A stretch of DNA of 64,000 bases from an uncultured Bacteroides sp. GTDB taxonomy: Bacteria; Bacteroidota; Bacteroidia; Bacteroidales; Bacteroidaceae. The position numbers and the translations under genes are program-made. Numbering within the stretch: the first letter of the stretch is position 1; each line of letters opens with the position of its first letter. The notes under the pieces were generated by a model. It ran no database searches, was not told where the DNA came from, and saw only the letters and a list, made by a program, of their open reading frames with translations. Positions 1 through 64,000 of the stretch are shown in pieces. The DNA lies in NCBI GenBank assembly GCA_947074195.1, contig CAMTOS010000002.1:20091-84090 (forward strand), given 5' to 3'.

Positions 1-2
1 CT

Positions 3-2258
3 GAAGCTGCTGCATTTGCTGATCTTAGCTTTATGGGTGGTAAGGGTAATGTTTATAATGAAGTTCTTGTTTTTCAGGCCAATAACCTGATGGAAAAAGT
101 AATCCGTCGTCTGGATCTGAATATGAGCTATAAAATGAAGTCTGGTTTAAGAAATGTCGAACTTTACAAGCATTCGCCTGTAGTTGTTGCATTTCCTGAT
201 GCTGAAGATAGTCAGTCAGTAAGTCTTACTGTAATGCCTCTGGACTCTACACGTGTGGCTGTTTCGAACATTCTTTGGAGAGCTGGCGATTCTAATATCG
301 AAATCGATGATAAATATGAGTTGGCTCTTGGCGATACTCTTCAGACTGCAGTGGGTTCTTTCGTAGTAATCCCTACACTTTATTATACAGAAGATTTCTT
401 TGAAACACCTGTTAATGTAACTAAGAATAGTGTTGAAGGTACGAAGTTGAGCTTTAACAACAGATTGAAAGTAGCTTTGGCTGAGAAATTCTCATCAGTT
501 ATTACGCTTTCTATTACCGATGAATCTACTGCACGTGCAGAAGATGTGTTGAATACATTAATTGCTATCTATAATGAAGATGCAGTTAACGATAAGAATC
601 AGATTACAGTAAATACATCAGACTTTATCAATGATCGTTTGATCATCATCGAAAAAGAACTGGGTAGTGTAGACTCGAATATCGAAACATTTAAACGTCA
701 GCACCAGCTTACTGATATCACATCAGAAACTGGTATGTACCTGCAGTCTAACAGTCGTTATCAGCAGGAAGGTTTAAATCTTGAAAATCAGTTGAGTGTA
801 TCTAAATTCATTCGTGAATATCTGGTTGATCCAACGAAGAGTGGTGATCTTATTCCTGCAAATACAGGTATCTCTGATGCAAGTGTTGAAGGTCAGATTT
901 CTGAATATAATGATATGTTGCTTAAACGCGATAAATTAGTGGCTGGTAGCAGTAATAAGAATCCAATCGTTATGGATTTGAATAACTCACTTTCGGCTAT
1001 GCGTTCAACAATTGTTCGTTCTATCGATAATCTTATTATGAGTTTGAATATCAAGCTTAGTAATATTCGTGAACAGGAACGTCAGACGTTCCAACGAATT
1101 GAAGCGGTACCAACTCAGCAGAAATATGTGTTAACTGTAGAACGTCAGCAAAAGATTAAAGAGGAACTTTATCTTTATCTTTTGAACAAACGCGAAGAAA
1201 ATGCCCTTTCTCAGGCAATTACTGAAAGTAATGCACGTATCATTGATCCTGCAACAGGTAGTTCAAGACCTATCGCTCCTAAATCAATGATGGTAATGCT
1301 TGCTGCCGGTGTTATTGGTCTTGCTATTCCAATGGGTATTCTTTGGATGATGAGTATTCTCGATACTAAAGTTCGTTCAAGAAAACAGATTGAAGATTCG
1401 ATTTCTGTGCCATTCCTTGGTGATGTTCCTAAGCGTACTGACCATAACGGAAATCTAAATACTGATATTGTAGTTACTGAAAATAGTCGTGATTCTGTTT
1501 CTGAAGCGTTCCGTATTATTCGTACAAATATGGATTTCATGACGCTGAAAGCAAACAAAACACAGGTGGTGATGTTTACATCATTTAATCCGGGCGCTGG
1601 TAAGACATTTGTATCGACAAACCTTGCAATGAGTATTGCAATGACTGATAAAAAAGTTGTGATTGTTGATGCTGATATTCGTAAAGCTACACTGAACAAT
1701 GTATTCACGAAGACTACAGCTAAGATGGGTCTGACGAATTATTTGTCTGGTAAAACAAATAATATTAATGATATTATCGGTAAGTCTGATGAATCAGATA
1801 AACTTGATATCGTTTTTGCTGGCCCTATTCCTCCTAACCCTGCTGAATTATTGTTGAGTGACAGATTTGCTCAGTTAATAAACGAACTGAAAACCCGTTA
1901 CGATTATGTAATTATTGATAACGTTCCTGTAGGTGTTGTTGCTGATGCATTTATCGTGAACCGTGTAGCGGATATTACTATCTTCGTTGTTCGTTCGGGC
2001 TGGTTGGATCGCAGATTATTGCCAGATCTTCAGAAAATGTACGACCAGAAGAAACTGAATAATATGGCTATTATCCTGAATGATGTTTCATACTCGGCTA
2101 ATAGCTATGGTTATGGTTACGGATATGGCTATGGTTACGGCTATGGATATGGCTACGGTTATGGTAACGATGCTGAAAAACGTCTTGATCGTCGACGTAA
2201 GAATTCATTTACGCACAAGATGAAGAAGAAAGTAAATGATATAATAAACAAACGCTAA
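3..2258 (+). CDS. Polysaccharide export/chain-length determinant protein with C-terminal BY-kinase (Wzc-like tyrosine autokinase), 5' truncated by window edge
   Basis: Frame is open upstream of the ATG at 33 (EAAAFADLSF before MGGK). Wzz-like coiled coil, Walker A 'SFNPGAGKTFVSTNLA', Walker A' 'KVVIVDADIRKAT', and a C-terminal tyrosine-rich tail (YG)10. Confidence 0.93.
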   Translation, partial: EAAAFADLSFMGGKGNVYNEVLVFQANNLMEKVIRRLDLNMSYKMKSGLRNVELYKHSPVVVAFPDAEDSQSVSLTVMPLDSTRVAVSNILWRAGDSNIEIDDKYELALGDTLQTAVGSFVVIPTLYYTEDFFETPVNVTKNSVEGTKLSFNNRLKVALAEKFSSVITLSITDESTARAEDVLNTLIAIYNEDAVNDKNQITVNTSDFINDRLIIIEKELGSVDSNIETFKRQHQLTDITSETGMYLQSNSRYQQEGLNLENQLSVSKFIREYLVDPTKSGDLIPANTGISDASVEGQISEYNDMLLKRDKLVAGSSNKNPIVMDLNNSLSAMRSTIVRSIDNLIMSLNIKLSNIREQERQTFQRIEAVPTQQKYVLTVERQQKIKEELYLYLLNKREENALSQAITESNARIIDPATGSSRPIAPKSMMVMLAAGVIGLAIPMGILWMMSILDTKVRSRKQIEDSISVPFLGDVPKRTDHNGNLNTDIVVTENSRDSVSEAFRIIRTNMDFMTLKANKTQVVMFTSFNPGAGKTFVSTNLAMSIAMTDKKVVIVDADIRKATLNNVFTKTTAKMGLTNYLSGKTNNINDIIGKSDESDKLDIVFAGPIPPNPAELLLSDRFAQLINELKTRYDYVIIDNVPVGVVADAFIVNRVADITIFVVRSGWLDRRLLPDLQKMYDQKKLNNMAIILNDVSYSANSYGYGYGYGYGYGYGYGYGYGNDAEKRLDRRRKNSFTHKMKKKVNDIINKR

Positions 2259-2980
2259 TGTTTTCATTCTTTTCTTCAAAGAAAAATATTTTAAAAACTG
2301 ATTTGCTAATGGGTATGACGGATGTTCATGCCCATTTGCTTCCGGGGGTAGACGATGGTGTCTCATCGGTTGAAGAAGCAAAGAAAGCCATTAAATATTT
2401 TGAAGATATGGGGGTCGAGAGGATGTTTTTAACTCCTCACATTATGACTGATTGCCCTAATAATAATGCTGAATTTCTGAAACAGCGTTTTGAGGAATTC
2501 AAAAAATCGTGTCCGTCAAAAATTGAGTTTCGTCTTGCAGCTGAATATATGCTTGATGAAAAATTTATCGGACATCTGAATAAAGAAGTTCTTTCTTTTG
2601 ATAATAAACATCTGTTAGTCGAGACATCATATTTTTCAGCACCCATCGAACTCGATACACTGATTTATGATATTATGGCTACAGGTTATCAGCCAGTGCT
2701 TGCGCATCCCGAAAGATATCTGTATATGTCTGATGCTAAATTAATGCAATTATTAAGCCGTGGTGTTAAGTTGCAACTCAATTTCCTTTCACTAGCAGGC
2801 TTATATGGTAAGCATGTATCAGCTAGAGCAAAATCATTGTTGCTTTCCGGTAAATATACTTTTGTTGGTTCTGATTTTCATCATCAGGAGCGTTATGAAA
2901 GGGTTTTATCGCGCATTATACTAAAAAAAGAAGAGATCGAAGCTATACGAATTCTTTTAGAGAATAACCGCAAACTTTGA
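2258..2980 (+). CDS. CpsB/YwqE-type PHP-family tyrosine-protein phosphatase
   Basis: 'MTDVHAHLLPGVDDGV', 'LAHPERY', 'GSDFHHQ' PHP metal-binding motifs. Stop/start overlap with the BY-kinase. Confidence 0.9.
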   Translation: MFSFFSSKKNILKTDLLMGMTDVHAHLLPGVDDGVSSVEEAKKAIKYFEDMGVERMFLTPHIMTDCPNNNAEFLKQRFEEFKKSCPSKIEFRLAAEYMLDEKFIGHLNKEVLSFDNKHLLVETSYFSAPIELDTLIYDIMATGYQPVLAHPERYLYMSDAKLMQLLSRGVKLQLNFLSLAGLYGKHVSARAKSLLLSGKYTFVGSDFHHQERYERVLSRIILKKEEIEAIRILLENNRKL

Positions 2981-3040
2981 TCTCTTTATAATAGTAATCC
3001 GGATGGATTATATTTGTGGAGCTTCAGAAATAGAATTTAA

Positions 3041-4270
3041 TTAATTTCTATTTCTGAAGTTTTTTCTTTTACCGTTGTTATTGTTTCTTCCTCTCGGATT
3101 GCCTCTTCTTTGCTTTTGTGGAGCATATTCAGGACCTTCGCCTAACTCGGCCGGAAGTTGGATCTTATAAATGTCTTTATCCAGGAATGTTTCGATAGCT
3201 TTAAACTTGCCTTGCTCGCTCTCGCTTACGAAAGTAATTGCCACTCCGTCATTATTTGCACGGGCAGTACGACCAATACGGTGCACGTAATCTTCGCTGT
3301 CGTGAGGTACATCAAAGTTGATTACAGAGCGAATATCATCAATATCAATTCCTCTTGAAACGATATCAGTTGCTACCAGAATATTGATTCTTCCGGCTTT
3401 GAAATCCAGAATCATATTTTCTCTCTGCGACTGATCAAGATCTGAGTGCATCTCGCCAACATTCAATTTCATATGTTTAAGTGCCTTTGTCACTTCTTTT
3501 ACTTTCAGTTTGGAAGATGCAAAGATGATGATGCGTTCGGGTACGCTGTGCTCAAACAGACTCTTGATGATATGAAGTTTTTGGCTTTCGTAGCAAATAT
3601 AGGCAGCCTGAACAATTTTATCGGCCGGTCTGGAAATAGCCAGTTTAATTTCTGTCGGATCATTCAGAATGTTCTGTGCAAGTTGCTTAATCTTATTAGG
3701 CATAGTTGCCGAGAACATAATTGTCTGTCTTTCTTTGGGGAGATATTTTACAATCTGCATGATGTCTTCATAAAATCCCATGTCGAGCATTCGGTCTGCT
3801 TCATCAAGGATAAAAAAAGAAACCTTTGAAAGATCAACATATCCGAGGTTAAGATGGGAGAGTAGACGTCCCGGGGTGGCAATAACCACATCTGCTCCGA
3901 GTGTAAGCCCTTTCTTCTGTTGTTCGAACATGATTCCATCATTACCGCCGTAAACTGCCACGCTCGATACCGGCATGAAATACGAGAAACCTTCCATTTG
4001 CTGATCTATTTGCTGGGCAAGCTCTCTCGTAGGCGACATGATAATGCAATTAATAGCTTCATCAGGATGATTGCCTTCAGATAATCTATTGAGAACAGGC
4101 AAAAGAAATGCAGCGGTTTTACCGGTTCCTGTCTGAGCAACGGCTATTAAATCTTTACCTTCAAGTATGATTGGAATTGCCTGCTCTTGTACGGGGGTAC
4201 ATTCTTCGAAACGCATGGCATCGAGAGCTTCGAGAACGCCGGAATTAAGTTTTAGTTCGGAAAATTTCAT
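3041..4270 (-). CDS. DEAD-box ATP-dependent RNA helicase
   Basis: 'AQTGTGKT', 'PTRELA', 'DEAD', 'SATMP', 'HRIGRTARA' motifs; basic Asn/Arg-rich tail. Confidence 0.95.
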   Translation of the reverse strand: MKFSELKLNSGVLEALDAMRFEECTPVQEQAIPIILEGKDLIAVAQTGTGKTAAFLLPVLNRLSEGNHPDEAINCIIMSPTRELAQQIDQQMEGFSYFMPVSSVAVYGGNDGIMFEQQKKGLTLGADVVIATPGRLLSHLNLGYVDLSKVSFFILDEADRMLDMGFYEDIMQIVKYLPKERQTIMFSATMPNKIKQLAQNILNDPTEIKLAISRPADKIVQAAYICYESQKLHIIKSLFEHSVPERIIIFASSKLKVKEVTKALKHMKLNVGEMHSDLDQSQRENMILDFKAGRINILVATDIVSRGIDIDDIRSVINFDVPHDSEDYVHRIGRTARANNDGVAITFVSESEQGKFKAIETFLDKDIYKIQLPAELGEGPEYAPQKQRRGNPRGRNNNNGKRKNFRNRN

Positions 4271-4298
4271 TATACGATATTGGAATATTATATTTCTG

Positions 4299-5522
4299 TC
4301 AAATATTTAAATATGAATCTTTAAAACCAAGGAAATATAAAACACCATCCAGACCTATTGTATTGATAGATTGTTTGGCATTGGCTACAACTTTTGGTTT
4401 TGCATGGAAAGCGATACCCAGACCAGCTATTCCGAGCATCGGCAAATCATTAGCTCCATCACCTACGGCGATTGTCTGGGCAATATCTACCTTTTCAACT
4501 TGTGCAATAAGCTGCAGAAGCTCTGCTTTACGTTTACCATCTACAACATCTCCAAGGTAACGACCGGTGAGTTTGCCATCCTCAATTTCCAGTTCGTTGG
4601 CATAAACATAATCTATGCCGAACTTCTGTTGCAAATGTTTTCCAAAGTAAGTAAAACCACCGCTAAGAATAGCAATTTTATAGCCATATTTCTTTAAAAC
4701 ATACATTAATCGCTCCACACCTTCGGTAATTGGAAGTTGTTCGGCAATTTCTTGCATCACAGAAACATCCAGACCTTTCAGTAAGGCTACTCTTTCGCGG
4801 AAACTTTCTATGAAATCTATTTCTCCGCGCATGGCACGTTCGGTAATTTCTTTCACTTGTTCGCCAACACCTGCACGCATGGCAAGTTCGTCGATGACTT
4901 CTGTTTCAATCAGTGTGGAGTCCATATCGAAACAGATCAGACGGCGCATTCTGCGATACATATTATCTTCCTGAAAAGAGAAATCCATCTGCAGTTCATT
5001 GGCAAGTTTCATTAACTTCTCCTGCATGCCAATACGGTCTTTCGGAGTACCTCTTACTGAGAATTCTATACAGGCACGGGTTCTCGAATCCTGTTCATTC
5101 AGAGGAATACGGCCGGTAAGTCTTTTTATAGCATCAATATTAACTCCTTGTTCTGCCAGAATGCGGGTAGTAGCAGAAATCTGATGCGCCGAGAGTTTGC
5201 GACCAAGCACAGTAAGGATATATCTGTTTTTTCCCTGCATCTGCACCCAATCTTCATATTCTTCTGCACTAATAGGATAGAAACGGATTGTGATGCCCAG
5301 AGAAGACGCTTTGAACAGAAGCTCTTTCATGATAAAACCAGAATGCTTTTCCTCTGTTTTACATAAAATTCCAAGGGATAGCGTATTGTGAATGTCGGCC
5401 TGACCAATATCGAGAATTGTGGCATCATATTTTGCCAGAATTTCTGTTATCGACGCTGTTAGTCCCGGTCTGTCTTCTCCTGTAATACGAATTAGTATTA
5501 ATTCGGTAGTATATGAATGCAT
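4299..5522 (-). CDS. serB: Phosphoserine phosphatase with N-terminal ACT region
   Basis: 'CFDMDSTLIETEVIDELA', 'AVGDGANDLPML' HAD motifs; N-terminal ACT-like 'RPGLTASITEILAKY'. Confidence 0.93.
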   Translation of the reverse strand: MHSYTTELILIRITGEDRPGLTASITEILAKYDATILDIGQADIHNTLSLGILCKTEEKHSGFIMKELLFKASSLGITIRFYPISAEEYEDWVQMQGKNRYILTVLGRKLSAHQISATTRILAEQGVNIDAIKRLTGRIPLNEQDSRTRACIEFSVRGTPKDRIGMQEKLMKLANELQMDFSFQEDNMYRRMRRLICFDMDSTLIETEVIDELAMRAGVGEQVKEITERAMRGEIDFIESFRERVALLKGLDVSVMQEIAEQLPITEGVERLMYVLKKYGYKIAILSGGFTYFGKHLQQKFGIDYVYANELEIEDGKLTGRYLGDVVDGKRKAELLQLIAQVEKVDIAQTIAVGDGANDLPMLGIAGLGIAFHAKPKVVANAKQSINTIGLDGVLYFLGFKDSYLNI

Positions 5523-5787
5523 AAAAAGTCTCTCTTTTCGTGATATACAAAAGTAGATATTTTATAACGAAAATATGCTATAAAGCATAAAAAAAGAATG
5601 GCATTATAAAGAAATTTGCTTTTATGTTTGGTATTTAACGAAATTATCTCGTCCTTTGCAGGAAGTTTCGCGTATGAAATTGCTGATTATCAGGGATATT
5701 CCTTGTTTATGTGGCGATTTAAACGATGTTCCGGGTGAAACTACTGTTGACGACAGTCCCGGATAGTATTAACTAAACCCGAGTTAC

Positions 5788-6297
5788 ATGAAGTGTTATG
5801 TAAGATGGATTTTTGTTGTATTATTAATGTGTTCTCTCACCTCTTTTATGGGAAAAGATAAACATAGCAGAGGTCTTGAAGTGGGCGATATAGCTCCGGA
5901 TATTCGTATCAAATCTATATCAAAAAACGATTCTTTGAATCAATTTACCATTAGTCAGAAACAGCAATTCACGCTGTTGAGCTTTTGGGCAAGTTACGAT
6001 GGCAGTTCGCGAATGAAGAATGCCAGCCTGAACAACTTTCTGAATTCAGGCAATTACGATGTGAAGATGGTATCTATAGCGTTTGACAATTATTCGTCAG
6101 TTTTCGCTGAAGCCATCAAGCGGGATCAAATAATGTGTGTAGACTGTTACCTGGAGGAGCTTGGTACTGATTCTGAAGTTTACAAGAAGTTTAAACTGAA
6201 TCAGGGTTTTACAAATTATTTGTTAGATGAAGATGGAGTAATTGTTGCAAAAAACATTTCAGCTGCAAATCTTGCTGATTATGTAAAAATGAACTAA
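5788..6297 (+). CDS. Thioredoxin-fold/AhpC-TSA-like secreted protein lacking CXXC
   Basis: Signal peptide; 'GDIAPDIRIKS...FTLLSFWASYDGSSRMKNASL'. The canonical WCxxC position reads WASYDGSSR. Confidence 0.65.
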   Translation: MKCYVRWIFVVLLMCSLTSFMGKDKHSRGLEVGDIAPDIRIKSISKNDSLNQFTISQKQQFTLLSFWASYDGSSRMKNASLNNFLNSGNYDVKMVSIAFDNYSSVFAEAIKRDQIMCVDCYLEELGTDSEVYKKFKLNQGFTNYLLDEDGVIVAKNISAANLADYVKMN

Positions 6298-6448
6298 GAC
6301 AATTACTTTAATTGGGAGAATAAGCATTATCGGATTAGAATTTATTCTATCGTCTGAAGATGCTTTTGAATACAACAAAAATAAATAGCCGCAACAGGAT
6401 TTCCTGATGCGGCTATTTTTATTTTATTTAGGGATGAATTTCCTGTTC

Positions 6449-7546
6449 TTATTTTGGTGCCTTCCGATACAAATAGAATGCAATGAATGCATAGATAAAG
6501 TTAGGTATCCATACCGCAATGGCAGGAGGCATATTTCCTTTAATCGCAAAGGTCGATGAAATTGTCTGGAAGAGGATATAAGAAAAACTCAGAGCCAGAC
6601 CGATACCTAAATGTAACCCCATACCACCTTTAGTTTTACGCGATGATAAAGAAACCCCGATAATAGTAAGGATAAAAGAGGCAAACGACATGGCGATGCG
6701 TTTGTGATACTCAATCTCGAACTCCTTTATATTGGCCACACCACGGCGTCTTTGCTTTTCAATGTACTCGCTCAATTGCGGATTGGACATAATTTCCTGC
6801 TGATTCTTCATAATAAGGAAGTCAGCCGGCTCCATGGCAATAATCGAATCCATTTTGTCGCCTTTGGTGATGTATTCGTTCATTTCACCAAGCTCACGTA
6901 TCATATAATCGTGGATAGTCCATTTATATACCGATGTGGTATCATATACAATACGACGGGCTGTCATCTGCGAAACCAGCTTTTTGTTTTCAAACTTATC
7001 AAGGGTAAAACGATGCCCCGTTTTATTGTAATTCTGATAGTTATCGATGTAAGCAATAACACCATCTTCTACCTCAAGCCTCACATTGCGGACACTGCTT
7101 TTCTTTTTAGATTTTACATACTGATCCTCAAAGTCAAGACGAGTTGCGCTTCCCTGAGGAATAACAAACGAGCTAAGCAAAAAAGTAACTACAGCAATGA
7201 TACCTGCCGATATCATATAGGGCCGAAGCATACGCTTAAAGCTCATACCTGCCGAGAACATGGCAATAATTTCCGAATTCTCTGCCAGCTTCGACGTAAA
7301 GAAGATTACGGCAATGAAGACAAATAGCGGACTAAAAAGATTGGCGAAATAGGGTACAAAATTAAAGTAGTAATCGAAAACCACTGCACTCCATGGTGCC
7401 TGATTCTCGAGAAACTTATCCATCTTCTCATTAAAGTCAAATACCACTGCAATCGAAATAATCAATGCAATGGCAAAAACATAAGTTCCGAGAAACTTCT
7501 TAATAATATACCAGTCTAAACGTTTAATAAATCGGTTACTCCTCAT
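6449..7546 (-). CDS. LptF/LptG (YjgP/YjgQ) family permease
   Basis: 'RLDWYIIKKFLGTYVFA' start, multiple TM segments, 'SAGMSFKRMLRPYM'. Confidence 0.88.
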   Translation of the reverse strand: MRSNRFIKRLDWYIIKKFLGTYVFAIALIISIAVVFDFNEKMDKFLENQAPWSAVVFDYYFNFVPYFANLFSPLFVFIAVIFFTSKLAENSEIIAMFSAGMSFKRMLRPYMISAGIIAVVTFLLSSFVIPQGSATRLDFEDQYVKSKKKSSVRNVRLEVEDGVIAYIDNYQNYNKTGHRFTLDKFENKKLVSQMTARRIVYDTTSVYKWTIHDYMIRELGEMNEYITKGDKMDSIIAMEPADFLIMKNQQEIMSNPQLSEYIEKQRRRGVANIKEFEIEYHKRIAMSFASFILTIIGVSLSSRKTKGGMGLHLGIGLALSFSYILFQTISSTFAIKGNMPPAIAVWIPNFIYAFIAFYLYRKAPK

Positions 7547-7567
7547 AGTCCTGTTATAAATAGCAGA

Positions 7568-8698
7568 TTATAATCGTGTCGTCACTTTTTTGATCATCAT
7601 TGATTTCCAGCTTGCAAAATCTCCTGCAATGATGTGTTTGCGTGCTTCGCCTACCAACCATAGGTAGAAAGCCAGATTGTGAATAGACGCAATCTGCATA
7701 GCCAATAGTTCCTGTGCGTGGAACAGATGGCGTAAATAAGCCTTAGTATATAATGTATCCACTACAGATGCGCCGTCAGCTTCGATAGGAGAGAAGTCCA
7801 GCTCCCATTTCTTGTTGCGCATATTCATGATACCATCTTTGGTAAACAACATACCATTACGGCCATTACGGGTTGGCATCACACAGTCGAACATGTCCAC
7901 ACCGCGTTCAATACCTTCCAGAATATTGGCCGGCGTACCCACACCCATCAGGTAGCGGGGCTTGTCTTTTGGTAAAATCTCGTTCACCACCTCAATCATC
8001 TCGTACATCTTGTCTACAGGTTCACCCACTGCCAGACCTCCAATGGCATTACCATCTGCATTTTTCGATGCGATGAATTCAGCAGAGCGCTTACGCAGCT
8101 CAGGATAAACACAACCCTGCACGATAGGGAAGAGCGATTGCGAATAACCGTATTTAGGTTCTGTTTCGTTAAAACGGGTGATGCAACGATCAAGCCATCT
8201 GTGTGTCAGCTCCATCGAGTTCTTTGCATACGTATAGTCTGAATTACCCGGAGGACATTCATCGAACGCCATCATGATATCTGCACCAATGGTACGCTCA
8301 ATATCCATCACCTTTTCGGGGGTAAAGATATGCTTACTGCCATCGATGTGCGAACGGAATTCAGCACCTTCTTCGCGAAGTTTGCGGATAGCCGAAAGCG
8401 AAAACACCTGGAAGCCACCACTGTCGGTTAGCATAGGTTTGTCGAAGCCATTAAACTTATGCAAACCACCTGCTTTCTCCAGCACCTCCAGTCCCGGGCG
8501 AAGATATAAATGATAGGTATTTCCTAAGATGATCTGAGCTTTGATATCCTCTTTCAGCTCAGGCATATGTACTCCTTTTACAGACCCCAATGTGCCTACA
8601 GGCATAAAAATAGGAGTCTGAATCTGCCCGTGGTCTGTGGTAATCAGACCGGCACGGGCATTACTTTTTTTATCAGTATGTTGTAATTCAAAAATCAT
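7568..8698 (-). CDS. tgt: Queuine tRNA-ribosyltransferase
   Basis: 'TPIFMPVGTLGSVKGV', 'LTDSGGFQVFSLS', 'GGLAVGEP', 'DCVMPTRNGRNG'. Confidence 0.97.
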   Translation of the reverse strand: MIFELQHTDKKSNARAGLITTDHGQIQTPIFMPVGTLGSVKGVHMPELKEDIKAQIILGNTYHLYLRPGLEVLEKAGGLHKFNGFDKPMLTDSGGFQVFSLSAIRKLREEGAEFRSHIDGSKHIFTPEKVMDIERTIGADIMMAFDECPPGNSDYTYAKNSMELTHRWLDRCITRFNETEPKYGYSQSLFPIVQGCVYPELRKRSAEFIASKNADGNAIGGLAVGEPVDKMYEMIEVVNEILPKDKPRYLMGVGTPANILEGIERGVDMFDCVMPTRNGRNGMLFTKDGIMNMRNKKWELDFSPIEADGASVVDTLYTKAYLRHLFHAQELLAMQIASIHNLAFYLWLVGEARKHIIAGDFASWKSMMIKKVTTRL

Positions 8699-8710
8699 TG
8701 CTTACGCAAT

Positions 8711-11167
8711 TTATTGTTTTATATTAAAATCGATAGCACCGTTCACCTTTTCATTGGTCAGTGCGATATTAAGAACCTCAGTGATGTCATTCACATAGTG
8801 GAAAGTCAATCCTTTCAGATAGATATCCTGAATTTCATCGATGTTCTTCTTGTTCTCTGCACAAAGAATAATTTCTTTAATGCCGGCACGTTTCGCAGCC
8901 AGAATCTTTTCTTTGATACCGCCTACAGGAAGCACTTTCCCGCGAAGTGTAATTTCGCCTGTCATGGCCAGATTTGGTTTCACCTTGCGCTGAGTCAGTG
9001 CCGAGGCAAGAGATGTCACCATAGTGATACCTGCTGACGGACCATCTTTCGGGATAGCACCTTCGGGCACATGCACATGGATGTTCCAGTTATCGAATAC
9101 ATCTTCGCTGATGCCAAGCAGTGACGTATGAGCTTTCAGATATTCAAGTGCCAGCATAGCCGACTCTTTCATTACATCGCCCAGATTACCAGTGAGGGTC
9201 AGTTTACCACCTTTACCTTTGCTAAGGCTGGTTTCCACAAACAAAATCTCACCACCAACGGCAGTCCATGCCAGTCCGGTAACAACACCTGCGTATTCGT
9301 TGCCCTGATATTTGCCATGTGAGTATTCAGGCGCACCAAGGAATTCATACAAATCGGCCGGTTTAATTTCAGAATATTTGAAATAACCATCTGTTGCCAG
9401 ATATCTTGCCGATTTACGCAGAATCTTATTAATCTTCTTTTCAAGCTCGCGCACACCACTTTCACGGGTATATTTTTCAATAATCGCCTCGAGTGTATTT
9501 TTCGGGAACTTAATATCATTTTTCTTCATTCCGTTTGCCTCAAGTGCTTTCGGAACCAAGTGTTTACGTGCAATTTCAATCTTCTCTTCGGTAATGTAGC
9601 CACTCACCTCAATTAGTTCCATACGGTCCAGAAGCGGTCCCGAAATGGTGTTCAGATTATTGGCAGTTGCAATAAACATAACCTTAGACAAGTCGTAATC
9701 CACATCCAGGAAGTTATCGTGGAATGTAGTGTTTTGTTCAGGATCCAGTACCTCCAGCAAAGCCGAAGAAGGATCGCCCTGACGATCGGTTGTAATCTTA
9801 TCAATCTCATCAAGGATGAATACCGGGTTAGAAGAACCCGCCTTAATCATACTCTTGATGACACGTCCCGGCATTGCGCCGATATATGTTTTACGATGTC
9901 CGCGGATTTCGGCTTCATCGTGAACGCCACCCAAAGACATACGTATATATTTACGCTTCAGAGCCGATGCGATAGAACGTCCCAACGAAGTCTTACCAAC
10001 TCCCGGAGGGCCATAAAGACAGATGATAGGCGATTTCATATCCCCTTTCAGCTTCAATACCGCCAGGTGTTCAAGAATACGCTCCTTCACTTTTTCAAGA
10101 CCATAATGATCTTTATCGAGTGTTTTTTCGGCATTCTTCAAATTCAGATTATCTGTTGTAAACGTATTCCATGGCAAGTTCAGCAGCGTTTGAATATAGT
10201 TCAACTGAACGCTGTAGTCGGGCGATTGCGGATGTGTACGTTCAAGTTTAGCAAGTTCTTTATCGAAAGTTGCCTGAATTTCAGTACCCCAATCCATGCC
10301 AAACGATTTCAGTCGCAATTCTTCGATTTCCTGCTCCTGACCGCTACCACCCAGTTCATTCTGAATCGTTTTAATCTGCTGTTGCAGGAAATATTCACGC
10401 TGTTGCTGGTCAATATCTTCACGCGTACGCATCTGGATAGAAGCTTTAATCTCTGCCAGTTGCACCTCGCGGTTTAGTATCTCCAATAATCTGTAACCTC
10501 TGTCTTTTAGTGAATTGATGCTAAGTAACTGAATCTTCTCATCTTTTTTAAGCGGAAGGTTAGTCGCCAGAAAATCAATCACAAACAAAGGAGCATTCAG
10601 GTTACGAATCGCAAAGATTGTCTCCTGATTAATCATTTCAGATGTTTTGATAAAACGAACCGTCAGATCTTTACAGGTATCTACCAGTGCGGTAAATTCC
10701 TTATCATTCTTTTCGGGTTTTTCTTCGTCTCTGATTTCAATTTTTCCTTTCAGATAGGGTTGATTACCGGTAATCTCGGTAAGCTCCATACGTTTAAAAC
10801 CCTGTACAATAGCTGTTGTCGAGTGATCGGGCATTTCCAATACTTTCACGATACGACCCACTACGCCAATGTTATGCAAATCATTGAACTCAGGGTGATC
10901 GGTCTGCGGATCTTTCTGACAAACTACGGCTACAAATGAATTGTTTTTTTCGGCTTCGCGAACCAACTTTAAAGTGGCCGGACGTCCGATAGATATCGGT
11001 AAAAATACACCTGGAAACAATACCATATTTCGCAATGGCAACACAGGAATATTATCGGTTGATTCTAGTTTAAAGTCAAATACGGATTCATCATTATTAT
11101 CGAAATCTGCGATCAATGAAAAACCGTTGTTGCTGGACTCATGCATCATATATTTTCTTTTTATCAT
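8711..11167 (-). CDS. lon: ATP-dependent protease La (Lon)
   Basis: '[15 protein letters not shown]', '[11 protein letters not shown]' catalytic Ser motif, N-terminal LON domain. Confidence 0.97.
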
Positions 11168-11353
11168 GGTGCTTAAATAATTAACGCCATTCTGACATAA
11201 TTATATGTAAAAATGACTGCAAATTTAGTTCATTCTTTGTAAATAGTGAAGTTAATGCCTATAAAAATACAAAAACTATGCCATTGAAAACTCATATTCG
11301 GAATAACTCCTCTCATTAATATATATAAACACCTGATCCATCATTTTTTATCA

Positions 11354-11447
11354 CACTGTCGGGCAACTATTCTCAGCTCGTTGACAAGCTATCGCCGGCA
11401 CGCTGATTATAGCTTGCCGGCAGACTGCCGATAGTTGTCTGACAGTG
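11354..11447. repeat. Large imperfect inverted-repeat (cruciform-like) intergenic element
   Basis: Outer 17-bp arms 11354-11370/11431-11447 (G-U wobbles only) enclosing caagctat (11385-11392)/atagcttg (11409-11416) and two gccggc palindromes. Confidence 0.6.
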
Positions 11448-11568
11448 AGTTTGTAATATGCTGATAAACAGCTGTGTATGCAGAAAGAATAAATTCCTTA
11501 AAGCGACTTTAACCATTGCAGAGAATAAAAATCGTATTTTTGCAGGATCAATATTTTTATTCATTAAT

Positions 11569-12279
11569 ATGGCTAATTCATATTTCAGCTTCAAGAAGTT
11601 TACTGTAAATCAGGAGCATTGTGCCATGAAAGTCGGCACAGATGGCGTATTGCTTGGTGCCTGGGCTCCCGTGGAAAATGCGAAATCCATACTCGATATC
11701 GGTGCCGGTACCGGACTCGTATCGCTCATGCTGGCTCAGCGTAATGAAGAAGCGCTGATCACTGCCATAGATATTGATAAAGGGGCAGTTCTGCAGTCGA
11801 CTCAGAATTTCGAAGCATCCCCCTGGGCCAATCGTCTTCAGGCTATAGAAGCCGATATCCATACATTTACTCCGGAAGCCGGAAAATATGACGTCATCGT
11901 CTCGAACCCGCCTTTCTTTGTCAATTCGCTCAATTCGCCCGACAAGCAACGCAATCTGGCTCGTCACAATGACGGACTGACTCACCGCGATTTGCTGACA
12001 CACGTCGGTCGTTTGCTTTCGCCCGATGGAGTTTTTTCGGTAATTCTTCCCGCTACTGATGCAGAAACATTGATACAGATTGGGGAAGAAGTGGGGTTAT
12101 ATCCATTCAAAATGTTGTATATTATTCCAAAACCCGGTGCAGTGCCCAAACGTACACTTTTAAGTTTCTCGTTTAAAAATCAGCCCGTAGAAGTATCCGA
12201 AATGATACTCGAACTTGAGCGTCATAAACTCAGCGATGAATATGCCACTCTTACAAAAGATTTTTATCTGAAACTTTAG
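11569..12279 (+). CDS. tRNA1(Val) (adenine-37-N6)-methyltransferase (YfiC/TrmN6-like)
   Basis: 'VGTDGVLLGAW', 'ILDIGAGTGLVSLMLAQR', 'IVSNPPFF' N6-MTase motif. The ORF-track start at 11458 is probably too far upstream; internal MANSYFSFKKF is the preferred start. Confidence 0.88.
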   Translation: MANSYFSFKKFTVNQEHCAMKVGTDGVLLGAWAPVENAKSILDIGAGTGLVSLMLAQRNEEALITAIDIDKGAVLQSTQNFEASPWANRLQAIEADIHTFTPEAGKYDVIVSNPPFFVNSLNSPDKQRNLARHNDGLTHRDLLTHVGRLLSPDGVFSVILPATDAETLIQIGEEVGLYPFKMLYIIPKPGAVPKRTLLSFSFKNQPVEVSEMILELERHKLSDEYATLTKDFYLKL

Positions 12280-12374
12280 TGTATAAATATTCAGCTATAA
12301 ATATTTAGGAAAGTTTGCTCATATAGGTTAATTCATTTACTTTTGTCAGTAAAGAAGCAACTCATAACTCAATA

Positions 12375-13310
12375 ATGAAAAAAATATTAGTTAGCGGAGG
12401 GGCAGGTTTTATAGGTTCACATCTTTGTTCGCGTCTTATTAAAGATGGTCATCAGGTCATTTGTCTGGACAATCTTTTTACCGGGGCCAAGAGAAACATC
12501 GAACACCTGATTGCTCATCCCCGTTTTCAGTTTGTAAACCACGACATTACTCTTCCATATACCGCCGAAGTAGACGAAATTTACAATTTGGCCTGCCCGG
12601 CTTCCCCCATACATTATCAGTATGACGCCATTAAAACCATTAAAACATCTGTTTTGGGGGCGATAAACCTGATAGAACTTGCCGATAAAACCGGTGCAAA
12701 GATTTTGCAGGCATCCACAAGCGAAGTGTACGGCGATCCGCATGTACATCCGCAAACTGAAGAATACTGGGGCAATGTAAATCCCATCGGCTTGCGTTCT
12801 TGTTATGATGAAGGAAAACGATGCGCTGAAACGATATTCATGGATTTCAACCGGATGAAAGGTACACGTATCAAGATCATTCGTATATTCAATACCTATG
12901 GTCCAAATATGCTCCCTGACGACGGGCGTGTGATCTCAAACTTCATTGTTCAGGCACTTCGCAACGAAGACATAACCATTTATGGCACAGGTGCACAGAC
13001 CAGAAGTTTCCAGTATGTCACCGATCTGATTGAAGCCATGATTCGGATGATGGCTACTGGCGATGAATTTACGGGTCCTGTAAATATTGGTAATCCCAAT
13101 GAATTTACCATCCTTGAACTGGCCAATAAAGTGATTGCTGAGGTGGGCTCTGAATCGAAAATCATTTTCAAACCATTGCCCATGGATGATCCCCAGCAAA
13201 GACAGCCGGATATTACACTGGCAAAAAAATATTTAGACTGGCAGCCAACAATTTTTCTGGATGAAGGTTTAAAGTATATGGTAGATTATTTTAAGAATTA
13301 CAATTTATAA
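12375..13310 (+). CDS. UDP-glucuronate decarboxylase / SDR-family NAD-dependent epimerase
   Basis: '[13 protein letters not shown]', '[10 protein letters not shown]', '[11 protein letters not shown]', 'RIFNTYGP' characteristic of UXS. Confidence 0.92.
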
Positions 13311-13342
13311 GTGCTAAACAAAATATAATAGATCTGATTATC

Positions 13343-14473
13343 ATGAAGATGGAAATTAACCCCTCGGAATATAAAATTCTCATTGTAGATGATGTAATGT
13401 CGAATATACTTTTGCTTAAAGTTCTTTTGACGAATGAGAAATTCCAGATTGTAACGGCCGGTAATGGTACCGAAGCGCTGGAACAAGTTGAGAAAGAAAA
13501 GCCCAATCTGATATTGCTGGATGTAATGATGCCTGATATAAACGGATTTGATGTCGCTCAAAAGCTAAAGGCAAATCCCGATACAGCCGATATTCCTATT
13601 ATTTTTCTGACAGCCCTTAACAGTACAACAGATATCGTGAAAGGTTTTCAGGTAGGCGGAAACGATTTTATCTCGAAACCATTTAATAAAGAAGAGCTGA
13701 TTATTCGTGTGATGCATCAGTTGTCGCTGGTTGCCGCTAAACGAATCATTACTTCACAAACCGAAGAACTGAAGCGTACCATTGTAGGTCGCGATAAACT
13801 TTATTCGGTCATTGCTCATGATCTTCGTGCACCTATCGGTTCAGTAAAGATGGTGTTGAATATGCTGATGCTTAAATTGCCTGCATCAACCATTGGTGCA
13901 GAGAATTTCAAGATGCTGACTACGGCAAATAAAACCACAGAAGATGTATTCTCATTACTGGACAATCTGCTGAAATGGACAGAAAGCCAGATTGGTAGCC
14001 TGAAAGTAGTGAGTCAGGATGTCGATCTTGTCGAAGTGATTAAAGGTGTGTTAGACCTTTATTCATCGGGTGCACAGCTTAAGAAAATTGCTTTGAAGCT
14101 TGATGCACCTGTTGAACCCGAAGTACATGCCGATATTGATATGATCAAAACAGTAGTACGCAATCTGCTAAGCAATGCCATTAAGTTCAGCAATGAAAAT
14201 AAGGAGATTGTCATTTCTGTAGAAGAAAAAGACGGCATGGCCATTGTTCATGTTAAAGACAGTGGTTGCGGCATTGATCCTGAAGATCAGAAGAAGCTGT
14301 TGCATCCCGATACACACTTCACAACTTACGGAACAAACAATGAAGAAGGCTCAGGCCTCGGACTATTGCTTTGCAAGGATTTCGTGAAGAAAAACGGCGG
14401 CGAGCTATGGTTTACTTCTCAAAAGGGTGTAGGCTCTACGTTTAGTTTCTCCGTTCCTTTAATTGCGCAATAA
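13343..14473 (+). CDS. Response regulator receiver-histidine kinase hybrid (REC-HisKA-HATPase)
   Basis: 'ILIVDDVMSNILLLK...LLDVMMPDINGFD', 'SVIAHDLRAPIG', 'GCGIDP', 'GSGLGLLLCK'. Confidence 0.93.
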   Translation: MKMEINPSEYKILIVDDVMSNILLLKVLLTNEKFQIVTAGNGTEALEQVEKEKPNLILLDVMMPDINGFDVAQKLKANPDTADIPIIFLTALNSTTDIVKGFQVGGNDFISKPFNKEELIIRVMHQLSLVAAKRIITSQTEELKRTIVGRDKLYSVIAHDLRAPIGSVKMVLNMLMLKLPASTIGAENFKMLTTANKTTEDVFSLLDNLLKWTESQIGSLKVVSQDVDLVEVIKGVLDLYSSGAQLKKIALKLDAPVEPEVHADIDMIKTVVRNLLSNAIKFSNENKEIVISVEEKDGMAIVHVKDSGCGIDPEDQKKLLHPDTHFTTYGTNNEEGSGLGLLLCKDFVKKNGGELWFTSQKGVGSTFSFSVPLIAQ

Positions 14474-14492
14474 TATCTTATTACCCGATAAC

Positions 14493-14537
14493 GACAACGG
14501 GCAGGTCATCAGAAATGATACCTGCCCGTTGTCTTTT
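14493..14537. terminator. Bidirectional rho-independent-type terminator
   Basis: Perfect 14-bp stem gacaacgggcaggt/acctgcccgttgtc between convergent genes, followed by T-rich tract. Confidence 0.8.
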
Positions 14538-14558
14538 AATTATATATCAATTTATCTA

Positions 14559-16829
14559 TTATGGAAAATCTGTCTGCACATACAGATAATCATTCTTTAT
14601 GAATCCTTTATACGATTTGGTATTCTTCTTCCGGGTCAGCGGAATCATCTTCACCATATAGGCATCTTTATTTATCTCCCAGGCTATGGCATTATTGTTA
14701 TTCACAAATGGTGCTTCCTGTGATGTTCCGATGCAATACAGCAGTTGGTCGTTCTCGGTCAGATTATTGATGTCAATCTTGCCTTTTTCCGAAATCTTGT
14801 TCTGCCATTCGGTATTGACCATATTGTCGAACTTCAGAATGTATTTACCATCAGGAGCATACAAATAGAATCCTCCGTATTTTGATACGCAATATCTTTG
14901 TTTCGAAGTAATGATACTCGAATCGGCTTTCATATTGAACTTCTTCCAGAACTCATTCGAATTGATATTGATATTATTCAATACAATCGGGTTGAAGCTT
15001 TTACTATCGAATACACAGATAAAATCTTCCTGATCTGATATGTTGAAAGTCAAAAGCAGATTTCCTACATTTAACACCTGCATGGTGGCCAGTTTATTAA
15101 ATATCAGATCGCTTTTAGCCGGTATAATAGGAGAGAAGCCATTCTTCAGATCGATAGATCCGTTTTTATAACTTCTGTATATTTCGTAAATAGGTGTCAG
15201 TACGGGTTTCATTTTCTGTTTACTTCTGATATCGTAACGGTCGATGATTAATATTTCGTCATAATCATTAAACTGTTCATAAGCCATATAGGCAATATAA
15301 ACCATATTAATCTTTCGGTCTACAAAGAAACAGGTATTACTCGGGTTCAGTTTCTTGTAGAAAGTATAGATTAAGCCATCCTGATCTATTTCGATAGAAT
15401 CGCCGGGGAAGCGTTCAATTTCTTCATTCAGAATGTTGACTAACGCATAACCTTCTTTACCCAGTAGCTTCAGGCGATAAAAAACGCCATCGTTATCATA
15501 GGTACTTTCCGACTCATCGATAATACTGTTTTCGTTTTGCTGATCGGCCATGACAAGTCCGTTTTCACAGATACCGATAAACTCAGTCGGATTGTTGGAT
15601 ATTAATCCGATATTTAGCATCGGTGTAACCGGCAGACTGTTTCTGTCGAGTGAGTCCGGGTAGAGAATCGTATTTTCGTTAGACAGATAGTCCATACCGA
15701 AAATAGGATAATACTGACCGTCGTCCGCTTTCTTTACGATGATGCCGTTATAAGCATAAAGCTGACCAAGCGGGCTATTTCCGATTTTTGTAAACCGGCC
15801 GTATGAATCTTTATGAATAAATTCACCCGAAGTATTTATGTAACCCACGCTACCGTTCAAATCCGCAAGGGCAAGATTCTCGTCATTAAAATCTTCAATT
15901 AAGCTAAATTCCGGTTTAACCAGATAATCTAAATCATCTTTTAAAATACCATAAAGTAGTTCACCATTGTCGTTGGTTACACAGACAATTGCTAAACCGT
16001 TCTTAAAATCAGGAATACTATCGAATACAGGCTCTATGGCAATATCACCTTTAAGGCTGATAAACCCATATTTATCCGATGCCACTGAATCCTGAGGAAG
16101 AGGTTTGAACCAGGCCACACCATTTTCGAATTTACCCACATTGGCAAATTGCGGAGTATAAAGATAGCTACCATCTTTCTTTAGAATACCTACACCGCCT
16201 TCAGTGGCAACACGTGCCACACCATCCGCACAGAAAGGTTCTGCATAGATATAAATCTTATTGTTGAGCCAATTTCCTTTTGAAGTAATATATGTATAGA
16301 TATATTCCTTTTGGACGGCCGGATTATCTTTGATGAATTCAATGTTATCCGGAAGATCTTTCAATACATTCTTATTCGATTCAAGACCGCTCCATATCTG
16401 CGTATCACATTGAAGTAATGAAAGCCCGAATTTATCGAAGGGTTGCATCTTGCTAAAAAACGGAATAAGGAAAAATAATCCGTCGCGGTTCAGTAAACCC
16501 CATCTTTTGTTGTATTCAACCCGTGCCAGTCCTGAATCATTAAATTCATAGGCATTGTTCAGAATAGGGCTGATAACAAATTTCATTTTTTCATTTACAT
16601 ACCCCCATTTCCCGTTGTCTGCTTCCATCGGGATGATATTCGTTTGTAAATTTTTGCCTTTTAACCTGATCAGACCGATGTTAGTATTAAAATTTTCTAA
16701 TATCGTAGCTGAATGGGCTGAGGTATGCGGCCATGATACAGGATTCTCTTTGGTCTGAGAATACCCGTATGGCTGAAGAAAGGATAGAATAAAAAGCAGC
16801 ACAATGATTTTCTTTTCAAACTTGTCCAT
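14559..16829 (-). CDS. Secreted WG-repeat-containing protein
   Basis: Signal peptide 'IIVLLFILSFLQPYGYSQ'; repeated 'WGYVNEKMKFVI', 'WGLLNRDG', 'YGFISLKGDIAIEPVFDSI', 'GYINTSGEFI' WG/KWG-type repeats. Confidence 0.75.
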   Translation of the reverse strand: MDKFEKKIIVLLFILSFLQPYGYSQTKENPVSWPHTSAHSATILENFNTNIGLIRLKGKNLQTNIIPMEADNGKWGYVNEKMKFVISPILNNAYEFNDSGLARVEYNKRWGLLNRDGLFFLIPFFSKMQPFDKFGLSLLQCDTQIWSGLESNKNVLKDLPDNIEFIKDNPAVQKEYIYTYITSKGNWLNNKIYIYAEPFCADGVARVATEGGVGILKKDGSYLYTPQFANVGKFENGVAWFKPLPQDSVASDKYGFISLKGDIAIEPVFDSIPDFKNGLAIVCVTNDNGELLYGILKDDLDYLVKPEFSLIEDFNDENLALADLNGSVGYINTSGEFIHKDSYGRFTKIGNSPLGQLYAYNGIIVKKADDGQYYPIFGMDYLSNENTILYPDSLDRNSLPVTPMLNIGLISNNPTEFIGICENGLVMADQQNENSIIDESESTYDNDGVFYRLKLLGKEGYALVNILNEEIERFPGDSIEIDQDGLIYTFYKKLNPSNTCFFVDRKINMVYIAYMAYEQFNDYDEILIIDRYDIRSKQKMKPVLTPIYEIYRSYKNGSIDLKNGFSPIIPAKSDLIFNKLATMQVLNVGNLLLTFNISDQEDFICVFDSKSFNPIVLNNININSNEFWKKFNMKADSSIITSKQRYCVSKYGGFYLYAPDGKYILKFDNMVNTEWQNKISEKGKIDINNLTENDQLLYCIGTSQEAPFVNNNNAIAWEINKDAYMVKMIPLTRKKNTKSYKGFIKNDYLYVQTDFP

Positions 16830-17449
16830 ATAATAATAATTAAATTGCCCATGGCTCAGAAGGCATATATCAAAATGGAAGTGTGAGCCTGATAGACATT
16901 CCTAATCGAAAACTTTGCGTTAAATATCTAAATATTAGAGTGATACATATTAAAAATGTATCTTTTAGAAAGGGGTGAAACTAACTTTTCTAAATATTAA
17001 TCATCAACACCTCAAAGCTTTATGACACAGATTGAACTAAACGCTTCCACATTTTTTTTACTATTCTTTATGTCAATTATCATCATAAAATATAGATTAT
17101 TTTTAATGTGTAAACGTGTTAATAGGGGTATTGGTTTTGGATTTAACATAAAAAAATCTTCTGTAAGACTGTTTTTTTTTCATTTACGAAAATAATCAGA
17201 ATTTAAGAAAAGGAATTGCAGATTTCAGGCATTATTATCATCTGTCTTTTTTTGTGAGAAAATGGTATAATACACCTTTTATTTAACAATATTGGCATTG
17301 TAATCATGGCTTTATATTACTAAATGGAGGTTTATTGCTGACTATTATATACAATTAAGGATTGATTAAATCTACTGAAAGTAAAAATTTAATCAATCCT
17401 TATGGTGTATTTCAGACAATAAATGCCTGAATAAATTTGCTCTGTTTTA

Positions 17450-18700
17450 TCAGAATGCCTCTGTCATATTAAAGTAGAACAGATTTTGTTTATTAACCAT
17501 GTTGCGACCCAGGTCAAAGCGTATATTCATGCGTGGTTGTATCTCTATACGCAAACCAGCACCGAAGTTAGGCAGTACACCCTGAATTTTGAAAGGATTA
17601 GGACCTATAAATCCGCATCCGCCCCAAACCACAAAGCCAAGATGATTAACTATTTTCTTAAACCAGTTGCTCTGATCGGTGTTGAACATCTGGCGATACT
17701 CTGCTATTCCAAGGTGTGCAGATTTATCACGATATTGTCCGGTGTAATATCCGCGCAAGTCAAACGGTGTACCCGCTAAAGAATATTTATTCAACGGCAC
17801 ATTGCCAAACACATTTTTAGTCTGCAAAGTCCAGGCGATAACCTTTCGATGTCCCACCGATTTATACTGCCGGTAGTCTATATCGAGCCGGTAGAAATTA
17901 TCGTTACTACCTAACCATTTCTGATATAACATCCCCTGAAAATTCAGATAAATACCTTTATAGGCATTTGCAGGAATATCGCGGGTATCATATGAAAGCA
18001 ATACCCCCAAACCAGAACTGAAGTTTTTATATCCATGCTCTGTACCTCCATGATCTACATAAGAAGGCAAATCAATCATGTGTTTCGCAGGTTTGCTCAT
18101 CTTATCGAGGGTGATATCTATTTGCGGACCTACAAAGAAATCGCTTTCTCCCATACGGAACAGGAACCATGGGTTTATTTGCATACCACTATAGCGATAA
18201 CGGCTGGTGGAATCGCTTCTTTCCCAATGCTTGTTCGTATTAAAGCCTACACCATAAAAATTCTCCAATGAGTTTTTATAGCTGAACTGGCCGAATATTC
18301 TGAATTTATCTTTGCGGAAGAACAATTGCGGTTTGGTTTGAAAACTTACCCCGCCATTGAGCATAAGAGCTATTGACGAAGGGATAACTGAACGTAACTG
18401 AAGTGTATCCTTAGGATCCATTCGGAAGGTAAACAAAGCTGTACCACCAATCAGCACACCAAAGTCGGGAGTGTAACTTGGTCCGCCCAGAATATTATAA
18501 TGAAGATTTCTTTTTGCGACTTCTTCTTTTCTTAACTGCTTTCTGTAAGCCTTCGAAGTTGTATCTATCGGAGTTGTCGGTTTGAATACCGTATTTGTCG
18601 AGAATTTACCGTCCTGAACAAGTTGAATACCGTCTTCTTGAGCATAAGCTGCAGAAAATGAAGCCATTATGAGGCATATCAATACTAATGCTTTTTTCAT
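17450..18700 (-). CDS. Omp85/BamA-TamA-like outer-membrane beta-barrel protein (surface antigen D15 type)
   Basis: Signal peptide; beta-barrel C-terminal pattern 'GAGLRIEIQPRMNIRFDLGRN', 'FDLRGYYTGQYRDKS'. Confidence 0.7.
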   Translation of the reverse strand: MKKALVLICLIMASFSAAYAQEDGIQLVQDGKFSTNTVFKPTTPIDTTSKAYRKQLRKEEVAKRNLHYNILGGPSYTPDFGVLIGGTALFTFRMDPKDTLQLRSVIPSSIALMLNGGVSFQTKPQLFFRKDKFRIFGQFSYKNSLENFYGVGFNTNKHWERSDSTSRYRYSGMQINPWFLFRMGESDFFVGPQIDITLDKMSKPAKHMIDLPSYVDHGGTEHGYKNFSSGLGVLLSYDTRDIPANAYKGIYLNFQGMLYQKWLGSNDNFYRLDIDYRQYKSVGHRKVIAWTLQTKNVFGNVPLNKYSLAGTPFDLRGYYTGQYRDKSAHLGIAEYRQMFNTDQSNWFKKIVNHLGFVVWGGCGFIGPNPFKIQGVLPNFGAGLRIEIQPRMNIRFDLGRNMVNKQNLFYFNMTEAF

Positions 18701-19102
18701 ATTTTTAATTAATATGGGTGCAAAGAAAACTCATTTATCTGAAACGGTTTTCATTAAGAGATTTAATAAATCTAAAAAAATAAATATATATGCAAGGCTT
18801 TATACCATTTCTTAATGATTCTTAGATAGTTAACATTATGCAGGATAGGTTTGTTCTGCAATTTAAATTTTAATACTTCTACAAAAAACAATCTTTTTCA
18901 GGTTTTATTAGTTGTATTTTAAACTTTCGGGAAAGATAATCAGTTCATCTATAAAGTCGGTTATATTCCATGCTTTAAGTAGTTTTTCTTAAACCTTTGA
19001 GAACATTTACGCAAACCATTGAGAAAAGTTACGATAAGTATGTTCTGATTTGACACATTTCGTTTTAGTTTTATTTTAGATTCATATTTTATATTTGCCG
19101 TT

Positions 19103-19783
19103 ATGAAAATATTGATTGTAGAAGACGAGCCTTCGTTACGAAATTTAATGATGCGCGAATTGATTAAAGAAAGATATGTGGTAGAATGTGCCGCTAATTA
19201 TGCAGAAGCCGAAGAGAAAATCGGTATGTATAGCTATGATTGCATATTGCTGGATATAATGCTGCCCGATGGAAACGGGCTTAAACTACTTGAAGAGCTG
19301 AAGCAAAAACAAAAACGCGAGAATGTCATTATCATCTCGGCCCGCGATTCTCTGGAAGATAAAGTGGCCGGACTGGAGCTTGGTGCCGACGATTATTTGC
19401 CTAAGCCTTTTCATTTGATGGAACTAACTGCACGTATCAGAAGCGTCATCCGCCGAAGTAGCGGAGGAGGGCAGAAGGGCTATCGTTATGGGAATGTTTT
19501 TCTGGACCCCGAGAGTTTTAAAGTCGAGATTAACGGCGAAGCAGTGACATTGCTCAAAAAGGAGTTCGACATTCTGGCTTACTTTATGCAACGCCCCAAT
19601 CATCTTATCGATAAAGCTGTATTGGCCGAAGGTGTATGGGGAGATCATATCGATCAGGTCGATAACTTTCACTTCATCTACGCTCAAATGAAGAATCTGC
19701 GCCAAAAGCTCGTGAAGTATGGTGCCGATATAGAAATTAAAGCCATCTACGGATTTGGATATAAATTGCAAATGGTTGATTAA
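19103..19783 (+). CDS. OmpR-family response regulator
   Basis: 'MKILIVEDEPSLRNLM', 'DCILLDIMLPDGNG', 'GADDYLPKPFHLMEL', C-terminal wHTH 'FGYKLQM'. Confidence 0.95.
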   Translation: MKILIVEDEPSLRNLMMRELIKERYVVECAANYAEAEEKIGMYSYDCILLDIMLPDGNGLKLLEELKQKQKRENVIIISARDSLEDKVAGLELGADDYLPKPFHLMELTARIRSVIRRSSGGGQKGYRYGNVFLDPESFKVEINGEAVTLLKKEFDILAYFMQRPNHLIDKAVLAEGVWGDHIDQVDNFHFIYAQMKNLRQKLVKYGADIEIKAIYGFGYKLQMVD

Positions 19784-19795
19784 CAAATAACTGAT

Positions 19796-21067
19796 ATGAA
19801 ACTGATTTATCGCATTACGCTTCGTCTTACCTTAATATTACTCCCGTTGCTGGCCATCTGGGGAGTTGTATTTTATGTAAGTCTGATAAATGAGGTGAAC
19901 GATGAAACCGATGACGCCCTGGAATGGTATTCCGAGCAGGTGATGCGCAGAGTCCTGGTAGGCGAAGAATTATCTACTCTTTCCGATGGCACCAACAACA
20001 GCTATTCGCTTCGTGAAGTATCGAAACAGTATGCAGATGAGAATAGCCGTATTATCTATTTTGATACCATATATTATATAGCAAATTTAAATGACTATGA
20101 ACCTGCACGTGTCTTACGCACCATTTTTAAAACCGATGATGCCAGATACTATCAGTTAACCGTTTCCACGCCTACTATAGAAAAGGCCGATATTATAAGT
20201 GCCATTCTGAATAAAATGATTATGCTCTATGTGGTAGTAATCTGTACCATCGTTGTAGTTGTACTGCTGATGCTTAAACGAAGCATGCGACCGCTGTTTC
20301 AGATGCTTGACTGGCTGAACGCATATAATCCCGGTACCAAAAAGGAGGCTATCAATGTGAAAACCAATACGCCTGAGTTTGAACAATTGAAAATTGCATT
20401 GCAAGATGCTGTGGATCGTTCTGAATCGGTATTCGAACATCAAAAGCAATTCATAGGGAATGCCTCGCACGAATTGCAGACGCCACTGGCTGTGATTGGA
20501 AATCGCATCGACTGGATGGTCGATCAGATGAATCTAAATGAAGAACAATTGCATGAGTTATTTCTGATTAAGAAAGAATTACGACACCTGGTGAGGTTGA
20601 ATAAGACTTTGCTGCTTCTGACGAAGATAGATAATCATCAGTTTCCTGAAACCACCGATGTGGATATTGTAAAACTCATCCGGGAATTAAGAGAAACGTT
20701 CGAAGAAGTGTATCATTCCAAAGCGATAAATTGTATTTGTGTTTTGCCGAATGAATATATTGTCATGATGAACGAATCTCTGGCAAATATTCTCATTTCA
20801 AATCTTTTAAAAAATGCATTTGTGCATGCGCCGGAAAGATCGCAATTAAAAATAGAAATTAAGAATGATTGTTTGAGGATAAGTAATAACGGTGAGACAG
20901 CACTCGATAAGGATAAAATATTTGATCGCTTTTATCAGGGGAATAAAAAAGAAGGTTCTTCGGGTTTAGGTTTAGCTCTGGTTTATGCTATAGTGGATTA
21001 CTATAACCTTAAAATTGACTATCATTTTAGTGAAAACCGCCATTTGTTTGAACTTTTATTTCGTTGA
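19796..21067 (+). CDS. Membrane sensor histidine kinase
   Basis: N-terminal TM, 'FIGNASHELQTPLAVI', 'ANILISNLLKNAFVHA', 'GSSGLGLALV'. Confidence 0.94.
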   Translation: MKLIYRITLRLTLILLPLLAIWGVVFYVSLINEVNDETDDALEWYSEQVMRRVLVGEELSTLSDGTNNSYSLREVSKQYADENSRIIYFDTIYYIANLNDYEPARVLRTIFKTDDARYYQLTVSTPTIEKADIISAILNKMIMLYVVVICTIVVVVLLMLKRSMRPLFQMLDWLNAYNPGTKKEAINVKTNTPEFEQLKIALQDAVDRSESVFEHQKQFIGNASHELQTPLAVIGNRIDWMVDQMNLNEEQLHELFLIKKELRHLVRLNKTLLLLTKIDNHQFPETTDVDIVKLIRELRETFEEVYHSKAINCICVLPNEYIVMMNESLANILISNLLKNAFVHAPERSQLKIEIKNDCLRISNNGETALDKDKIFDRFYQGNKKEGSSGLGLALVYAIVDYYNLKIDYHFSENRHLFELLFR

Positions 21068-21186
21068 TGGTTTATTAAAATGATTATTTTTTCTGATAAG
21101 GCAATTATTTCAGTTTCATTTTAGAATTGGATACGAACTTTGCATTATCAAAAAGAAATTATTGTATTATTTAAATAGAAGAAAAT

Positions 21187-21627
21187 ATGAAAAAGTTTTT
21201 AATTATTCTGGTGAGTGTATTTAGTCTGGGAATTTTTGCAGCTTATGCTGGTAATGATAAACCGATTACTATCAATGAATTACCTGTAGCAGCTCAAAAC
21301 TTTATTAAAACTTATTTCCCTAATAGTAAAGTAGCTCTTGCAAAAGTAGAAAAAGAAATGATGACCACTACCTATGACGTGGTTATGACCGATGGTGTAA
21401 AGCTTGAATTTAATAAAGATGGTAGTTGGACAGAGGTTGATTGCCAGTATTCTGCAGTACCTGCAGGTATTGTGCCAGCTCAGATTGTTCAGAAAGTTGC
21501 CGATCTTTATCCGAATGCCAAAATCGTGAAAATAGATCGCGATAAGAAAGAGTATGAAATTAAACTCGATAGCAAAGTCGAACTGACTTTCGATATGAAG
21601 TTTAATCTTGTGGAAGTTGATCATTAA
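21187..21627 (+). CDS. Secreted PepSY-like (BLIP-like) domain protein
   Basis: Signal peptide; tandem 'ITINELPVAAQNFIKTYFPNSKVA', 'YDVVMTDGVKLEFNKDGSWTEVDC'. Confidence 0.8.
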   Translation: MKKFLIILVSVFSLGIFAAYAGNDKPITINELPVAAQNFIKTYFPNSKVALAKVEKEMMTTTYDVVMTDGVKLEFNKDGSWTEVDCQYSAVPAGIVPAQIVQKVADLYPNAKIVKIDRDKKEYEIKLDSKVELTFDMKFNLVEVDH

Positions 21628-21674
21628 TAAAGAGATACTCCGCTAAAATACATTTTAATCTAAACAAACTTATT

Positions 21675-22136
21675 ATGTCAGCTAAAATTAAATTATCTGC
21701 ACTTATACTTACTCTGACTCTTGGAATCTTCGCATTGAGCAGTTGCGGTGATAGTGAAAAGGAAATTTATTTCTCAAAGCTCCCTGAAAAAGCGCAGGCT
21801 TTTATAGTGGCTTATTTCCCTAATAAAACAGCGATTGATATTGAAAAGAAAAAAGATAACGGAAATATTCATTACGAAGTAACGCTAAGTGATGGAACTG
21901 ATATCGAATTCGATAAAGACGGGGAGTGGGAAAGTGTGGATTGCAAAACTTCAAAATTGCCTTCGGGTATATTGATAAGCGAAATAGATATCTATATTAT
22001 AGACAATTTTTCAGGTCAATATGCAGTGAGTGTTGATAAAGAAGTGTGGGGATATGAAGTCGATCTGAACACAGGCATTGAGCTTCATTTCTCGTACGAT
22101 GGAACTTTCCTTGGATCTCAAATAGATAACGATTAA
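21675..22136 (+). CDS. PepSY-like lipoprotein, paralogue of the upstream gene
   Basis: Lipobox 'LSSCGDSEK'; 'FSKLPEKAQAFIVAYFPNKTAIDIEKKK...GTDIEFDKDGEWESVDCKTSKLPSGI' parallels the upstream gene. Confidence 0.8.
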   Translation: MSAKIKLSALILTLTLGIFALSSCGDSEKEIYFSKLPEKAQAFIVAYFPNKTAIDIEKKKDNGNIHYEVTLSDGTDIEFDKDGEWESVDCKTSKLPSGILISEIDIYIIDNFSGQYAVSVDKEVWGYEVDLNTGIELHFSYDGTFLGSQIDND

Positions 22137-22161
22137 CGTAGTATATATAGTTTTATAATCA

Positions 22162-22210
22162 AAAAAAGCCGCGGAGGAGAATGTGAATTCTTCTTCGCGG
22201 CGTCTTTTTA
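22162..22210. terminator. Bidirectional terminator hairpin between convergent genes
   Basis: gccgcggaggagaa/ttcttcttcgcggc (with G-U pairs) flanked by A7 and T5 tracts. Confidence 0.75.
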
Positions 22211-22227
22211 TATGAATAATGCAATGC

Positions 22228-22560
22228 TTATTTTTTCAAAAAACAAGTTTTCAAAACAATGCTGCTGCCATCAATCTTGCAATCCACTTCTTCAGGATTG
22301 TCAGTAAGGCGAATAGATTTCACTTTAGTACCACGCTTAATTACCATTGAAGATCCTTTTACTTTCAGGTCTTTGATAACTGTCACGGCATCACCATCCA
22401 TTAATTCAGCACCATTGCTATCGCGGGCAACATCAGAGGTCGCTTCTTCTTGTGCGGCATCAGGATTAAACTCGTGTGCACAATCAGGACAAACATAAAG
22501 AGAACCATCGAAGTAAGTGTTTTCTCCCTGACAGCTTGGGCAATTTGGAATTTCGTTCAT
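22228..22560 (-). CDS. PhnA/YjdM-family zinc-ribbon protein
   Basis: 'IPNCPSCQGENTYFDGSLYVCPDCAHEF' zinc ribbon plus 'DSNGAELMDGDAVTVIKDLKVKGSS'. Confidence 0.9.
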   Translation of the reverse strand: MNEIPNCPSCQGENTYFDGSLYVCPDCAHEFNPDAAQEEATSDVARDSNGAELMDGDAVTVIKDLKVKGSSMVIKRGTKVKSIRLTDNPEEVDCKIDGSSIVLKTCFLKK

Positions 22561-22850
22561 TTTGAATCTTTATTATATTAAAATTATATTATTAATCGGA
22601 TTTTGCGTTGCAAAGGTAGGATATCCGCGAGAATAATGCAGAATTGCGTGTGAAGATTTAGCATGATTTTAAGATTGAGACTATATCTGTTTGTTTTAGG
22701 TTCGATTATTGATAAAAATCTCTACTGTGTGCGCAAACGAAATTGATTAAAGAAAAATATCTTTTATTACCTTGATTTTTGTTACCTATTTGTCTTATAA
22801 ATTATTAATTTTGCGTGCAATTTTATAGGAATCATTATTTAATATAACAC

Positions 22851-24203
22851 ATGGCAAATGTAATAAAGTTACGTAAAGGCCTTGACATCAACCTAAAAGG
22901 TAAAGCTCCATTAGAAATTGCACAGGTAAAAGAGCCTGGATTCTATGCTTTAGTTCCCGATGATTTTACGGGTGTCACTCCAAAAGTGGTAGTGAAAGAG
23001 CAGGAGTATGTGATGGCCGGAGGACCCTTGTTTATCGACAAGAATAATCCCGAAATTAAATTTGTTTCGCCCGTAAGCGGTGTAGTGACGAGCGTAGAGC
23101 GCGGTGCACGTCGTAAGGTGCTGAACATTACTGTAGCTGCTTCTGAGGAGCAGGATTACGAAGAATTCGGTAAACAGGAGGTGTCTAAACTATCAAATGA
23201 ACAGGTAAAAGATTTATTATTGCAATCGGGTATGTTTGCGTTTATTCGTCAGCGTCCTTACGATGTAATTGCTGATCCTAACGTTCAACCAAGAGCAATT
23301 TTTGTTTCGGCTTTTGACACAAACCCAATGGCTCCTGATTTTGAATTTGCATTGAAAGGTGAGGAAGCCAACTTCCAGACTGGTCTCGATGCATTGGCAA
23401 AAATGGCAAAAACGTATCTTGGTATCAGCATCAATCAAACTGCTTCAGCATTGACACAGGCGAAAAATGTGGATATCAATATTTTCGATGGCCCTAATCC
23501 TGTCGGAAACGTAGGTGTTCAGATCAATCATGTTGCTCCGGTAAACAAAGGTGAAACTGTATGGACTATCGATCCGCAGGCTGTTATCTTTATTGGACGT
23601 CTGATGAATACGGGTCGTGTAGACCTCACTCGTACTGTGGCTGTTACCGGCTCTGAAGTTCTGAAACCTGTTTATTGCAAACTTAAAGTAGGTGCTTTAC
23701 TTACTAAAGTGTTTGCCGGAAATGTAAACAACGAAATTCCTTTGCGCTATATCAGCGGTAATGTTCTTACCGGTAAAACTGTTTCTCCAAACGGATATCT
23801 TGGCGCTTTCAATAGTCAGCTTACCGTTATTCCTGACGGTGAAGACATTCACGAAATGTTTGGCTGGATTCTTCCACGCTTCACTCAATTCAGCGTAAGC
23901 CGTTCTTACTTCAGCTGGCTTATTGGTCCGAAAAAAGAATATACATTCGATACACGTGTAAAAGGTGGCGAACGTCATATGATTATGTCGGGCGAATATG
24001 ATAAAGTATTCCCAATGGATATTCTTCCTGAATACCTGATTAAAGCTATCATTGCTGGCGATATCGACCGCATGGAAGCTCTGGGTATTTATGAAGTAGC
24101 ACCCGAAGACTTTGCACTTTGCGAATTTGTTGATTCATCGAAACTTGAATTGCAACGCGTTGTACGTGCCGGACTGGATGCGCTACGTGCAGAAATGAGT
24201 TGA
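22851..24203 (+). CDS. nqrA: Na+-translocating NADH:quinone reductase subunit A
   Basis: 'IKLRKGLDINLKGKA', first gene of a complete six-gene nqr order. Confidence 0.96.
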   Translation: MANVIKLRKGLDINLKGKAPLEIAQVKEPGFYALVPDDFTGVTPKVVVKEQEYVMAGGPLFIDKNNPEIKFVSPVSGVVTSVERGARRKVLNITVAASEEQDYEEFGKQEVSKLSNEQVKDLLLQSGMFAFIRQRPYDVIADPNVQPRAIFVSAFDTNPMAPDFEFALKGEEANFQTGLDALAKMAKTYLGISINQTASALTQAKNVDINIFDGPNPVGNVGVQINHVAPVNKGETVWTIDPQAVIFIGRLMNTGRVDLTRTVAVTGSEVLKPVYCKLKVGALLTKVFAGNVNNEIPLRYISGNVLTGKTVSPNGYLGAFNSQLTVIPDGEDIHEMFGWILPRFTQFSVSRSYFSWLIGPKKEYTFDTRVKGGERHMIMSGEYDKVFPMDILPEYLIKAIIAGDIDRMEALGIYEVAPEDFALCEFVDSSKLELQRVVRAGLDALRAEMS

Positions 24204-24240
24204 TGGTGTAATATAAACAGTAATAATTGAATTCAAATAA

Positions 24241-25419
24241 ATGAAAGCGTTAAGAAATTATGTCGACAAGATAAAACCGCATTTTAAGGAAGGCGGTAAG
24301 CTCCACGCGTTTCACTCGGTATTCGATGGCTTAGAGACTTTTCTCTTTGTTCCAAATACCACTTCGAAAACGGGAGTACATATACACGACGCCATCGACA
24401 GTAAACGTATCATGTCGATTGTGGTTATTTCATTGATGCCGGCTCTTTTGTTCGGTATGTATAATGTAGGATATCAACACTTCACTTTTGCTAATGTACC
24501 CGCTACTTTCTGGCAGATGTTTGGTTATGGTTTCCTTTCTATTTTGCCTAAAATCATTGTATCATATGCAGTGGGTCTGGGTATTGAGTTCGTTGTAGCT
24601 CAATGGAAAAAAGAAGAAATTCAGGAAGGTTTTCTGGTTTCGGGTATGCTTATCCCGATGATCGTTCCGGTAGAATGTCCGCTTTGGATTCTTGGTGTAG
24701 CTACTGCATTTGCAGTAATCTTCGCTAAAGAAGTGTTTGGTGGTACAGGTATGAATATCTTCAATGTGGCCCTTGTAACACGTGCATTCCTTTTCTTTGC
24801 TTATCCTGCACAGATGTCGGGTGACTCGGTTTGGGTTGGCGCAAAAAGCATCTTCGGATTTGGCGAAAACATCGATGGTCTGACTGCGGCTACTGCACTT
24901 GGTGAAGCGGCTACAGCAGCTACTCCAACTGGTTATCCTGCTTTCTCTATCGATATGGTGACTGGTTTGATTCCCGGTTCTATCGGTGAAACAAGTATGA
25001 TTGCTATCGGTATCGGTGCTATCATTCTGTTGTGGACTGGTATTGCCAGCTGGAAAATCATGTTGTCTGTATTTGTTGGTGGCGCATTCATGGGATGGAT
25101 CTTCAACATTGCAGGTCCTGATACAGCGATTGCACACATGCCATGGTACGAACAGTTGTGTTTAGGTGGTTTCGCGTTTGGTGCTGTATTTATGGCAACT
25201 GACCCTGTAACTGCTTCGCGTACTAAAAACGGTAAGTTTATCTATGGATTCCTGATCGGTGCACTGGCTATTATTATCCGTGTACTAAACCCTGGTTATC
25301 CTGAAGGTATGATGCTTGCTATTCTGTTCATGAATATCTTTGCACCGCTGATTGACTACTGTTTCATGCAGAGTAATATTAATATGCGTACAAAACGCGC
25401 GTTAAAGGCTAACAAATAA
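24241..25419 (+). CDS. nqrB: Na+-NQR subunit B
   Basis: Polytopic NqrB/RnfD-like, 'SVWVGAKSIF', position in operon. Confidence 0.96.
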   Translation: MKALRNYVDKIKPHFKEGGKLHAFHSVFDGLETFLFVPNTTSKTGVHIHDAIDSKRIMSIVVISLMPALLFGMYNVGYQHFTFANVPATFWQMFGYGFLSILPKIIVSYAVGLGIEFVVAQWKKEEIQEGFLVSGMLIPMIVPVECPLWILGVATAFAVIFAKEVFGGTGMNIFNVALVTRAFLFFAYPAQMSGDSVWVGAKSIFGFGENIDGLTAATALGEAATAATPTGYPAFSIDMVTGLIPGSIGETSMIAIGIGAIILLWTGIASWKIMLSVFVGGAFMGWIFNIAGPDTAIAHMPWYEQLCLGGFAFGAVFMATDPVTASRTKNGKFIYGFLIGALAIIIRVLNPGYPEGMMLAILFMNIFAPLIDYCFMQSNINMRTKRALKANK

Positions 25420-25431
25420 ACCGGAGAAAAA

Positions 25432-26121
25432 ATGAATACAAATAGTAATTCCTATACCCTCATTTATGCTTCGGTAATGGTTGTTATCGTTGCGTTCCTT
25501 CTGGCTTTTATCTCGAACTCTTTGAAAGACAGACAAGATGAAAATGTCAGACTTGATAAAATGAAACAAATCCTTTCTGCAATCAATGTTGATTCTAAAG
25601 GACAAGATGTGCAGGCTTTGTATGCACAATACGTAAAAGAAGCTGAGATTCTGAATGTAAACGGCGAAGTTGTAGAAACTACTGGTGGTTTTGATATCAA
25701 CATGGCTTCTGAAATGGCTAAACCTGTTGCTGATCGTTTGCTTCCTCTTTATATCTGTGAAGTTAATGGTGAAACAAAATATGTAATTCCTTTGAGTGGC
25801 GCCGGTCTTTGGGGTCCTATCTGGGGTTATGTAGGTTTGGATGATGATAAAGATACTGTATTTGGTATTTTCTTCTCTCACGCCAGCGAAACTCCGGGTC
25901 TTGGTGCAGAAATCACAACGACTAAATTTACCAGCGAATTCTTCGGTAAGAAAGTATTGAAGAATGGTCAGGTGGCTCTTGCCGTTGAGAAATTTGGTAA
26001 AGTAACTGATCCTGCATATCAGGTAGACGGTATTTCGGGTGGTACAATCACTTCAATCGGTGTATCTAACATGATTAAGGATTGTATGAGCCTTTACGAT
26101 AAGTTTTTAACCAATAAATAA
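25432..26121 (+). CDS. nqrC: Na+-NQR subunit C
   Basis: FMN-attachment region 'QVDGISGGTITSIGV'; operon position. Confidence 0.95.
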   Translation: MNTNSNSYTLIYASVMVVIVAFLLAFISNSLKDRQDENVRLDKMKQILSAINVDSKGQDVQALYAQYVKEAEILNVNGEVVETTGGFDINMASEMAKPVADRLLPLYICEVNGETKYVIPLSGAGLWGPIWGYVGLDDDKDTVFGIFFSHASETPGLGAEITTTKFTSEFFGKKVLKNGQVALAVEKFGKVTDPAYQVDGISGGTITSIGVSNMIKDCMSLYDKFLTNK

Positions 26122-26138
26122 AAAGGGGAGAATAGAAT

Positions 26139-26771
26139 ATGAGCTTATTTTCAAAAATAAACAGAGAAGTATTTAGTTCACCGCTTACGATGAATAATCC
26201 TGTTACAGTACAGGTGCTTGGTATTTGTTCGGCACTGGCTGTTACGGCGAAATTGGAGCCTGCTATCGTAATGGGCTTTTCGGTGACCATTATTCTTGCT
26301 GTGGCCAATGTAGTGATCTCTTTGCTTCGTAATACAATACCTAACCGTATCCGTATCATCGCGCAATTGGTTGTAGTAGCTACTCTGGTAACTATTGTGA
26401 GTGAAATTCTTAAAGCTTTTGCTTACGATGTAAGTGTACAGCTTTCTGTATATGTTGGTCTTATTATTACAAACTGTATCATCATGGGTCGTTTAGAGGC
26501 TTTCTCTATGCAGAATGGCCCCTGGGAATCGCTTTTAGATGGTCTTGGTAATGGTTTGGGTTATGCCAAAATCTTAATTATCATTGCTTTCTTCCGCGAG
26601 TTGCTGGGTTCGGGTACATTGTTCAATGTAAAGGTAATCCCTACAGCATTCTACGATATGGGTTATGTAAACAATGGATTGATGTTGATGCCTCCGATGG
26701 CATTGATTATTTGTGCTTGTGTAATCTGGTATGAAAGACACAGACACAAAGAAATGCAGGAAAAAAATTAA
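26139..26771 (+). CDS. nqrD: Na+-NQR subunit D
   Basis: Polytopic; 'NPVTVQVLGICSALAVT', operon position. Confidence 0.95.
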   Translation: MSLFSKINREVFSSPLTMNNPVTVQVLGICSALAVTAKLEPAIVMGFSVTIILAVANVVISLLRNTIPNRIRIIAQLVVVATLVTIVSEILKAFAYDVSVQLSVYVGLIITNCIIMGRLEAFSMQNGPWESLLDGLGNGLGYAKILIIIAFFRELLGSGTLFNVKVIPTAFYDMGYVNNGLMLMPPMALIICACVIWYERHRHKEMQEKN

Positions 26772-26790
26772 TTTTTATTCTTAAAGAATT

Positions 26791-27420
26791 ATGGATCATC
26801 ACTTATTAAGTTTATTCGTCCGCTCGATATTTGTGGACAATATGATATTCGCATTCTTCCTGGGTATGTGTTCGTACCTGGCTGTATCGAAGAATGTGAA
26901 AACCGCTCTCGGACTGGGTATCGCCGTAATTTTCGTATTGTTTATTACGCTTCCGGTTAACTACTTGCTTCAAACCAAGGTGCTCGGCCCTAATGCTCTT
27001 GTAGAGGGTGTAGACCTGAGCTTCCTGAGCTTCATTCTGTTTATTGCCGTTATCGCTGGTATCGTGCAGTTGGTAGAAATGATTGTAGAACGCTTCAGCC
27101 CGTCGCTTTATGCTTCTTTGGGTATCTTCCTTCCGCTTATCGCTGTAAACTGTGCGATCATGGGTGCTTCTTTGTTTATGCAGCAAAGAATTGGTATGGA
27201 CCCTTCAAACCCACAGGCTATTACTGGTGTAGGCAGCGCTATTATCTATGCATTAGGTTCTGGTGTGGGTTGGTTACTGGCTATCGTTGGTCTTGCAGCT
27301 ATCCGCGAAAAGATGACTTACTCTGACGTACCTGGCCCGTTGAAAGGTCTTGGTATTACTTTCATCACTGTAGGATTGATGGCAATGGCCTTTATGTGTT
27401 TCTCAGGTTTGAAAATTTAA
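26791..27420 (+). CDS. nqrE: Na+-NQR subunit E
   Basis: '[26 protein letters not shown]'. Confidence 0.96.
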
Positions 27421-27442
27421 TCAATGTAAATCGTAAATAACA

Positions 27443-28714
27443 ATGGGTCCTTTAATATTGACGAGTATCATAGTGTTCTTGATAGTAATCTTGCTATTAG
27501 TCATTATTCTGCTCGTGGCAAAAAGATTTCTCTCTCCATCTGGAGAGGTTACAGTTACGCTTAACAGCGAAAAAGAACTGTTGACAGAGCCGGGCGGTAC
27601 ACTGCTTAATACGCTTTCGGCAAATCAGATTTTCCTTTCTTCGGCATGTGGGGGTAAAGGTTCATGCGGACAATGTAAATGTCAGGTAATCGACGGAGGT
27701 GGTGAGATTCTTCCTACTGAAGCGGTTCACTTCTCGCGCAAAGAACAGGCTGCTCACTGGCGCTTAGGTTGTCAGGTGAAGGTAAAACAAAATATGGATG
27801 TGAAGATTGACGAATCAATCCTTGGTGTGAAAGAATGGGAATGCGAGGTAATCAGCAACAAAAATGTGGCTACCTTCATTAAAGAGTTTATCGTGGCTCT
27901 TCCTCCGGGAGAACACATGGACTTCCTTCCGGGTTCTTACGCACAGATCAAGATTCCTACATTCAACATGGATTATAATGTTGATATCGATAAGAGTCTG
28001 ATCGGTGATGAATATCTTCCGGCATGGGAAAAATTCGGATTGTTTACACTAAAATGTAAAAACGACGATCCTACTATCCGTGCTTATTCTATGGCCAACT
28101 ATCCTGCTGAAGGAGACCGCATCATGCTTACTGTGCGTATTGCTACTCCTCCGTTCAAACCAAAAGACCAGGGTCCTGGCTTTATGGATGTACCTGCGGG
28201 TATCGCTTCATCTTATATCTTTACGCTTAAACCAGGCGATAAAGTAACGATGAGTGGTCCTTTCGGTGATTTCCACCCGATTCTCGACTCTAAGAACGAG
28301 ATGATGTGGGTAGGTGGTGGTGCCGGTATGGCTCCTCTTCGTGCTCAGATTATGCACCTTACTAAAACATTGCACATCACAGACCGTACGATGAACTATT
28401 TCTATGGTGCGCGTGCATTGAACGAAGTTTTCTATCTGGAAGACTTCCTGCAACTGGAAAAAGATTATCCTAACTTCAAATTCCATTTGGCGTTAGACCG
28501 TCCGGATCCTGCAGCCGATGCAGCTGGTGTAAGCTATACCGCTGGTTTTGTACACGAGGTAATTTATAATACTTATCTGAAGAACCATGAGGCTCCTGAA
28601 GATATTGAATATTACATGTGTGGTCCTGGCCCGATGTCTAAAGCAGTAGAAAATATGCTCGACGGACTTGGTGTTCCAGCCAAAAACCTGATGTTTGATA
28701 ACTTCGGAGGTTAA
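27443..28714 (+). CDS. nqrF: Na+-NQR subunit F (2Fe-2S/FAD)
   Basis: 'SSACGGKGSCGQCKCQV' 2Fe-2S motif; 'RAYSMANYPAE', 'MCGPGPMSKAV'. Confidence 0.97.
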   Translation: MGPLILTSIIVFLIVILLLVIILLVAKRFLSPSGEVTVTLNSEKELLTEPGGTLLNTLSANQIFLSSACGGKGSCGQCKCQVIDGGGEILPTEAVHFSRKEQAAHWRLGCQVKVKQNMDVKIDESILGVKEWECEVISNKNVATFIKEFIVALPPGEHMDFLPGSYAQIKIPTFNMDYNVDIDKSLIGDEYLPAWEKFGLFTLKCKNDDPTIRAYSMANYPAEGDRIMLTVRIATPPFKPKDQGPGFMDVPAGIASSYIFTLKPGDKVTMSGPFGDFHPILDSKNEMMWVGGGAGMAPLRAQIMHLTKTLHITDRTMNYFYGARALNEVFYLEDFLQLEKDYPNFKFHLALDRPDPAADAAGVSYTAGFVHEVIYNTYLKNHEAPEDIEYYMCGPGPMSKAVENMLDGLGVPAKNLMFDNFGG

Positions 28715-28732
28715 TACTCCAAAATAATAACG

Positions 28733-28773
28733 AAAAGCCGGCAACGTAAATGAAACGTTCGCCGGCTTTTTTT
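28733..28773 (+). terminator. Rho-independent terminator of the nqr operon
   Basis: gccggc-aacg...acgtt-c-gccggc hairpin followed by T7. Confidence 0.85.
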
Positions 28774-28787
28774 GTTACTTTTGTGTT

Positions 28788-30122
28788 ATGATGAAAATGA
28801 ACAAAGATATACTGAATGCAGCTCTGAAGAATCTGAAGATTGAAGAGCTGAATCTGATGCAGCAGGCCGCACTCGAAGCTTCGCTCGATGATAATGATGT
28901 AATACTGCTGTCGCCCACCGGCTCGGGTAAGACACTGGCTTTCCTGTTGCCATTACTTTATTATCTTAAACCCGGTAGTCAGGGTGTGCAGGCATTGATT
29001 CTGGTACCTTCGCGCGAACTTGCTTTGCAGATCAATACAGTCTTCAAACAGATGGGTTCTGACCGTAAAAGCTGCTGTTGCTACGGGGGGCATGCCATGG
29101 CAGAAGAGAAAAAGGATTTGCTGCTGAACCATCCCGATGTAGTTATAGGTACACCCGGGCGTATCATAGATCATCTGGATAAAGGTAACCTGAATCCTGA
29201 AACCATACAGACTTTAATTATCGATGAGTTTGATAAATCTCTGGAATTTGGTTTTCACGATGAGATGGCCGAAATCATTCAGCGCTTGCCTAATCTGAAT
29301 CGCCGTATTCTTCTTTCGGCTACTGATGCCGAAGAGATTCCGCAATTTACCGGCCTTGGCAAAGTTACCAAACTGAACTTCCTTACCGAAGATTCTGACC
29401 TATCAGAGCGTCTGACGTTGATGAAAGTCGTGTCGCCCGAAAAAGATAAAATCGATACCTTATATAATCTGCTTTGTTCGGTAGGCAATGAATCTTCTAT
29501 AGTTTTTTGTAATCACCGCGAATCAGTAGACCGTGTTTGCAAATTACTCAGAGAACGCAAACTGGAATGTGACCGTTTTCATGGGGGGATGGAACAGCCT
29601 GATCGCGAACGTGCACTTTATAAATTCAGAAACGGAAGTTCGCATATCCTTATTTCGACTGACCTTGCTGCACGCGGGCTCGACATTCCCGAAGTAGCGC
29701 ATGTGGTTCACTATCATCTGCCTGTAAACCAGGAAGGCTTTACTCACCGCAATGGCCGTACGGCCCGTTGGGATGCCACTGGTACTTCATACTTTATTCT
29801 CAATAATGAAGAAAGAGTGCCCGATTATATTCCGCAGGATATTGAAGAATATGAAATTACTTTCCCGTTACCAAAACCGACGAAATCGAAATGGGTAACA
29901 TTATATATAGGTAAAGGAAAGAAAGATAAGTTAAGTAAAATGGATATAGCCGGATTCCTCTATAAAAAGGGGAAACTCGCTAAAGAGGATGTTGGAAACA
30001 TCGATGTAAAAGAACAATATGCTTTTGTTGCCGTGCGAAGAACGAAGGTGAAGCAACTTCTAACGTTAATTCGTGGCGAAAAGATAAAAGGAATGAAGAC
30101 TATCATAGAAGAGGCTCGATAA
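28788..30122 (+). CDS. DEAD-box RNA helicase variant (DEFD in motif II)
   Basis: 'SPTGSGKTLAFLLP', 'VPSRELALQI', 'TPGRIIDHL', 'IIDEFDKSL', 'SATDAEEI', 'HRNGRTAR'. Confidence 0.92.
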   Translation: MMKMNKDILNAALKNLKIEELNLMQQAALEASLDDNDVILLSPTGSGKTLAFLLPLLYYLKPGSQGVQALILVPSRELALQINTVFKQMGSDRKSCCCYGGHAMAEEKKDLLLNHPDVVIGTPGRIIDHLDKGNLNPETIQTLIIDEFDKSLEFGFHDEMAEIIQRLPNLNRRILLSATDAEEIPQFTGLGKVTKLNFLTEDSDLSERLTLMKVVSPEKDKIDTLYNLLCSVGNESSIVFCNHRESVDRVCKLLRERKLECDRFHGGMEQPDRERALYKFRNGSSHILISTDLAARGLDIPEVAHVVHYHLPVNQEGFTHRNGRTARWDATGTSYFILNNEERVPDYIPQDIEEYEITFPLPKPTKSKWVTLYIGKGKKDKLSKMDIAGFLYKKGKLAKEDVGNIDVKEQYAFVAVRRTKVKQLLTLIRGEKIKGMKTIIEEAR

Positions 30123-30191
30123 GTTCTTACTATTAGTTAAAAATAAGTACCCTTGATTGACTTTTTGACAAAAGCAAGAAAGAGCATGTTT

Positions 30192-30228
30192 ATTTCCATG
30201 TATCATAATGATACATGGAAATCTTTTT
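30192..30228. terminator. Terminator hairpin
   Basis: Perfect 14-bp stem atttccatgtatca/tgatacatggaaat, loop taa, then ctttttat. Confidence 0.8.
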
Positions 30229-30423
30229 ATATGGGGTTGAGAAGCATTATGTATGACATATAGATATGAAATTAACAATATATAACTATAAATACATCCT
30301 TTAAGCCTTACAGATTCTATAACTTTTATAAAGAAAGATTTGTTTTGAAAGAATTTATCTGTACTTTCGCAAAGTCAAAGACATATAGTAAAGAAAATCG
30401 TTAAATCAAAAACAAACTTCAAA

Positions 30424-31491
30424 ATGAAAAAGCATAATTTCAATGCAGGACCATCTATACTTCCACGCGAAGTAATTGAGGACACAGCGAAGGCTATTTT
30501 AGATTTCAATGGCTCGGGACTTTCACTGATGGAAATTAGCCATCGTGCAAAAGACTTTCAGCCTGTCGTTGATGAGGCTGTTGCCCTTTTCAAGGAACTT
30601 TTAAATATCCCCGAAGGGTATTCCGTTCTTTTCCTGGGAGGTGGCGCGAGTTTGGAATTTTGCATGGTTCCATACAATTTTCTTGAGAAGAAAGCGGCTT
30701 ATCTGAATACTGGTGTATGGGCTAAAAAAGCCATTAAGGAAGCAAAAGCTTTTGGCGAAGTAGTAGAAGTTGCTTCATCTGCTGCCGAAAACTATACTTA
30801 TATTCCTAAAGATTATACTGTACCTGCGGACGCCGATTATTTCCATATTACAAGTAACAACACAATTTATGGAACTGAATTGAAACACGATTTAGAATCA
30901 CCAGTTCCTATGATAGCTGATATGTCTTCTGATATTCTTTCGCGCCCAATCGACATTTCAAAATATATTTGTATCTATGGTGGTGCTCAGAAAAATCTTG
31001 CTCCGGCCGGTGTTACTTTTGTTATTGTAAAAGATGATGCCCTGGGTAAAGTCACACGTCATATCCCTTCAATGCTCGATTATAAAATTCACGTTGATGG
31101 TGGTTCTATGTTCAATACTCCTCCGGTTGTGCCTATCTACACAGCAATGCTTACGCTGCGTTGGGTAAAAGAACAGGGTGGTGTGAAAGAGATGGAACGT
31201 CGCGCTATCGAAAAAGCAGATTTGCTTTATGGTGAGATTGACCGCAACAAACTGTTTGTTGGTACTGCTGCAAAAGAAGACCGTTCACGCATGAACATCT
31301 GTTTTGTAATGGCACCAGAATATAAAGAACTTGAAGCCGACTTCCTGAAATTCGCTACTGAACGTGGCATGATTGGTATCAAAGGTCACCGTTCTGTTGG
31401 AGGCTTCCGTGCATCTTGCTACAATGCTATGTCCAAAGAAAGTGTGCAGGCCTTAGTTGACTGCATGCAGGAGTTCGAAAAATTACATTAA
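30424..31491 (+). CDS. serC: Phosphoserine aminotransferase
   Basis: '[15 protein letters not shown]', '[11 protein letters not shown]', '[15 protein letters not shown]'. Confidence 0.97.
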
Positions 31492-31508
31492 TATTACCGA
31501 AAATACAG

Positions 31509-31588
31509 ATACACCATATAGTTATTTTATAAATGCTCTTTTAATAAATGATGCGAACTTAAATATGACTATATGGTGTATTTTTTTA
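31509..31588 (+). terminator. Long-loop hairpin/terminator or attenuator between serC and serA-like gene
   Basis: Perfect 14-bp arms atacaccatatagt (31509-31522)/actatatggtgtat (31568-31581) followed by T-tract. Confidence 0.6.
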
Positions 31589-31612
31589 TAACCCACATTT
31601 AAACAATAACTT

Positions 31613-32533
31613 ATGAAAGTACTTTTGGCTACAGAGAAACCATTCGCGAAAGTTGCCGTAGATGATATTCGCAACGTGATTGAATCTGCAGGTTATGAAT
31701 TGATTTTATTAGAGAAATATACTGATAAAGCTCAGTTGCTCGAAGCTGTGAAAGATGTAAATGCAATTATCATTCGTAGTGATATCATAGACAAAGAAGT
31801 TCTTGATGCTGCTAAAGAATTGAAAATCGTAGTACGCGCCGGAGCAGGTTATGATAATGTGGATCTTGAAGCTGCAACTGAACACGGTGTTTGTGTGATG
31901 AATACTCCCGGTCAGAATTCGAATGCAGTTGCCGAACTCGTTTTCGGTATGTTCGTTTATGCGGTACGTAACTTCTTCAACGGTACTTCGGGTACAGAAT
32001 TGAAGGGTAAGAAACTGGGTATCCATGCTTATGGTAACGTTGGCCGCAATGTGGCACGTATCGCCAGAGGCTTTGAAATGGAAGTATATGCATACGATGC
32101 TTTCTGTCCTAAAGAAGTAATGGAAGCAGATGGTATTAAAGTGGTAGGTTCAGCTAAAGAACTTTACGAAGTTTGTCCGCTGGTTTCTTTGCACTTGCCT
32201 GCAACTGCTGAAACCAAAGGTTCTATCAACTACGATTTGCTGAAAGATATGCCTAAAGGTGCGGTATTGGTAAATACTGCCCGCAAAGAAGTGATCAACG
32301 AAGATGAGCTGATCAAACTGATGGATGAGCGCAATGATTTCAAATATATTACTGATATCATGCCTGCCGCACACCGTAAATTCGTGGAACTTTTCCCGAC
32401 ACGCTACTTTAGCACTCCTAAGAAAATGGGTGCACAAACTTCAGAAGCCAATATTAATGCAGGTATTGCTGCAGCCGAACAAATTGTTGGTTTCTTCAAA
32501 GAAGGTTGCGAGAAATTCCGCGTGAATAAATAA
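31613..32533 (+). CDS. D-3-phosphoglycerate dehydrogenase family protein (no ACT domain)
   Basis: 2-hydroxyacid dehydrogenase motifs 'VVRAGAGYDNVDLEAA', 'KLGIHAYGNVGRNVARIA'; next to serC. Confidence 0.9.
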   Translation: MKVLLATEKPFAKVAVDDIRNVIESAGYELILLEKYTDKAQLLEAVKDVNAIIIRSDIIDKEVLDAAKELKIVVRAGAGYDNVDLEAATEHGVCVMNTPGQNSNAVAELVFGMFVYAVRNFFNGTSGTELKGKKLGIHAYGNVGRNVARIARGFEMEVYAYDAFCPKEVMEADGIKVVGSAKELYEVCPLVSLHLPATAETKGSINYDLLKDMPKGAVLVNTARKEVINEDELIKLMDERNDFKYITDIMPAAHRKFVELFPTRYFSTPKKMGAQTSEANINAGIAAAEQIVGFFKEGCEKFRVNK

Positions 32534-32546
32534 ACGGATTTTATCA

Positions 32547-32738
32547 ATGAATAAGAAGAAAAGATTTCCTCTGGAATCAATAGCTTTGCTTGCCGGAGGA
32601 ATCTTCTTAATGATTCTCGATGCCTGTAAAGAATATTTCTGGCACTGGGTATTTCCTTCCTTAGCCATACTCTACATCATAGCTGTTCTTGCTTTGATGG
32701 TAGTTGTATTGCGCAGAAAAATCAAGAAAAAGACTTAA
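32547..32738 (+). CDS. Small two-TM membrane protein
   Basis: 63 aa, two hydrophobic segments, fits between serA-like and DUF1015 genes on the same strand. Confidence 0.5.
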   Translation: MNKKKRFPLESIALLAGGIFLMILDACKEYFWHWVFPSLAILYIIAVLALMVVVLRRKIKKKT

Positions 32739-32763
32739 AACAATATCAAAACACAATAGAATT

Positions 32764-34011
32764 ATGGCTGTAATTAAACCCTTTAAAGGAATTCGACCTC
32801 CTCAGGAGTTAGTTGAGCAAGTTGCTTCTCGTCCTTATGATGTACTAAATTCGGCTGAAGCCCGTGAGGAAGCAGCAGGAAATGAGAAGTCTCTTTACCA
32901 TATCATTAAACCCGAAATTGACTTTCCTGCAGGTACCGATGAACACGATGAATGTGTTTATCAGAAAGCCGCCGAAAACTTCAAAAAGTTTATGGATAAG
33001 GGCTGGTTGGTACAAGATCAGAAAGATAGTTATTACATCTATGCGCAAACCATGAACGGTAAAACGCAATATGGTTTGGTTGTCGGCGCTTATGTTCCCG
33101 ATTATATGAATGGGGTCATTAAGAAGCACGAACTTACACGCAGAGATAAGGAAGAAGACCGCATGAAGCATGTTCGTGTAACCGATGCAAATATCGAACC
33201 GGTGTTCTTTGCTTATCCGGATGATGCTGTGCTTGACGAGATTGTAAAGAAATATACGGCACAAAAGCCGGTTTATGACTTTGTGGCTCCGGGCGATGGC
33301 TTCGAACATAGTTTCTGGGTTATCGATAACGATGCCGATATAGCAACAATTACAGCTGAATTCGCAAAGATGCCGGCACTCTATATTGCCGATGGTCACC
33401 ACCGCTCAGCTGCTGCGGCACTGGTTGGGGCTGAAAAGGCGAAACAAAATCCTGATCATAAGGGTGATGAAGAATATAACTACTTCATGGCAGTTTGTTT
33501 CCCTGCAAATCAGCTTACGATTATCGACTATAATCGTGTGGTGAAAGACTTGAATGGCCTGACTCCTGAGGAGTTTTTGAAAGCGCTGAAACACAATTTC
33601 ATCGTGGAAGAAAAAGGTAAAGAAGTCTATAAGCCTGATACATTGCATAATTTTGGTCTCTATCTGGATGGTAAATGGTATAGCCTGACAGCTAAGCCCG
33701 GTACTTACAAAGATGAAGATCCGATTGGTGTTCTTGATGTAACCATCTCGTCTAACCTGATTCTGCATGATATTCTGGGAATTAAAGATCTTCGTTCAGA
33801 TAAGCGCATCGACTTCGTAGGCGGTATTCGTGGTTTAGAAGAATTAAGCAAAAGAGTGGATAGTGGCGAAATGGCTATGGCACTGGCATTATATCCGGTT
33901 TCAATGAAACAACTGATGGATATTGCCGATACCGACAATATTATGCCACCAAAAACTACCTGGTTCGAACCTAAACTACGTTCGGGACTGGTGATTCATT
34001 CTTTAGACTGA
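32764..34011 (+). CDS. DUF1015 family protein
   Basis: 'MAVIKPFKGIRPPQELVEQVASRPYDVL', 'ALYIADGHHRSAAA'. Start corrected from 32704 to the ATG at 32764. Confidence 0.88.
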   Translation: MAVIKPFKGIRPPQELVEQVASRPYDVLNSAEAREEAAGNEKSLYHIIKPEIDFPAGTDEHDECVYQKAAENFKKFMDKGWLVQDQKDSYYIYAQTMNGKTQYGLVVGAYVPDYMNGVIKKHELTRRDKEEDRMKHVRVTDANIEPVFFAYPDDAVLDEIVKKYTAQKPVYDFVAPGDGFEHSFWVIDNDADIATITAEFAKMPALYIADGHHRSAAAALVGAEKAKQNPDHKGDEEYNYFMAVCFPANQLTIIDYNRVVKDLNGLTPEEFLKALKHNFIVEEKGKEVYKPDTLHNFGLYLDGKWYSLTAKPGTYKDEDPIGVLDVTISSNLILHDILGIKDLRSDKRIDFVGGIRGLEELSKRVDSGEMAMALALYPVSMKQLMDIADTDNIMPPKTTWFEPKLRSGLVIHSLD

Positions 34012-34033
34012 TTAAAATTTAACAAACATCTAT

Positions 34034-34080
34034 AATGCGGCTCTTTCTTTTTTAAAGAATTGGCCGCATTTATTATTTTT
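34034..34080. terminator. Terminator hairpin
   Basis: aatgcggc/gccgcatt arms plus T-rich tract. Confidence 0.65.
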
Positions 34081-34121
34081 GTAGAATCAATTCGAATAAA
34101 ACTAAATAAAATATACTGATT

Positions 34122-34523
34122 ATGGGAAAAAAGAAGGATTACAGATTGCTGAATAAAGAACTCATGCTTAAGATTTGTAAAGAAGAAGATTCTCATCCGT
34201 TGCCAAATAAGATCTGGTACAAAGTTATCGAGAAAGGTACGGGCACTGCACATCCTGCACCAAACAGTCTGGTGATGGTCTATTACAAAGGCACTTTGGT
34301 CGATGGCAAAGAATTCGATAGCAATATGGCCAATTCTTACCCCGAAGCATTTCGTTTGAAAGACCTGATTGAAGGCTGGCAAATTGCTCTGATGCATATG
34401 GTTGCAGGTGATCACTGGATGGTTTATATCCCTGCTGATATGGGTTACGGCAACAAAAACAGCGGTCCGATTCCGGGTAATTCTACACTGATTTTCGAAA
34501 TTAAACTTGAAGGCATTGCCTGA
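34122..34523 (+). CDS. FKBP-type peptidyl-prolyl cis-trans isomerase
   Basis: 'SLVMVYYKGTLVDGKEFDS', 'YIPADMGYGNKNSGPIPGNSTLIFEIKL'. Confidence 0.92.
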   Translation: MGKKKDYRLLNKELMLKICKEEDSHPLPNKIWYKVIEKGTGTAHPAPNSLVMVYYKGTLVDGKEFDSNMANSYPEAFRLKDLIEGWQIALMHMVAGDHWMVYIPADMGYGNKNSGPIPGNSTLIFEIKLEGIA

Positions 34524-34539
34524 TAAGTTATAAATATTC

Positions 34540-34579
34540 AACCATCCTACGCGGTTTTCTAATCGCAGGATGGTTTTTT
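34540..34579. terminator. Terminator hairpin
   Basis: aaccatcct.../aggatggtt followed by T-tract. Confidence 0.75.
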
Positions 34580-34628
34580 CTTTCCTCTCATTTTCCCTGT
34601 CGTATCAAAATATTCTATCTTTGCATCT

Positions 34629-35240
34629 ATGAGCGAAGATACTTATAAAACGATTACCGATCTGTCCGAAGCTATTTACACCGAAAAGCGAAGCAAATTT
34701 ATTGCCATCGCTCTTCCGGTTCGTACGCTCGATGAGATTAAAACTCATCTGGAATTTTATCAGAAAAAATATTACGATGCACGCCATGTGTGCTATGCCT
34801 ATATGCTGGGCCCCGAGCGCAAAGACTTCCGTGCCAACGATAATGGCGAACCCTCCGGAACGGCAGGTAAACCCATTCTTGGTCAGATTCTTTCTCACGA
34901 ACTTACTGATATTCTTGTTGTGGTTGTCCGTTATTTTGGAGGTATCAAACTGGGCACCAGTGGGCTCATTGTGGCTTATCGCGAAGCGGCAGCCGAAGCT
35001 ATCAACGATGCTACGATTATCGAAAAGACAGTCGATCAGGAAGTTACCGTGCTCTTCGAATATCCTTTTATGAACAGCGTCATGCGTATTGTAAAAGAAG
35101 AAGAGCCCGAAATTGTATCACAAAGCTACGATATGGACTGTAGTATGACGCTGCGCATTCGCAGTTCGCTGATGTCAAAACTCCGTGCACGATTAGAGAA
35201 AGTAGAGACTTTGCGATTCGAAGATTCAGAAGAATCGTAA
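34629..35240 (+). CDS. YigZ/IMPACT family protein
   Basis: 'EKRSKFIAIA', 'DARHVCYAYMLG', 'NDNGEPSGTAGKPIL', 'VVRYFGGIKLGTSGLI'. Confidence 0.94.
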   Translation: MSEDTYKTITDLSEAIYTEKRSKFIAIALPVRTLDEIKTHLEFYQKKYYDARHVCYAYMLGPERKDFRANDNGEPSGTAGKPILGQILSHELTDILVVVVRYFGGIKLGTSGLIVAYREAAAEAINDATIIEKTVDQEVTVLFEYPFMNSVMRIVKEEEPEIVSQSYDMDCSMTLRIRSSLMSKLRARLEKVETLRFEDSEES

Positions 35241-35315
35241 TAGGGTATGCAACTTCAGGCATGTTTTATTGTTATATTTTTATTCAATCCTTTTTAAAAA
35301 TAAAATCCTTTATAT

Positions 35316-36404
35316 ATGGCTTTTGAAGCAACAAAGAAAGAGTGGGGCGAAATCTACGCCTTTTTCCGTATTCTGGCCGATGGCAGCGTAACAATGGGTA
35401 CGCCCGATTTGAAAGATGCCGGCGAAACCGTATGGCCTGTGGCATACATTCTTCGTGAAGAGCACGATGGCGAACGCCGTTATTACATAGAAGAAAATGT
35501 GGTACGCATCGTTTCCGAGCAGGGTGAAAAAACTGTGGAACGTGAAGATTTTGATGCAGTGGCTGCTATCATACTTCGTGCCATAAAAGAAGCCGAAACC
35601 AATGATGTAAATTCACCCGAAGGGGTTGAGGAGTTTCTGGATAATCTGGCTATCTTCGATCTGGAAGCCAAAACACAGGATCGTACCGATTTCTCTATTG
35701 CTTTCTGGCATGCCAATGTGCCGGTATCGGGTTTTGTGGTTCGTTCTCGTTTGGGTACAATGACTCCACTGCTTGATGGTGGCCGAAGCGCTAATCTGAA
35801 GTTCGAGCAAACCGGCGTGAAATTTTCTTCGCCTACGGTAAATAAAGTCAATGCCACTCCCGAAACTACTCACGAAGTGGCCGAGCGTATGGAGATGATT
35901 CAGCGCTTAGGCGGTGTTTTGCGTTATTCGGATGTTGCTGACAGAGTTTTCCGTTGTAATCTTCTGATGATCGACTTACACTTCCCGCGTATGCTGGCCG
36001 AAATGCTTCGCATCATGCACCTCGATGGTATTACTCGCATCAGTGAGCTTACAGAAATGATGAAGCAGGTAAATCCACTCAAGATAAAAGATGAGCTCAT
36101 CAATAAACATGGTTATTATGAGTTTAAAATGAAGCAATTTCTCATGGCGCTGGCTATGGGAATGCGTCCGGCAAAGATTTATAACGGCACCGATTCTGCA
36201 GTAGAAGGTATGCTTCTTATTGATGGAAAGGGTAAGGTATATGGCTTTCATAAAAATCTGCGTACTGAATTCGAAGAATTCTTATTGAAGAATACGCGCT
36301 TTGAAATTGGTGCTCTCGAAAAAGATAAATACGGATTCCTCGAACGTGAAAACGGGGTCTATTACTTTAAACTGAATGCAAAAATCGGATTTGTTAAACG
36401 ATAA
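35316..36404 (+). CDS. HpaII-family restriction endonuclease homologue
   Basis: Overall sequence flavour of the RE_HpaII family: 'KKEWGEIYAFFRILADGSV...WPVAYILREEHDGERRYYIEE', 'IDLHFPRMLAEMLRIMHLDGITRISELTEMMKQVNPL'. Family assigned from memory; needs a profile search. Confidence 0.6.
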   Translation: MAFEATKKEWGEIYAFFRILADGSVTMGTPDLKDAGETVWPVAYILREEHDGERRYYIEENVVRIVSEQGEKTVEREDFDAVAAIILRAIKEAETNDVNSPEGVEEFLDNLAIFDLEAKTQDRTDFSIAFWHANVPVSGFVVRSRLGTMTPLLDGGRSANLKFEQTGVKFSSPTVNKVNATPETTHEVAERMEMIQRLGGVLRYSDVADRVFRCNLLMIDLHFPRMLAEMLRIMHLDGITRISELTEMMKQVNPLKIKDELINKHGYYEFKMKQFLMALAMGMRPAKIYNGTDSAVEGMLLIDGKGKVYGFHKNLRTEFEEFLLKNTRFEIGALEKDKYGFLERENGVYYFKLNAKIGFVKR

Positions 36405-36419
36405 AACCATAAATCAACA

Positions 36420-36986
36420 ATGAACAATATAATTCTTCAGACTATAAAAAAACGTCGTAGTACAAGGGTATATACCCAACAACCTCTTGGCGAAACAGAA
36501 CTTAAACAGATTCTCGAAGCTGGCGTTTATGCGCCTTCGGGCATGAATTACCAAACCTGGCATTTCACGGCTATTATTAGCGGAGAGAAATTGCACAAAC
36601 TCAATGAGCTGATAAGAAAGGCTTTTGCAAAGAGTGAAGAAAAGAAATTGCAGGAACGTGGAAATAACCCGGATTACTGTTGCTATTATCATGCACCGGC
36701 ATTGGTGATTGTATCTAACGAACCTACACAATGGTGGGCGCCAATGGATTGTGCCTGTGCTATAGAGAATATGTTTCTGGCCGCTACTTCTTTAGGAGTT
36801 GCATCTTGCTGGATTAATCAGTTGGGGCAAACCTGCGATGACGAAGAGGTCCGTAATTACATTACCAGTCTGGGTATACCTGCAAATCATAAGGTATATG
36901 GCTGTGTAGCATTGGGATATGCTGATGAAACTGTATCTCCAAAAGAAAAAATACTCAAGGATGATACCATCAATATTGTTCGTTAA
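36420..36986 (+). CDS. Nitroreductase family protein
   Basis: 'IKKRRSTRVYTQQPLGETELKQILEAGVYAPSGMNYQTWHF', 'GVASCWINQLGQ'. Confidence 0.93.
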   Translation: MNNIILQTIKKRRSTRVYTQQPLGETELKQILEAGVYAPSGMNYQTWHFTAIISGEKLHKLNELIRKAFAKSEEKKLQERGNNPDYCCYYHAPALVIVSNEPTQWWAPMDCACAIENMFLAATSLGVASCWINQLGQTCDDEEVRNYITSLGIPANHKVYGCVALGYADETVSPKEKILKDDTINIVR

Positions 36987-37041
36987 TTAACCGTTTACTG
37001 GCTAGCCTTTGACAGTCTCTTGTCAAGCCTTTGCCAACATG

Positions 37042-37086
37042 CAGGGAAACCTTTGCCAACAAGCTGGCAAAGGTTTCCCTGTTTTT
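37042..37086 (+). terminator. Strong terminator hairpin, 17-bp perfect stem
   Basis: cagggaaacctttgcca/tggcaaaggtttccctg, 6-nt loop, T5. Confidence 0.8.
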
Positions 37087-37162
37087 AGTAAAATATTTGT
37101 CAGAAACATGCTGCTTTCTGAGTTCGACATAAGTGTATTTATCCTTCGAAAAGCGTATATAG

Positions 37163-37178
37163 CCTACATTTATGTAGG
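37163..37178. promoter_or_regulatory. Palindromic operator/UAS candidate CCTACATttATGTAGG
   Basis: Perfect 7-2-7 inverted repeat upstream of the molbindin gene; same core TACAT-NN-ATGTA as at 44080, 50335 and the 53.1-53.2 kb sites. Confidence 0.6.
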
Positions 37179-37374
37179 ATTAAATATATCTTCATTATTT
37201 CACTTCTATGATTAAAAATAAATAACACATCTGCCCCGAATATATCCTCTTTTGGTTATGAAGATTTCTTTGTAAAATAAATAAATTTGCAACGATTTAA
37301 GAAACTCTGCTAAAGCGGTATTTGGGATACTTCTTTATACTCTTATCCCATTCATTTTTTATTAAAGTGTTATT

Positions 37375-37791
37375 ATGAAAATTAGTGCAAGAAATCAATT
37401 CGCCGGAAAAATTATTTCTGTTGTTGAAGGTGCAGTGAGTAGCGCAGTTATTATTGACGTAGATGGTGTTCATATTTACGGAACAATTTCAAAAGCTGCT
37501 GTAGAAGATCTTAAATTGGAAGTTGGTGGTGAGGCTATCGCTATCATTAAAGCTACAGAGGTGATGATCGCTTTGGGTGATTTCATCATCAGCGCACGCA
37601 ATAAATTCAGCGGTAAGATTACCTCTGTTACAGAAGGTGCAGTAAACTCGGTAGTTACTTTGTCTTTTGGACAGGATAAAGTTATCACTTCAATCATCTC
37701 TAACAATGCTGTGAAAGAGCTTGGTTTGAAAGAAGGTAAAGAAGCTGTTGCTGTAGTTAAAGCAACTTCAGTAATGTTTGGTGTAGAATAA
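37375..37791 (+). CDS. Tandem Mop/TOBE-domain molybdate-binding protein (molbindin)
   Basis: Two copies of the Mop pattern: 'SARNQFAGKIISVVEGAVSSAV...' and 'SARNKFSGKITSVTEGAVNSVV...'. Confidence 0.92.
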   Translation: MKISARNQFAGKIISVVEGAVSSAVIIDVDGVHIYGTISKAAVEDLKLEVGGEAIAIIKATEVMIALGDFIISARNKFSGKITSVTEGAVNSVVTLSFGQDKVITSIISNNAVKELGLKEGKEAVAVVKATSVMFGVE

Positions 37792-37961
37792 AAAAAGAAA
37801 ATTGAAGTCACTTCCTGCGGGGGAGTGGATATTCATATATTGCATCAAAGAAATAACGGTACAAGGCCTGATGATATGTCAGTCCATTGTACCGTTTTCA
37901 CTTTGGGAAACTCTGTTTTAGTTTATTGCATTAGGTATATATAACTGAAAAATGAATTCTT

Positions 37962-38363
37962 TTAATCACTGCATTTCTCTTCCGTTTTGCAGTCGTCACA
38001 CTTGCCACCACATAGCTTATTATTTTCAAGGGCTTCTTCGGTTGAGTAAAAGTTTAGTTTATCAGCTTTAAGCAGTTTAAGATTACTCTGCAAATCGGCT
38101 CCGTTACTTTTGTAGACAGCAATGCCATTATCGCGAAAGAGGTTGAGAGCCAGTAGTTGCATTTCCTGCGTAAGTACCGCATAAATACCCTCTTCTTTAA
38201 GGCGTTTGGTAATTTTACTTCCCGGCGGAATAATCTCTCTCCAGTTCGTAAAGATGCAAGCCTCTTTTAACTCTTTATCTCTGTCGTAAATACATACATC
38301 AGGTGTTTCATTGAATCCCGAAGCGATGGTATGATTTTCTTTAACGGGTATAATAATTTTCAT
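37962..38363 (-). CDS. NifX/NifB-C-terminal-type FeMo-cofactor-binding domain protein with Cys-rich tail
   Basis: 'MKIIIPVKENHTIASGFNETPDVCIYD' dinitrogenase Fe-Mo cofactor domain; tail 'CGGKCDDCKTEEKCSD'; end of nif/mod operon. Confidence 0.75.
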   Translation of the reverse strand: MKIIIPVKENHTIASGFNETPDVCIYDRDKELKEACIFTNWREIIPPGSKITKRLKEEGIYAVLTQEMQLLALNLFRDNGIAVYKSNGADLQSNLKLLKADKLNFYSTEEALENNKLCGGKCDDCKTEEKCSD

Positions 38364-38370
38364 AATAACA

Positions 38371-39000
38371 TCATGTTAAACTTATAATACGGTCGCCCAT
38401 TTTCTCGGCTTCATCCTTATCATGTGTCACCATAATACTGATGCCATCCATAAACTTATGGGCTTTTAAAATTTCATCCTGAAGAGATTCTCTCATTTGC
38501 CAGTCGATTGATGAAAGAGGTTCGTCAAGAAGCAAAACAGAGGGTTTCGAGGCAAGTGCACGAGCCAGTGCAACACGTTGTTTCTGGCCACCCGATAATT
38601 TAATGGGGTGTACTTTCTCAAGATTGTGCAGTCCAAATATATCAATCAGATATTTCACCATCTCTTTATCTTTTTCTTTTTGAGCATAAGATATGTTTTG
38701 CTCCACATTCATATTGGGGAAGAGGGCAAAGTCCTGAAACATATAAGCTATATTCCTTTTCTGCGGAGGCATATTCTTTTTTGTTTTCGAATCGAACCAG
38801 ATATCTTCACCGTATTTCACCATTCCTTCATCGGGCATTACCAGTCCTGCCAGGATTCTTAGCAAAGTACTCTTTCCGCTTCCCGACTGTCCCACGAGCG
38901 AGATGAATTCTCCTTTTTTAAAATCATCTTTAAATATTAGAAATCGTTCTCCTTCGGTGGTCAGCATCTTTCTTTTGATATCGATATATAATGATTTCAT
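38371..39000 (-). CDS. modC: Molybdate ABC transporter ATP-binding protein (ModC-like, no TOBE domain)
   Basis: 'LVGQSGSGKSTLLRILAG', 'LSGGQKQRVALARALASKPSVLLLDEPLSSID', next to modB. Confidence 0.85.
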   Translation of the reverse strand: MKSLYIDIKRKMLTTEGERFLIFKDDFKKGEFISLVGQSGSGKSTLLRILAGLVMPDEGMVKYGEDIWFDSKTKKNMPPQKRNIAYMFQDFALFPNMNVEQNISYAQKEKDKEMVKYLIDIFGLHNLEKVHPIKLSGGQKQRVALARALASKPSVLLLDEPLSSIDWQMRESLQDEILKAHKFMDGISIMVTHDKDEAEKMGDRIISLT

Positions 39001-39671
39001 AATCTGCGGCGTTTGTTAATGCTATAAATAGTAGTAAGTACAATAAATGAAATGATGAAGAGCGTAAAAGCATATTTGTTGGCCTGATCGTAGTTGAGCG
39101 ACTGAACTTCGTCATACAGTGCGATAGACGCAACGCGGGTATCTCCCGGCATATTTCCGCCAACCATCAGCACAATACCAAATTCTCCGATGCAGTGTGC
39201 AAAGGTCATGGCAATAGCAGTGATTATATTTCCTTTTATATTGGGCAGTAATACCCTGAAAAAAGTCTCGACTTTTCCTTTACCCATGGTATAAGATGCT
39301 TCGCGGAAACTGGTAGGGAGTAGGGTTAACCCATTCTGGAGAGGTTGTATCATATATGGAAATGAGCAGATGATACTGGCAATCAAGACTCCGGTAAATG
39401 AAAACGCAAGACGAATATTGAATGTATTTTCCAGCCACGCACCGAAAAAGTTTTGCGGACTATAAGCCACAAGAATGTAAAAACCCAGTACGGTGGGCGG
39501 TAATACCATGGGCATACATATTATAGCTTCGATAGCACTTTTACCTCTGAACTTACTGAATGAGAGAAAATAGGCTATCGGCAGTCCGATAATTAATAAA
39601 ACCACAGTTGTCCAGAAGGCTAATCGTCCTGTGGTGAGTAGGGTTTGCAGAAATTCACTGTCGGCTATCAT
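38997..39671 (-). CDS. modB: Molybdate ABC transporter permease
   Basis: 'IICMPMVLPPTVLGFYILV', 'AHCIGEFGIVLMVGGNMPGDTRVASIALYD'. Confidence 0.92.
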   Translation of the reverse strand: MIADSEFLQTLLTTGRLAFWTTVVLLIIGLPIAYFLSFSKFRGKSAIEAIICMPMVLPPTVLGFYILVAYSPQNFFGAWLENTFNIRLAFSFTGVLIASIICSFPYMIQPLQNGLTLLPTSFREASYTMGKGKVETFFRVLLPNIKGNIITAIAMTFAHCIGEFGIVLMVGGNMPGDTRVASIALYDEVQSLNYDQANKYAFTLFIISFIVLTTIYSINKRRRL

Positions 39672-39748
39672 ATTTGCTTTATTACTGATGAAACAATCTT
39701 TTATCCTTATTACGTTATTGCGATTTAAGATATCGCTCTTTAAAAAAA

Positions 39749-40873
39749 TCAGATTATGCTCTGATAGATGTTTAATATTTCGCTTTCATTTAGCGAACGC
39801 TTTTTTTCAATCGATATATGTTTTACCTGTTGTAACATACGCATACCATCATCTTTTGTAATCTGTACTCCTTTCTGATGGAGAAAAGAGATCAACGCAT
39901 GACTTCCGCTATGTTTTCCAAAAACAAGTGCCGGTTGCTGCGTACCAATCATATCTGGTTTTAGAATTTGATAAGAATCCGGGTTTTTGATTATAGAGCT
40001 GGTATGAATTCCCGATTCATGACACATGGCCATTTCACCGGTAATGGGTTTTGCAACGGAGTTATTCCGGCCCGAAGCTTTTTCGACAAATGCAGATAAT
40101 TCAGAAAAGTATGCTGTATTTAATCCGCAATCATAATTCATGCTTAACTGCAATGCCATTACCAATTCTTCCAAAGGCGTATTGCCGGCACGTTCCCCAA
40201 GTCCGTTTACCGTTACGCTCACAGCCTTAGCGCCCGATGTTACGGCAGTAAGTGCATTGGCTGTAGCCATTCCCAGGTCATTGTGACCATGAAATTCAAA
40301 TATCATTTCAGGATAATCCGAAGATAACTTCCTGAAAAGCCGGGCCACGGTATACGGATTCATAATACCGACAGTATCGGCAATCCGTATTCTTGAAACT
40401 TCATTGAACTTCGCTGCCGAGATGAAATCGTTCAGGAAAGAACTGTCAGCTCTGGAGGCATCCTGTGCACCGATGCTTACAAATTCAAAACGGTCGCGGG
40501 CATATTGCGTCAAAGATTCGATGGAGTTCAGCACCCACGAGCGGCTTTTGCCTAAAAGATGAATATGCTGATCGGAAACGGGTAGCGAAATATGCACTCT
40601 CTGACAATGTGCGTTGCAAGCAGCATCAATATCTTTTTTCTTTGCCCGGCACCAGCCAAGCGATTTAAATCTGAATCCCGCATTACACAACATCCGGATG
40701 TCAGAAGCTTCTCTTTCAGACATTCCCGGCATACCGATTTCAATTTCAGGAACACCTGTTTTGTCGAGCATTTCGGCAATCTTTAGTTTTTCCTGCAATG
40801 AAAATACCACTCCGGGTGCCTGTTCGCCATCCCGGAGAGTGGTATCAACGATATGTAAAGCCAAGGGTTTCAT
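39749..40873 (-). CDS. nifV: Homocitrate synthase
   Basis: 'HIVDTTLRDGEQAPGVVFSLQEKL', 'FHGHNDLGMATANALTA', 'NGLGERAGNTPLEE'. Preferred start ATG at 40873 (ATGA overlap with upstream stop). Confidence 0.92.
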   Translation of the reverse strand: MKPLALHIVDTTLRDGEQAPGVVFSLQEKLKIAEMLDKTGVPEIEIGMPGMSEREASDIRMLCNAGFRFKSLGWCRAKKKDIDAACNAHCQRVHISLPVSDQHIHLLGKSRSWVLNSIESLTQYARDRFEFVSIGAQDASRADSSFLNDFISAAKFNEVSRIRIADTVGIMNPYTVARLFRKLSSDYPEMIFEFHGHNDLGMATANALTAVTSGAKAVSVTVNGLGERAGNTPLEELVMALQLSMNYDCGLNTAYFSELSAFVEKASGRNNSVAKPITGEMAMCHESGIHTSSIIKNPDSYQILKPDMIGTQQPALVFGKHSGSHALISFLHQKGVQITKDDGMRMLQQVKHISIEKKRSLNESEILNIYQSII

Positions 40874-41178
40874 TCGGAGATAAGGTATTTCTGACAAGCT
40901 TCTCCTTCCTCGAGCGCATCGAGAATAGCATCAATCGCATCCTCGGTTTCAACTTCACCATACCAGAAATTGTTGGGCTGAATCACGATAACCGGCCCCT
41001 GTGAACAGATATTAAGACAACCTGTGGTAGACACTGCCACATCGAGTCCGCGGTCAGAACATTCCTCCATTAAATATTGTAGCAGAGTAGGCGCTCCTTT
41101 TTTGTTGCACGCCCCTTGTGCATCTCCGGCCATGCGGAAAGAGTTGCATACCAGAATATGATAATTAGGCTTTTTCAT
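40870..41178 (-). CDS. Thioredoxin-like [2Fe-2S] ferredoxin
   Basis: 'HILVCNSFRMAGDAQGACNKKGAPTLLQYLMEECSDRGLDVAVSTTGCLNICSQGPVIVIQPNNFWYGEV'. Confidence 0.9.
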   Translation of the reverse strand: MKKPNYHILVCNSFRMAGDAQGACNKKGAPTLLQYLMEECSDRGLDVAVSTTGCLNICSQGPVIVIQPNNFWYGEVETEDAIDAILDALEEGEACQKYLISE

Positions 41179-41215
41179 TTGATGTAATTTTTAAGATTAG
41201 AATAAAATTTATTTA

Positions 41216-42499
41216 TCAGGCACAGCCCATCGCGTTTCCTTTACAACCCGAACCGCACTTAAACTCGTTTGGTTTGGCAATAGTTTTTATAGGTTTATGG
41301 TTATAAACTCCTTCAAGTCCTTCATCAATCAATCCCGTCATTTCAATTACGTTTGTACCGCAATTATTAATGATGCTTTTAGGGTTTTCGCCAACGCTGC
41401 TGACCAAAAGTGCACGGCAATCTTTAATTGTTTTGGCCAGATCAACCCATCTCTGATCACCACCACCTGCTTTGGGCAATGCCCGCATTTCTTTAAACTG
41501 AAATCCTTTAGGCGTTTGCTGATAGATATAGAGATGCATCGCTTCTCCCAAATGGAGATTCACTAACAGGCCTTCGTTGGTAGCTACGGCAACAAATGGT
41601 TTGTTGCTTAACTCTTCATCCGACGTCGTCATTACTTTTTGGAGAATATGGTACGAGTCAGATAAATCATGACCCAGCAGACCGGCTGCATCTGCACGAC
41701 AACGCGCACAATGCGACATCATGGGCAGATGTTCTTTTGAAAACTCTCTGACACGCATAATCTCTACCGGAGTTGGCTTTTCTATCTCTTCAAAAGGAGT
41801 ATCTTCGGTCGGTATTAAAGGAATACAGTTCATGATGTCAGCGCCGAGCTCTTTACATACTCTGGCAACTTCGGGGATATGTGTATCATTAATACCGGGG
41901 ATAATGATAGAGTTGATCTTTACAACAATACCATGTGCTTTCAGCAATGGAATACATTTGAGTTGTCGCTCCAGCAATAAAGCCGCTCCTGCAACACCTC
42001 TGTATACTTTCCGTTGGAAACGTACCCAGCGATAAATCCGTGCAGATATTTCAGGATCTACAGCATTGATAGTAATAGTCACATGCGTCACACCAAGAGT
42101 TGCAATCTCATCTATATGTGGTTCAAGTTCAAGTCCGTTAGACGAAAGACAGAAGATCTTTTCGGGGAATTCTTTATTAACCCTTCTGAGTGTCTCCATG
42201 GTTTCCTCGGCATTGGCAAAAGGATCGCCCGGACCAGCAATGCCTACCACAGAGATATTATCAATAACCTCAGATAATTCCTTCAGGTACATGGTAGCTT
42301 TACCGGGAGTCAGTACCCCCGATGTAACACCAGGACGGCTCTCATTTACACAATCATATTTACGGTTGCAGTAATTACACTGAATATTGCATTTCGGTGC
42401 AACCGGAAGATGAACGCGTGCATATTTATGCTTTGCATCCTCATTAAAACAAGGATGTTTATGAATATCATTTTCAGTAATTAATTTAGCCATAACCAA
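41216..42499 (-). CDS. nifB: Nitrogenase cofactor biosynthesis radical SAM protein NifB (with C-terminal NifX-like domain)
   Basis: 'HPCFNEDAKHKYARVHLPVAPKCNIQCNYCNRKYDCVNESRPGVTS', 'GPGDPFAN'; C-terminal 'KPFVAVATNEGLLVNLHLGEA'. Confidence 0.97.
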   Translation of the reverse strand: MVMAKLITENDIHKHPCFNEDAKHKYARVHLPVAPKCNIQCNYCNRKYDCVNESRPGVTSGVLTPGKATMYLKELSEVIDNISVVGIAGPGDPFANAEETMETLRRVNKEFPEKIFCLSSNGLELEPHIDEIATLGVTHVTITINAVDPEISARIYRWVRFQRKVYRGVAGAALLLERQLKCIPLLKAHGIVVKINSIIIPGINDTHIPEVARVCKELGADIMNCIPLIPTEDTPFEEIEKPTPVEIMRVREFSKEHLPMMSHCARCRADAAGLLGHDLSDSYHILQKVMTTSDEELSNKPFVAVATNEGLLVNLHLGEAMHLYIYQQTPKGFQFKEMRALPKAGGGDQRWVDLAKTIKDCRALLVSSVGENPKSIINNCGTNVIEMTGLIDEGLEGVYNHKPIKTIAKPNEFKCGSGCKGNAMGCA

Positions 42500-42504
42500 T
42501 CTTT

Positions 42505-43914
42505 TTACATGTATTTATATCCAATAGGAGAGTGCTCCTGCTTATATTCCAAGAGTGCATTGACAATGGTATCGAAGAGGTTTTGAGTACCTTCATAGCA
42601 CAAATGCTTTATGCGTGGACCGCCAACACGATCGTGAACAGGAAAACCGATGCGTACGATAGGTATACCCAGTTCGCGGGCAATGTAATACCCTTTACTA
42701 TTCCCTATAATAAAATCGGGTTTCAGCTCTTTGGCCATTTCACGGATTGTTTCGAAATCGGCACCCGAAAGGATTTCTGTATCGGTAAACATTTCCGCAT
42801 TATGCTTCAATAACTCTTTTCGCATCATTCTGCTTTCTCCGCCAGAGGCAATGATTACGGGCTTTATTCCTATTTCGGCCAAAAACAAACTCATGGCAAT
42901 AACCAGATCTTCTTCGCCGTAAACCACCGCTTTTTTACCAAAGACATATTTGTGTCCGTCAATATAGGCATCTACTAATCTGCCGCGTTGCAATGTGTAT
43001 TTTTCAGGAACCGGCTGTTGTGTTATGGCAGAGAGGGTATTCATAAAGGCATCTGTGGCCTCAATGCCAATTGGCATAATCAGCTGATGATTCTGAATAT
43101 ACATCTGCTTTTGCAACCATTCGCCTGCACTGACTACCGAAGCACGATTAAGAATAAACTCCGATACTGAACCTTTATTCAGTACGGTACCAAATTCGAT
43201 AGTGGCTACTGCTTTGCCTGTTTTCTTCAGATCCTCAACCTTAGTCCCTCCTTCAGGAATCAGATGATAATCGTTCCAGCAGGGATTATCCATAGATGCC
43301 GAATAGTCGGGAAATAAAGTATAATCAATTCCGAAATCAGTAACGATATCCTTTAGCATGCGGATATCGGCAGGAGATATAAAACCGGAAAAAAGATTAA
43401 TCCGGTTTTCTCTTTTACCTTCCTGTGCAAGTGTTTTGACGGTTGATAGAACAGCTTCATGAAAGCCATCCATGTGCGTGCCGTTGTAGCTTGGGGTCGA
43501 TGCATGTATAAATACAGGCATTGTTTTGTCGTCACCTTTCAATTCTTTATATTCGGCAATAAGCGATGGAATATCTTCTCCGATAGTTTCCGATAAACAG
43601 GTGGATGCTATTCCCATTACTGCCGGTGCATATTGCTTGCGGATATTATCAATACCGGTAATGAAATTCCGGTTACCGCCATATATAGTAGTTTCTTCGC
43701 TGAAATTTGATGATGCGATATCCATCGGCTCTTTATAATGACTGATGAGATACCGGCGAATATAAGTGGCGCATCCCTGAGAACCATGAATCATTGGGAT
43801 ACATCCTTCAATACCTTTAAATACCATAGATGCACCAAGCGGTGAACATAGCTTGCAGGCATTTCTTGATGCCGCATAAGGTTTTACTTTTGTTGTTGTT
43901 CCTTCTTTTTGCAT
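42505..43914 (-). CDS. nifN: Nitrogenase FeMo-cofactor scaffold protein NifN
   Basis: NifK-like scaffold: 'NACKLCSPLGASMVFKGIEGCIPMIHGSQGCATYIRRYLISHYKEPMDIASSNFSEE'; between nifE and nifB. Confidence 0.93.
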   Translation of the reverse strand: MQKEGTTTKVKPYAASRNACKLCSPLGASMVFKGIEGCIPMIHGSQGCATYIRRYLISHYKEPMDIASSNFSEETTIYGGNRNFITGIDNIRKQYAPAVMGIASTCLSETIGEDIPSLIAEYKELKGDDKTMPVFIHASTPSYNGTHMDGFHEAVLSTVKTLAQEGKRENRINLFSGFISPADIRMLKDIVTDFGIDYTLFPDYSASMDNPCWNDYHLIPEGGTKVEDLKKTGKAVATIEFGTVLNKGSVSEFILNRASVVSAGEWLQKQMYIQNHQLIMPIGIEATDAFMNTLSAITQQPVPEKYTLQRGRLVDAYIDGHKYVFGKKAVVYGEEDLVIAMSLFLAEIGIKPVIIASGGESRMMRKELLKHNAEMFTDTEILSGADFETIREMAKELKPDFIIGNSKGYYIARELGIPIVRIGFPVHDRVGGPRIKHLCYEGTQNLFDTIVNALLEYKQEHSPIGYKYM

Positions 43915-44049
43915 AGTGATCCATCTTTTTACATCTGTTATAATACCAAATTCATGCCAAAGAACATGTTTTTGGAAAATTAATCTCTAAGTGGCTGTAA
44001 AATAATTAATTATAATTGGTGAGGGTTTTTCCTCGTGAGGTGAGTGTCT

Positions 44050-44061
44050 TACTTTTATGTG
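44050..44061. promoter_or_regulatory. Degenerate TACAT-NN-ATGTA site (TACTTTTATGTG), 30 bp from the 44080 site
   Basis: Two mismatches to the core; start-to-start spacing of 30 bp matches the 53117/53147 pair. Confidence 0.35.
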
Positions 44062-44079
44062 ATAAGAAGTTTTAAATCT

Positions 44080-44091
44080 TACATTTATGTA
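44080..44091. promoter_or_regulatory. TACATttATGTA palindrome upstream of nifN
   Basis: Perfect TACAT-NN-ATGTA in the 181-bp nifE-nifN gap. Confidence 0.6.
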
Positions 44092-44095
44092 GCAT

Positions 44096-45421
44096 TTAAC
44101 GAACGAATTTCCATACCGGACTCATACATGTGGCATAAACTTCTTTTGCAAAATTCAGCATACCATCATAGCCGGCAAGCGGTTCTTTGCGCTCATGATT
44201 GTGGTCGCAAAATCCCAGACCAATCTTATAAGCAATAGGCCGTTCTTTAACTCCACCAATAAAAAGATCCGCTTTCGTCTCTTTTACAAAAGTTGATAGC
44301 TCCACCGGATTAGCATCATCCACAATTATCGTATCATCATCGCAAAGTTGCTGAATCAGTTTATAGTCATCCTTATCTCCCGTTTGCGATCCGATAACGA
44401 CAGTCTTAACTCCAATCAGGCGAAGAGCCTTGACTAAAGAGATAGCCTTAAATGCACCGCCAACATAAATCGCTGCACGTTTACCGTTGAGTGCTTCTTT
44501 ATACTCTGCCAGTGCCGGAATAAGACGATTCAGTTCATCGCGTACCAGTATGCGGGCTTTCTCCAATAATTCATCACTCTTAAAAAAACGGGCCACGTCA
44601 TACAGGGCATCACTCATATCCTCGATGCCAAAATAAGATACCCGCATAAAAGGAATGCCATATTTCTCTTTCATGTCTTTGGCTAAGTGCGTCATTGACC
44701 CGGAGCATTGTACAACATTCAGCTCTGCATTATGCGCATTGCGTATATCATCCACCCGGCCGTCTCCTGTTATCGTCGCATTGACATGCACACCCATTTT
44801 GCGGTAATAATCCAGTAAGATCCAGAGTTCACCTGCCAGATTGAAATCGCCCAGAATATTAATGGAATATTTAGGAACCGGTTTATCGAGCGTTCCCACT
44901 AATTTAGATAACGCTTCGCACGCCACTTTATAACCATCTTTCTTAGATCCCTGAAAGCCCGGAGCCTGTACAGGTATAATGGGTATGCCTTTTTCTTTCT
45001 CCATCTGTGAACAAAGAGATTCTACGTCATCACCAATCACACCCACAATGCATGTTGTATAAACAAATGCGGCTTTAGGCTGATGCTTTTCTATTAAGCC
45101 ATCCAGCGCCTTTCGTAGTTTTTCTATTCCTCCGAATACGATATCTCTTTCTCTTAAATCTGTCGAAAAACTTAAGCGATGTAGTTCAGGTCCCGATGAA
45201 AGAGATCCGCGGATATCCCAGGTGTAAGCTGCACAACCGATGGGACCATGAATGATATGCAGTGCATCGACAATAGGGTAGAGCACCACCCGCGAACCAC
45301 AAAAGACACATGCACGCTGGCTTACAGAACCAGCCAGACTAACTTTGCCGCAATCTATTTCCTGAGCTCCCTGACCGACACGGGAGATTTGCTTTTTTCT
45401 ACCTTCTAATATACCTTCCAT
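44096..45421 (-). CDS. nifE: Nitrogenase FeMo-cofactor scaffold protein NifE
   Basis: 'SQRACVFCGSRVVLYPIVDALHIIHGPIGCAAYTWDIRGSLSSG', 'YTTCIVGVIGDD'. Confidence 0.94.
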   Translation of the reverse strand: MEGILEGRKKQISRVGQGAQEIDCGKVSLAGSVSQRACVFCGSRVVLYPIVDALHIIHGPIGCAAYTWDIRGSLSSGPELHRLSFSTDLRERDIVFGGIEKLRKALDGLIEKHQPKAAFVYTTCIVGVIGDDVESLCSQMEKEKGIPIIPVQAPGFQGSKKDGYKVACEALSKLVGTLDKPVPKYSINILGDFNLAGELWILLDYYRKMGVHVNATITGDGRVDDIRNAHNAELNVVQCSGSMTHLAKDMKEKYGIPFMRVSYFGIEDMSDALYDVARFFKSDELLEKARILVRDELNRLIPALAEYKEALNGKRAAIYVGGAFKAISLVKALRLIGVKTVVIGSQTGDKDDYKLIQQLCDDDTIIVDDANPVELSTFVKETKADLFIGGVKERPIAYKIGLGFCDHNHERKEPLAGYDGMLNFAKEVYATCMSPVWKFVR

Positions 45422-45446
45422 AACGATAAGAATTTAATATAAATGT

Positions 45447-45486
45447 ACGGGTGAATCCCTTCCATGAAGAATAAAGAATCACCCGT
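45447..45486 (-). promoter_or_regulatory. Intercistronic hairpin between nifK and nifE
   Basis: 8-bp arms acgggtga/tcacccgt with 24-nt loop, in the 82-bp gap. Confidence 0.45.
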
Positions 45487-45503
45487 CTGATTATGGTATA
45501 AGA

Positions 45504-46889
45504 TTACATTTGGAATTCAACCTTTTCATCCGGACATACACGATCCTGATGATCCATCAATGCATTTAAGATTTGAATGGTTAGATTAATTGCACCTGTG
45601 TAGCAAGTCTTCGGAAAGTAGTTATGTCCTGCTCTGTCGGCAATCGGGAATCCAAAACGAATGAACGGGGTATCTTCATCCCGGGCAATATATTTGCCAT
45701 AGGTATTCCCAATCAATAGATCAACCCCTTCCTGTTTTATCCACTGGTGCAGCTGAAACATATCGGCATTGGCTCCGCTTTTATATTTCGCTTCGGGTAT
45801 ATCTTTTAGCAATTCAGCCATGCGTTCATCAAAAGGCTTACCGGGTGTGCCTGTAACGATATAAACTGGTTTCATATCAAGCGAAATCAGAAATTCGGTA
45901 AGTGGAATCAGTGTATCCGGGTCTCCCCATAACGCCACTCGTTTGCCATAAAAATATTTCTGATTATCAGCTATCATGTCGATAAGACGGGCACGCTCTT
46001 CTGTTATAGAATCGGGTACAGGAACATTTGCATGACGACTGAGCGACATGATGAAACGGTCGGTAGCTTTCAAACCGATGGGAATATCATCTACTTCGAA
46101 TTTCACTTTACATTTATTCTCGAGTTTGATGCAAGCATCCTGTGTGCAATACTCACCAAGTCCGATAGTAAATTTGCTGTCACCCGTAGCAATCATATCC
46201 TTTTGGGTTGTACCGCCTTTAGGATACATCACATATTTTCCGTTTAAACCGGTGTCCAGCACATCAGTCATATCGGGAAATAAAATGATGCGGGCTTCCA
46301 TCTCTTTGGCTACACGTTTAATTTCGCGCATATCCGATGGTTCCATCCATCCGGCAATGATATTCACCACATTTTTCTTTTTCGGAGTAGCAGTCGAGAA
46401 GAACTTAACGAATGCCGAAAGCTGACTGGAATAACCAGTAATATGGCTTCCCACATAAGAAGGGGTATTGCAATAGATCACCTTTTTCCCTTCAGGTATT
46501 TTACCATCTTCATTCGCTTTAGAAACAATCTGCGTAAGGTCATCTCCGATTGTTTCAGAAAGGCAAGTCGTATGTACTGCAACGATATCCGGGTTATAAA
46601 CCGTAAATATGGTATCTATGGCCTGTACAAGATTAGCTGAACCACCAAATACGGAAGAACCTTCAGAGAATGAAGAGGTTGAGGCCATTATAGGCTCCTT
46701 GAAGTGGCGTGTAAGAGTACTTCGGTGATAAGCGCAGCAACCTTGCGATCCGTGGCTATGCGGCAAGCACCCATGCAGTCCGAAAGCTGCATACATGGCC
46801 CCGATGGGCTGGCAGGTCTTTGCCGGATTAATCGTAAGAGATTTCCTTTCAATCTCCTTAGCTGTAGTATGTTTTAGTAGCATAATCAA
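45504..46889 (-). CDS. nifK: Nitrogenase MoFe protein beta subunit
   Basis: 'NPAKTCQPIGAMYAAFGLHGCLPHSHGSQGCCAYHRSTLTRHFKEPIMASTSSFSEGSSVFGG'. Confidence 0.97.
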   Translation of the reverse strand: MIMLLKHTTAKEIERKSLTINPAKTCQPIGAMYAAFGLHGCLPHSHGSQGCCAYHRSTLTRHFKEPIMASTSSFSEGSSVFGGSANLVQAIDTIFTVYNPDIVAVHTTCLSETIGDDLTQIVSKANEDGKIPEGKKVIYCNTPSYVGSHITGYSSQLSAFVKFFSTATPKKKNVVNIIAGWMEPSDMREIKRVAKEMEARIILFPDMTDVLDTGLNGKYVMYPKGGTTQKDMIATGDSKFTIGLGEYCTQDACIKLENKCKVKFEVDDIPIGLKATDRFIMSLSRHANVPVPDSITEERARLIDMIADNQKYFYGKRVALWGDPDTLIPLTEFLISLDMKPVYIVTGTPGKPFDERMAELLKDIPEAKYKSGANADMFQLHQWIKQEGVDLLIGNTYGKYIARDEDTPFIRFGFPIADRAGHNYFPKTCYTGAINLTIQILNALMDHQDRVCPDEKVEFQM

Positions 46890-46908
46890 TTTGTTTTAAG
46901 TGATTCAT

Positions 46909-48540
46909 TCAATAGGCGTATGATGCTTCCACAACTTCTTCCATTTCCCATGGCGCTTTCATTTCTTTCCAGATGGTACAACAGGCAATCTGTTCAATAT
47001 CTTTATAGAAATTAATAGCACCCTCGAAAGCGGCATATGGGCCACCATAGTCATAATTATGCAACTGTTTCAATGGAACACCCATTTTCTGTACACAGAA
47101 TTTCTCTTTAATACCGGCACAGAAGATATCTGGCTTATACATTTCGATCAGTTTCTCCATTTCATAATGACTTAAGTCATCAATCACCAGAGTTCCTTTC
47201 TGCATTTCAGCCATCATTCCTTCGTATCCGTTGAATTCAAGTCCTTCCGCAGTGAGTGCATTCAGTTCATCTTCGGTTTTACGGGCACGATATCTGGTCG
47301 GATCCTTCTCAACCGTAATTTGTTCGATGTTACGACTATCTGCATCAATTACAATGCTTGGAATTACGCGGCGTCCTTCGTAGTCATCACGGTGACCAAA
47401 TTCATAACCGGCAGCCAGAGTTGTCATGCCCAATTCATTGAAAAGTTCCTGATAATGATGAGCGCGGGAGCCACCAACAAACAACATCGCTGTTTTGCCT
47501 TTAGTCTTAAGTTTCGCTTTCTCGGCAGCTTCATTTACAGCTTTCATTTCTTCCTCAATCACTTCTTCGATTTTATCAATCAATTCCTGATCCTGGAAAT
47601 ATTTACCCACCTTTCTTAATGTTTTAGCAGTGGCTTCTGCACCAATCAGGTTAGCTTTCATCCATGGAATACCAAAAGAGGTTTCCAGCATTTCAGCCAC
47701 ATAGTTGATAGAACGATGACACATCACTAAGTTAAGATCGGCTGTATGGGCTGTCTGGAACTGATCCAGCGAAGAATTACCCGAGAAAGTAGCAACCAGT
47801 TCGATACCGCATTTTTCGAGAAGAGTTTCAATGGCAAAAGCATCCCCACCAATATTATACTCACCAAGAACATTGATGCGATATTTGAATTTGCCTTTTA
47901 CTGTATCATCCCGGCCAATCAGGTGACGCATCAGCTGATTGTTGGCAATGTGGTGACCTGCTGATTGAGATACACCACGATACCCTTCGCACGAGAAACC
48001 AAATATATTGATATCACCGCCGATCTCTTCCATCATATGGCGGGCAACACGATGCACATCATCACCAATCAGTCCCACCGGACAAGTCGAAAAGATGGCA
48101 ATCGCTCTGGGATGAAACAGTTCATAAGCTTCGCGAATGGCCTGTTTCAGCTTTTCCTCACCTCCGAATACAATGTTCGAATCCTGCATATCGGTAGAAA
48201 ATGCATAAGGAATGAAGTTTGTATTATATTCATCGGGACGGGTTTGATTTCGGCGGGTCAGCCATGAATAAAAGGCACATCCAATGGGGCCATGCGTAAT
48301 ATTAACGATGTCGCGGGTAGGTCCGAGCACCACCCCTTTACATCCTGCATAAGTACAACCACGCTGAGTAATAATTCCCGGAATGGTTCTGACATTCGCC
48401 TGAATCTCAGGAATATCATTCGGATCGTTATAAGTAATTGCCTTATTCCTCTTTTTCCCCACTTTCTTTGGATAGATCTCCAATACTTCCTCTTTAAAAG
48501 AAGCAAGAGGGGTAATTATATCTTTTTCCATTCGATTCAA
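46909..48540 (-). CDS. nifD: Nitrogenase MoFe protein alpha subunit
   Basis: 'IPGIITQRGCTYAGCKGVVLGPTRDIVNITHGPIGCAFYSW', 'FGFSCEGYRGVSQSAGHHIANN'; 543 aa. Confidence 0.97.
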   Translation of the reverse strand: MNRMEKDIITPLASFKEEVLEIYPKKVGKKRNKAITYNDPNDIPEIQANVRTIPGIITQRGCTYAGCKGVVLGPTRDIVNITHGPIGCAFYSWLTRRNQTRPDEYNTNFIPYAFSTDMQDSNIVFGGEEKLKQAIREAYELFHPRAIAIFSTCPVGLIGDDVHRVARHMMEEIGGDINIFGFSCEGYRGVSQSAGHHIANNQLMRHLIGRDDTVKGKFKYRINVLGEYNIGGDAFAIETLLEKCGIELVATFSGNSSLDQFQTAHTADLNLVMCHRSINYVAEMLETSFGIPWMKANLIGAEATAKTLRKVGKYFQDQELIDKIEEVIEEEMKAVNEAAEKAKLKTKGKTAMLFVGGSRAHHYQELFNELGMTTLAAGYEFGHRDDYEGRRVIPSIVIDADSRNIEQITVEKDPTRYRARKTEDELNALTAEGLEFNGYEGMMAEMQKGTLVIDDLSHYEMEKLIEMYKPDIFCAGIKEKFCVQKMGVPLKQLHNYDYGGPYAAFEGAINFYKDIEQIACCTIWKEMKAPWEMEEVVEASYAY

Positions 48541-48543
48541 ATT

Positions 48544-48909
48544 TTAGTCAAGTGTTTTGTCACCTGTTTCACCTGTTCTGATGTGAACAGAATCCACTGT
48601 ATCTATCACAAAAATCTTACCGTCTCCGCTCGATCCGGTCTGATTCGTTTTGATAATGGTCTCTAAAGCCAGATCTTTTTTTTCATCAGTAACCACAAGC
48701 GAAATCATTCTTTTCGATTTTAATCGCGGCATTTCAGAAATCAAATCTCTCAGGGCAGGATCATACTTATCTGCTTTCTCAAGGTCACCATGTCCTTTAC
48801 CTCTGCCGAGCACAGGCATAACGGTGAACGATGGCAGACCAGCTTCCTGAAGGGCATTTTTAGTATCCTGCATTTTGGCTATCCGGAGAATTGCTAATAT
48901 TAATTTCAT
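48544..48909 (-). CDS. nifI2: PII-family nitrogenase regulator NifI2
   Basis: PII-like 'GRGKGHGDLEKADKYDP', 'GSSGDGKIFVIDTVDSVHIRTGE'; located between nifH and nifD. Confidence 0.92.
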   Translation of the reverse strand: MKLILAILRIAKMQDTKNALQEAGLPSFTVMPVLGRGKGHGDLEKADKYDPALRDLISEMPRLKSKRMISLVVTDEKKDLALETIIKTNQTGSSGDGKIFVIDTVDSVHIRTGETGDKTLD

Positions 48910-48926
48910 AGATCTTTAACTTTAGA

Positions 48927-49253
48927 TTATTTATCCATTTTACCCGATGAAATGGTATAAGTCTCTTCTACCGGAGTAACAAATATTTTACCATCACCAA
49001 ACTGACCCTCCGGACCCGAACGTGCGGCATCCATAATCGTTTCGACAACATAATCCTTGTCTGCTTCCGGAATTACAATCATCAGGAGGTCTTTAGGCAA
49101 TTCGTCATAAGTCACGTTTCCTACTTTCAATCCTCGTTGTCGTCCGCGTCCGAATACCGAAAGTTTCGTTACGGCGGGAAAGCCTGCATTAAATAAAGCG
49201 GCCATGACAACTGGCGATTTTTCTGGTCTCACAATGGCTCTTAAAAGATACAT
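48927..49253 (-). CDS. nifI1: PII-family nitrogenase regulator NifI1
   Basis: 'MYLLRAIVRPEKSPVVMAALFNAGFPAVTKLSVFGRGRQRG', 'GQFGDGKIFVTPVEETYTISSG'. Confidence 0.93.
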   Translation of the reverse strand: MYLLRAIVRPEKSPVVMAALFNAGFPAVTKLSVFGRGRQRGLKVGNVTYDELPKDLLMIVIPEADKDYVVETIMDAARSGPEGQFGDGKIFVTPVEETYTISSGKMDK

Positions 49254-49277
49254 AGTATTTTCTCCTATTTATTTTGG

Positions 49278-50114
<837 letters not shown>

Positions 50115-50172
50115 TTAATATTAATACATAGTGTAATCGTGAAAACTAAAAGATTAATTCTTTATTATTCAT

Positions 50173-50190
50173 TAAGAAAAAAGCGTGCCA
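50173..50190 (-). promoter_or_regulatory. sigma54-type promoter candidate upstream of nifH
   Basis: Minus strand TGGCACG-CTTT-TTTCT versus consensus TGGCACG-N4-TTGCW (one mismatch in the -12 element); about 80 bp upstream of nifH ATG. Confidence 0.65.
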
Positions 50191-50289
50191 TAATGTGATA
50201 GAAAGTGAAAGTAACTTTTGTTATGTGTTGTAAAATACTGATATATAGCAGTATATAAAATGATAATTTTTTAAAGCGAAGAGATTATA

Positions 50290-50323
50290 TAAAAAAAGTA
50301 TCCTACTGTTAAGGTAGGATACT
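50290..50323 (-). terminator. Terminator downstream of modA
   Basis: agtatcctac/gtaggatact stem with minus-strand T7 tract. Confidence 0.75.
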
Positions 50324-50333
50324 TCATACAATC

Positions 50334-50347
50334 TTACATTAATGTAA
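50334..50347. promoter_or_regulatory. TTACATtaATGTAA palindrome upstream of nifH
   Basis: Perfect 6-2-6 inverted repeat about 150 bp upstream of the nifH -24 element. Confidence 0.6.
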
Positions 50348-50397
50348 CTTTTAAGAGCCACTTATGTACATGTGCAAGATCTTATATTATTATCTGA

Positions 50398-51153
50398 TTA
50401 TTCACCTGCCGGAGATGCATAACCATATTTCTCCCACACCTCTTTTGTGGCCGGAGATAATACATAGTTCATAAACTTCTTCGCTTCAGGATTAGCGGCA
50501 TTCTGTTTAATAAGAATACAAGCCTGTTCAATTGGCGTATACATCGATTGTGGAATAACATATGCTTTACCTTTTTCAGTCATTTCGGGTGACAGAGCAA
50601 GCGATAAAGCAACAAAACCAACTTCTGCATTACCGGTATATGCAAACTGTGCAGCCTGAGAGATGTTATCGGCAAATACAATTTTTGGTTTTAATATTTC
50701 ATAAAGATCCTCTTTCTTCAGTAATTCAATCGATCTTTCGCCATAAGGTGCTGTTTCGGGTTTAGCTATCGAAATCTTTTTAACAGCAGGTTCAGTCAGA
50801 ACTGAAAGACCTTTATCAACGTCAACAGAAGTACTATACATCGCAAGTTTTCCGAAAGCATATGTTTTCATATCGCCATAAGTAACCCCTTTCTCTTTCA
50901 GTTTAAGTGGAAAGCTATTGTCTGCAGCCATAAAGAAATTGAAATTGGCTCCATTTAGAATCTGTTGTACCAGATTTCCCGAGGCACCGAATGTAATGTT
51001 TATCTTGCTACCGGGATTCACCTTTTCATAATCATTCTTTATTTCCTCAAGCACATATCTGAGATTGGCGGCAGCAGCCACATTCACTTTTTGTGCATTC
51101 ACTGTAAATACAACTGCAAAAAGCAAGCTGATTAAAAACATTGTTTTTTTCAT
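50398..51153 (-). CDS. modA: Molybdate ABC transporter substrate-binding protein
   Basis: Signal peptide; 'VNVAAAANLRYVLEEIKNDYEKVNPGSKINITFGASGNLVQQI', 'ETAPYGERSIELL'. Confidence 0.94.
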   Translation of the reverse strand: MKKTMFLISLLFAVVFTVNAQKVNVAAAANLRYVLEEIKNDYEKVNPGSKINITFGASGNLVQQILNGANFNFFMAADNSFPLKLKEKGVTYGDMKTYAFGKLAMYSTSVDVDKGLSVLTEPAVKKISIAKPETAPYGERSIELLKKEDLYEILKPKIVFADNISQAAQFAYTGNAEVGFVALSLALSPEMTEKGKAYVIPQSMYTPIEQACILIKQNAANPEAKKFMNYVLSPATKEVWEKYGYASPAGE

Positions 51154-51189
51154 AACATTTATTCTTTTAGAGTTTTAATACCTATGAAT

Positions 51190-52497
51190 TTATTTTTTAC
51201 TTAATAGCTGGAGTGCCACCGATGGTTTGATAGATATACTTGCATAAGCCCATTGCGGAGTTCTGATTTTCTCGCCCGCTACACCTTTAATGATTTTCAG
51301 ATTATCGTTTACAAAATAGATGCTATAGCCAGCTTCCAAAGATAGCCACGTATAAGCTTTATGTTTAAAAGTGAAATCGAGTTCGCTACCGATTTTCTTT
51401 CCGTCAAGATTAGAAACCTGAACCCCGGTTTTAAAGTAGTGATAATTGCCTTCGATAGTGGTACGTCCTTTCTTGAAATCGAGCAGGAATCCTCCGTATA
51501 AATCCTGCAAACCACGATTACCGGTATTGTTCCAGTAGTCCATCGATCCATTGAAGTCATGATGGCCTCTGAACAAATGGATGAAGCCACGCTGAATACC
51601 ATTATTCGGATTCTTATCTCCCGAGATATATTCATAACCGGCCGCAAGAGAGAATACCGGACAGAATTTATATGATCCATTTGCTACAAGATAATAACTT
51701 TTCAATTTATCAAGAGCACCTTTATAGATTACCTTACCTCTCTGATAATAAGCTTCAGCCATTAATTTTAAAGGGAATGATTGCGGGCTATAGCTTACAG
51801 TTCCCCCCATGGTATATTGTGTATAGTGATGATACGTTTTATAATTGTTTTTGCCTTCGGTAGCAATGGTATCCTGTGCAGAAAGAGCAACTCCGATGGC
51901 AGTAACAGTCACATCGTCGCCAAACTTCTTAGACATCCACAGCAATTCCATGAAACGATATTTCATTGCCGGCGTATAGTATGATTCATGAGAAATTGCA
52001 CTGTTGTTTGAATAGGAGAATCCTCCATCAATCATGAAATCATTATCCAGATTATACTTCAATAAAATCATGTCGAATGCATTCCCGGTATTACTCCAGT
52101 TGGCCGGACTAAATAGTTTACGATTATCGTATCTTAATGGCTGACGACCTACCCTGGCCACAAAACCCGGTAACATCAGAATTTCACCCCAGGCTTCATA
52201 TACTCCTATAGAGGGATTGTCAACATTGTGTCCTCCTTCGCCCCAGGTGCGTGCATCTTGCAGAGTGACTTGCATTTTAACCAGACTATTAGAAAAAGTA
52301 GCTCCGAATCTGGTTCTTTGCTGTACAAAGAAACCACTTCTGTTGTCCGATGTAATAGGCGAACCATATCCATCTCTGTATTCCGCCCTCGGGCGAATTT
52401 CCCCAAAAATTGTAAGATTCTGTGCCTGAGTAATTGCGCACATCAATAATGTTAATCCCAGAAATAATCCTCTTTTAAATACCCATTTTTTTTTCAT
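51190..52497 (-). CDS. Outer-membrane beta-barrel porin of alginate-export type, in the mod gene group
   Basis: Signal peptide; 'NLTIFGEIRPRAEYRDGYGSPITSDNRSGFFVQQRTRFGATFSNSLVKMQVTLQDARTWGE'; 36 bp upstream of modA on the same strand. Confidence 0.8.
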   Translation of the reverse strand: MKKKWVFKRGLFLGLTLLMCAITQAQNLTIFGEIRPRAEYRDGYGSPITSDNRSGFFVQQRTRFGATFSNSLVKMQVTLQDARTWGEGGHNVDNPSIGVYEAWGEILMLPGFVARVGRQPLRYDNRKLFSPANWSNTGNAFDMILLKYNLDNDFMIDGGFSYSNNSAISHESYYTPAMKYRFMELLWMSKKFGDDVTVTAIGVALSAQDTIATEGKNNYKTYHHYTQYTMGGTVSYSPQSFPLKLMAEAYYQRGKVIYKGALDKLKSYYLVANGSYKFCPVFSLAAGYEYISGDKNPNNGIQRGFIHLFRGHHDFNGSMDYWNNTGNRGLQDLYGGFLLDFKKGRTTIEGNYHYFKTGVQVSNLDGKKIGSELDFTFKHKAYTWLSLEAGYSIYFVNDNLKIIKGVAGEKIRTPQWAYASISIKPSVALQLLSKK

Positions 52498-52532
52498 AAT
52501 AATACCATTTAAATTTATGTTTGAAAACGTGT

Positions 52533-52653
52533 CGTTATATTTAAAGAGGATAACGGTTCTTTTAAAAAAAGGATAAACCGTTATCCTCTATAAATTCTAT
52601 TGAAAACCTATTAAGCAAGCCTTTTAAAAACGTTATTCTTTTTGCAGATAACG
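52533..52653. promoter_or_regulatory. Cluster of five CGTTAT/ATAACG half-sites including two inverted repeats (candidate ModE operators)
   Basis: cgttat 52533, ataacg 52550, cgttat 52579, cgttat 52631, ataacg 52648; 14-bp arms agaggataacggtt (52545-52558)/aaccgttatcctct (52576-52589). Confidence 0.5.
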
Positions 52654-52666
52654 ATACACAAAAAAA

Positions 52667-53017
52667 TTATAATACACATTTCTGCATGTCCATATTCGTG
52701 TGTTCCAGATACTGATTGAAATCTTTTATCTTATATTCAAAGAGTCTTAAAATTGCTTTGCCGTAATTGCTGACAGTACAGCCACCTCCTCCTGATCCTC
52801 CTTTTTGTCGTATTACAATAGGAATAGGTGAAACTCTGTTTAGCTGATCTATAAGATTCCATGCCTGCTGATAAGACATCCCTTTTCTTTTTGCTGCCGC
52901 GTTAATAGATCCTTCTTCGAGTATCAGTTTTAAAAGTGTGTAATGTGACATGCCTAAAAACAATTCTTCACCTTTATAAATTGCAATAGCTCCGTTAATC
53001 TGAAAAACATTTTCCAT
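52667..53017 (-). CDS. ModE N-terminal-like winged-helix regulator lacking Mop domains
   Basis: 'MSHYTLLKLILEEGSINAAAKRKGMSYQQAWNLIDQLNR...GGSGGGGCTVSNYGKAIL' typical of ModE N-terminal HTH; 116 aa only. Confidence 0.88.
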   Translation of the reverse strand: MENVFQINGAIAIYKGEELFLGMSHYTLLKLILEEGSINAAAKRKGMSYQQAWNLIDQLNRVSPIPIVIRQKGGSGGGGCTVSNYGKAILRLFEYKIKDFNQYLEHTNMDMQKCVL

Positions 53018-53042
53018 AATGCATCATTTTACATAATTTATA

Positions 53043-53059
53043 TAACTAAAATCGTGCCA
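53043..53059 (-). promoter_or_regulatory. sigma54-like promoter candidate upstream of the modE-like gene
   Basis: Minus strand TGGCACG-ATTT-TAGTT (-24 perfect, -12 poor); sequence context resembles the nifH site (cgtgccAaAATG vs cgtgccAtAATG). Confidence 0.35.
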
Positions 53060-53116
53060 AAATGATATGTAATTGTAAATCAGTAGTATATGTGTTAAGT
53101 GCGCTTGGTGAACAAT

Positions 53117-53128
53117 TACTTTAATGTA
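53117..53128. promoter_or_regulatory. TACAT-NN-ATGTA-type site (TACTTTAATGTA)
   Basis: One mismatch to the core; modE-nifA intergenic region. Confidence 0.45.
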
Positions 53129-53146
53129 TTTAAATAAGTGAAATAT

Positions 53147-53158
53147 TACAATTATGTA
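53147..53158. promoter_or_regulatory. TACAT-NN-ATGTA-type site (TACAATTATGTA)
   Basis: One mismatch; exactly 30 bp from the 53117 site. Confidence 0.5.
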
Positions 53159-53210
53159 GTATTTGCGAAGTATCATAAAGGTATGTAAAACATGGAATAA
53201 ATATAAATAA

Positions 53211-53222
53211 GACATTTATGTA
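53211..53222. promoter_or_regulatory. TACAT-NN-ATGTA-type site (GACATTTATGTA)
   Basis: One mismatch; nearest to the nifA-like gene. Confidence 0.5.
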
Positions 53223-53315
53223 GCATAAAAACGGATAAAAAGATTTATTTGATTAAAATAATGCATATATTTGGCAAATCAGTAGGTCTAAATCTCTTTT
53301 TAAAAGATTGTTTTT

Positions 53316-54881
53316 ATGGGAAATCTATGTATTAACAGGGTAAGGGAAGAATGTGAAGTAAAGAAAGATCTAAATCTCTTGTTACAAATAAGTAACGAAC
53401 TTAATGCTACCGATCTGAATATTGATGTGGTTATTGACTTGCTTCAAAAACAACTTAAAGCAGATACAATTATGATTTCTGTGCTCAACAGAAAAAAGGA
53501 ATTAATATACGTTGAGGGTGCATATGGTTTAAACAATAAAGATCTTACAAACATCACCTATAAACCGGGTGAGGGTGTAATAGGGAACGTCATTCAAACA
53601 GGAAAAATGATTATTGTTCCCTGCATTTCAGATTGCAAAGAATTTATTAATAAAATTGGGCTGCCTTATAAAATCGATAATCTTGATGTCTCTTTTTTGT
53701 GTATTCCGTTGAAAGAGAAAAATGAGATTATTGGTGCATTAAGCATTCATAAAGTTTATCGTGGTGTTCCTAATTTTAATGATAATATGCAGTTGCTTTC
53801 TATCGTAGGATCAATGATTGCACGTGCAGTGCGTCGCCGGCAAAAAAATCACGAAGCAATTGATGAACTCCGAAAAGAAAACAGTATGCTCAAACAAGCC
53901 ATTACCGAGCGTACTTTTAAAGGTATTGTTGGTAACTCCGGGAAGCTGCACGAAGTATTCAGATTAATCCAAAGTGTGGCACCAACTCAAACCACAGTCT
54001 TAATTCGTGGTGAAAGTGGAGTAGGTAAAGAGCTTATTGCAGATGCTATTCATTTCAATAGTAAGCGTAGCACAAAGCCTTTCATAAAAGTAAACTGTGC
54101 TGCATTGCCTGATAACTTAATTGAAAGTGAGCTTTTCGGTTATGAGAAAGGAGCATTCACCGGAGCTACCACTCAGCGAATAGGTCGGTTTGAAGCTGCA
54201 AACGGCGGAACTATCTTTCTTGATGAATTTGGCGATATTCCGTTATCCACACAGGTAAAATTGTTGCGTGTTCTGCAAGAGCGTCAGATCGAAAGAATTG
54301 GTGGAAATAAATCTATCAATGTAGATGTGCGCGTAATATGTGCTACAAATAAAGATCTGGAGAAAATGATTGCTGAAAATACTTTCAGAGAAGATTTATA
54401 TTATCGTATAAATGTTTTCCCGATCTACACGCCGCCATTGCGTGAAAGACTCCATGATATTCCTACACTTGTCAATTACTTTATCGATAAGTTTAATAAA
54501 CAGAATGGACGAACCATAAAGAGAATCACAGCATCTGCAATAGATTCGCTTATGGTCTATCACTGGCCCGGTAATATTCGCGAACTCGAGAACTGTATTG
54601 AACGCTGTTGTATTCTTTCTACAGATGATGTCATACATTCATATAACTTACCGCCAACCATACAGAATGCTTCATCGAGCAAAACCGAACATCAGGGCAC
54701 GCTCGAAGTGATACTCGATAAATTAGAGAAACAGATTATTCATGATACGCTGATAACCACCAAAGGTAATATTACAAAAGCGGCTGGTATTTTAGGCATC
54801 ACCGAACGAATGATGGGTTTACGAATAAAGAAATATAATATGGAGCCGAGAATCTTTAAAACTCATGAGGGTAAAAATTGA
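53316..54881 (+). CDS. NifA-like sigma54-dependent transcriptional activator (GAF-AAA+-Fis HTH)
   Basis: GAF domain; '[15 protein letters not shown]', '[18 protein letters not shown]' (GAFTGA loop), '[14 protein letters not shown]', Fis-type HTH '[24 protein letters not shown]'. Confidence 0.94.
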
Positions 54882-54907
54882 ATATTCACCATTTAATCTA
54901 TTTCATT

Positions 54908-55399
54908 ATGGCTTTTCAGGTATACAATAATTCAAAATATTTTGAGAACTGCGATTTTACTGATCCACAGCACTGCTCACGATTATGCGATTTGGTAAAT
55001 GCTTATATCACCGATCCTAAAGGAGGTGGTACACCACTCACCGATCGGCAGAAGCTGCATTTACTCGATGGATTGGAGACTAATCCGAATGCTATTGTTC
55101 TTTTCATTGTTCAGGAAGAAGAAATCATCGGTTATGCCGTGGCATTTATCAGTTTCTCCACATTTCTTGCAGGAAGAGTGATGAACATTCACGATCTGTT
55201 TATTGAGGAGGAATATCGTGGAAAGAAAAAAGGGAAAATGTTGTTACGTAAGCTCATAGAGATAGCCGGACAAATAAACTGCAGGAAAATGACTCTCGAA
55301 GTGCGTAAAGATAATGAAGTTGCACAAATCCTCTATTTCTCTGAAGGCTTCTCGCCAACTACTCCCGAAATGTATTTTTGGGCACGAAGACTCGATTGA
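54908..55399 (+). CDS. GNAT family N-acetyltransferase
   Basis: 'VQEEEIIGYAVAFISFSTFLAGRVMNIHDLFIEEEYRGKKKGKMLLRKLIEIA' acetyl-CoA binding motif. Start preferred at MAFQVYNN. Confidence 0.88.
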   Translation: MAFQVYNNSKYFENCDFTDPQHCSRLCDLVNAYITDPKGGGTPLTDRQKLHLLDGLETNPNAIVLFIVQEEEIIGYAVAFISFSTFLAGRVMNIHDLFIEEEYRGKKKGKMLLRKLIEIAGQINCRKMTLEVRKDNEVAQILYFSEGFSPTTPEMYFWARRLD

Positions 55400-55439
55400 T
55401 TAACTATCCAAATTCTATTCACCCGCAAAATAAATCATT

Positions 55440-55844
55440 ATGGAATTTTTCAGTTGGAAGAAACAAAGCAAACAATTATTCAGGGATGGTGAAGGCTATT
55501 TAAACACCCTGGAAAAACATCTTACCAAACCAAGCCGGTTCGATAATACATTGCTGTTTAATATTGCCATCATGTCTTATGAGAAGATGTTCGCCGCATT
55601 ATTGGCGCATTACGAAACTGATGCCTTACACCATACTCCTGTGGCTATGTTTAATGAAGCATCAGAATATGACAAAGGACTTACTGATGAGATGAAAGAA
55701 ATAGCTAAATTTATTCAGAGTTTTGAATCTATCTGCAGTTTCGAAGATAAGCCATATCGCACACCGGCGAATGAGGAGCTCATCCGCATCATTCACGGTT
55801 TGCTCCTGTTAAAGCAGCATATTGCAGGAGTGATAAACCAATGA
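55440..55844 (+). CDS. Small all-helical protein of unknown function (HEPN-like appearance)
   Basis: 134 aa, same strand directly after the GNAT; 'FNIAIMSYEKMFAALLAHYETDALHHTPVAMFNEASEY' helical pattern. Confidence 0.55.
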   Translation: MEFFSWKKQSKQLFRDGEGYLNTLEKHLTKPSRFDNTLLFNIAIMSYEKMFAALLAHYETDALHHTPVAMFNEASEYDKGLTDEMKEIAKFIQSFESICSFEDKPYRTPANEELIRIIHGLLLLKQHIAGVINQ

Positions 55845-57146
55845 CTAATCTTTCTTTTTCTTAATCACATTAAGCGCCACCGATGGGTTGAGGTTAATAC
55901 TGCCATATACCCATTGTGCCAGGCGTGTTTTTTCTCCCGATGCTCCTTTTAGAATGCGTACATTTTCGTTTGTAAAATAGATATCATAGCCTATTTCAAA
56001 CTTTAGCCATGAATTCTGTTTATGCTTAACGATAAAATCGAGCTCATAACCCAGTTTCTTTCCTTTAAGATTCTTAACAGGAACAGCTGTTTTAAAATGA
56101 TGGAAAATGCCCTCTATAGATGTACGCTTTTTATTTAGTTCAAATAGAACACCTGCATATACATCCTGTAAACCTCTTTCGCCGGTATTCGTCCAATAGT
56201 CCATCGTCCCGTTAAAATCGTGTGTATCGCCAAAAAGATGCATATATCCACGCTGAATACCGTTATCCGGATTTCTGTCGCCAGAAATATATTCATAACC
56301 TGCTGCTACCGAAAGCCATGGTAAAAACTCATAAGATGCATTCCCGACAATGTAATAACTTTTTAGGCGGTCTAACGCATCTTTATAAACCACTCTGCCA
56401 TACTGATAATAGCCTTCAAACATAAGTTGGAGTGGAAAGGATGAAGGGGTATAGCGGAAAGTACCACCTATCGTTCCCTGATTATAATATTTCCGTTTTT
56501 TATAATTCTCTTTACCACCAACAGATATAGTGTCCTGATTAGACAGGATCGCCCCGATGGCCGATAGAGTAATATCTTTAGTAATGTTTTTCGACATCCA
56601 GAACATTCCCATAATTCTGTATATCATTTCAGTCTGATAATATGTTTCCTCAGAAATATCATTATTGTTAGAATAAGAAAAACCTGCATGAACTTTAAAA
56701 TCATCATTAAGCTCATATTTCAGCAGCAACATATCAAATGCATTACCAGAATCCGACCAATCTGATGGTCCGAAGAGTTTTCGGTCATCATATTGTAGTA
56801 CTTGTCTGCCCACTTTTGCCTGGAATCCCGGAAGAATGTCAAATAAAGCCCATGCCTGGTATAAACCAACTGACGGATTATCCGTATCATCCGATGAATC
56901 GCCCCATACACGCGAGTCCTGGAAAGTCACTTCCATTTCAATGAAATCATAAGTGAAATTCGCTCCTATTCGGGTCCTTTGTTTTACGAAGAAGCCACCT
57001 TTATTACTGGTTATAATGGGTTTTGCATAACCATCTCTGTATTCAGCTCTGGGTCTTACCTCACCAAAGATTGTCAAATCCTGTGTATAGACAAATCCGG
57101 CACAACACATCAGAAGGGCACACAACCATATACGTTTCGCTTTCAT
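55845..57146 (-). CDS. Outer-membrane alginate-export-type porin, paralogue of 51190..52497
   Basis: 'DLTIFGEVRPRAEYRDGYAKPIITSNKGGFFVKQRTRIGANFTYDFIEMEVTFQDSRVWGD'; near collinear with the mod-linked porin. Confidence 0.8.
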   Translation of the reverse strand: MKAKRIWLCALLMCCAGFVYTQDLTIFGEVRPRAEYRDGYAKPIITSNKGGFFVKQRTRIGANFTYDFIEMEVTFQDSRVWGDSSDDTDNPSVGLYQAWALFDILPGFQAKVGRQVLQYDDRKLFGPSDWSDSGNAFDMLLLKYELNDDFKVHAGFSYSNNNDISEETYYQTEMIYRIMGMFWMSKNITKDITLSAIGAILSNQDTISVGGKENYKKRKYYNQGTIGGTFRYTPSSFPLQLMFEGYYQYGRVVYKDALDRLKSYYIVGNASYEFLPWLSVAAGYEYISGDRNPDNGIQRGYMHLFGDTHDFNGTMDYWTNTGERGLQDVYAGVLFELNKKRTSIEGIFHHFKTAVPVKNLKGKKLGYELDFIVKHKQNSWLKFEIGYDIYFTNENVRILKGASGEKTRLAQWVYGSINLNPSVALNVIKKKKD

Positions 57147-57250
57147 AATACATTCTCATCGTTTGTTGTTTTTTTAACGTCCTGAAGAGATGTATTGTTT
57201 TTATTATTATTGTAAAAATCAATATTTATTAATCTTTCGGTAGAGAGATA

Positions 57251-57291
57251 CAAAAAAAGAGTCTGGCATTTATTGCCAGACTCTTTTGAGA
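57251..57291 (-). terminator. Terminator of the RRM gene
   Basis: Perfect 14-bp stem aaaagagtctggca/tgccagactctttt with minus-strand T-tract. Confidence 0.8.
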
Positions 57292-57313
57292 TTATCTATC
57301 AGTTCTTATCGAA

Positions 57314-57676
57314 TTAATATCTGCCACCGCCACGGTTATAACCACCGCCGTTGTTGCCATAGCCACCACGGCTACCACCACCGTAACCACCGCGGTTGCC
57401 ACCACCGTAACCACCACCACCTGCAGGGCGTTCAGTTCTTGGACGTGCAACACTTACATTAATCGTTTTTCCTTCGAAATCAGTACCATTTAAAGCGTCG
57501 ATAGCTTTCTGACCTTCTTCATCGTTTGGCATTTCAACAAAACCAAAACCACGAGAACGACCAGTTTCGCGATCATTAATAATGTTTGCTGAAGCAATTT
57601 CACCATACTGAGCAAATAAATCGTGCAGGCTGTCACTTTTTGTGCCCCAGCTCAAATTTGAAACATAAATGTTCAT
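57314..57676 (-). CDS. RRM RNA-binding protein with Gly-rich tail
   Basis: 'MNIYVSNLSWGTKSDSLHDLF', 'RGFGFVEM' RNP motifs; GGYGGG tail. Confidence 0.95.
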   Translation of the reverse strand: MNIYVSNLSWGTKSDSLHDLFAQYGEIASANIINDRETGRSRGFGFVEMPNDEEGQKAIDALNGTDFEGKTINVSVARPRTERPAGGGGYGGGNRGGYGGGSRGGYGNNGGGYNRGGGRY

Positions 57677-57700
57677 TTTCTTTCTAAATTAAAATTGTTA

Positions 57701-58135
57701 TTATATAATTGAAATACGAACGGCAACCAAACCGCGGGCACCACGTTCTACTTCAAAGGTTACTTTATTTCCGATGGCAATGTTTTGCGGAGCCGAAGAT
57801 ATATGAAAAAAGTATTTATCAGCGTTATTCAGATTTTTAATAAAGCCAAATCCTTTTTCTTCATTAAAAAATTCAACTCTTCCCTGATTTGGTTCTTCCA
57901 CGATATCTTCCTGTTTTGGTGTAGAAACAGCAATGTTTTCAAGATCTACCTCAACCTTAGATTTCTCGGGTGGAGTAGAGTGTAGCATACCGTTTTCATC
58001 TACATAAGCAATCATATCATCAAAAGAACGAGTTCCGGCATTGGCACGCTCTTGTTTGCGCTTTTGTTTCTCTTCACGCTTTTGTTGTTTCTTCTTTTCA
58101 ATATCTCTTTTTCCTGTTGTTACTCTATTTGCCAT
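57701..58135 (-). CDS. Cold-shock-domain protein with basic N-terminal extension
   Basis: 'GRVEFFNEEKGFGFIKNLNNADKYFFHISSA' CSD motif. Confidence 0.92.
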   Translation of the reverse strand: MANRVTTGKRDIEKKKQQKREEKQKRKQERANAGTRSFDDMIAYVDENGMLHSTPPEKSKVEVDLENIAVSTPKQEDIVEEPNQGRVEFFNEEKGFGFIKNLNNADKYFFHISSAPQNIAIGNKVTFEVERGARGLVAVRISII

Positions 58136-58145
58136 TCTAAATTTT

Positions 58146-59273
58146 TTAGGCCGGTTCAGAAACTCTGTTCAGTTTTCTACCGGTTAGTTTTTGTATATCA
58201 TTTAACATTGTCCGATCTTCCTTTGTGCAGAAGGTATATGCCATTCCATCTTTACCCGCACGTCCTGTGCGACCAATACGGTGTACATAAGTCTCCGCCA
58301 CATCCGGTAAATCATAATTAATAACCACTCCAAGGTCCTGAATATCAATACCTCTTGCGGCTATATCTGTTGCAATAATAATTCTGGTTTTACCCGATTT
58401 AAAATTGCTTAGAGCATTCTGACGCGCATTCTGAGATTTATTCCCGTGAATGGCCTCACATCCTATTTTCTTTTTATTCAGCACGCGTGCAATTTTATCT
58501 GCACCATGTTTCGTCCGCGAAAAGACTAATACACGTTCGTCATGCTTTTTGTTTAGCAAATCAACTAATAAATCAATTTTTTCAGGTTTTTCAACATAAT
58601 ACAAAAACTGATCTATTTTATCTACAGTCGATGAAACCGGGGCAACCTCAACTCTGACCGGTTTTTTCAATAAAGCATCCGATATTTTTTCGACAGCTTT
58701 CGGCATTGTAGCCGAGAAGAATAAGGTCTGTTTCTTTTTCGGAAGCATCGGAATAATGCGGCGAATATCATGAATAAAACCCATATCAAGCATGCGATCA
58801 GCTTCATCGAGCACAAATATATTGATTTCGTGCAATTTAACGATACCTTGACCAATAAAATCTAATAATCTTCCTGGTGTAGCTATCAAAATATCGACTC
58901 CGGCCTTTAAAGCTTTAACTTGCGGTGCTGGTTTTACGCCACCAAAAATCACGGTATGACGTAAACCGGTATATTTACCATAGTCTGCAAATGCTTCTTC
59001 AATCTGGATAGCAAGTTCTCGTGTAGGAGTAAGAATCAAAGCTTTGATGGAGGGAAATCTTTTATTAACCGGGGCATTCTTCTTTAGCAATTCCAAAACA
59101 GGAATTGCGAAGGCTGCTGTTTTGCCCGTTCCTGTCTGGGCAAGTCCCAATACGTCCTGGCCTTGAATAGCCACTGGTATTGCCTTCTTTTGAATCGAAG
59201 TAGGTGTAGTATAATTTTTTTCTTCTAAAGCCTTTAAAACGGGCTCAGATATATTTAAATCCTTAAATGTCAT
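58146..59273 (-). CDS. DEAD-box RNA helicase
   Basis: 'AQTGTGKTAAFAIP', 'DEADRMLDMGF', 'SATMPKAV', 'HRIGRTGRAG'. Confidence 0.95.
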   Translation of the reverse strand: MTFKDLNISEPVLKALEEKNYTTPTSIQKKAIPVAIQGQDVLGLAQTGTGKTAAFAIPVLELLKKNAPVNKRFPSIKALILTPTRELAIQIEEAFADYGKYTGLRHTVIFGGVKPAPQVKALKAGVDILIATPGRLLDFIGQGIVKLHEINIFVLDEADRMLDMGFIHDIRRIIPMLPKKKQTLFFSATMPKAVEKISDALLKKPVRVEVAPVSSTVDKIDQFLYYVEKPEKIDLLVDLLNKKHDERVLVFSRTKHGADKIARVLNKKKIGCEAIHGNKSQNARQNALSNFKSGKTRIIIATDIAARGIDIQDLGVVINYDLPDVAETYVHRIGRTGRAGKDGMAYTFCTKEDRTMLNDIQKLTGRKLNRVSEPA

Positions 59274-59744
59274 TTACTTTAAAATTAGTATATAAATTGA
59301 TGCAAAGAATTTTAAAGTATGATTTATAAATAATACGTAGAATAAATTTGTTGCGGAATAAAGAGGAATATAAAGAACAAATTATATTATGGAGAAGACT
59401 GTATTATCAAATCCTTTAAAAATGCATCAGGCCTGAATGTTTCTCGCAACATCTGTGCCTCAATTTTAGAACAGTGGAATTTGATAATGAAGCCTGGTTT
59501 CAAGAGATCGATTTAATATTATTTATTGGCTTCGAAATAAACTCTGATGTTTCTGGAATACAAAGGTAAGATTAATAATTCAGATATTTTTATTTTTAAT
59601 CAAATATCCGTCATAATTTATATTGACTTCTTTATTTTGCTTTTAAATTAACATAGTTGTCAAACTACTGATGTTTAAATGCTTAGTCTTCTTTGCAGCT
59701 GGTTATTCCTGCAAAGAAGATTTTAAATTTGTTTTCCCGGTTTT

Positions 59745-60968
59745 CTACAGAAGACTCAATGCATGGTTTAAATCCCCGATTAAATCATCCGCATCCTCCA
59801 ATCCTACTGACAAACGGAATATTCCTTTACCGGCAAATTCCTGCCATGAGTCGAGTTCTTCTTTTGTCGTAAACCGGAAAGATGTTTTAAGTAAATCCTC
59901 ACTATTCAGGTAAAAGATAAGCGAGCGGTGATGCCCCAGAGAAACCGCATAGTGAATCACTTTTAATTCTCTGGCCAATACAGCTGCTGCCGCTTTGCCA
60001 TCTTCTACCTGAAATGTGAGTAAACCAGAAAAATTCTTCATCTGTTTTTCAGCCAACTGATATTGCGGATGCGAAGGCAATCCCGGATAAATTACCCTTT
60101 TTACTTTTGAATGTTGCTCCAGAAAATGTGCCACTTTCAGAGCATTCGCTTCATGCACTTTCATACGTATAGGAAAAGTGGCTATGCCCCTGAGAATAAG
60201 CCATGCGTTAAACGGACTCAATGAACCACCCAGACGAATGGCCGTCTTTTTTCGTAACGGAATAATATCTTTCTTATAACCGAGAATTACACCTCCAAGA
60301 GCATCGCCATGACCGCCTAAATATTTTGTAAGCGAATGAATTACAAAATCAGCACCTAATTCCAGTGGCTTAGTTGCCGCCGGAGTAGCAAACGTTGAGT
60401 CCACCGCCAGTTTGATGCCATGTGTGCGAGCTATTTCAGCCACCGCCTCAATATCCGTCAATCGTAAAAGCGGATTGCAGGGCGTTTCGGTATAAATCAG
60501 TCGCGTATTCGGTTTTACCGCATTCTTTATGGCCTGAACATCGGCACAATTCACCTTTGTAACTTCAATGCCAAGTTCAGGAATCATCTCATTTGTGATT
60601 TCCGATAAAGCCGCATAAGCCACATCACTAATAATGGCATGATCACCCGCTTTCAGCTGATCGAATAACAATGTAGAAATCGCTGCCATTCCGCTACCCA
60701 GAGCAATGGCTGCCTCGGCCCCTTCAATAGCGCACAGCTTTTCTTCCAATTGGCGCACAGTGGGGTTTCCCCAGCGCGTATATATAAACGGGTCATTCTC
60801 GCTCATACCTTCGACAGAAAAGCCGGCATCAGCTTCAGCTATAAAAGTAGTCGACATAACAAGGTTGGGCGATGAGGCTTTAGTTACGGGGTCGGGTATT
60901 TCACCGGCATGGATGGCAATTGTCTGTTCGCCATAATTATTATAAATATCAGTCTTTTCCATATCCAT
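59745..60968 (-). CDS. Cys/Met metabolism PLP-dependent enzyme (cystathionine gamma-synthase / methionine gamma-lyase family)
   Basis: 'YTRWGNPTVRQLEEKLCAIEGAEAAIALGSGMAAISTLL', 'VIHSLTKYLGGHGDALGGV'. Confidence 0.92.
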   Translation of the reverse strand: MDMEKTDIYNNYGEQTIAIHAGEIPDPVTKASSPNLVMSTTFIAEADAGFSVEGMSENDPFIYTRWGNPTVRQLEEKLCAIEGAEAAIALGSGMAAISTLLFDQLKAGDHAIISDVAYAALSEITNEMIPELGIEVTKVNCADVQAIKNAVKPNTRLIYTETPCNPLLRLTDIEAVAEIARTHGIKLAVDSTFATPAATKPLELGADFVIHSLTKYLGGHGDALGGVILGYKKDIIPLRKKTAIRLGGSLSPFNAWLILRGIATFPIRMKVHEANALKVAHFLEQHSKVKRVIYPGLPSHPQYQLAEKQMKNFSGLLTFQVEDGKAAAAVLARELKVIHYAVSLGHHRSLIFYLNSEDLLKTSFRFTTKEELDSWQEFAGKGIFRLSVGLEDADDLIGDLNHALSLL

Positions 60969-61132
60969 CTAAATCTTAATACCTGCAAAATTAAATTATG
61001 CAGATGTATTGACCAATATCGATTGAATAATTGGATAAAAACACTGGAATAGACTCGGGAAATGGAATGAATGACAGGATAGGAGTGAGTGAAAGCCTTA
61101 AAACAGAATAAATATCTTTTCAGAAGATATAT

Positions 61133-61537
61133 TTAAAGAAACTTCATCAGATTCCAGCCCCAATTTATAAGATACAGAAACAAGATACTAAACAAAATTC
61201 GCTTGTTCTTCAATTTCTGTTCAACGTATTGATAACTATTATAAAAACTATCTTTATTTAAAAGTAAGTCCATGACAATCCACAGCGGAATAATCATCAT
61301 CGCTGAAAGAAGCACCAATCCATTAGGATTAAGAAGAAGAGATTCTTTAAATTCGCCGGTAAGCAATAAACGCATGGCGCGTGTCGATCCGCAGGCAGGG
61401 CAGGGAATATGAAAAAACTGCTTCAGGCCACAACCTCGCCAGAAATGCGTTCCGTCAGAAGAAGAAGAGAAAAAAAGCCATATATATCCCGCAATGCTTA
61501 TCGATAAAAGGGTAATATACAGCTTTCGTTTATTCAT
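61133..61537 (-). CDS. DUF2752 family membrane protein
   Basis: 'GCGLKQFFHIPCPACGSTRAMRLLLTGEFKESLLLNPNG'. Confidence 0.88.
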   Translation of the reverse strand: MNKRKLYITLLSISIAGYIWLFFSSSSDGTHFWRGCGLKQFFHIPCPACGSTRAMRLLLTGEFKESLLLNPNGLVLLSAMMIIPLWIVMDLLLNKDSFYNSYQYVEQKLKNKRILFSILFLYLINWGWNLMKFL

Positions 61538-61872
61538 TATAAAAACATTTGAAGTTTTTCCATATTTTTATCTTTGGCAACGCCCATAATCAGAAACCAG
61601 TCAACGATGGTCCATATATAAGCCCCTCCACAGGTAATCAATTTGACCACACCCAAACCGATATCACCCACATAAAAGCGGTCAATACCCAATCCGCCCA
61701 CTAAAAGCGAAACGACTAAAGCGATGGTTGGATCTTTAAAATCTAAAGATTGTAGCATAACCCATTTCGATTCATCGGCTTTCAATAAAATCTCTCTGAT
61801 CAATGGAATGTGATAATCTCTGAAATTCCTTCTATTTGCAATGATAAATGCATCGACGTTTTGCGCGTTCAT
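61537..61872 (-). CDS. TM2 domain-containing protein
   Basis: 'ALVVSLLVGGLGIDRFYVGDIGLGVVKLITCGGAYIWTIVDWFLI'. Confidence 0.92.
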   Translation of the reverse strand: MNAQNVDAFIIANRRNFRDYHIPLIREILLKADESKWVMLQSLDFKDPTIALVVSLLVGGLGIDRFYVGDIGLGVVKLITCGGAYIWTIVDWFLIMGVAKDKNMEKLQMFL

Positions 61873-61970
61873 AGATAAATTATAATAAATGTGTGAATTA
61901 AATTAAAGCACAAAATTAGAGTAAAGTTTTTGATATAAAAATTTCCTGACAGAGAATATTTGCAATAATC

Positions 61971-63095
61971 TTAAAATGGTAATCCCGAAAGCCAAAGCGC
62001 CATGAAACGATCATAAACAATATATCCTTTATCCGATTTGTATACAATCTCATTAGATATAAGTTTTTTCAATGCTACATTCACACTACTTGCCGCTTTC
62101 AGTTTGTATTTGGTAATAAATTCACCGGAATTAATCTCTTTAACGCAACCCTCTTTTGCAATAGCCTTAAGAAGCTTAATGCTGCTAAGTGTATACGCCT
62201 TTATCAGATTCTCATAATTATAAACCGATTCAGAAACAATTTCTTCTATCGCAAAATTGACCAACTCAACCGATGCCGGTTTTCTATAACCATAAAGCCT
62301 GTTCAGTAAAGCCTGTATATACCAGGTATGGCCATCAAACTTCTGGTAAAAATGACCGAAAGTAGTTGCATCCAGCTCAAGACCCTGTTCCGTAAAAAGC
62401 TCTGCTGCAAAATTATAATATATCATTTCATCTATCTTGTCAATAGATAAGATTTGCGTGCTCTGATAAAACGGTCGTTTAGCCGAAAGAAACATTTCCT
62501 GCATGACATGTTGTTTGCTGCCGGCAAATATAAAATTGATATGCGGCATAAACTGAATATAAGAACGTAGTAATGCTTCTACACCCTTTTCGGGATATTC
62601 GGCTATTTGCTGAAATTCATCAATAGCAATATAGCAACGCTTCTCTGAAGACTGGAGATAATCAAAAATTTCCTTCAGCGTAGCTTCCTCTTTTGATGGT
62701 GCAATTTCAAGTGCTACTTTAGGAATACCATTCAATTCATCAAACGTTAAGGAAGGACGACAACTTTTTAAAAACTGATTAATTCGGTTCAATGCTTTTT
62801 GCGGAGTAGAATCCAGTTTCCCAAGTACGGTGCTTGCAAACAAATGAACAAAATCGCTCAGACACTGAGTCGAGAAAATATCCATGTAAAAGGTGATGGT
62901 ATCAGGCTCATGGTCTTGTAAATTATAAAATACATTCTTGATCAACCCTGTTTTACCCATACGTCGCGGAGCAATCAGTGTAATATTTCTGCCATTATAT
63001 AAAGCATTCATCATTAACTCTGTCTCCTTTTCGCGATCACAGAAATATTCCGGACTATAATATCCTGAAATAAGGAATGGATTATTCGGTTTCAT
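61971..63095 (-). CDS. AAA/archaeal-ATPase-family protein
   Basis: 'REKETELMMNALYNGRNITLIAPRRMGKTGLIKNVF', 'CYIAIDEFQQIAEYPEKG', C-terminal wHTH. Start preferred at MKPNNPFL. Confidence 0.88.
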   Translation of the reverse strand: MKPNNPFLISGYYSPEYFCDREKETELMMNALYNGRNITLIAPRRMGKTGLIKNVFYNLQDHEPDTITFYMDIFSTQCLSDFVHLFASTVLGKLDSTPQKALNRINQFLKSCRPSLTFDELNGIPKVALEIAPSKEEATLKEIFDYLQSSEKRCYIAIDEFQQIAEYPEKGVEALLRSYIQFMPHINFIFAGSKQHVMQEMFLSAKRPFYQSTQILSIDKIDEMIYYNFAAELFTEQGLELDATTFGHFYQKFDGHTWYIQALLNRLYGYRKPASVELVNFAIEEIVSESVYNYENLIKAYTLSSIKLLKAIAKEGCVKEINSGEFITKYKLKAASSVNVALKKLISNEIVYKSDKGYIVYDRFMALWLSGLPF

Positions 63096-63276
63096 AATAA
63101 ATGTAATTACAGTATTTACGTTACACAAATTACGCAATAAGTATCTTGAATTGCAAATATTTGAAAGATATAAAGTTAGAATAGTCTAACACAGTATGAT
63201 AAAACCTGGTGCATTATGGTTTTTGCCGACTTTAAGAACGGATATTTTTTATTCTGATTCAGAATTGGAGAAGAGT

Positions 63277-63780
63277 TTACCAATAAAACCGGCGCCTGCA
63301 TTTGCGGCATTTATAATTGGCCTGACAATACTCTTTTTTTGAGAAATGCAAAAGTATGCCACCAATAACCATTAGCGAGGTTAATAAGAATATCATTGGG
63401 GTAGAATCCTTAACGAGTGCTTGTTTAAATATGAAAATGCAAATACACAAAATGATACATACATGGCCGGTTATTCGCATTATTTTCCGGTATTTGGCAT
63501 ATGGAGTAATACTGCTCACTTCCTGACTGTCGCAAGTGGGGCAGAAAACTATTGATTTCGTATTTCGTGTGCTGCCAATCTCTGATAATATATCAGATGC
63601 CCGATCATAATCATCACCGGATACAAAGATGTCAACTTCATCTAAAGGACCGCGATTCTTGCTGTCTTTACTCTCAAATTGCTGACGTGAATCAATATCC
63701 TGTTCGAGTAGTGCATCGGTTACCTCATCAGCATAAAGTGAATTGAGGCATCTTATTAAAAGTTTATCATGCTTGGCCAT
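63277..63780 (-). CDS. DUF2007-like domain membrane protein
   Basis: 'LEQDIDSRQQFESK...VDIFVSGDDYDRASDILSEIG', zinc-ribbon-like CPTCDSQEV, two TMs. Confidence 0.65.
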   Translation of the reverse strand: MAKHDKLLIRCLNSLYADEVTDALLEQDIDSRQQFESKDSKNRGPLDEVDIFVSGDDYDRASDILSEIGSTRNTKSIVFCPTCDSQEVSSITPYAKYRKIMRITGHVCIILCICIFIFKQALVKDSTPMIFLLTSLMVIGGILLHFSKKEYCQANYKCRKCRRRFYW

Positions 63781-63930
63781 GGCTTTCGGTTTTTCAATGT
63801 TTTTCAGATGTGAAGATATAAAAAAAGCTTCTGAGAAGTTAGAAGCTTTTGTTTTGATTGTTTATCTGAGAATATCCTAAGAGAATTATGCTTTCGATAT
63901 TTAAGGTATTATAATTTCGAATATCAAATT

Positions 63931-63964
63931 GTCAGCTTCCCCTTTTTGTCAGCTTCCCCTTTTT
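63931..63964. repeat. Tandem 17-bp direct repeat (gtcagcttccccttttt x2)
   Basis: Two identical adjacent units at the window edge. Confidence 0.8.
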
Positions 63965-64000
63965 AGGACAGCCCTAAATTAGACAGCTAAGTTAATATTT

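Follow-up and report, generated by a model that had tools for sequence, protein, structure and literature searches.

The passage of molybdate across the outer membrane is usually ascribed to general porins. Dedicated porins that are partnered with inner-membrane uptake and induced by scarcity include OprP/OprO (phosphate), OprD/Occ and chitoporin; the candidate porin described here would be alike in its way of working, by analogy, although it comes from a different family. The only outer-membrane molybdate partner that we met in the literature searched is IcmP of Pseudomonas aeruginosa, which partners the T6SS-secreted ModA in the route T6SS-ModA-IcmP (reviewed in PMC8602904), and no dedicated molybdate porin is named in the open-access literature searched, which is weak evidence of absence. 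A Bacteroidetes nifHDKENB cluster with modABC nearby has already been described, with the remark that the order of mod genes is not always conserved (Inoue et al. 2015, PMC4356463); in that paper, which reports nif genes in B. graminisolvens among others, no mention of a porin, alginate or the outer membrane was found. Two further reference points are AlgE of P. aeruginosa and the B. thetaiotaomicron protein BT1414, an "alginate export family protein" within the nrfAH operon (PMC10434189).

We analyzed a 64 kb stretch of DNA (the window, at its full length) that contains a porin of the Alginate_exp family (51190-52497, minus strand) next to molybdate transport genes. Judging from sequence and gene context, this porin is a good candidate for a dedicated molybdate entry channel of nitrogen-fixing Bacteroides and their relatives. 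We assign a probability of about 0.74 to the mechanism as a whole, i.e., that the porin is the 18-stranded outer-membrane entry step of ModE-controlled ModABC molybdate uptake. The open reading frames on the minus strand lie in the order read in the initial annotation, at exactly the same positions: a modE-like gene (52667-53017; TIGR00637 E=1e-21, below its cutoff), the porin, and modA (50398-51153; TIGR01256 equivalog E=1.4e-58, above cutoff; PF13531), encoding the periplasmic molybdate-binding protein, with the 36 bp between porin and modA that had been reported. Downstream of modA, on the same strand, are nifH-nifI1-nifI2-nifD-nifK-nifE-nifN-nifB-nifV (39749-50102) and then modB (38997-39671) and modC (38371-39000), which end the nif cluster. 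The sigma-54 activator gene nifA (53316-54881, plus strand; GAF, AAA and HTH_8 domains) is divergent. A second porin copy (porinB, 55845-57146, minus strand), 59% identical to the first, is located outside the mod operon, beyond nifA and 2.8 kb from modE; a third, weak paralogue with 27% identity is encoded elsewhere in the genome, in a CcsA/ResB setting.

The initial annotation had made the presence of the porin with modA in other genomes a deciding point, and this co-occurrence was found across several Bacteroidales families. Among 201 genomes drawn from the family (Bacteroidaceae), modA was present in 10, each with a close nifH (10/10), and the porin was directly upstream of modA in 9/9 assessable loci; one of these nine porins is cut by a contig end, and the modA of the tenth genome is itself cut by a contig edge. 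The order modE-porin-modA recurs in the same genus (G072, G503, G517, G545, G559 and G573, and, from a separate genus draw, G585, G633, G645, G651 and G670) and in G167, which belongs to a different genus. When 295 genomes were drawn at the order level, modA was found in 22 and the porin beside modA in 8, namely the window genome, G072, and G849, G747, G708, G733, G923 and G885, the last six representing five other Bacteroidales families. The arrangement modE-porin-modA is also present in G150, outside the order Bacteroidales, and modE lies upstream in every porin-modA case from the other families and G150 where a longer region was annotated. In the phylum-level draw, the best 30 modA loci, including lineages outside Bacteroidia, contained no family member beside modA except for two known Bacteroides. 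Homologues of modBC follow modA in G517, G167, G885, G708, G733 and G923.

Some loci have modE and modA without a porin between them: modE is directly before modA in G246, and a TrmO-domain gene separates the two in G810 and G790. The porin is therefore dispensable for nif/mod loci; nifH was found in G246 and G810. The flanks of the porin-less modA loci were scanned for another outer-membrane protein; most of the genes there encode unrelated enzymes, MoeA, a tRNA synthetase or secreted proteins, and three gave no informative matches. In four genomes, a TrmO_N-domain gene directly follows modE within the mod operon (L137:14589-15122, L138:9617-10117, L155:9753-10238 and L107:2254-2817).

The region between modE and the porin contains two ModE-type palindromes, CGTTAT-N11-ATAACG (52533-52555 and 52631-52653, unstranded), and the window has no other CGTTAT-N3..30-ATAACG palindrome; for a broader search that included the inverted arrangement, 0.45 matches are expected per window. 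Thus, the candidate ModE sites that had been noticed in front of the porin are real, and the case for them is stronger than was claimed. The half-sites agree with the Escherichia coli ModE consensus ATCGNTATATA-N6-TATATANCGAT (quoted in PMC545781), with a spacing that is mostly one base shorter. A palindrome with an N10-12 spacer is located near the porin in 16 of the 19 mod-linked loci under the strict pattern and in 17 of the 19 when one position per half-site is left free; beyond these 17, a palindrome in G733 precedes a trmO-porin-modA operon, and G747 has two sites (read to the contig end). Loci with non-mod homologues, including porinB and three unlinked close copies, have none (0/58; Fisher p=7e-14 for mod-linked versus non-mod loci, a value that ignores shared ancestry). 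In the porin-less G246, the palindrome is directly before modA; therefore, the predicted operator appears to mark the start of the transport operon. It should be noted that the genome-wide count is not significant alone, with 3 sites in the window's genome versus 3 for the reversed control; the weight of the evidence for the putative operator is in its position and conservation. The third and last strict palindrome of this genome is on contig C51 (19658-19680). At three modA loci outside the class (L176:2507, L179:259 and L182:3319), palindromes close to that of E. coli, CGTTAT...TATAACG, were observed, and no porin of the Alginate_exp family was found in their flanks.

The ModE-like protein of the window consists of 116 aa and, according to Pfam/TIGR profiles, has the HTH without the molybdate-binding TOBE domain, and so differs from full-length ModE, which combines HTH and C-terminal TOBE domains. 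A separate TOBE protein is present in the loci of G708, G733 and G923, and it is possible that such a protein and the TOBE-less ModE form a split molybdate sensor. Stand-alone TOBE-domain proteins encoded between modA and modB were located at L137:11926-12339, L138:12631-13065 and L139:9607-10008. Upstream of modE, on the minus strand, there is an element resembling the -24 part of sigma-54 promoters (TTTGGCACGATTTTAGT, 53041-53060), and a similar element is found upstream of nifH in the window (~50184). In loci where nifA is the neighbor, the motif TGGCA[C/T] is found again upstream of modE; upstream of nifH, it is present in 9/9 loci examined. Because the -12 part of the element is weak in the window, we infer control of modE-porin by NifA only provisionally. 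The porin leader on the minus strand folds into a hairpin with a 14-bp stem (52545-52589), which overlaps the porin-proximal palindrome (52533-52555). The 163-nt leader has an MFE of -35.8 (z=-3.95), and 0/200 shuffled sequences folded as well; this hairpin may be an attenuator or a structured operator.

The phylogenetic tree of 81 porin proteins (quick IQ-TREE, SH-aLRT support only) places 19 of the 20 mod-linked porins in one clade of 25 (99% SH-aLRT), which additionally contains 4 unlinked close copies and 2 pst-linked porins. The twentieth, from G150, is a long branch adjoining the clade. On this tree, the mod label requires 3 changes, compared to a mean of 18.1 for shuffled labels (0/500 shuffles as low). 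PorinB forms a group with three further unlinked copies (98% support), and a duplicate from the mod-linked lineage is therefore the best interpretation of it. Its relatives are not linked to mod; one (L150) lies close to an RNA-binding-protein gene block that the window has too. For the unlinked copies of G630 and G661, no modA or nifH was found in genomes that are 84% and 62% complete, respectively, and a pattern search of genome contigs returned one close copy only, which is unlinked.

The porin matches PF13372 (E=8.5e-17; 61.5 bits versus a gathering cutoff of 25.2) over residues 32-396. The AlphaFold2 model, for which 70 family members were aligned, has about 18 strands, a mean pLDDT of 88.5 and a pTM of 0.84. 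A family-profile sequence search of solved structures gave no relevant entry; in the Foldseek search with the model, the top solved-structure matches were all AlgE (4xnk/3rbh, TM 0.62-0.64, 12-14% identity), and chitoporin, MOMP and OprD-type porins came next. The porin thus resembles AlgE in its PF13372 match, predicted 18-strand barrel and lumen-facing arginines, and differs from it in the low identity, in the likely role as an importer of a small oxyanion, and in its place in a mod operon with a ModE-type operator. Both in the window and at the linked loci, the neighbors are mod and nif genes, not alginate (alg) biosynthesis genes. The suspicion that an annotation by homology conceals the role of this protein was borne out, since the family match says alginate export, yet the porin stands among mod/nif genes behind a ModE-type palindrome. 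The porin has the conserved linkage to modA that a molybdate-specific porin would have, a conserved ModE-type operator predicted directly upstream, as for a member of the ModE regulon, and, in its model, the 18-stranded AlgE-like barrel of the Alginate_exp family.

Pore-facing positions were assigned on the model by strand parity, which is approximate. The arginines R35, R37, R41, R61 and R63 are predicted to face the pore, R118 and R127 are likewise conserved family-wide, and such a cluster suits an anion channel. As to the pore charge, to which the initial annotation had pointed, the predicted lumenal arginine cluster is common to the whole family, and the net lumen charge of the mod clade (+2.5) is not distinct from that of the other members (+2.8) under this approximate assignment. 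Therefore, molybdate selectivity cannot be read from sequence alone, and pore charge was dropped as a sign of it. The differences of the mod clade fall in predicted extracellular loops, at positions 401, 412, 139 and 314: positions 401 and 412 are mostly basic in the mod clade versus acidic or mixed in the rest, and N139 and S314 of the mod clade correspond to R and K in other members.

In the mechanism that we favor, the porin would be the first structural gene of a ModE-controlled transport operon. Scarcity of molybdate would lift the repression exerted by the HTH-only ModE and lead to joint synthesis of the porin and ModA; where the operon is linked to nif, expression during nitrogen fixation is probably boosted by a NifA/sigma-54-type promoter upstream of modE. 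Molybdate would then diffuse through the arginine-lined, anion-preferring pore into the periplasm, to be caught by ModA and imported by ModBC. The initial annotation had suggested a specific outer-membrane step tied to nitrogen fixation. The specific step is the best reading, because the porin is conserved as a member of the mod operon, together with the palindrome, across families; the tie to nitrogen fixation did not hold, given that in G923 modE-porin-modA-TOBE-modBC is 1.58 Mb from nifH on one contig. The porin therefore belongs to mod, with nif as a genomic companion. The same distance, and the position of modBC between modA and nifH in G517, G167 and G885, make it very improbable that the porin belongs to the nif system itself and passes another nitrogenase-related solute rather than molybdenum, even though it adjoins the nif cluster in many genomes. 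A hitch-hiker or an exporter, for example of polysaccharide, with no part in molybdenum uptake would agree with the family name and with AlgE being the closest solved fold; we consider this unlikely, since the recurring neighbors are mod and nif and not polysaccharide genes, several families share the synteny and the operator, and the identity to AlgE is as low as noted above. ModA-type proteins commonly bind both molybdate and tungstate, which leaves some room for tungstate as the physiological substrate, instead of or besides molybdate; the association with Mo-nitrogenase, i.e., the close nifH in all ten modA genomes of the Bacteroidaceae draw, makes this quite unlikely.

The alternative that deserves most weight, with a likelihood somewhat short of even, is a general oxyanion or small-anion porin under ModE control that raises the permeability to anions, molybdate included, without preferring molybdate. 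This alternative is compatible with an entry role and contests selectivity only. In its favor, most of the arginine cluster is shared by mod-linked and other homologues, and the latter are found with genes for other anions. For example, a pstC-pstA-pstB-porin operon is present in G409 (L144:6423-10420) and, by resemblance, in G433 (L040), and this pst-linked pair inside the mod-linked clade is a candidate phosphate porin. A family member lies beside nrtBCD-like genes in G262 (L146). NarK-like MFS genes are neighbors at 11 loci according to clustering and at 10 on the tree, in some cases along with a gene for a MoaA-like radical SAM protein. Clustering gave 3 loci with a gene resembling nitrite reductase, of which the one scanned encodes a multicopper oxidase with cytochrome c. 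The labels "NarK" and "nitrite reductase" come from resemblance and context, Pfam backing MFS_1 and multicopper oxidase only. CcsA/ResB nrf-type operons with a family member were found at 12 loci, including that of the third copy in the window's genome (L003). BT1414 has the same annotated family and a setting similar to that of this third copy; its nitrite-reduction locus differs from mod, and the members linked to CcsA/ResB cluster separately in the tree and have no ModE-type palindrome (PMC10434189 for BT1414). Against a general anion porin, the distinct mod clade with its own predicted loop changes hints at specialization.

Oxyanions are the theme that these neighborhoods appear to share, and the wider group, given its relatives in pst, nrt, NarK-like MFS and nrf/ccs loci, therefore resembles a set of oxyanion porins for which "alginate export" is a misnomer. 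A further group of 11 loci from the same bacterial family (L047, L049, L050, L052, L053 and L055-L060), beside SpoIIE-type phosphatase/anti-sigma-factor-antagonist genes, stands apart from this theme, with no oxyanion link seen among the neighbors. We tentatively suggest, at rather less than even odds, that the molybdate-selective porin is one branch of the transporter-partnered oxyanion porins of Bacteroidota, whose selectivity was retuned on recruitment to different operons, the partners being ModABC for molybdate, PstCAB for phosphate, NrtBCD for nitrate and Nrf for nitrite, all under the name "alginate export". If the reading of a dedicated molybdate channel is true, a ModE-controlled channel in diazotrophic Bacteroidales would make the outer-membrane step of molybdate uptake testable and would bear on nitrogen fixation in Mo-poor habitats. 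The widespread proteins annotated "alginate export" could be re-read, too: they are likely to be oxyanion porins, each with a substrate predicted by its operon partners. At one locus (L145, G046), modABC was observed divergent from moeA-porin and a gene for a large DMSO-reductase/NarG-like molybdoenzyme.
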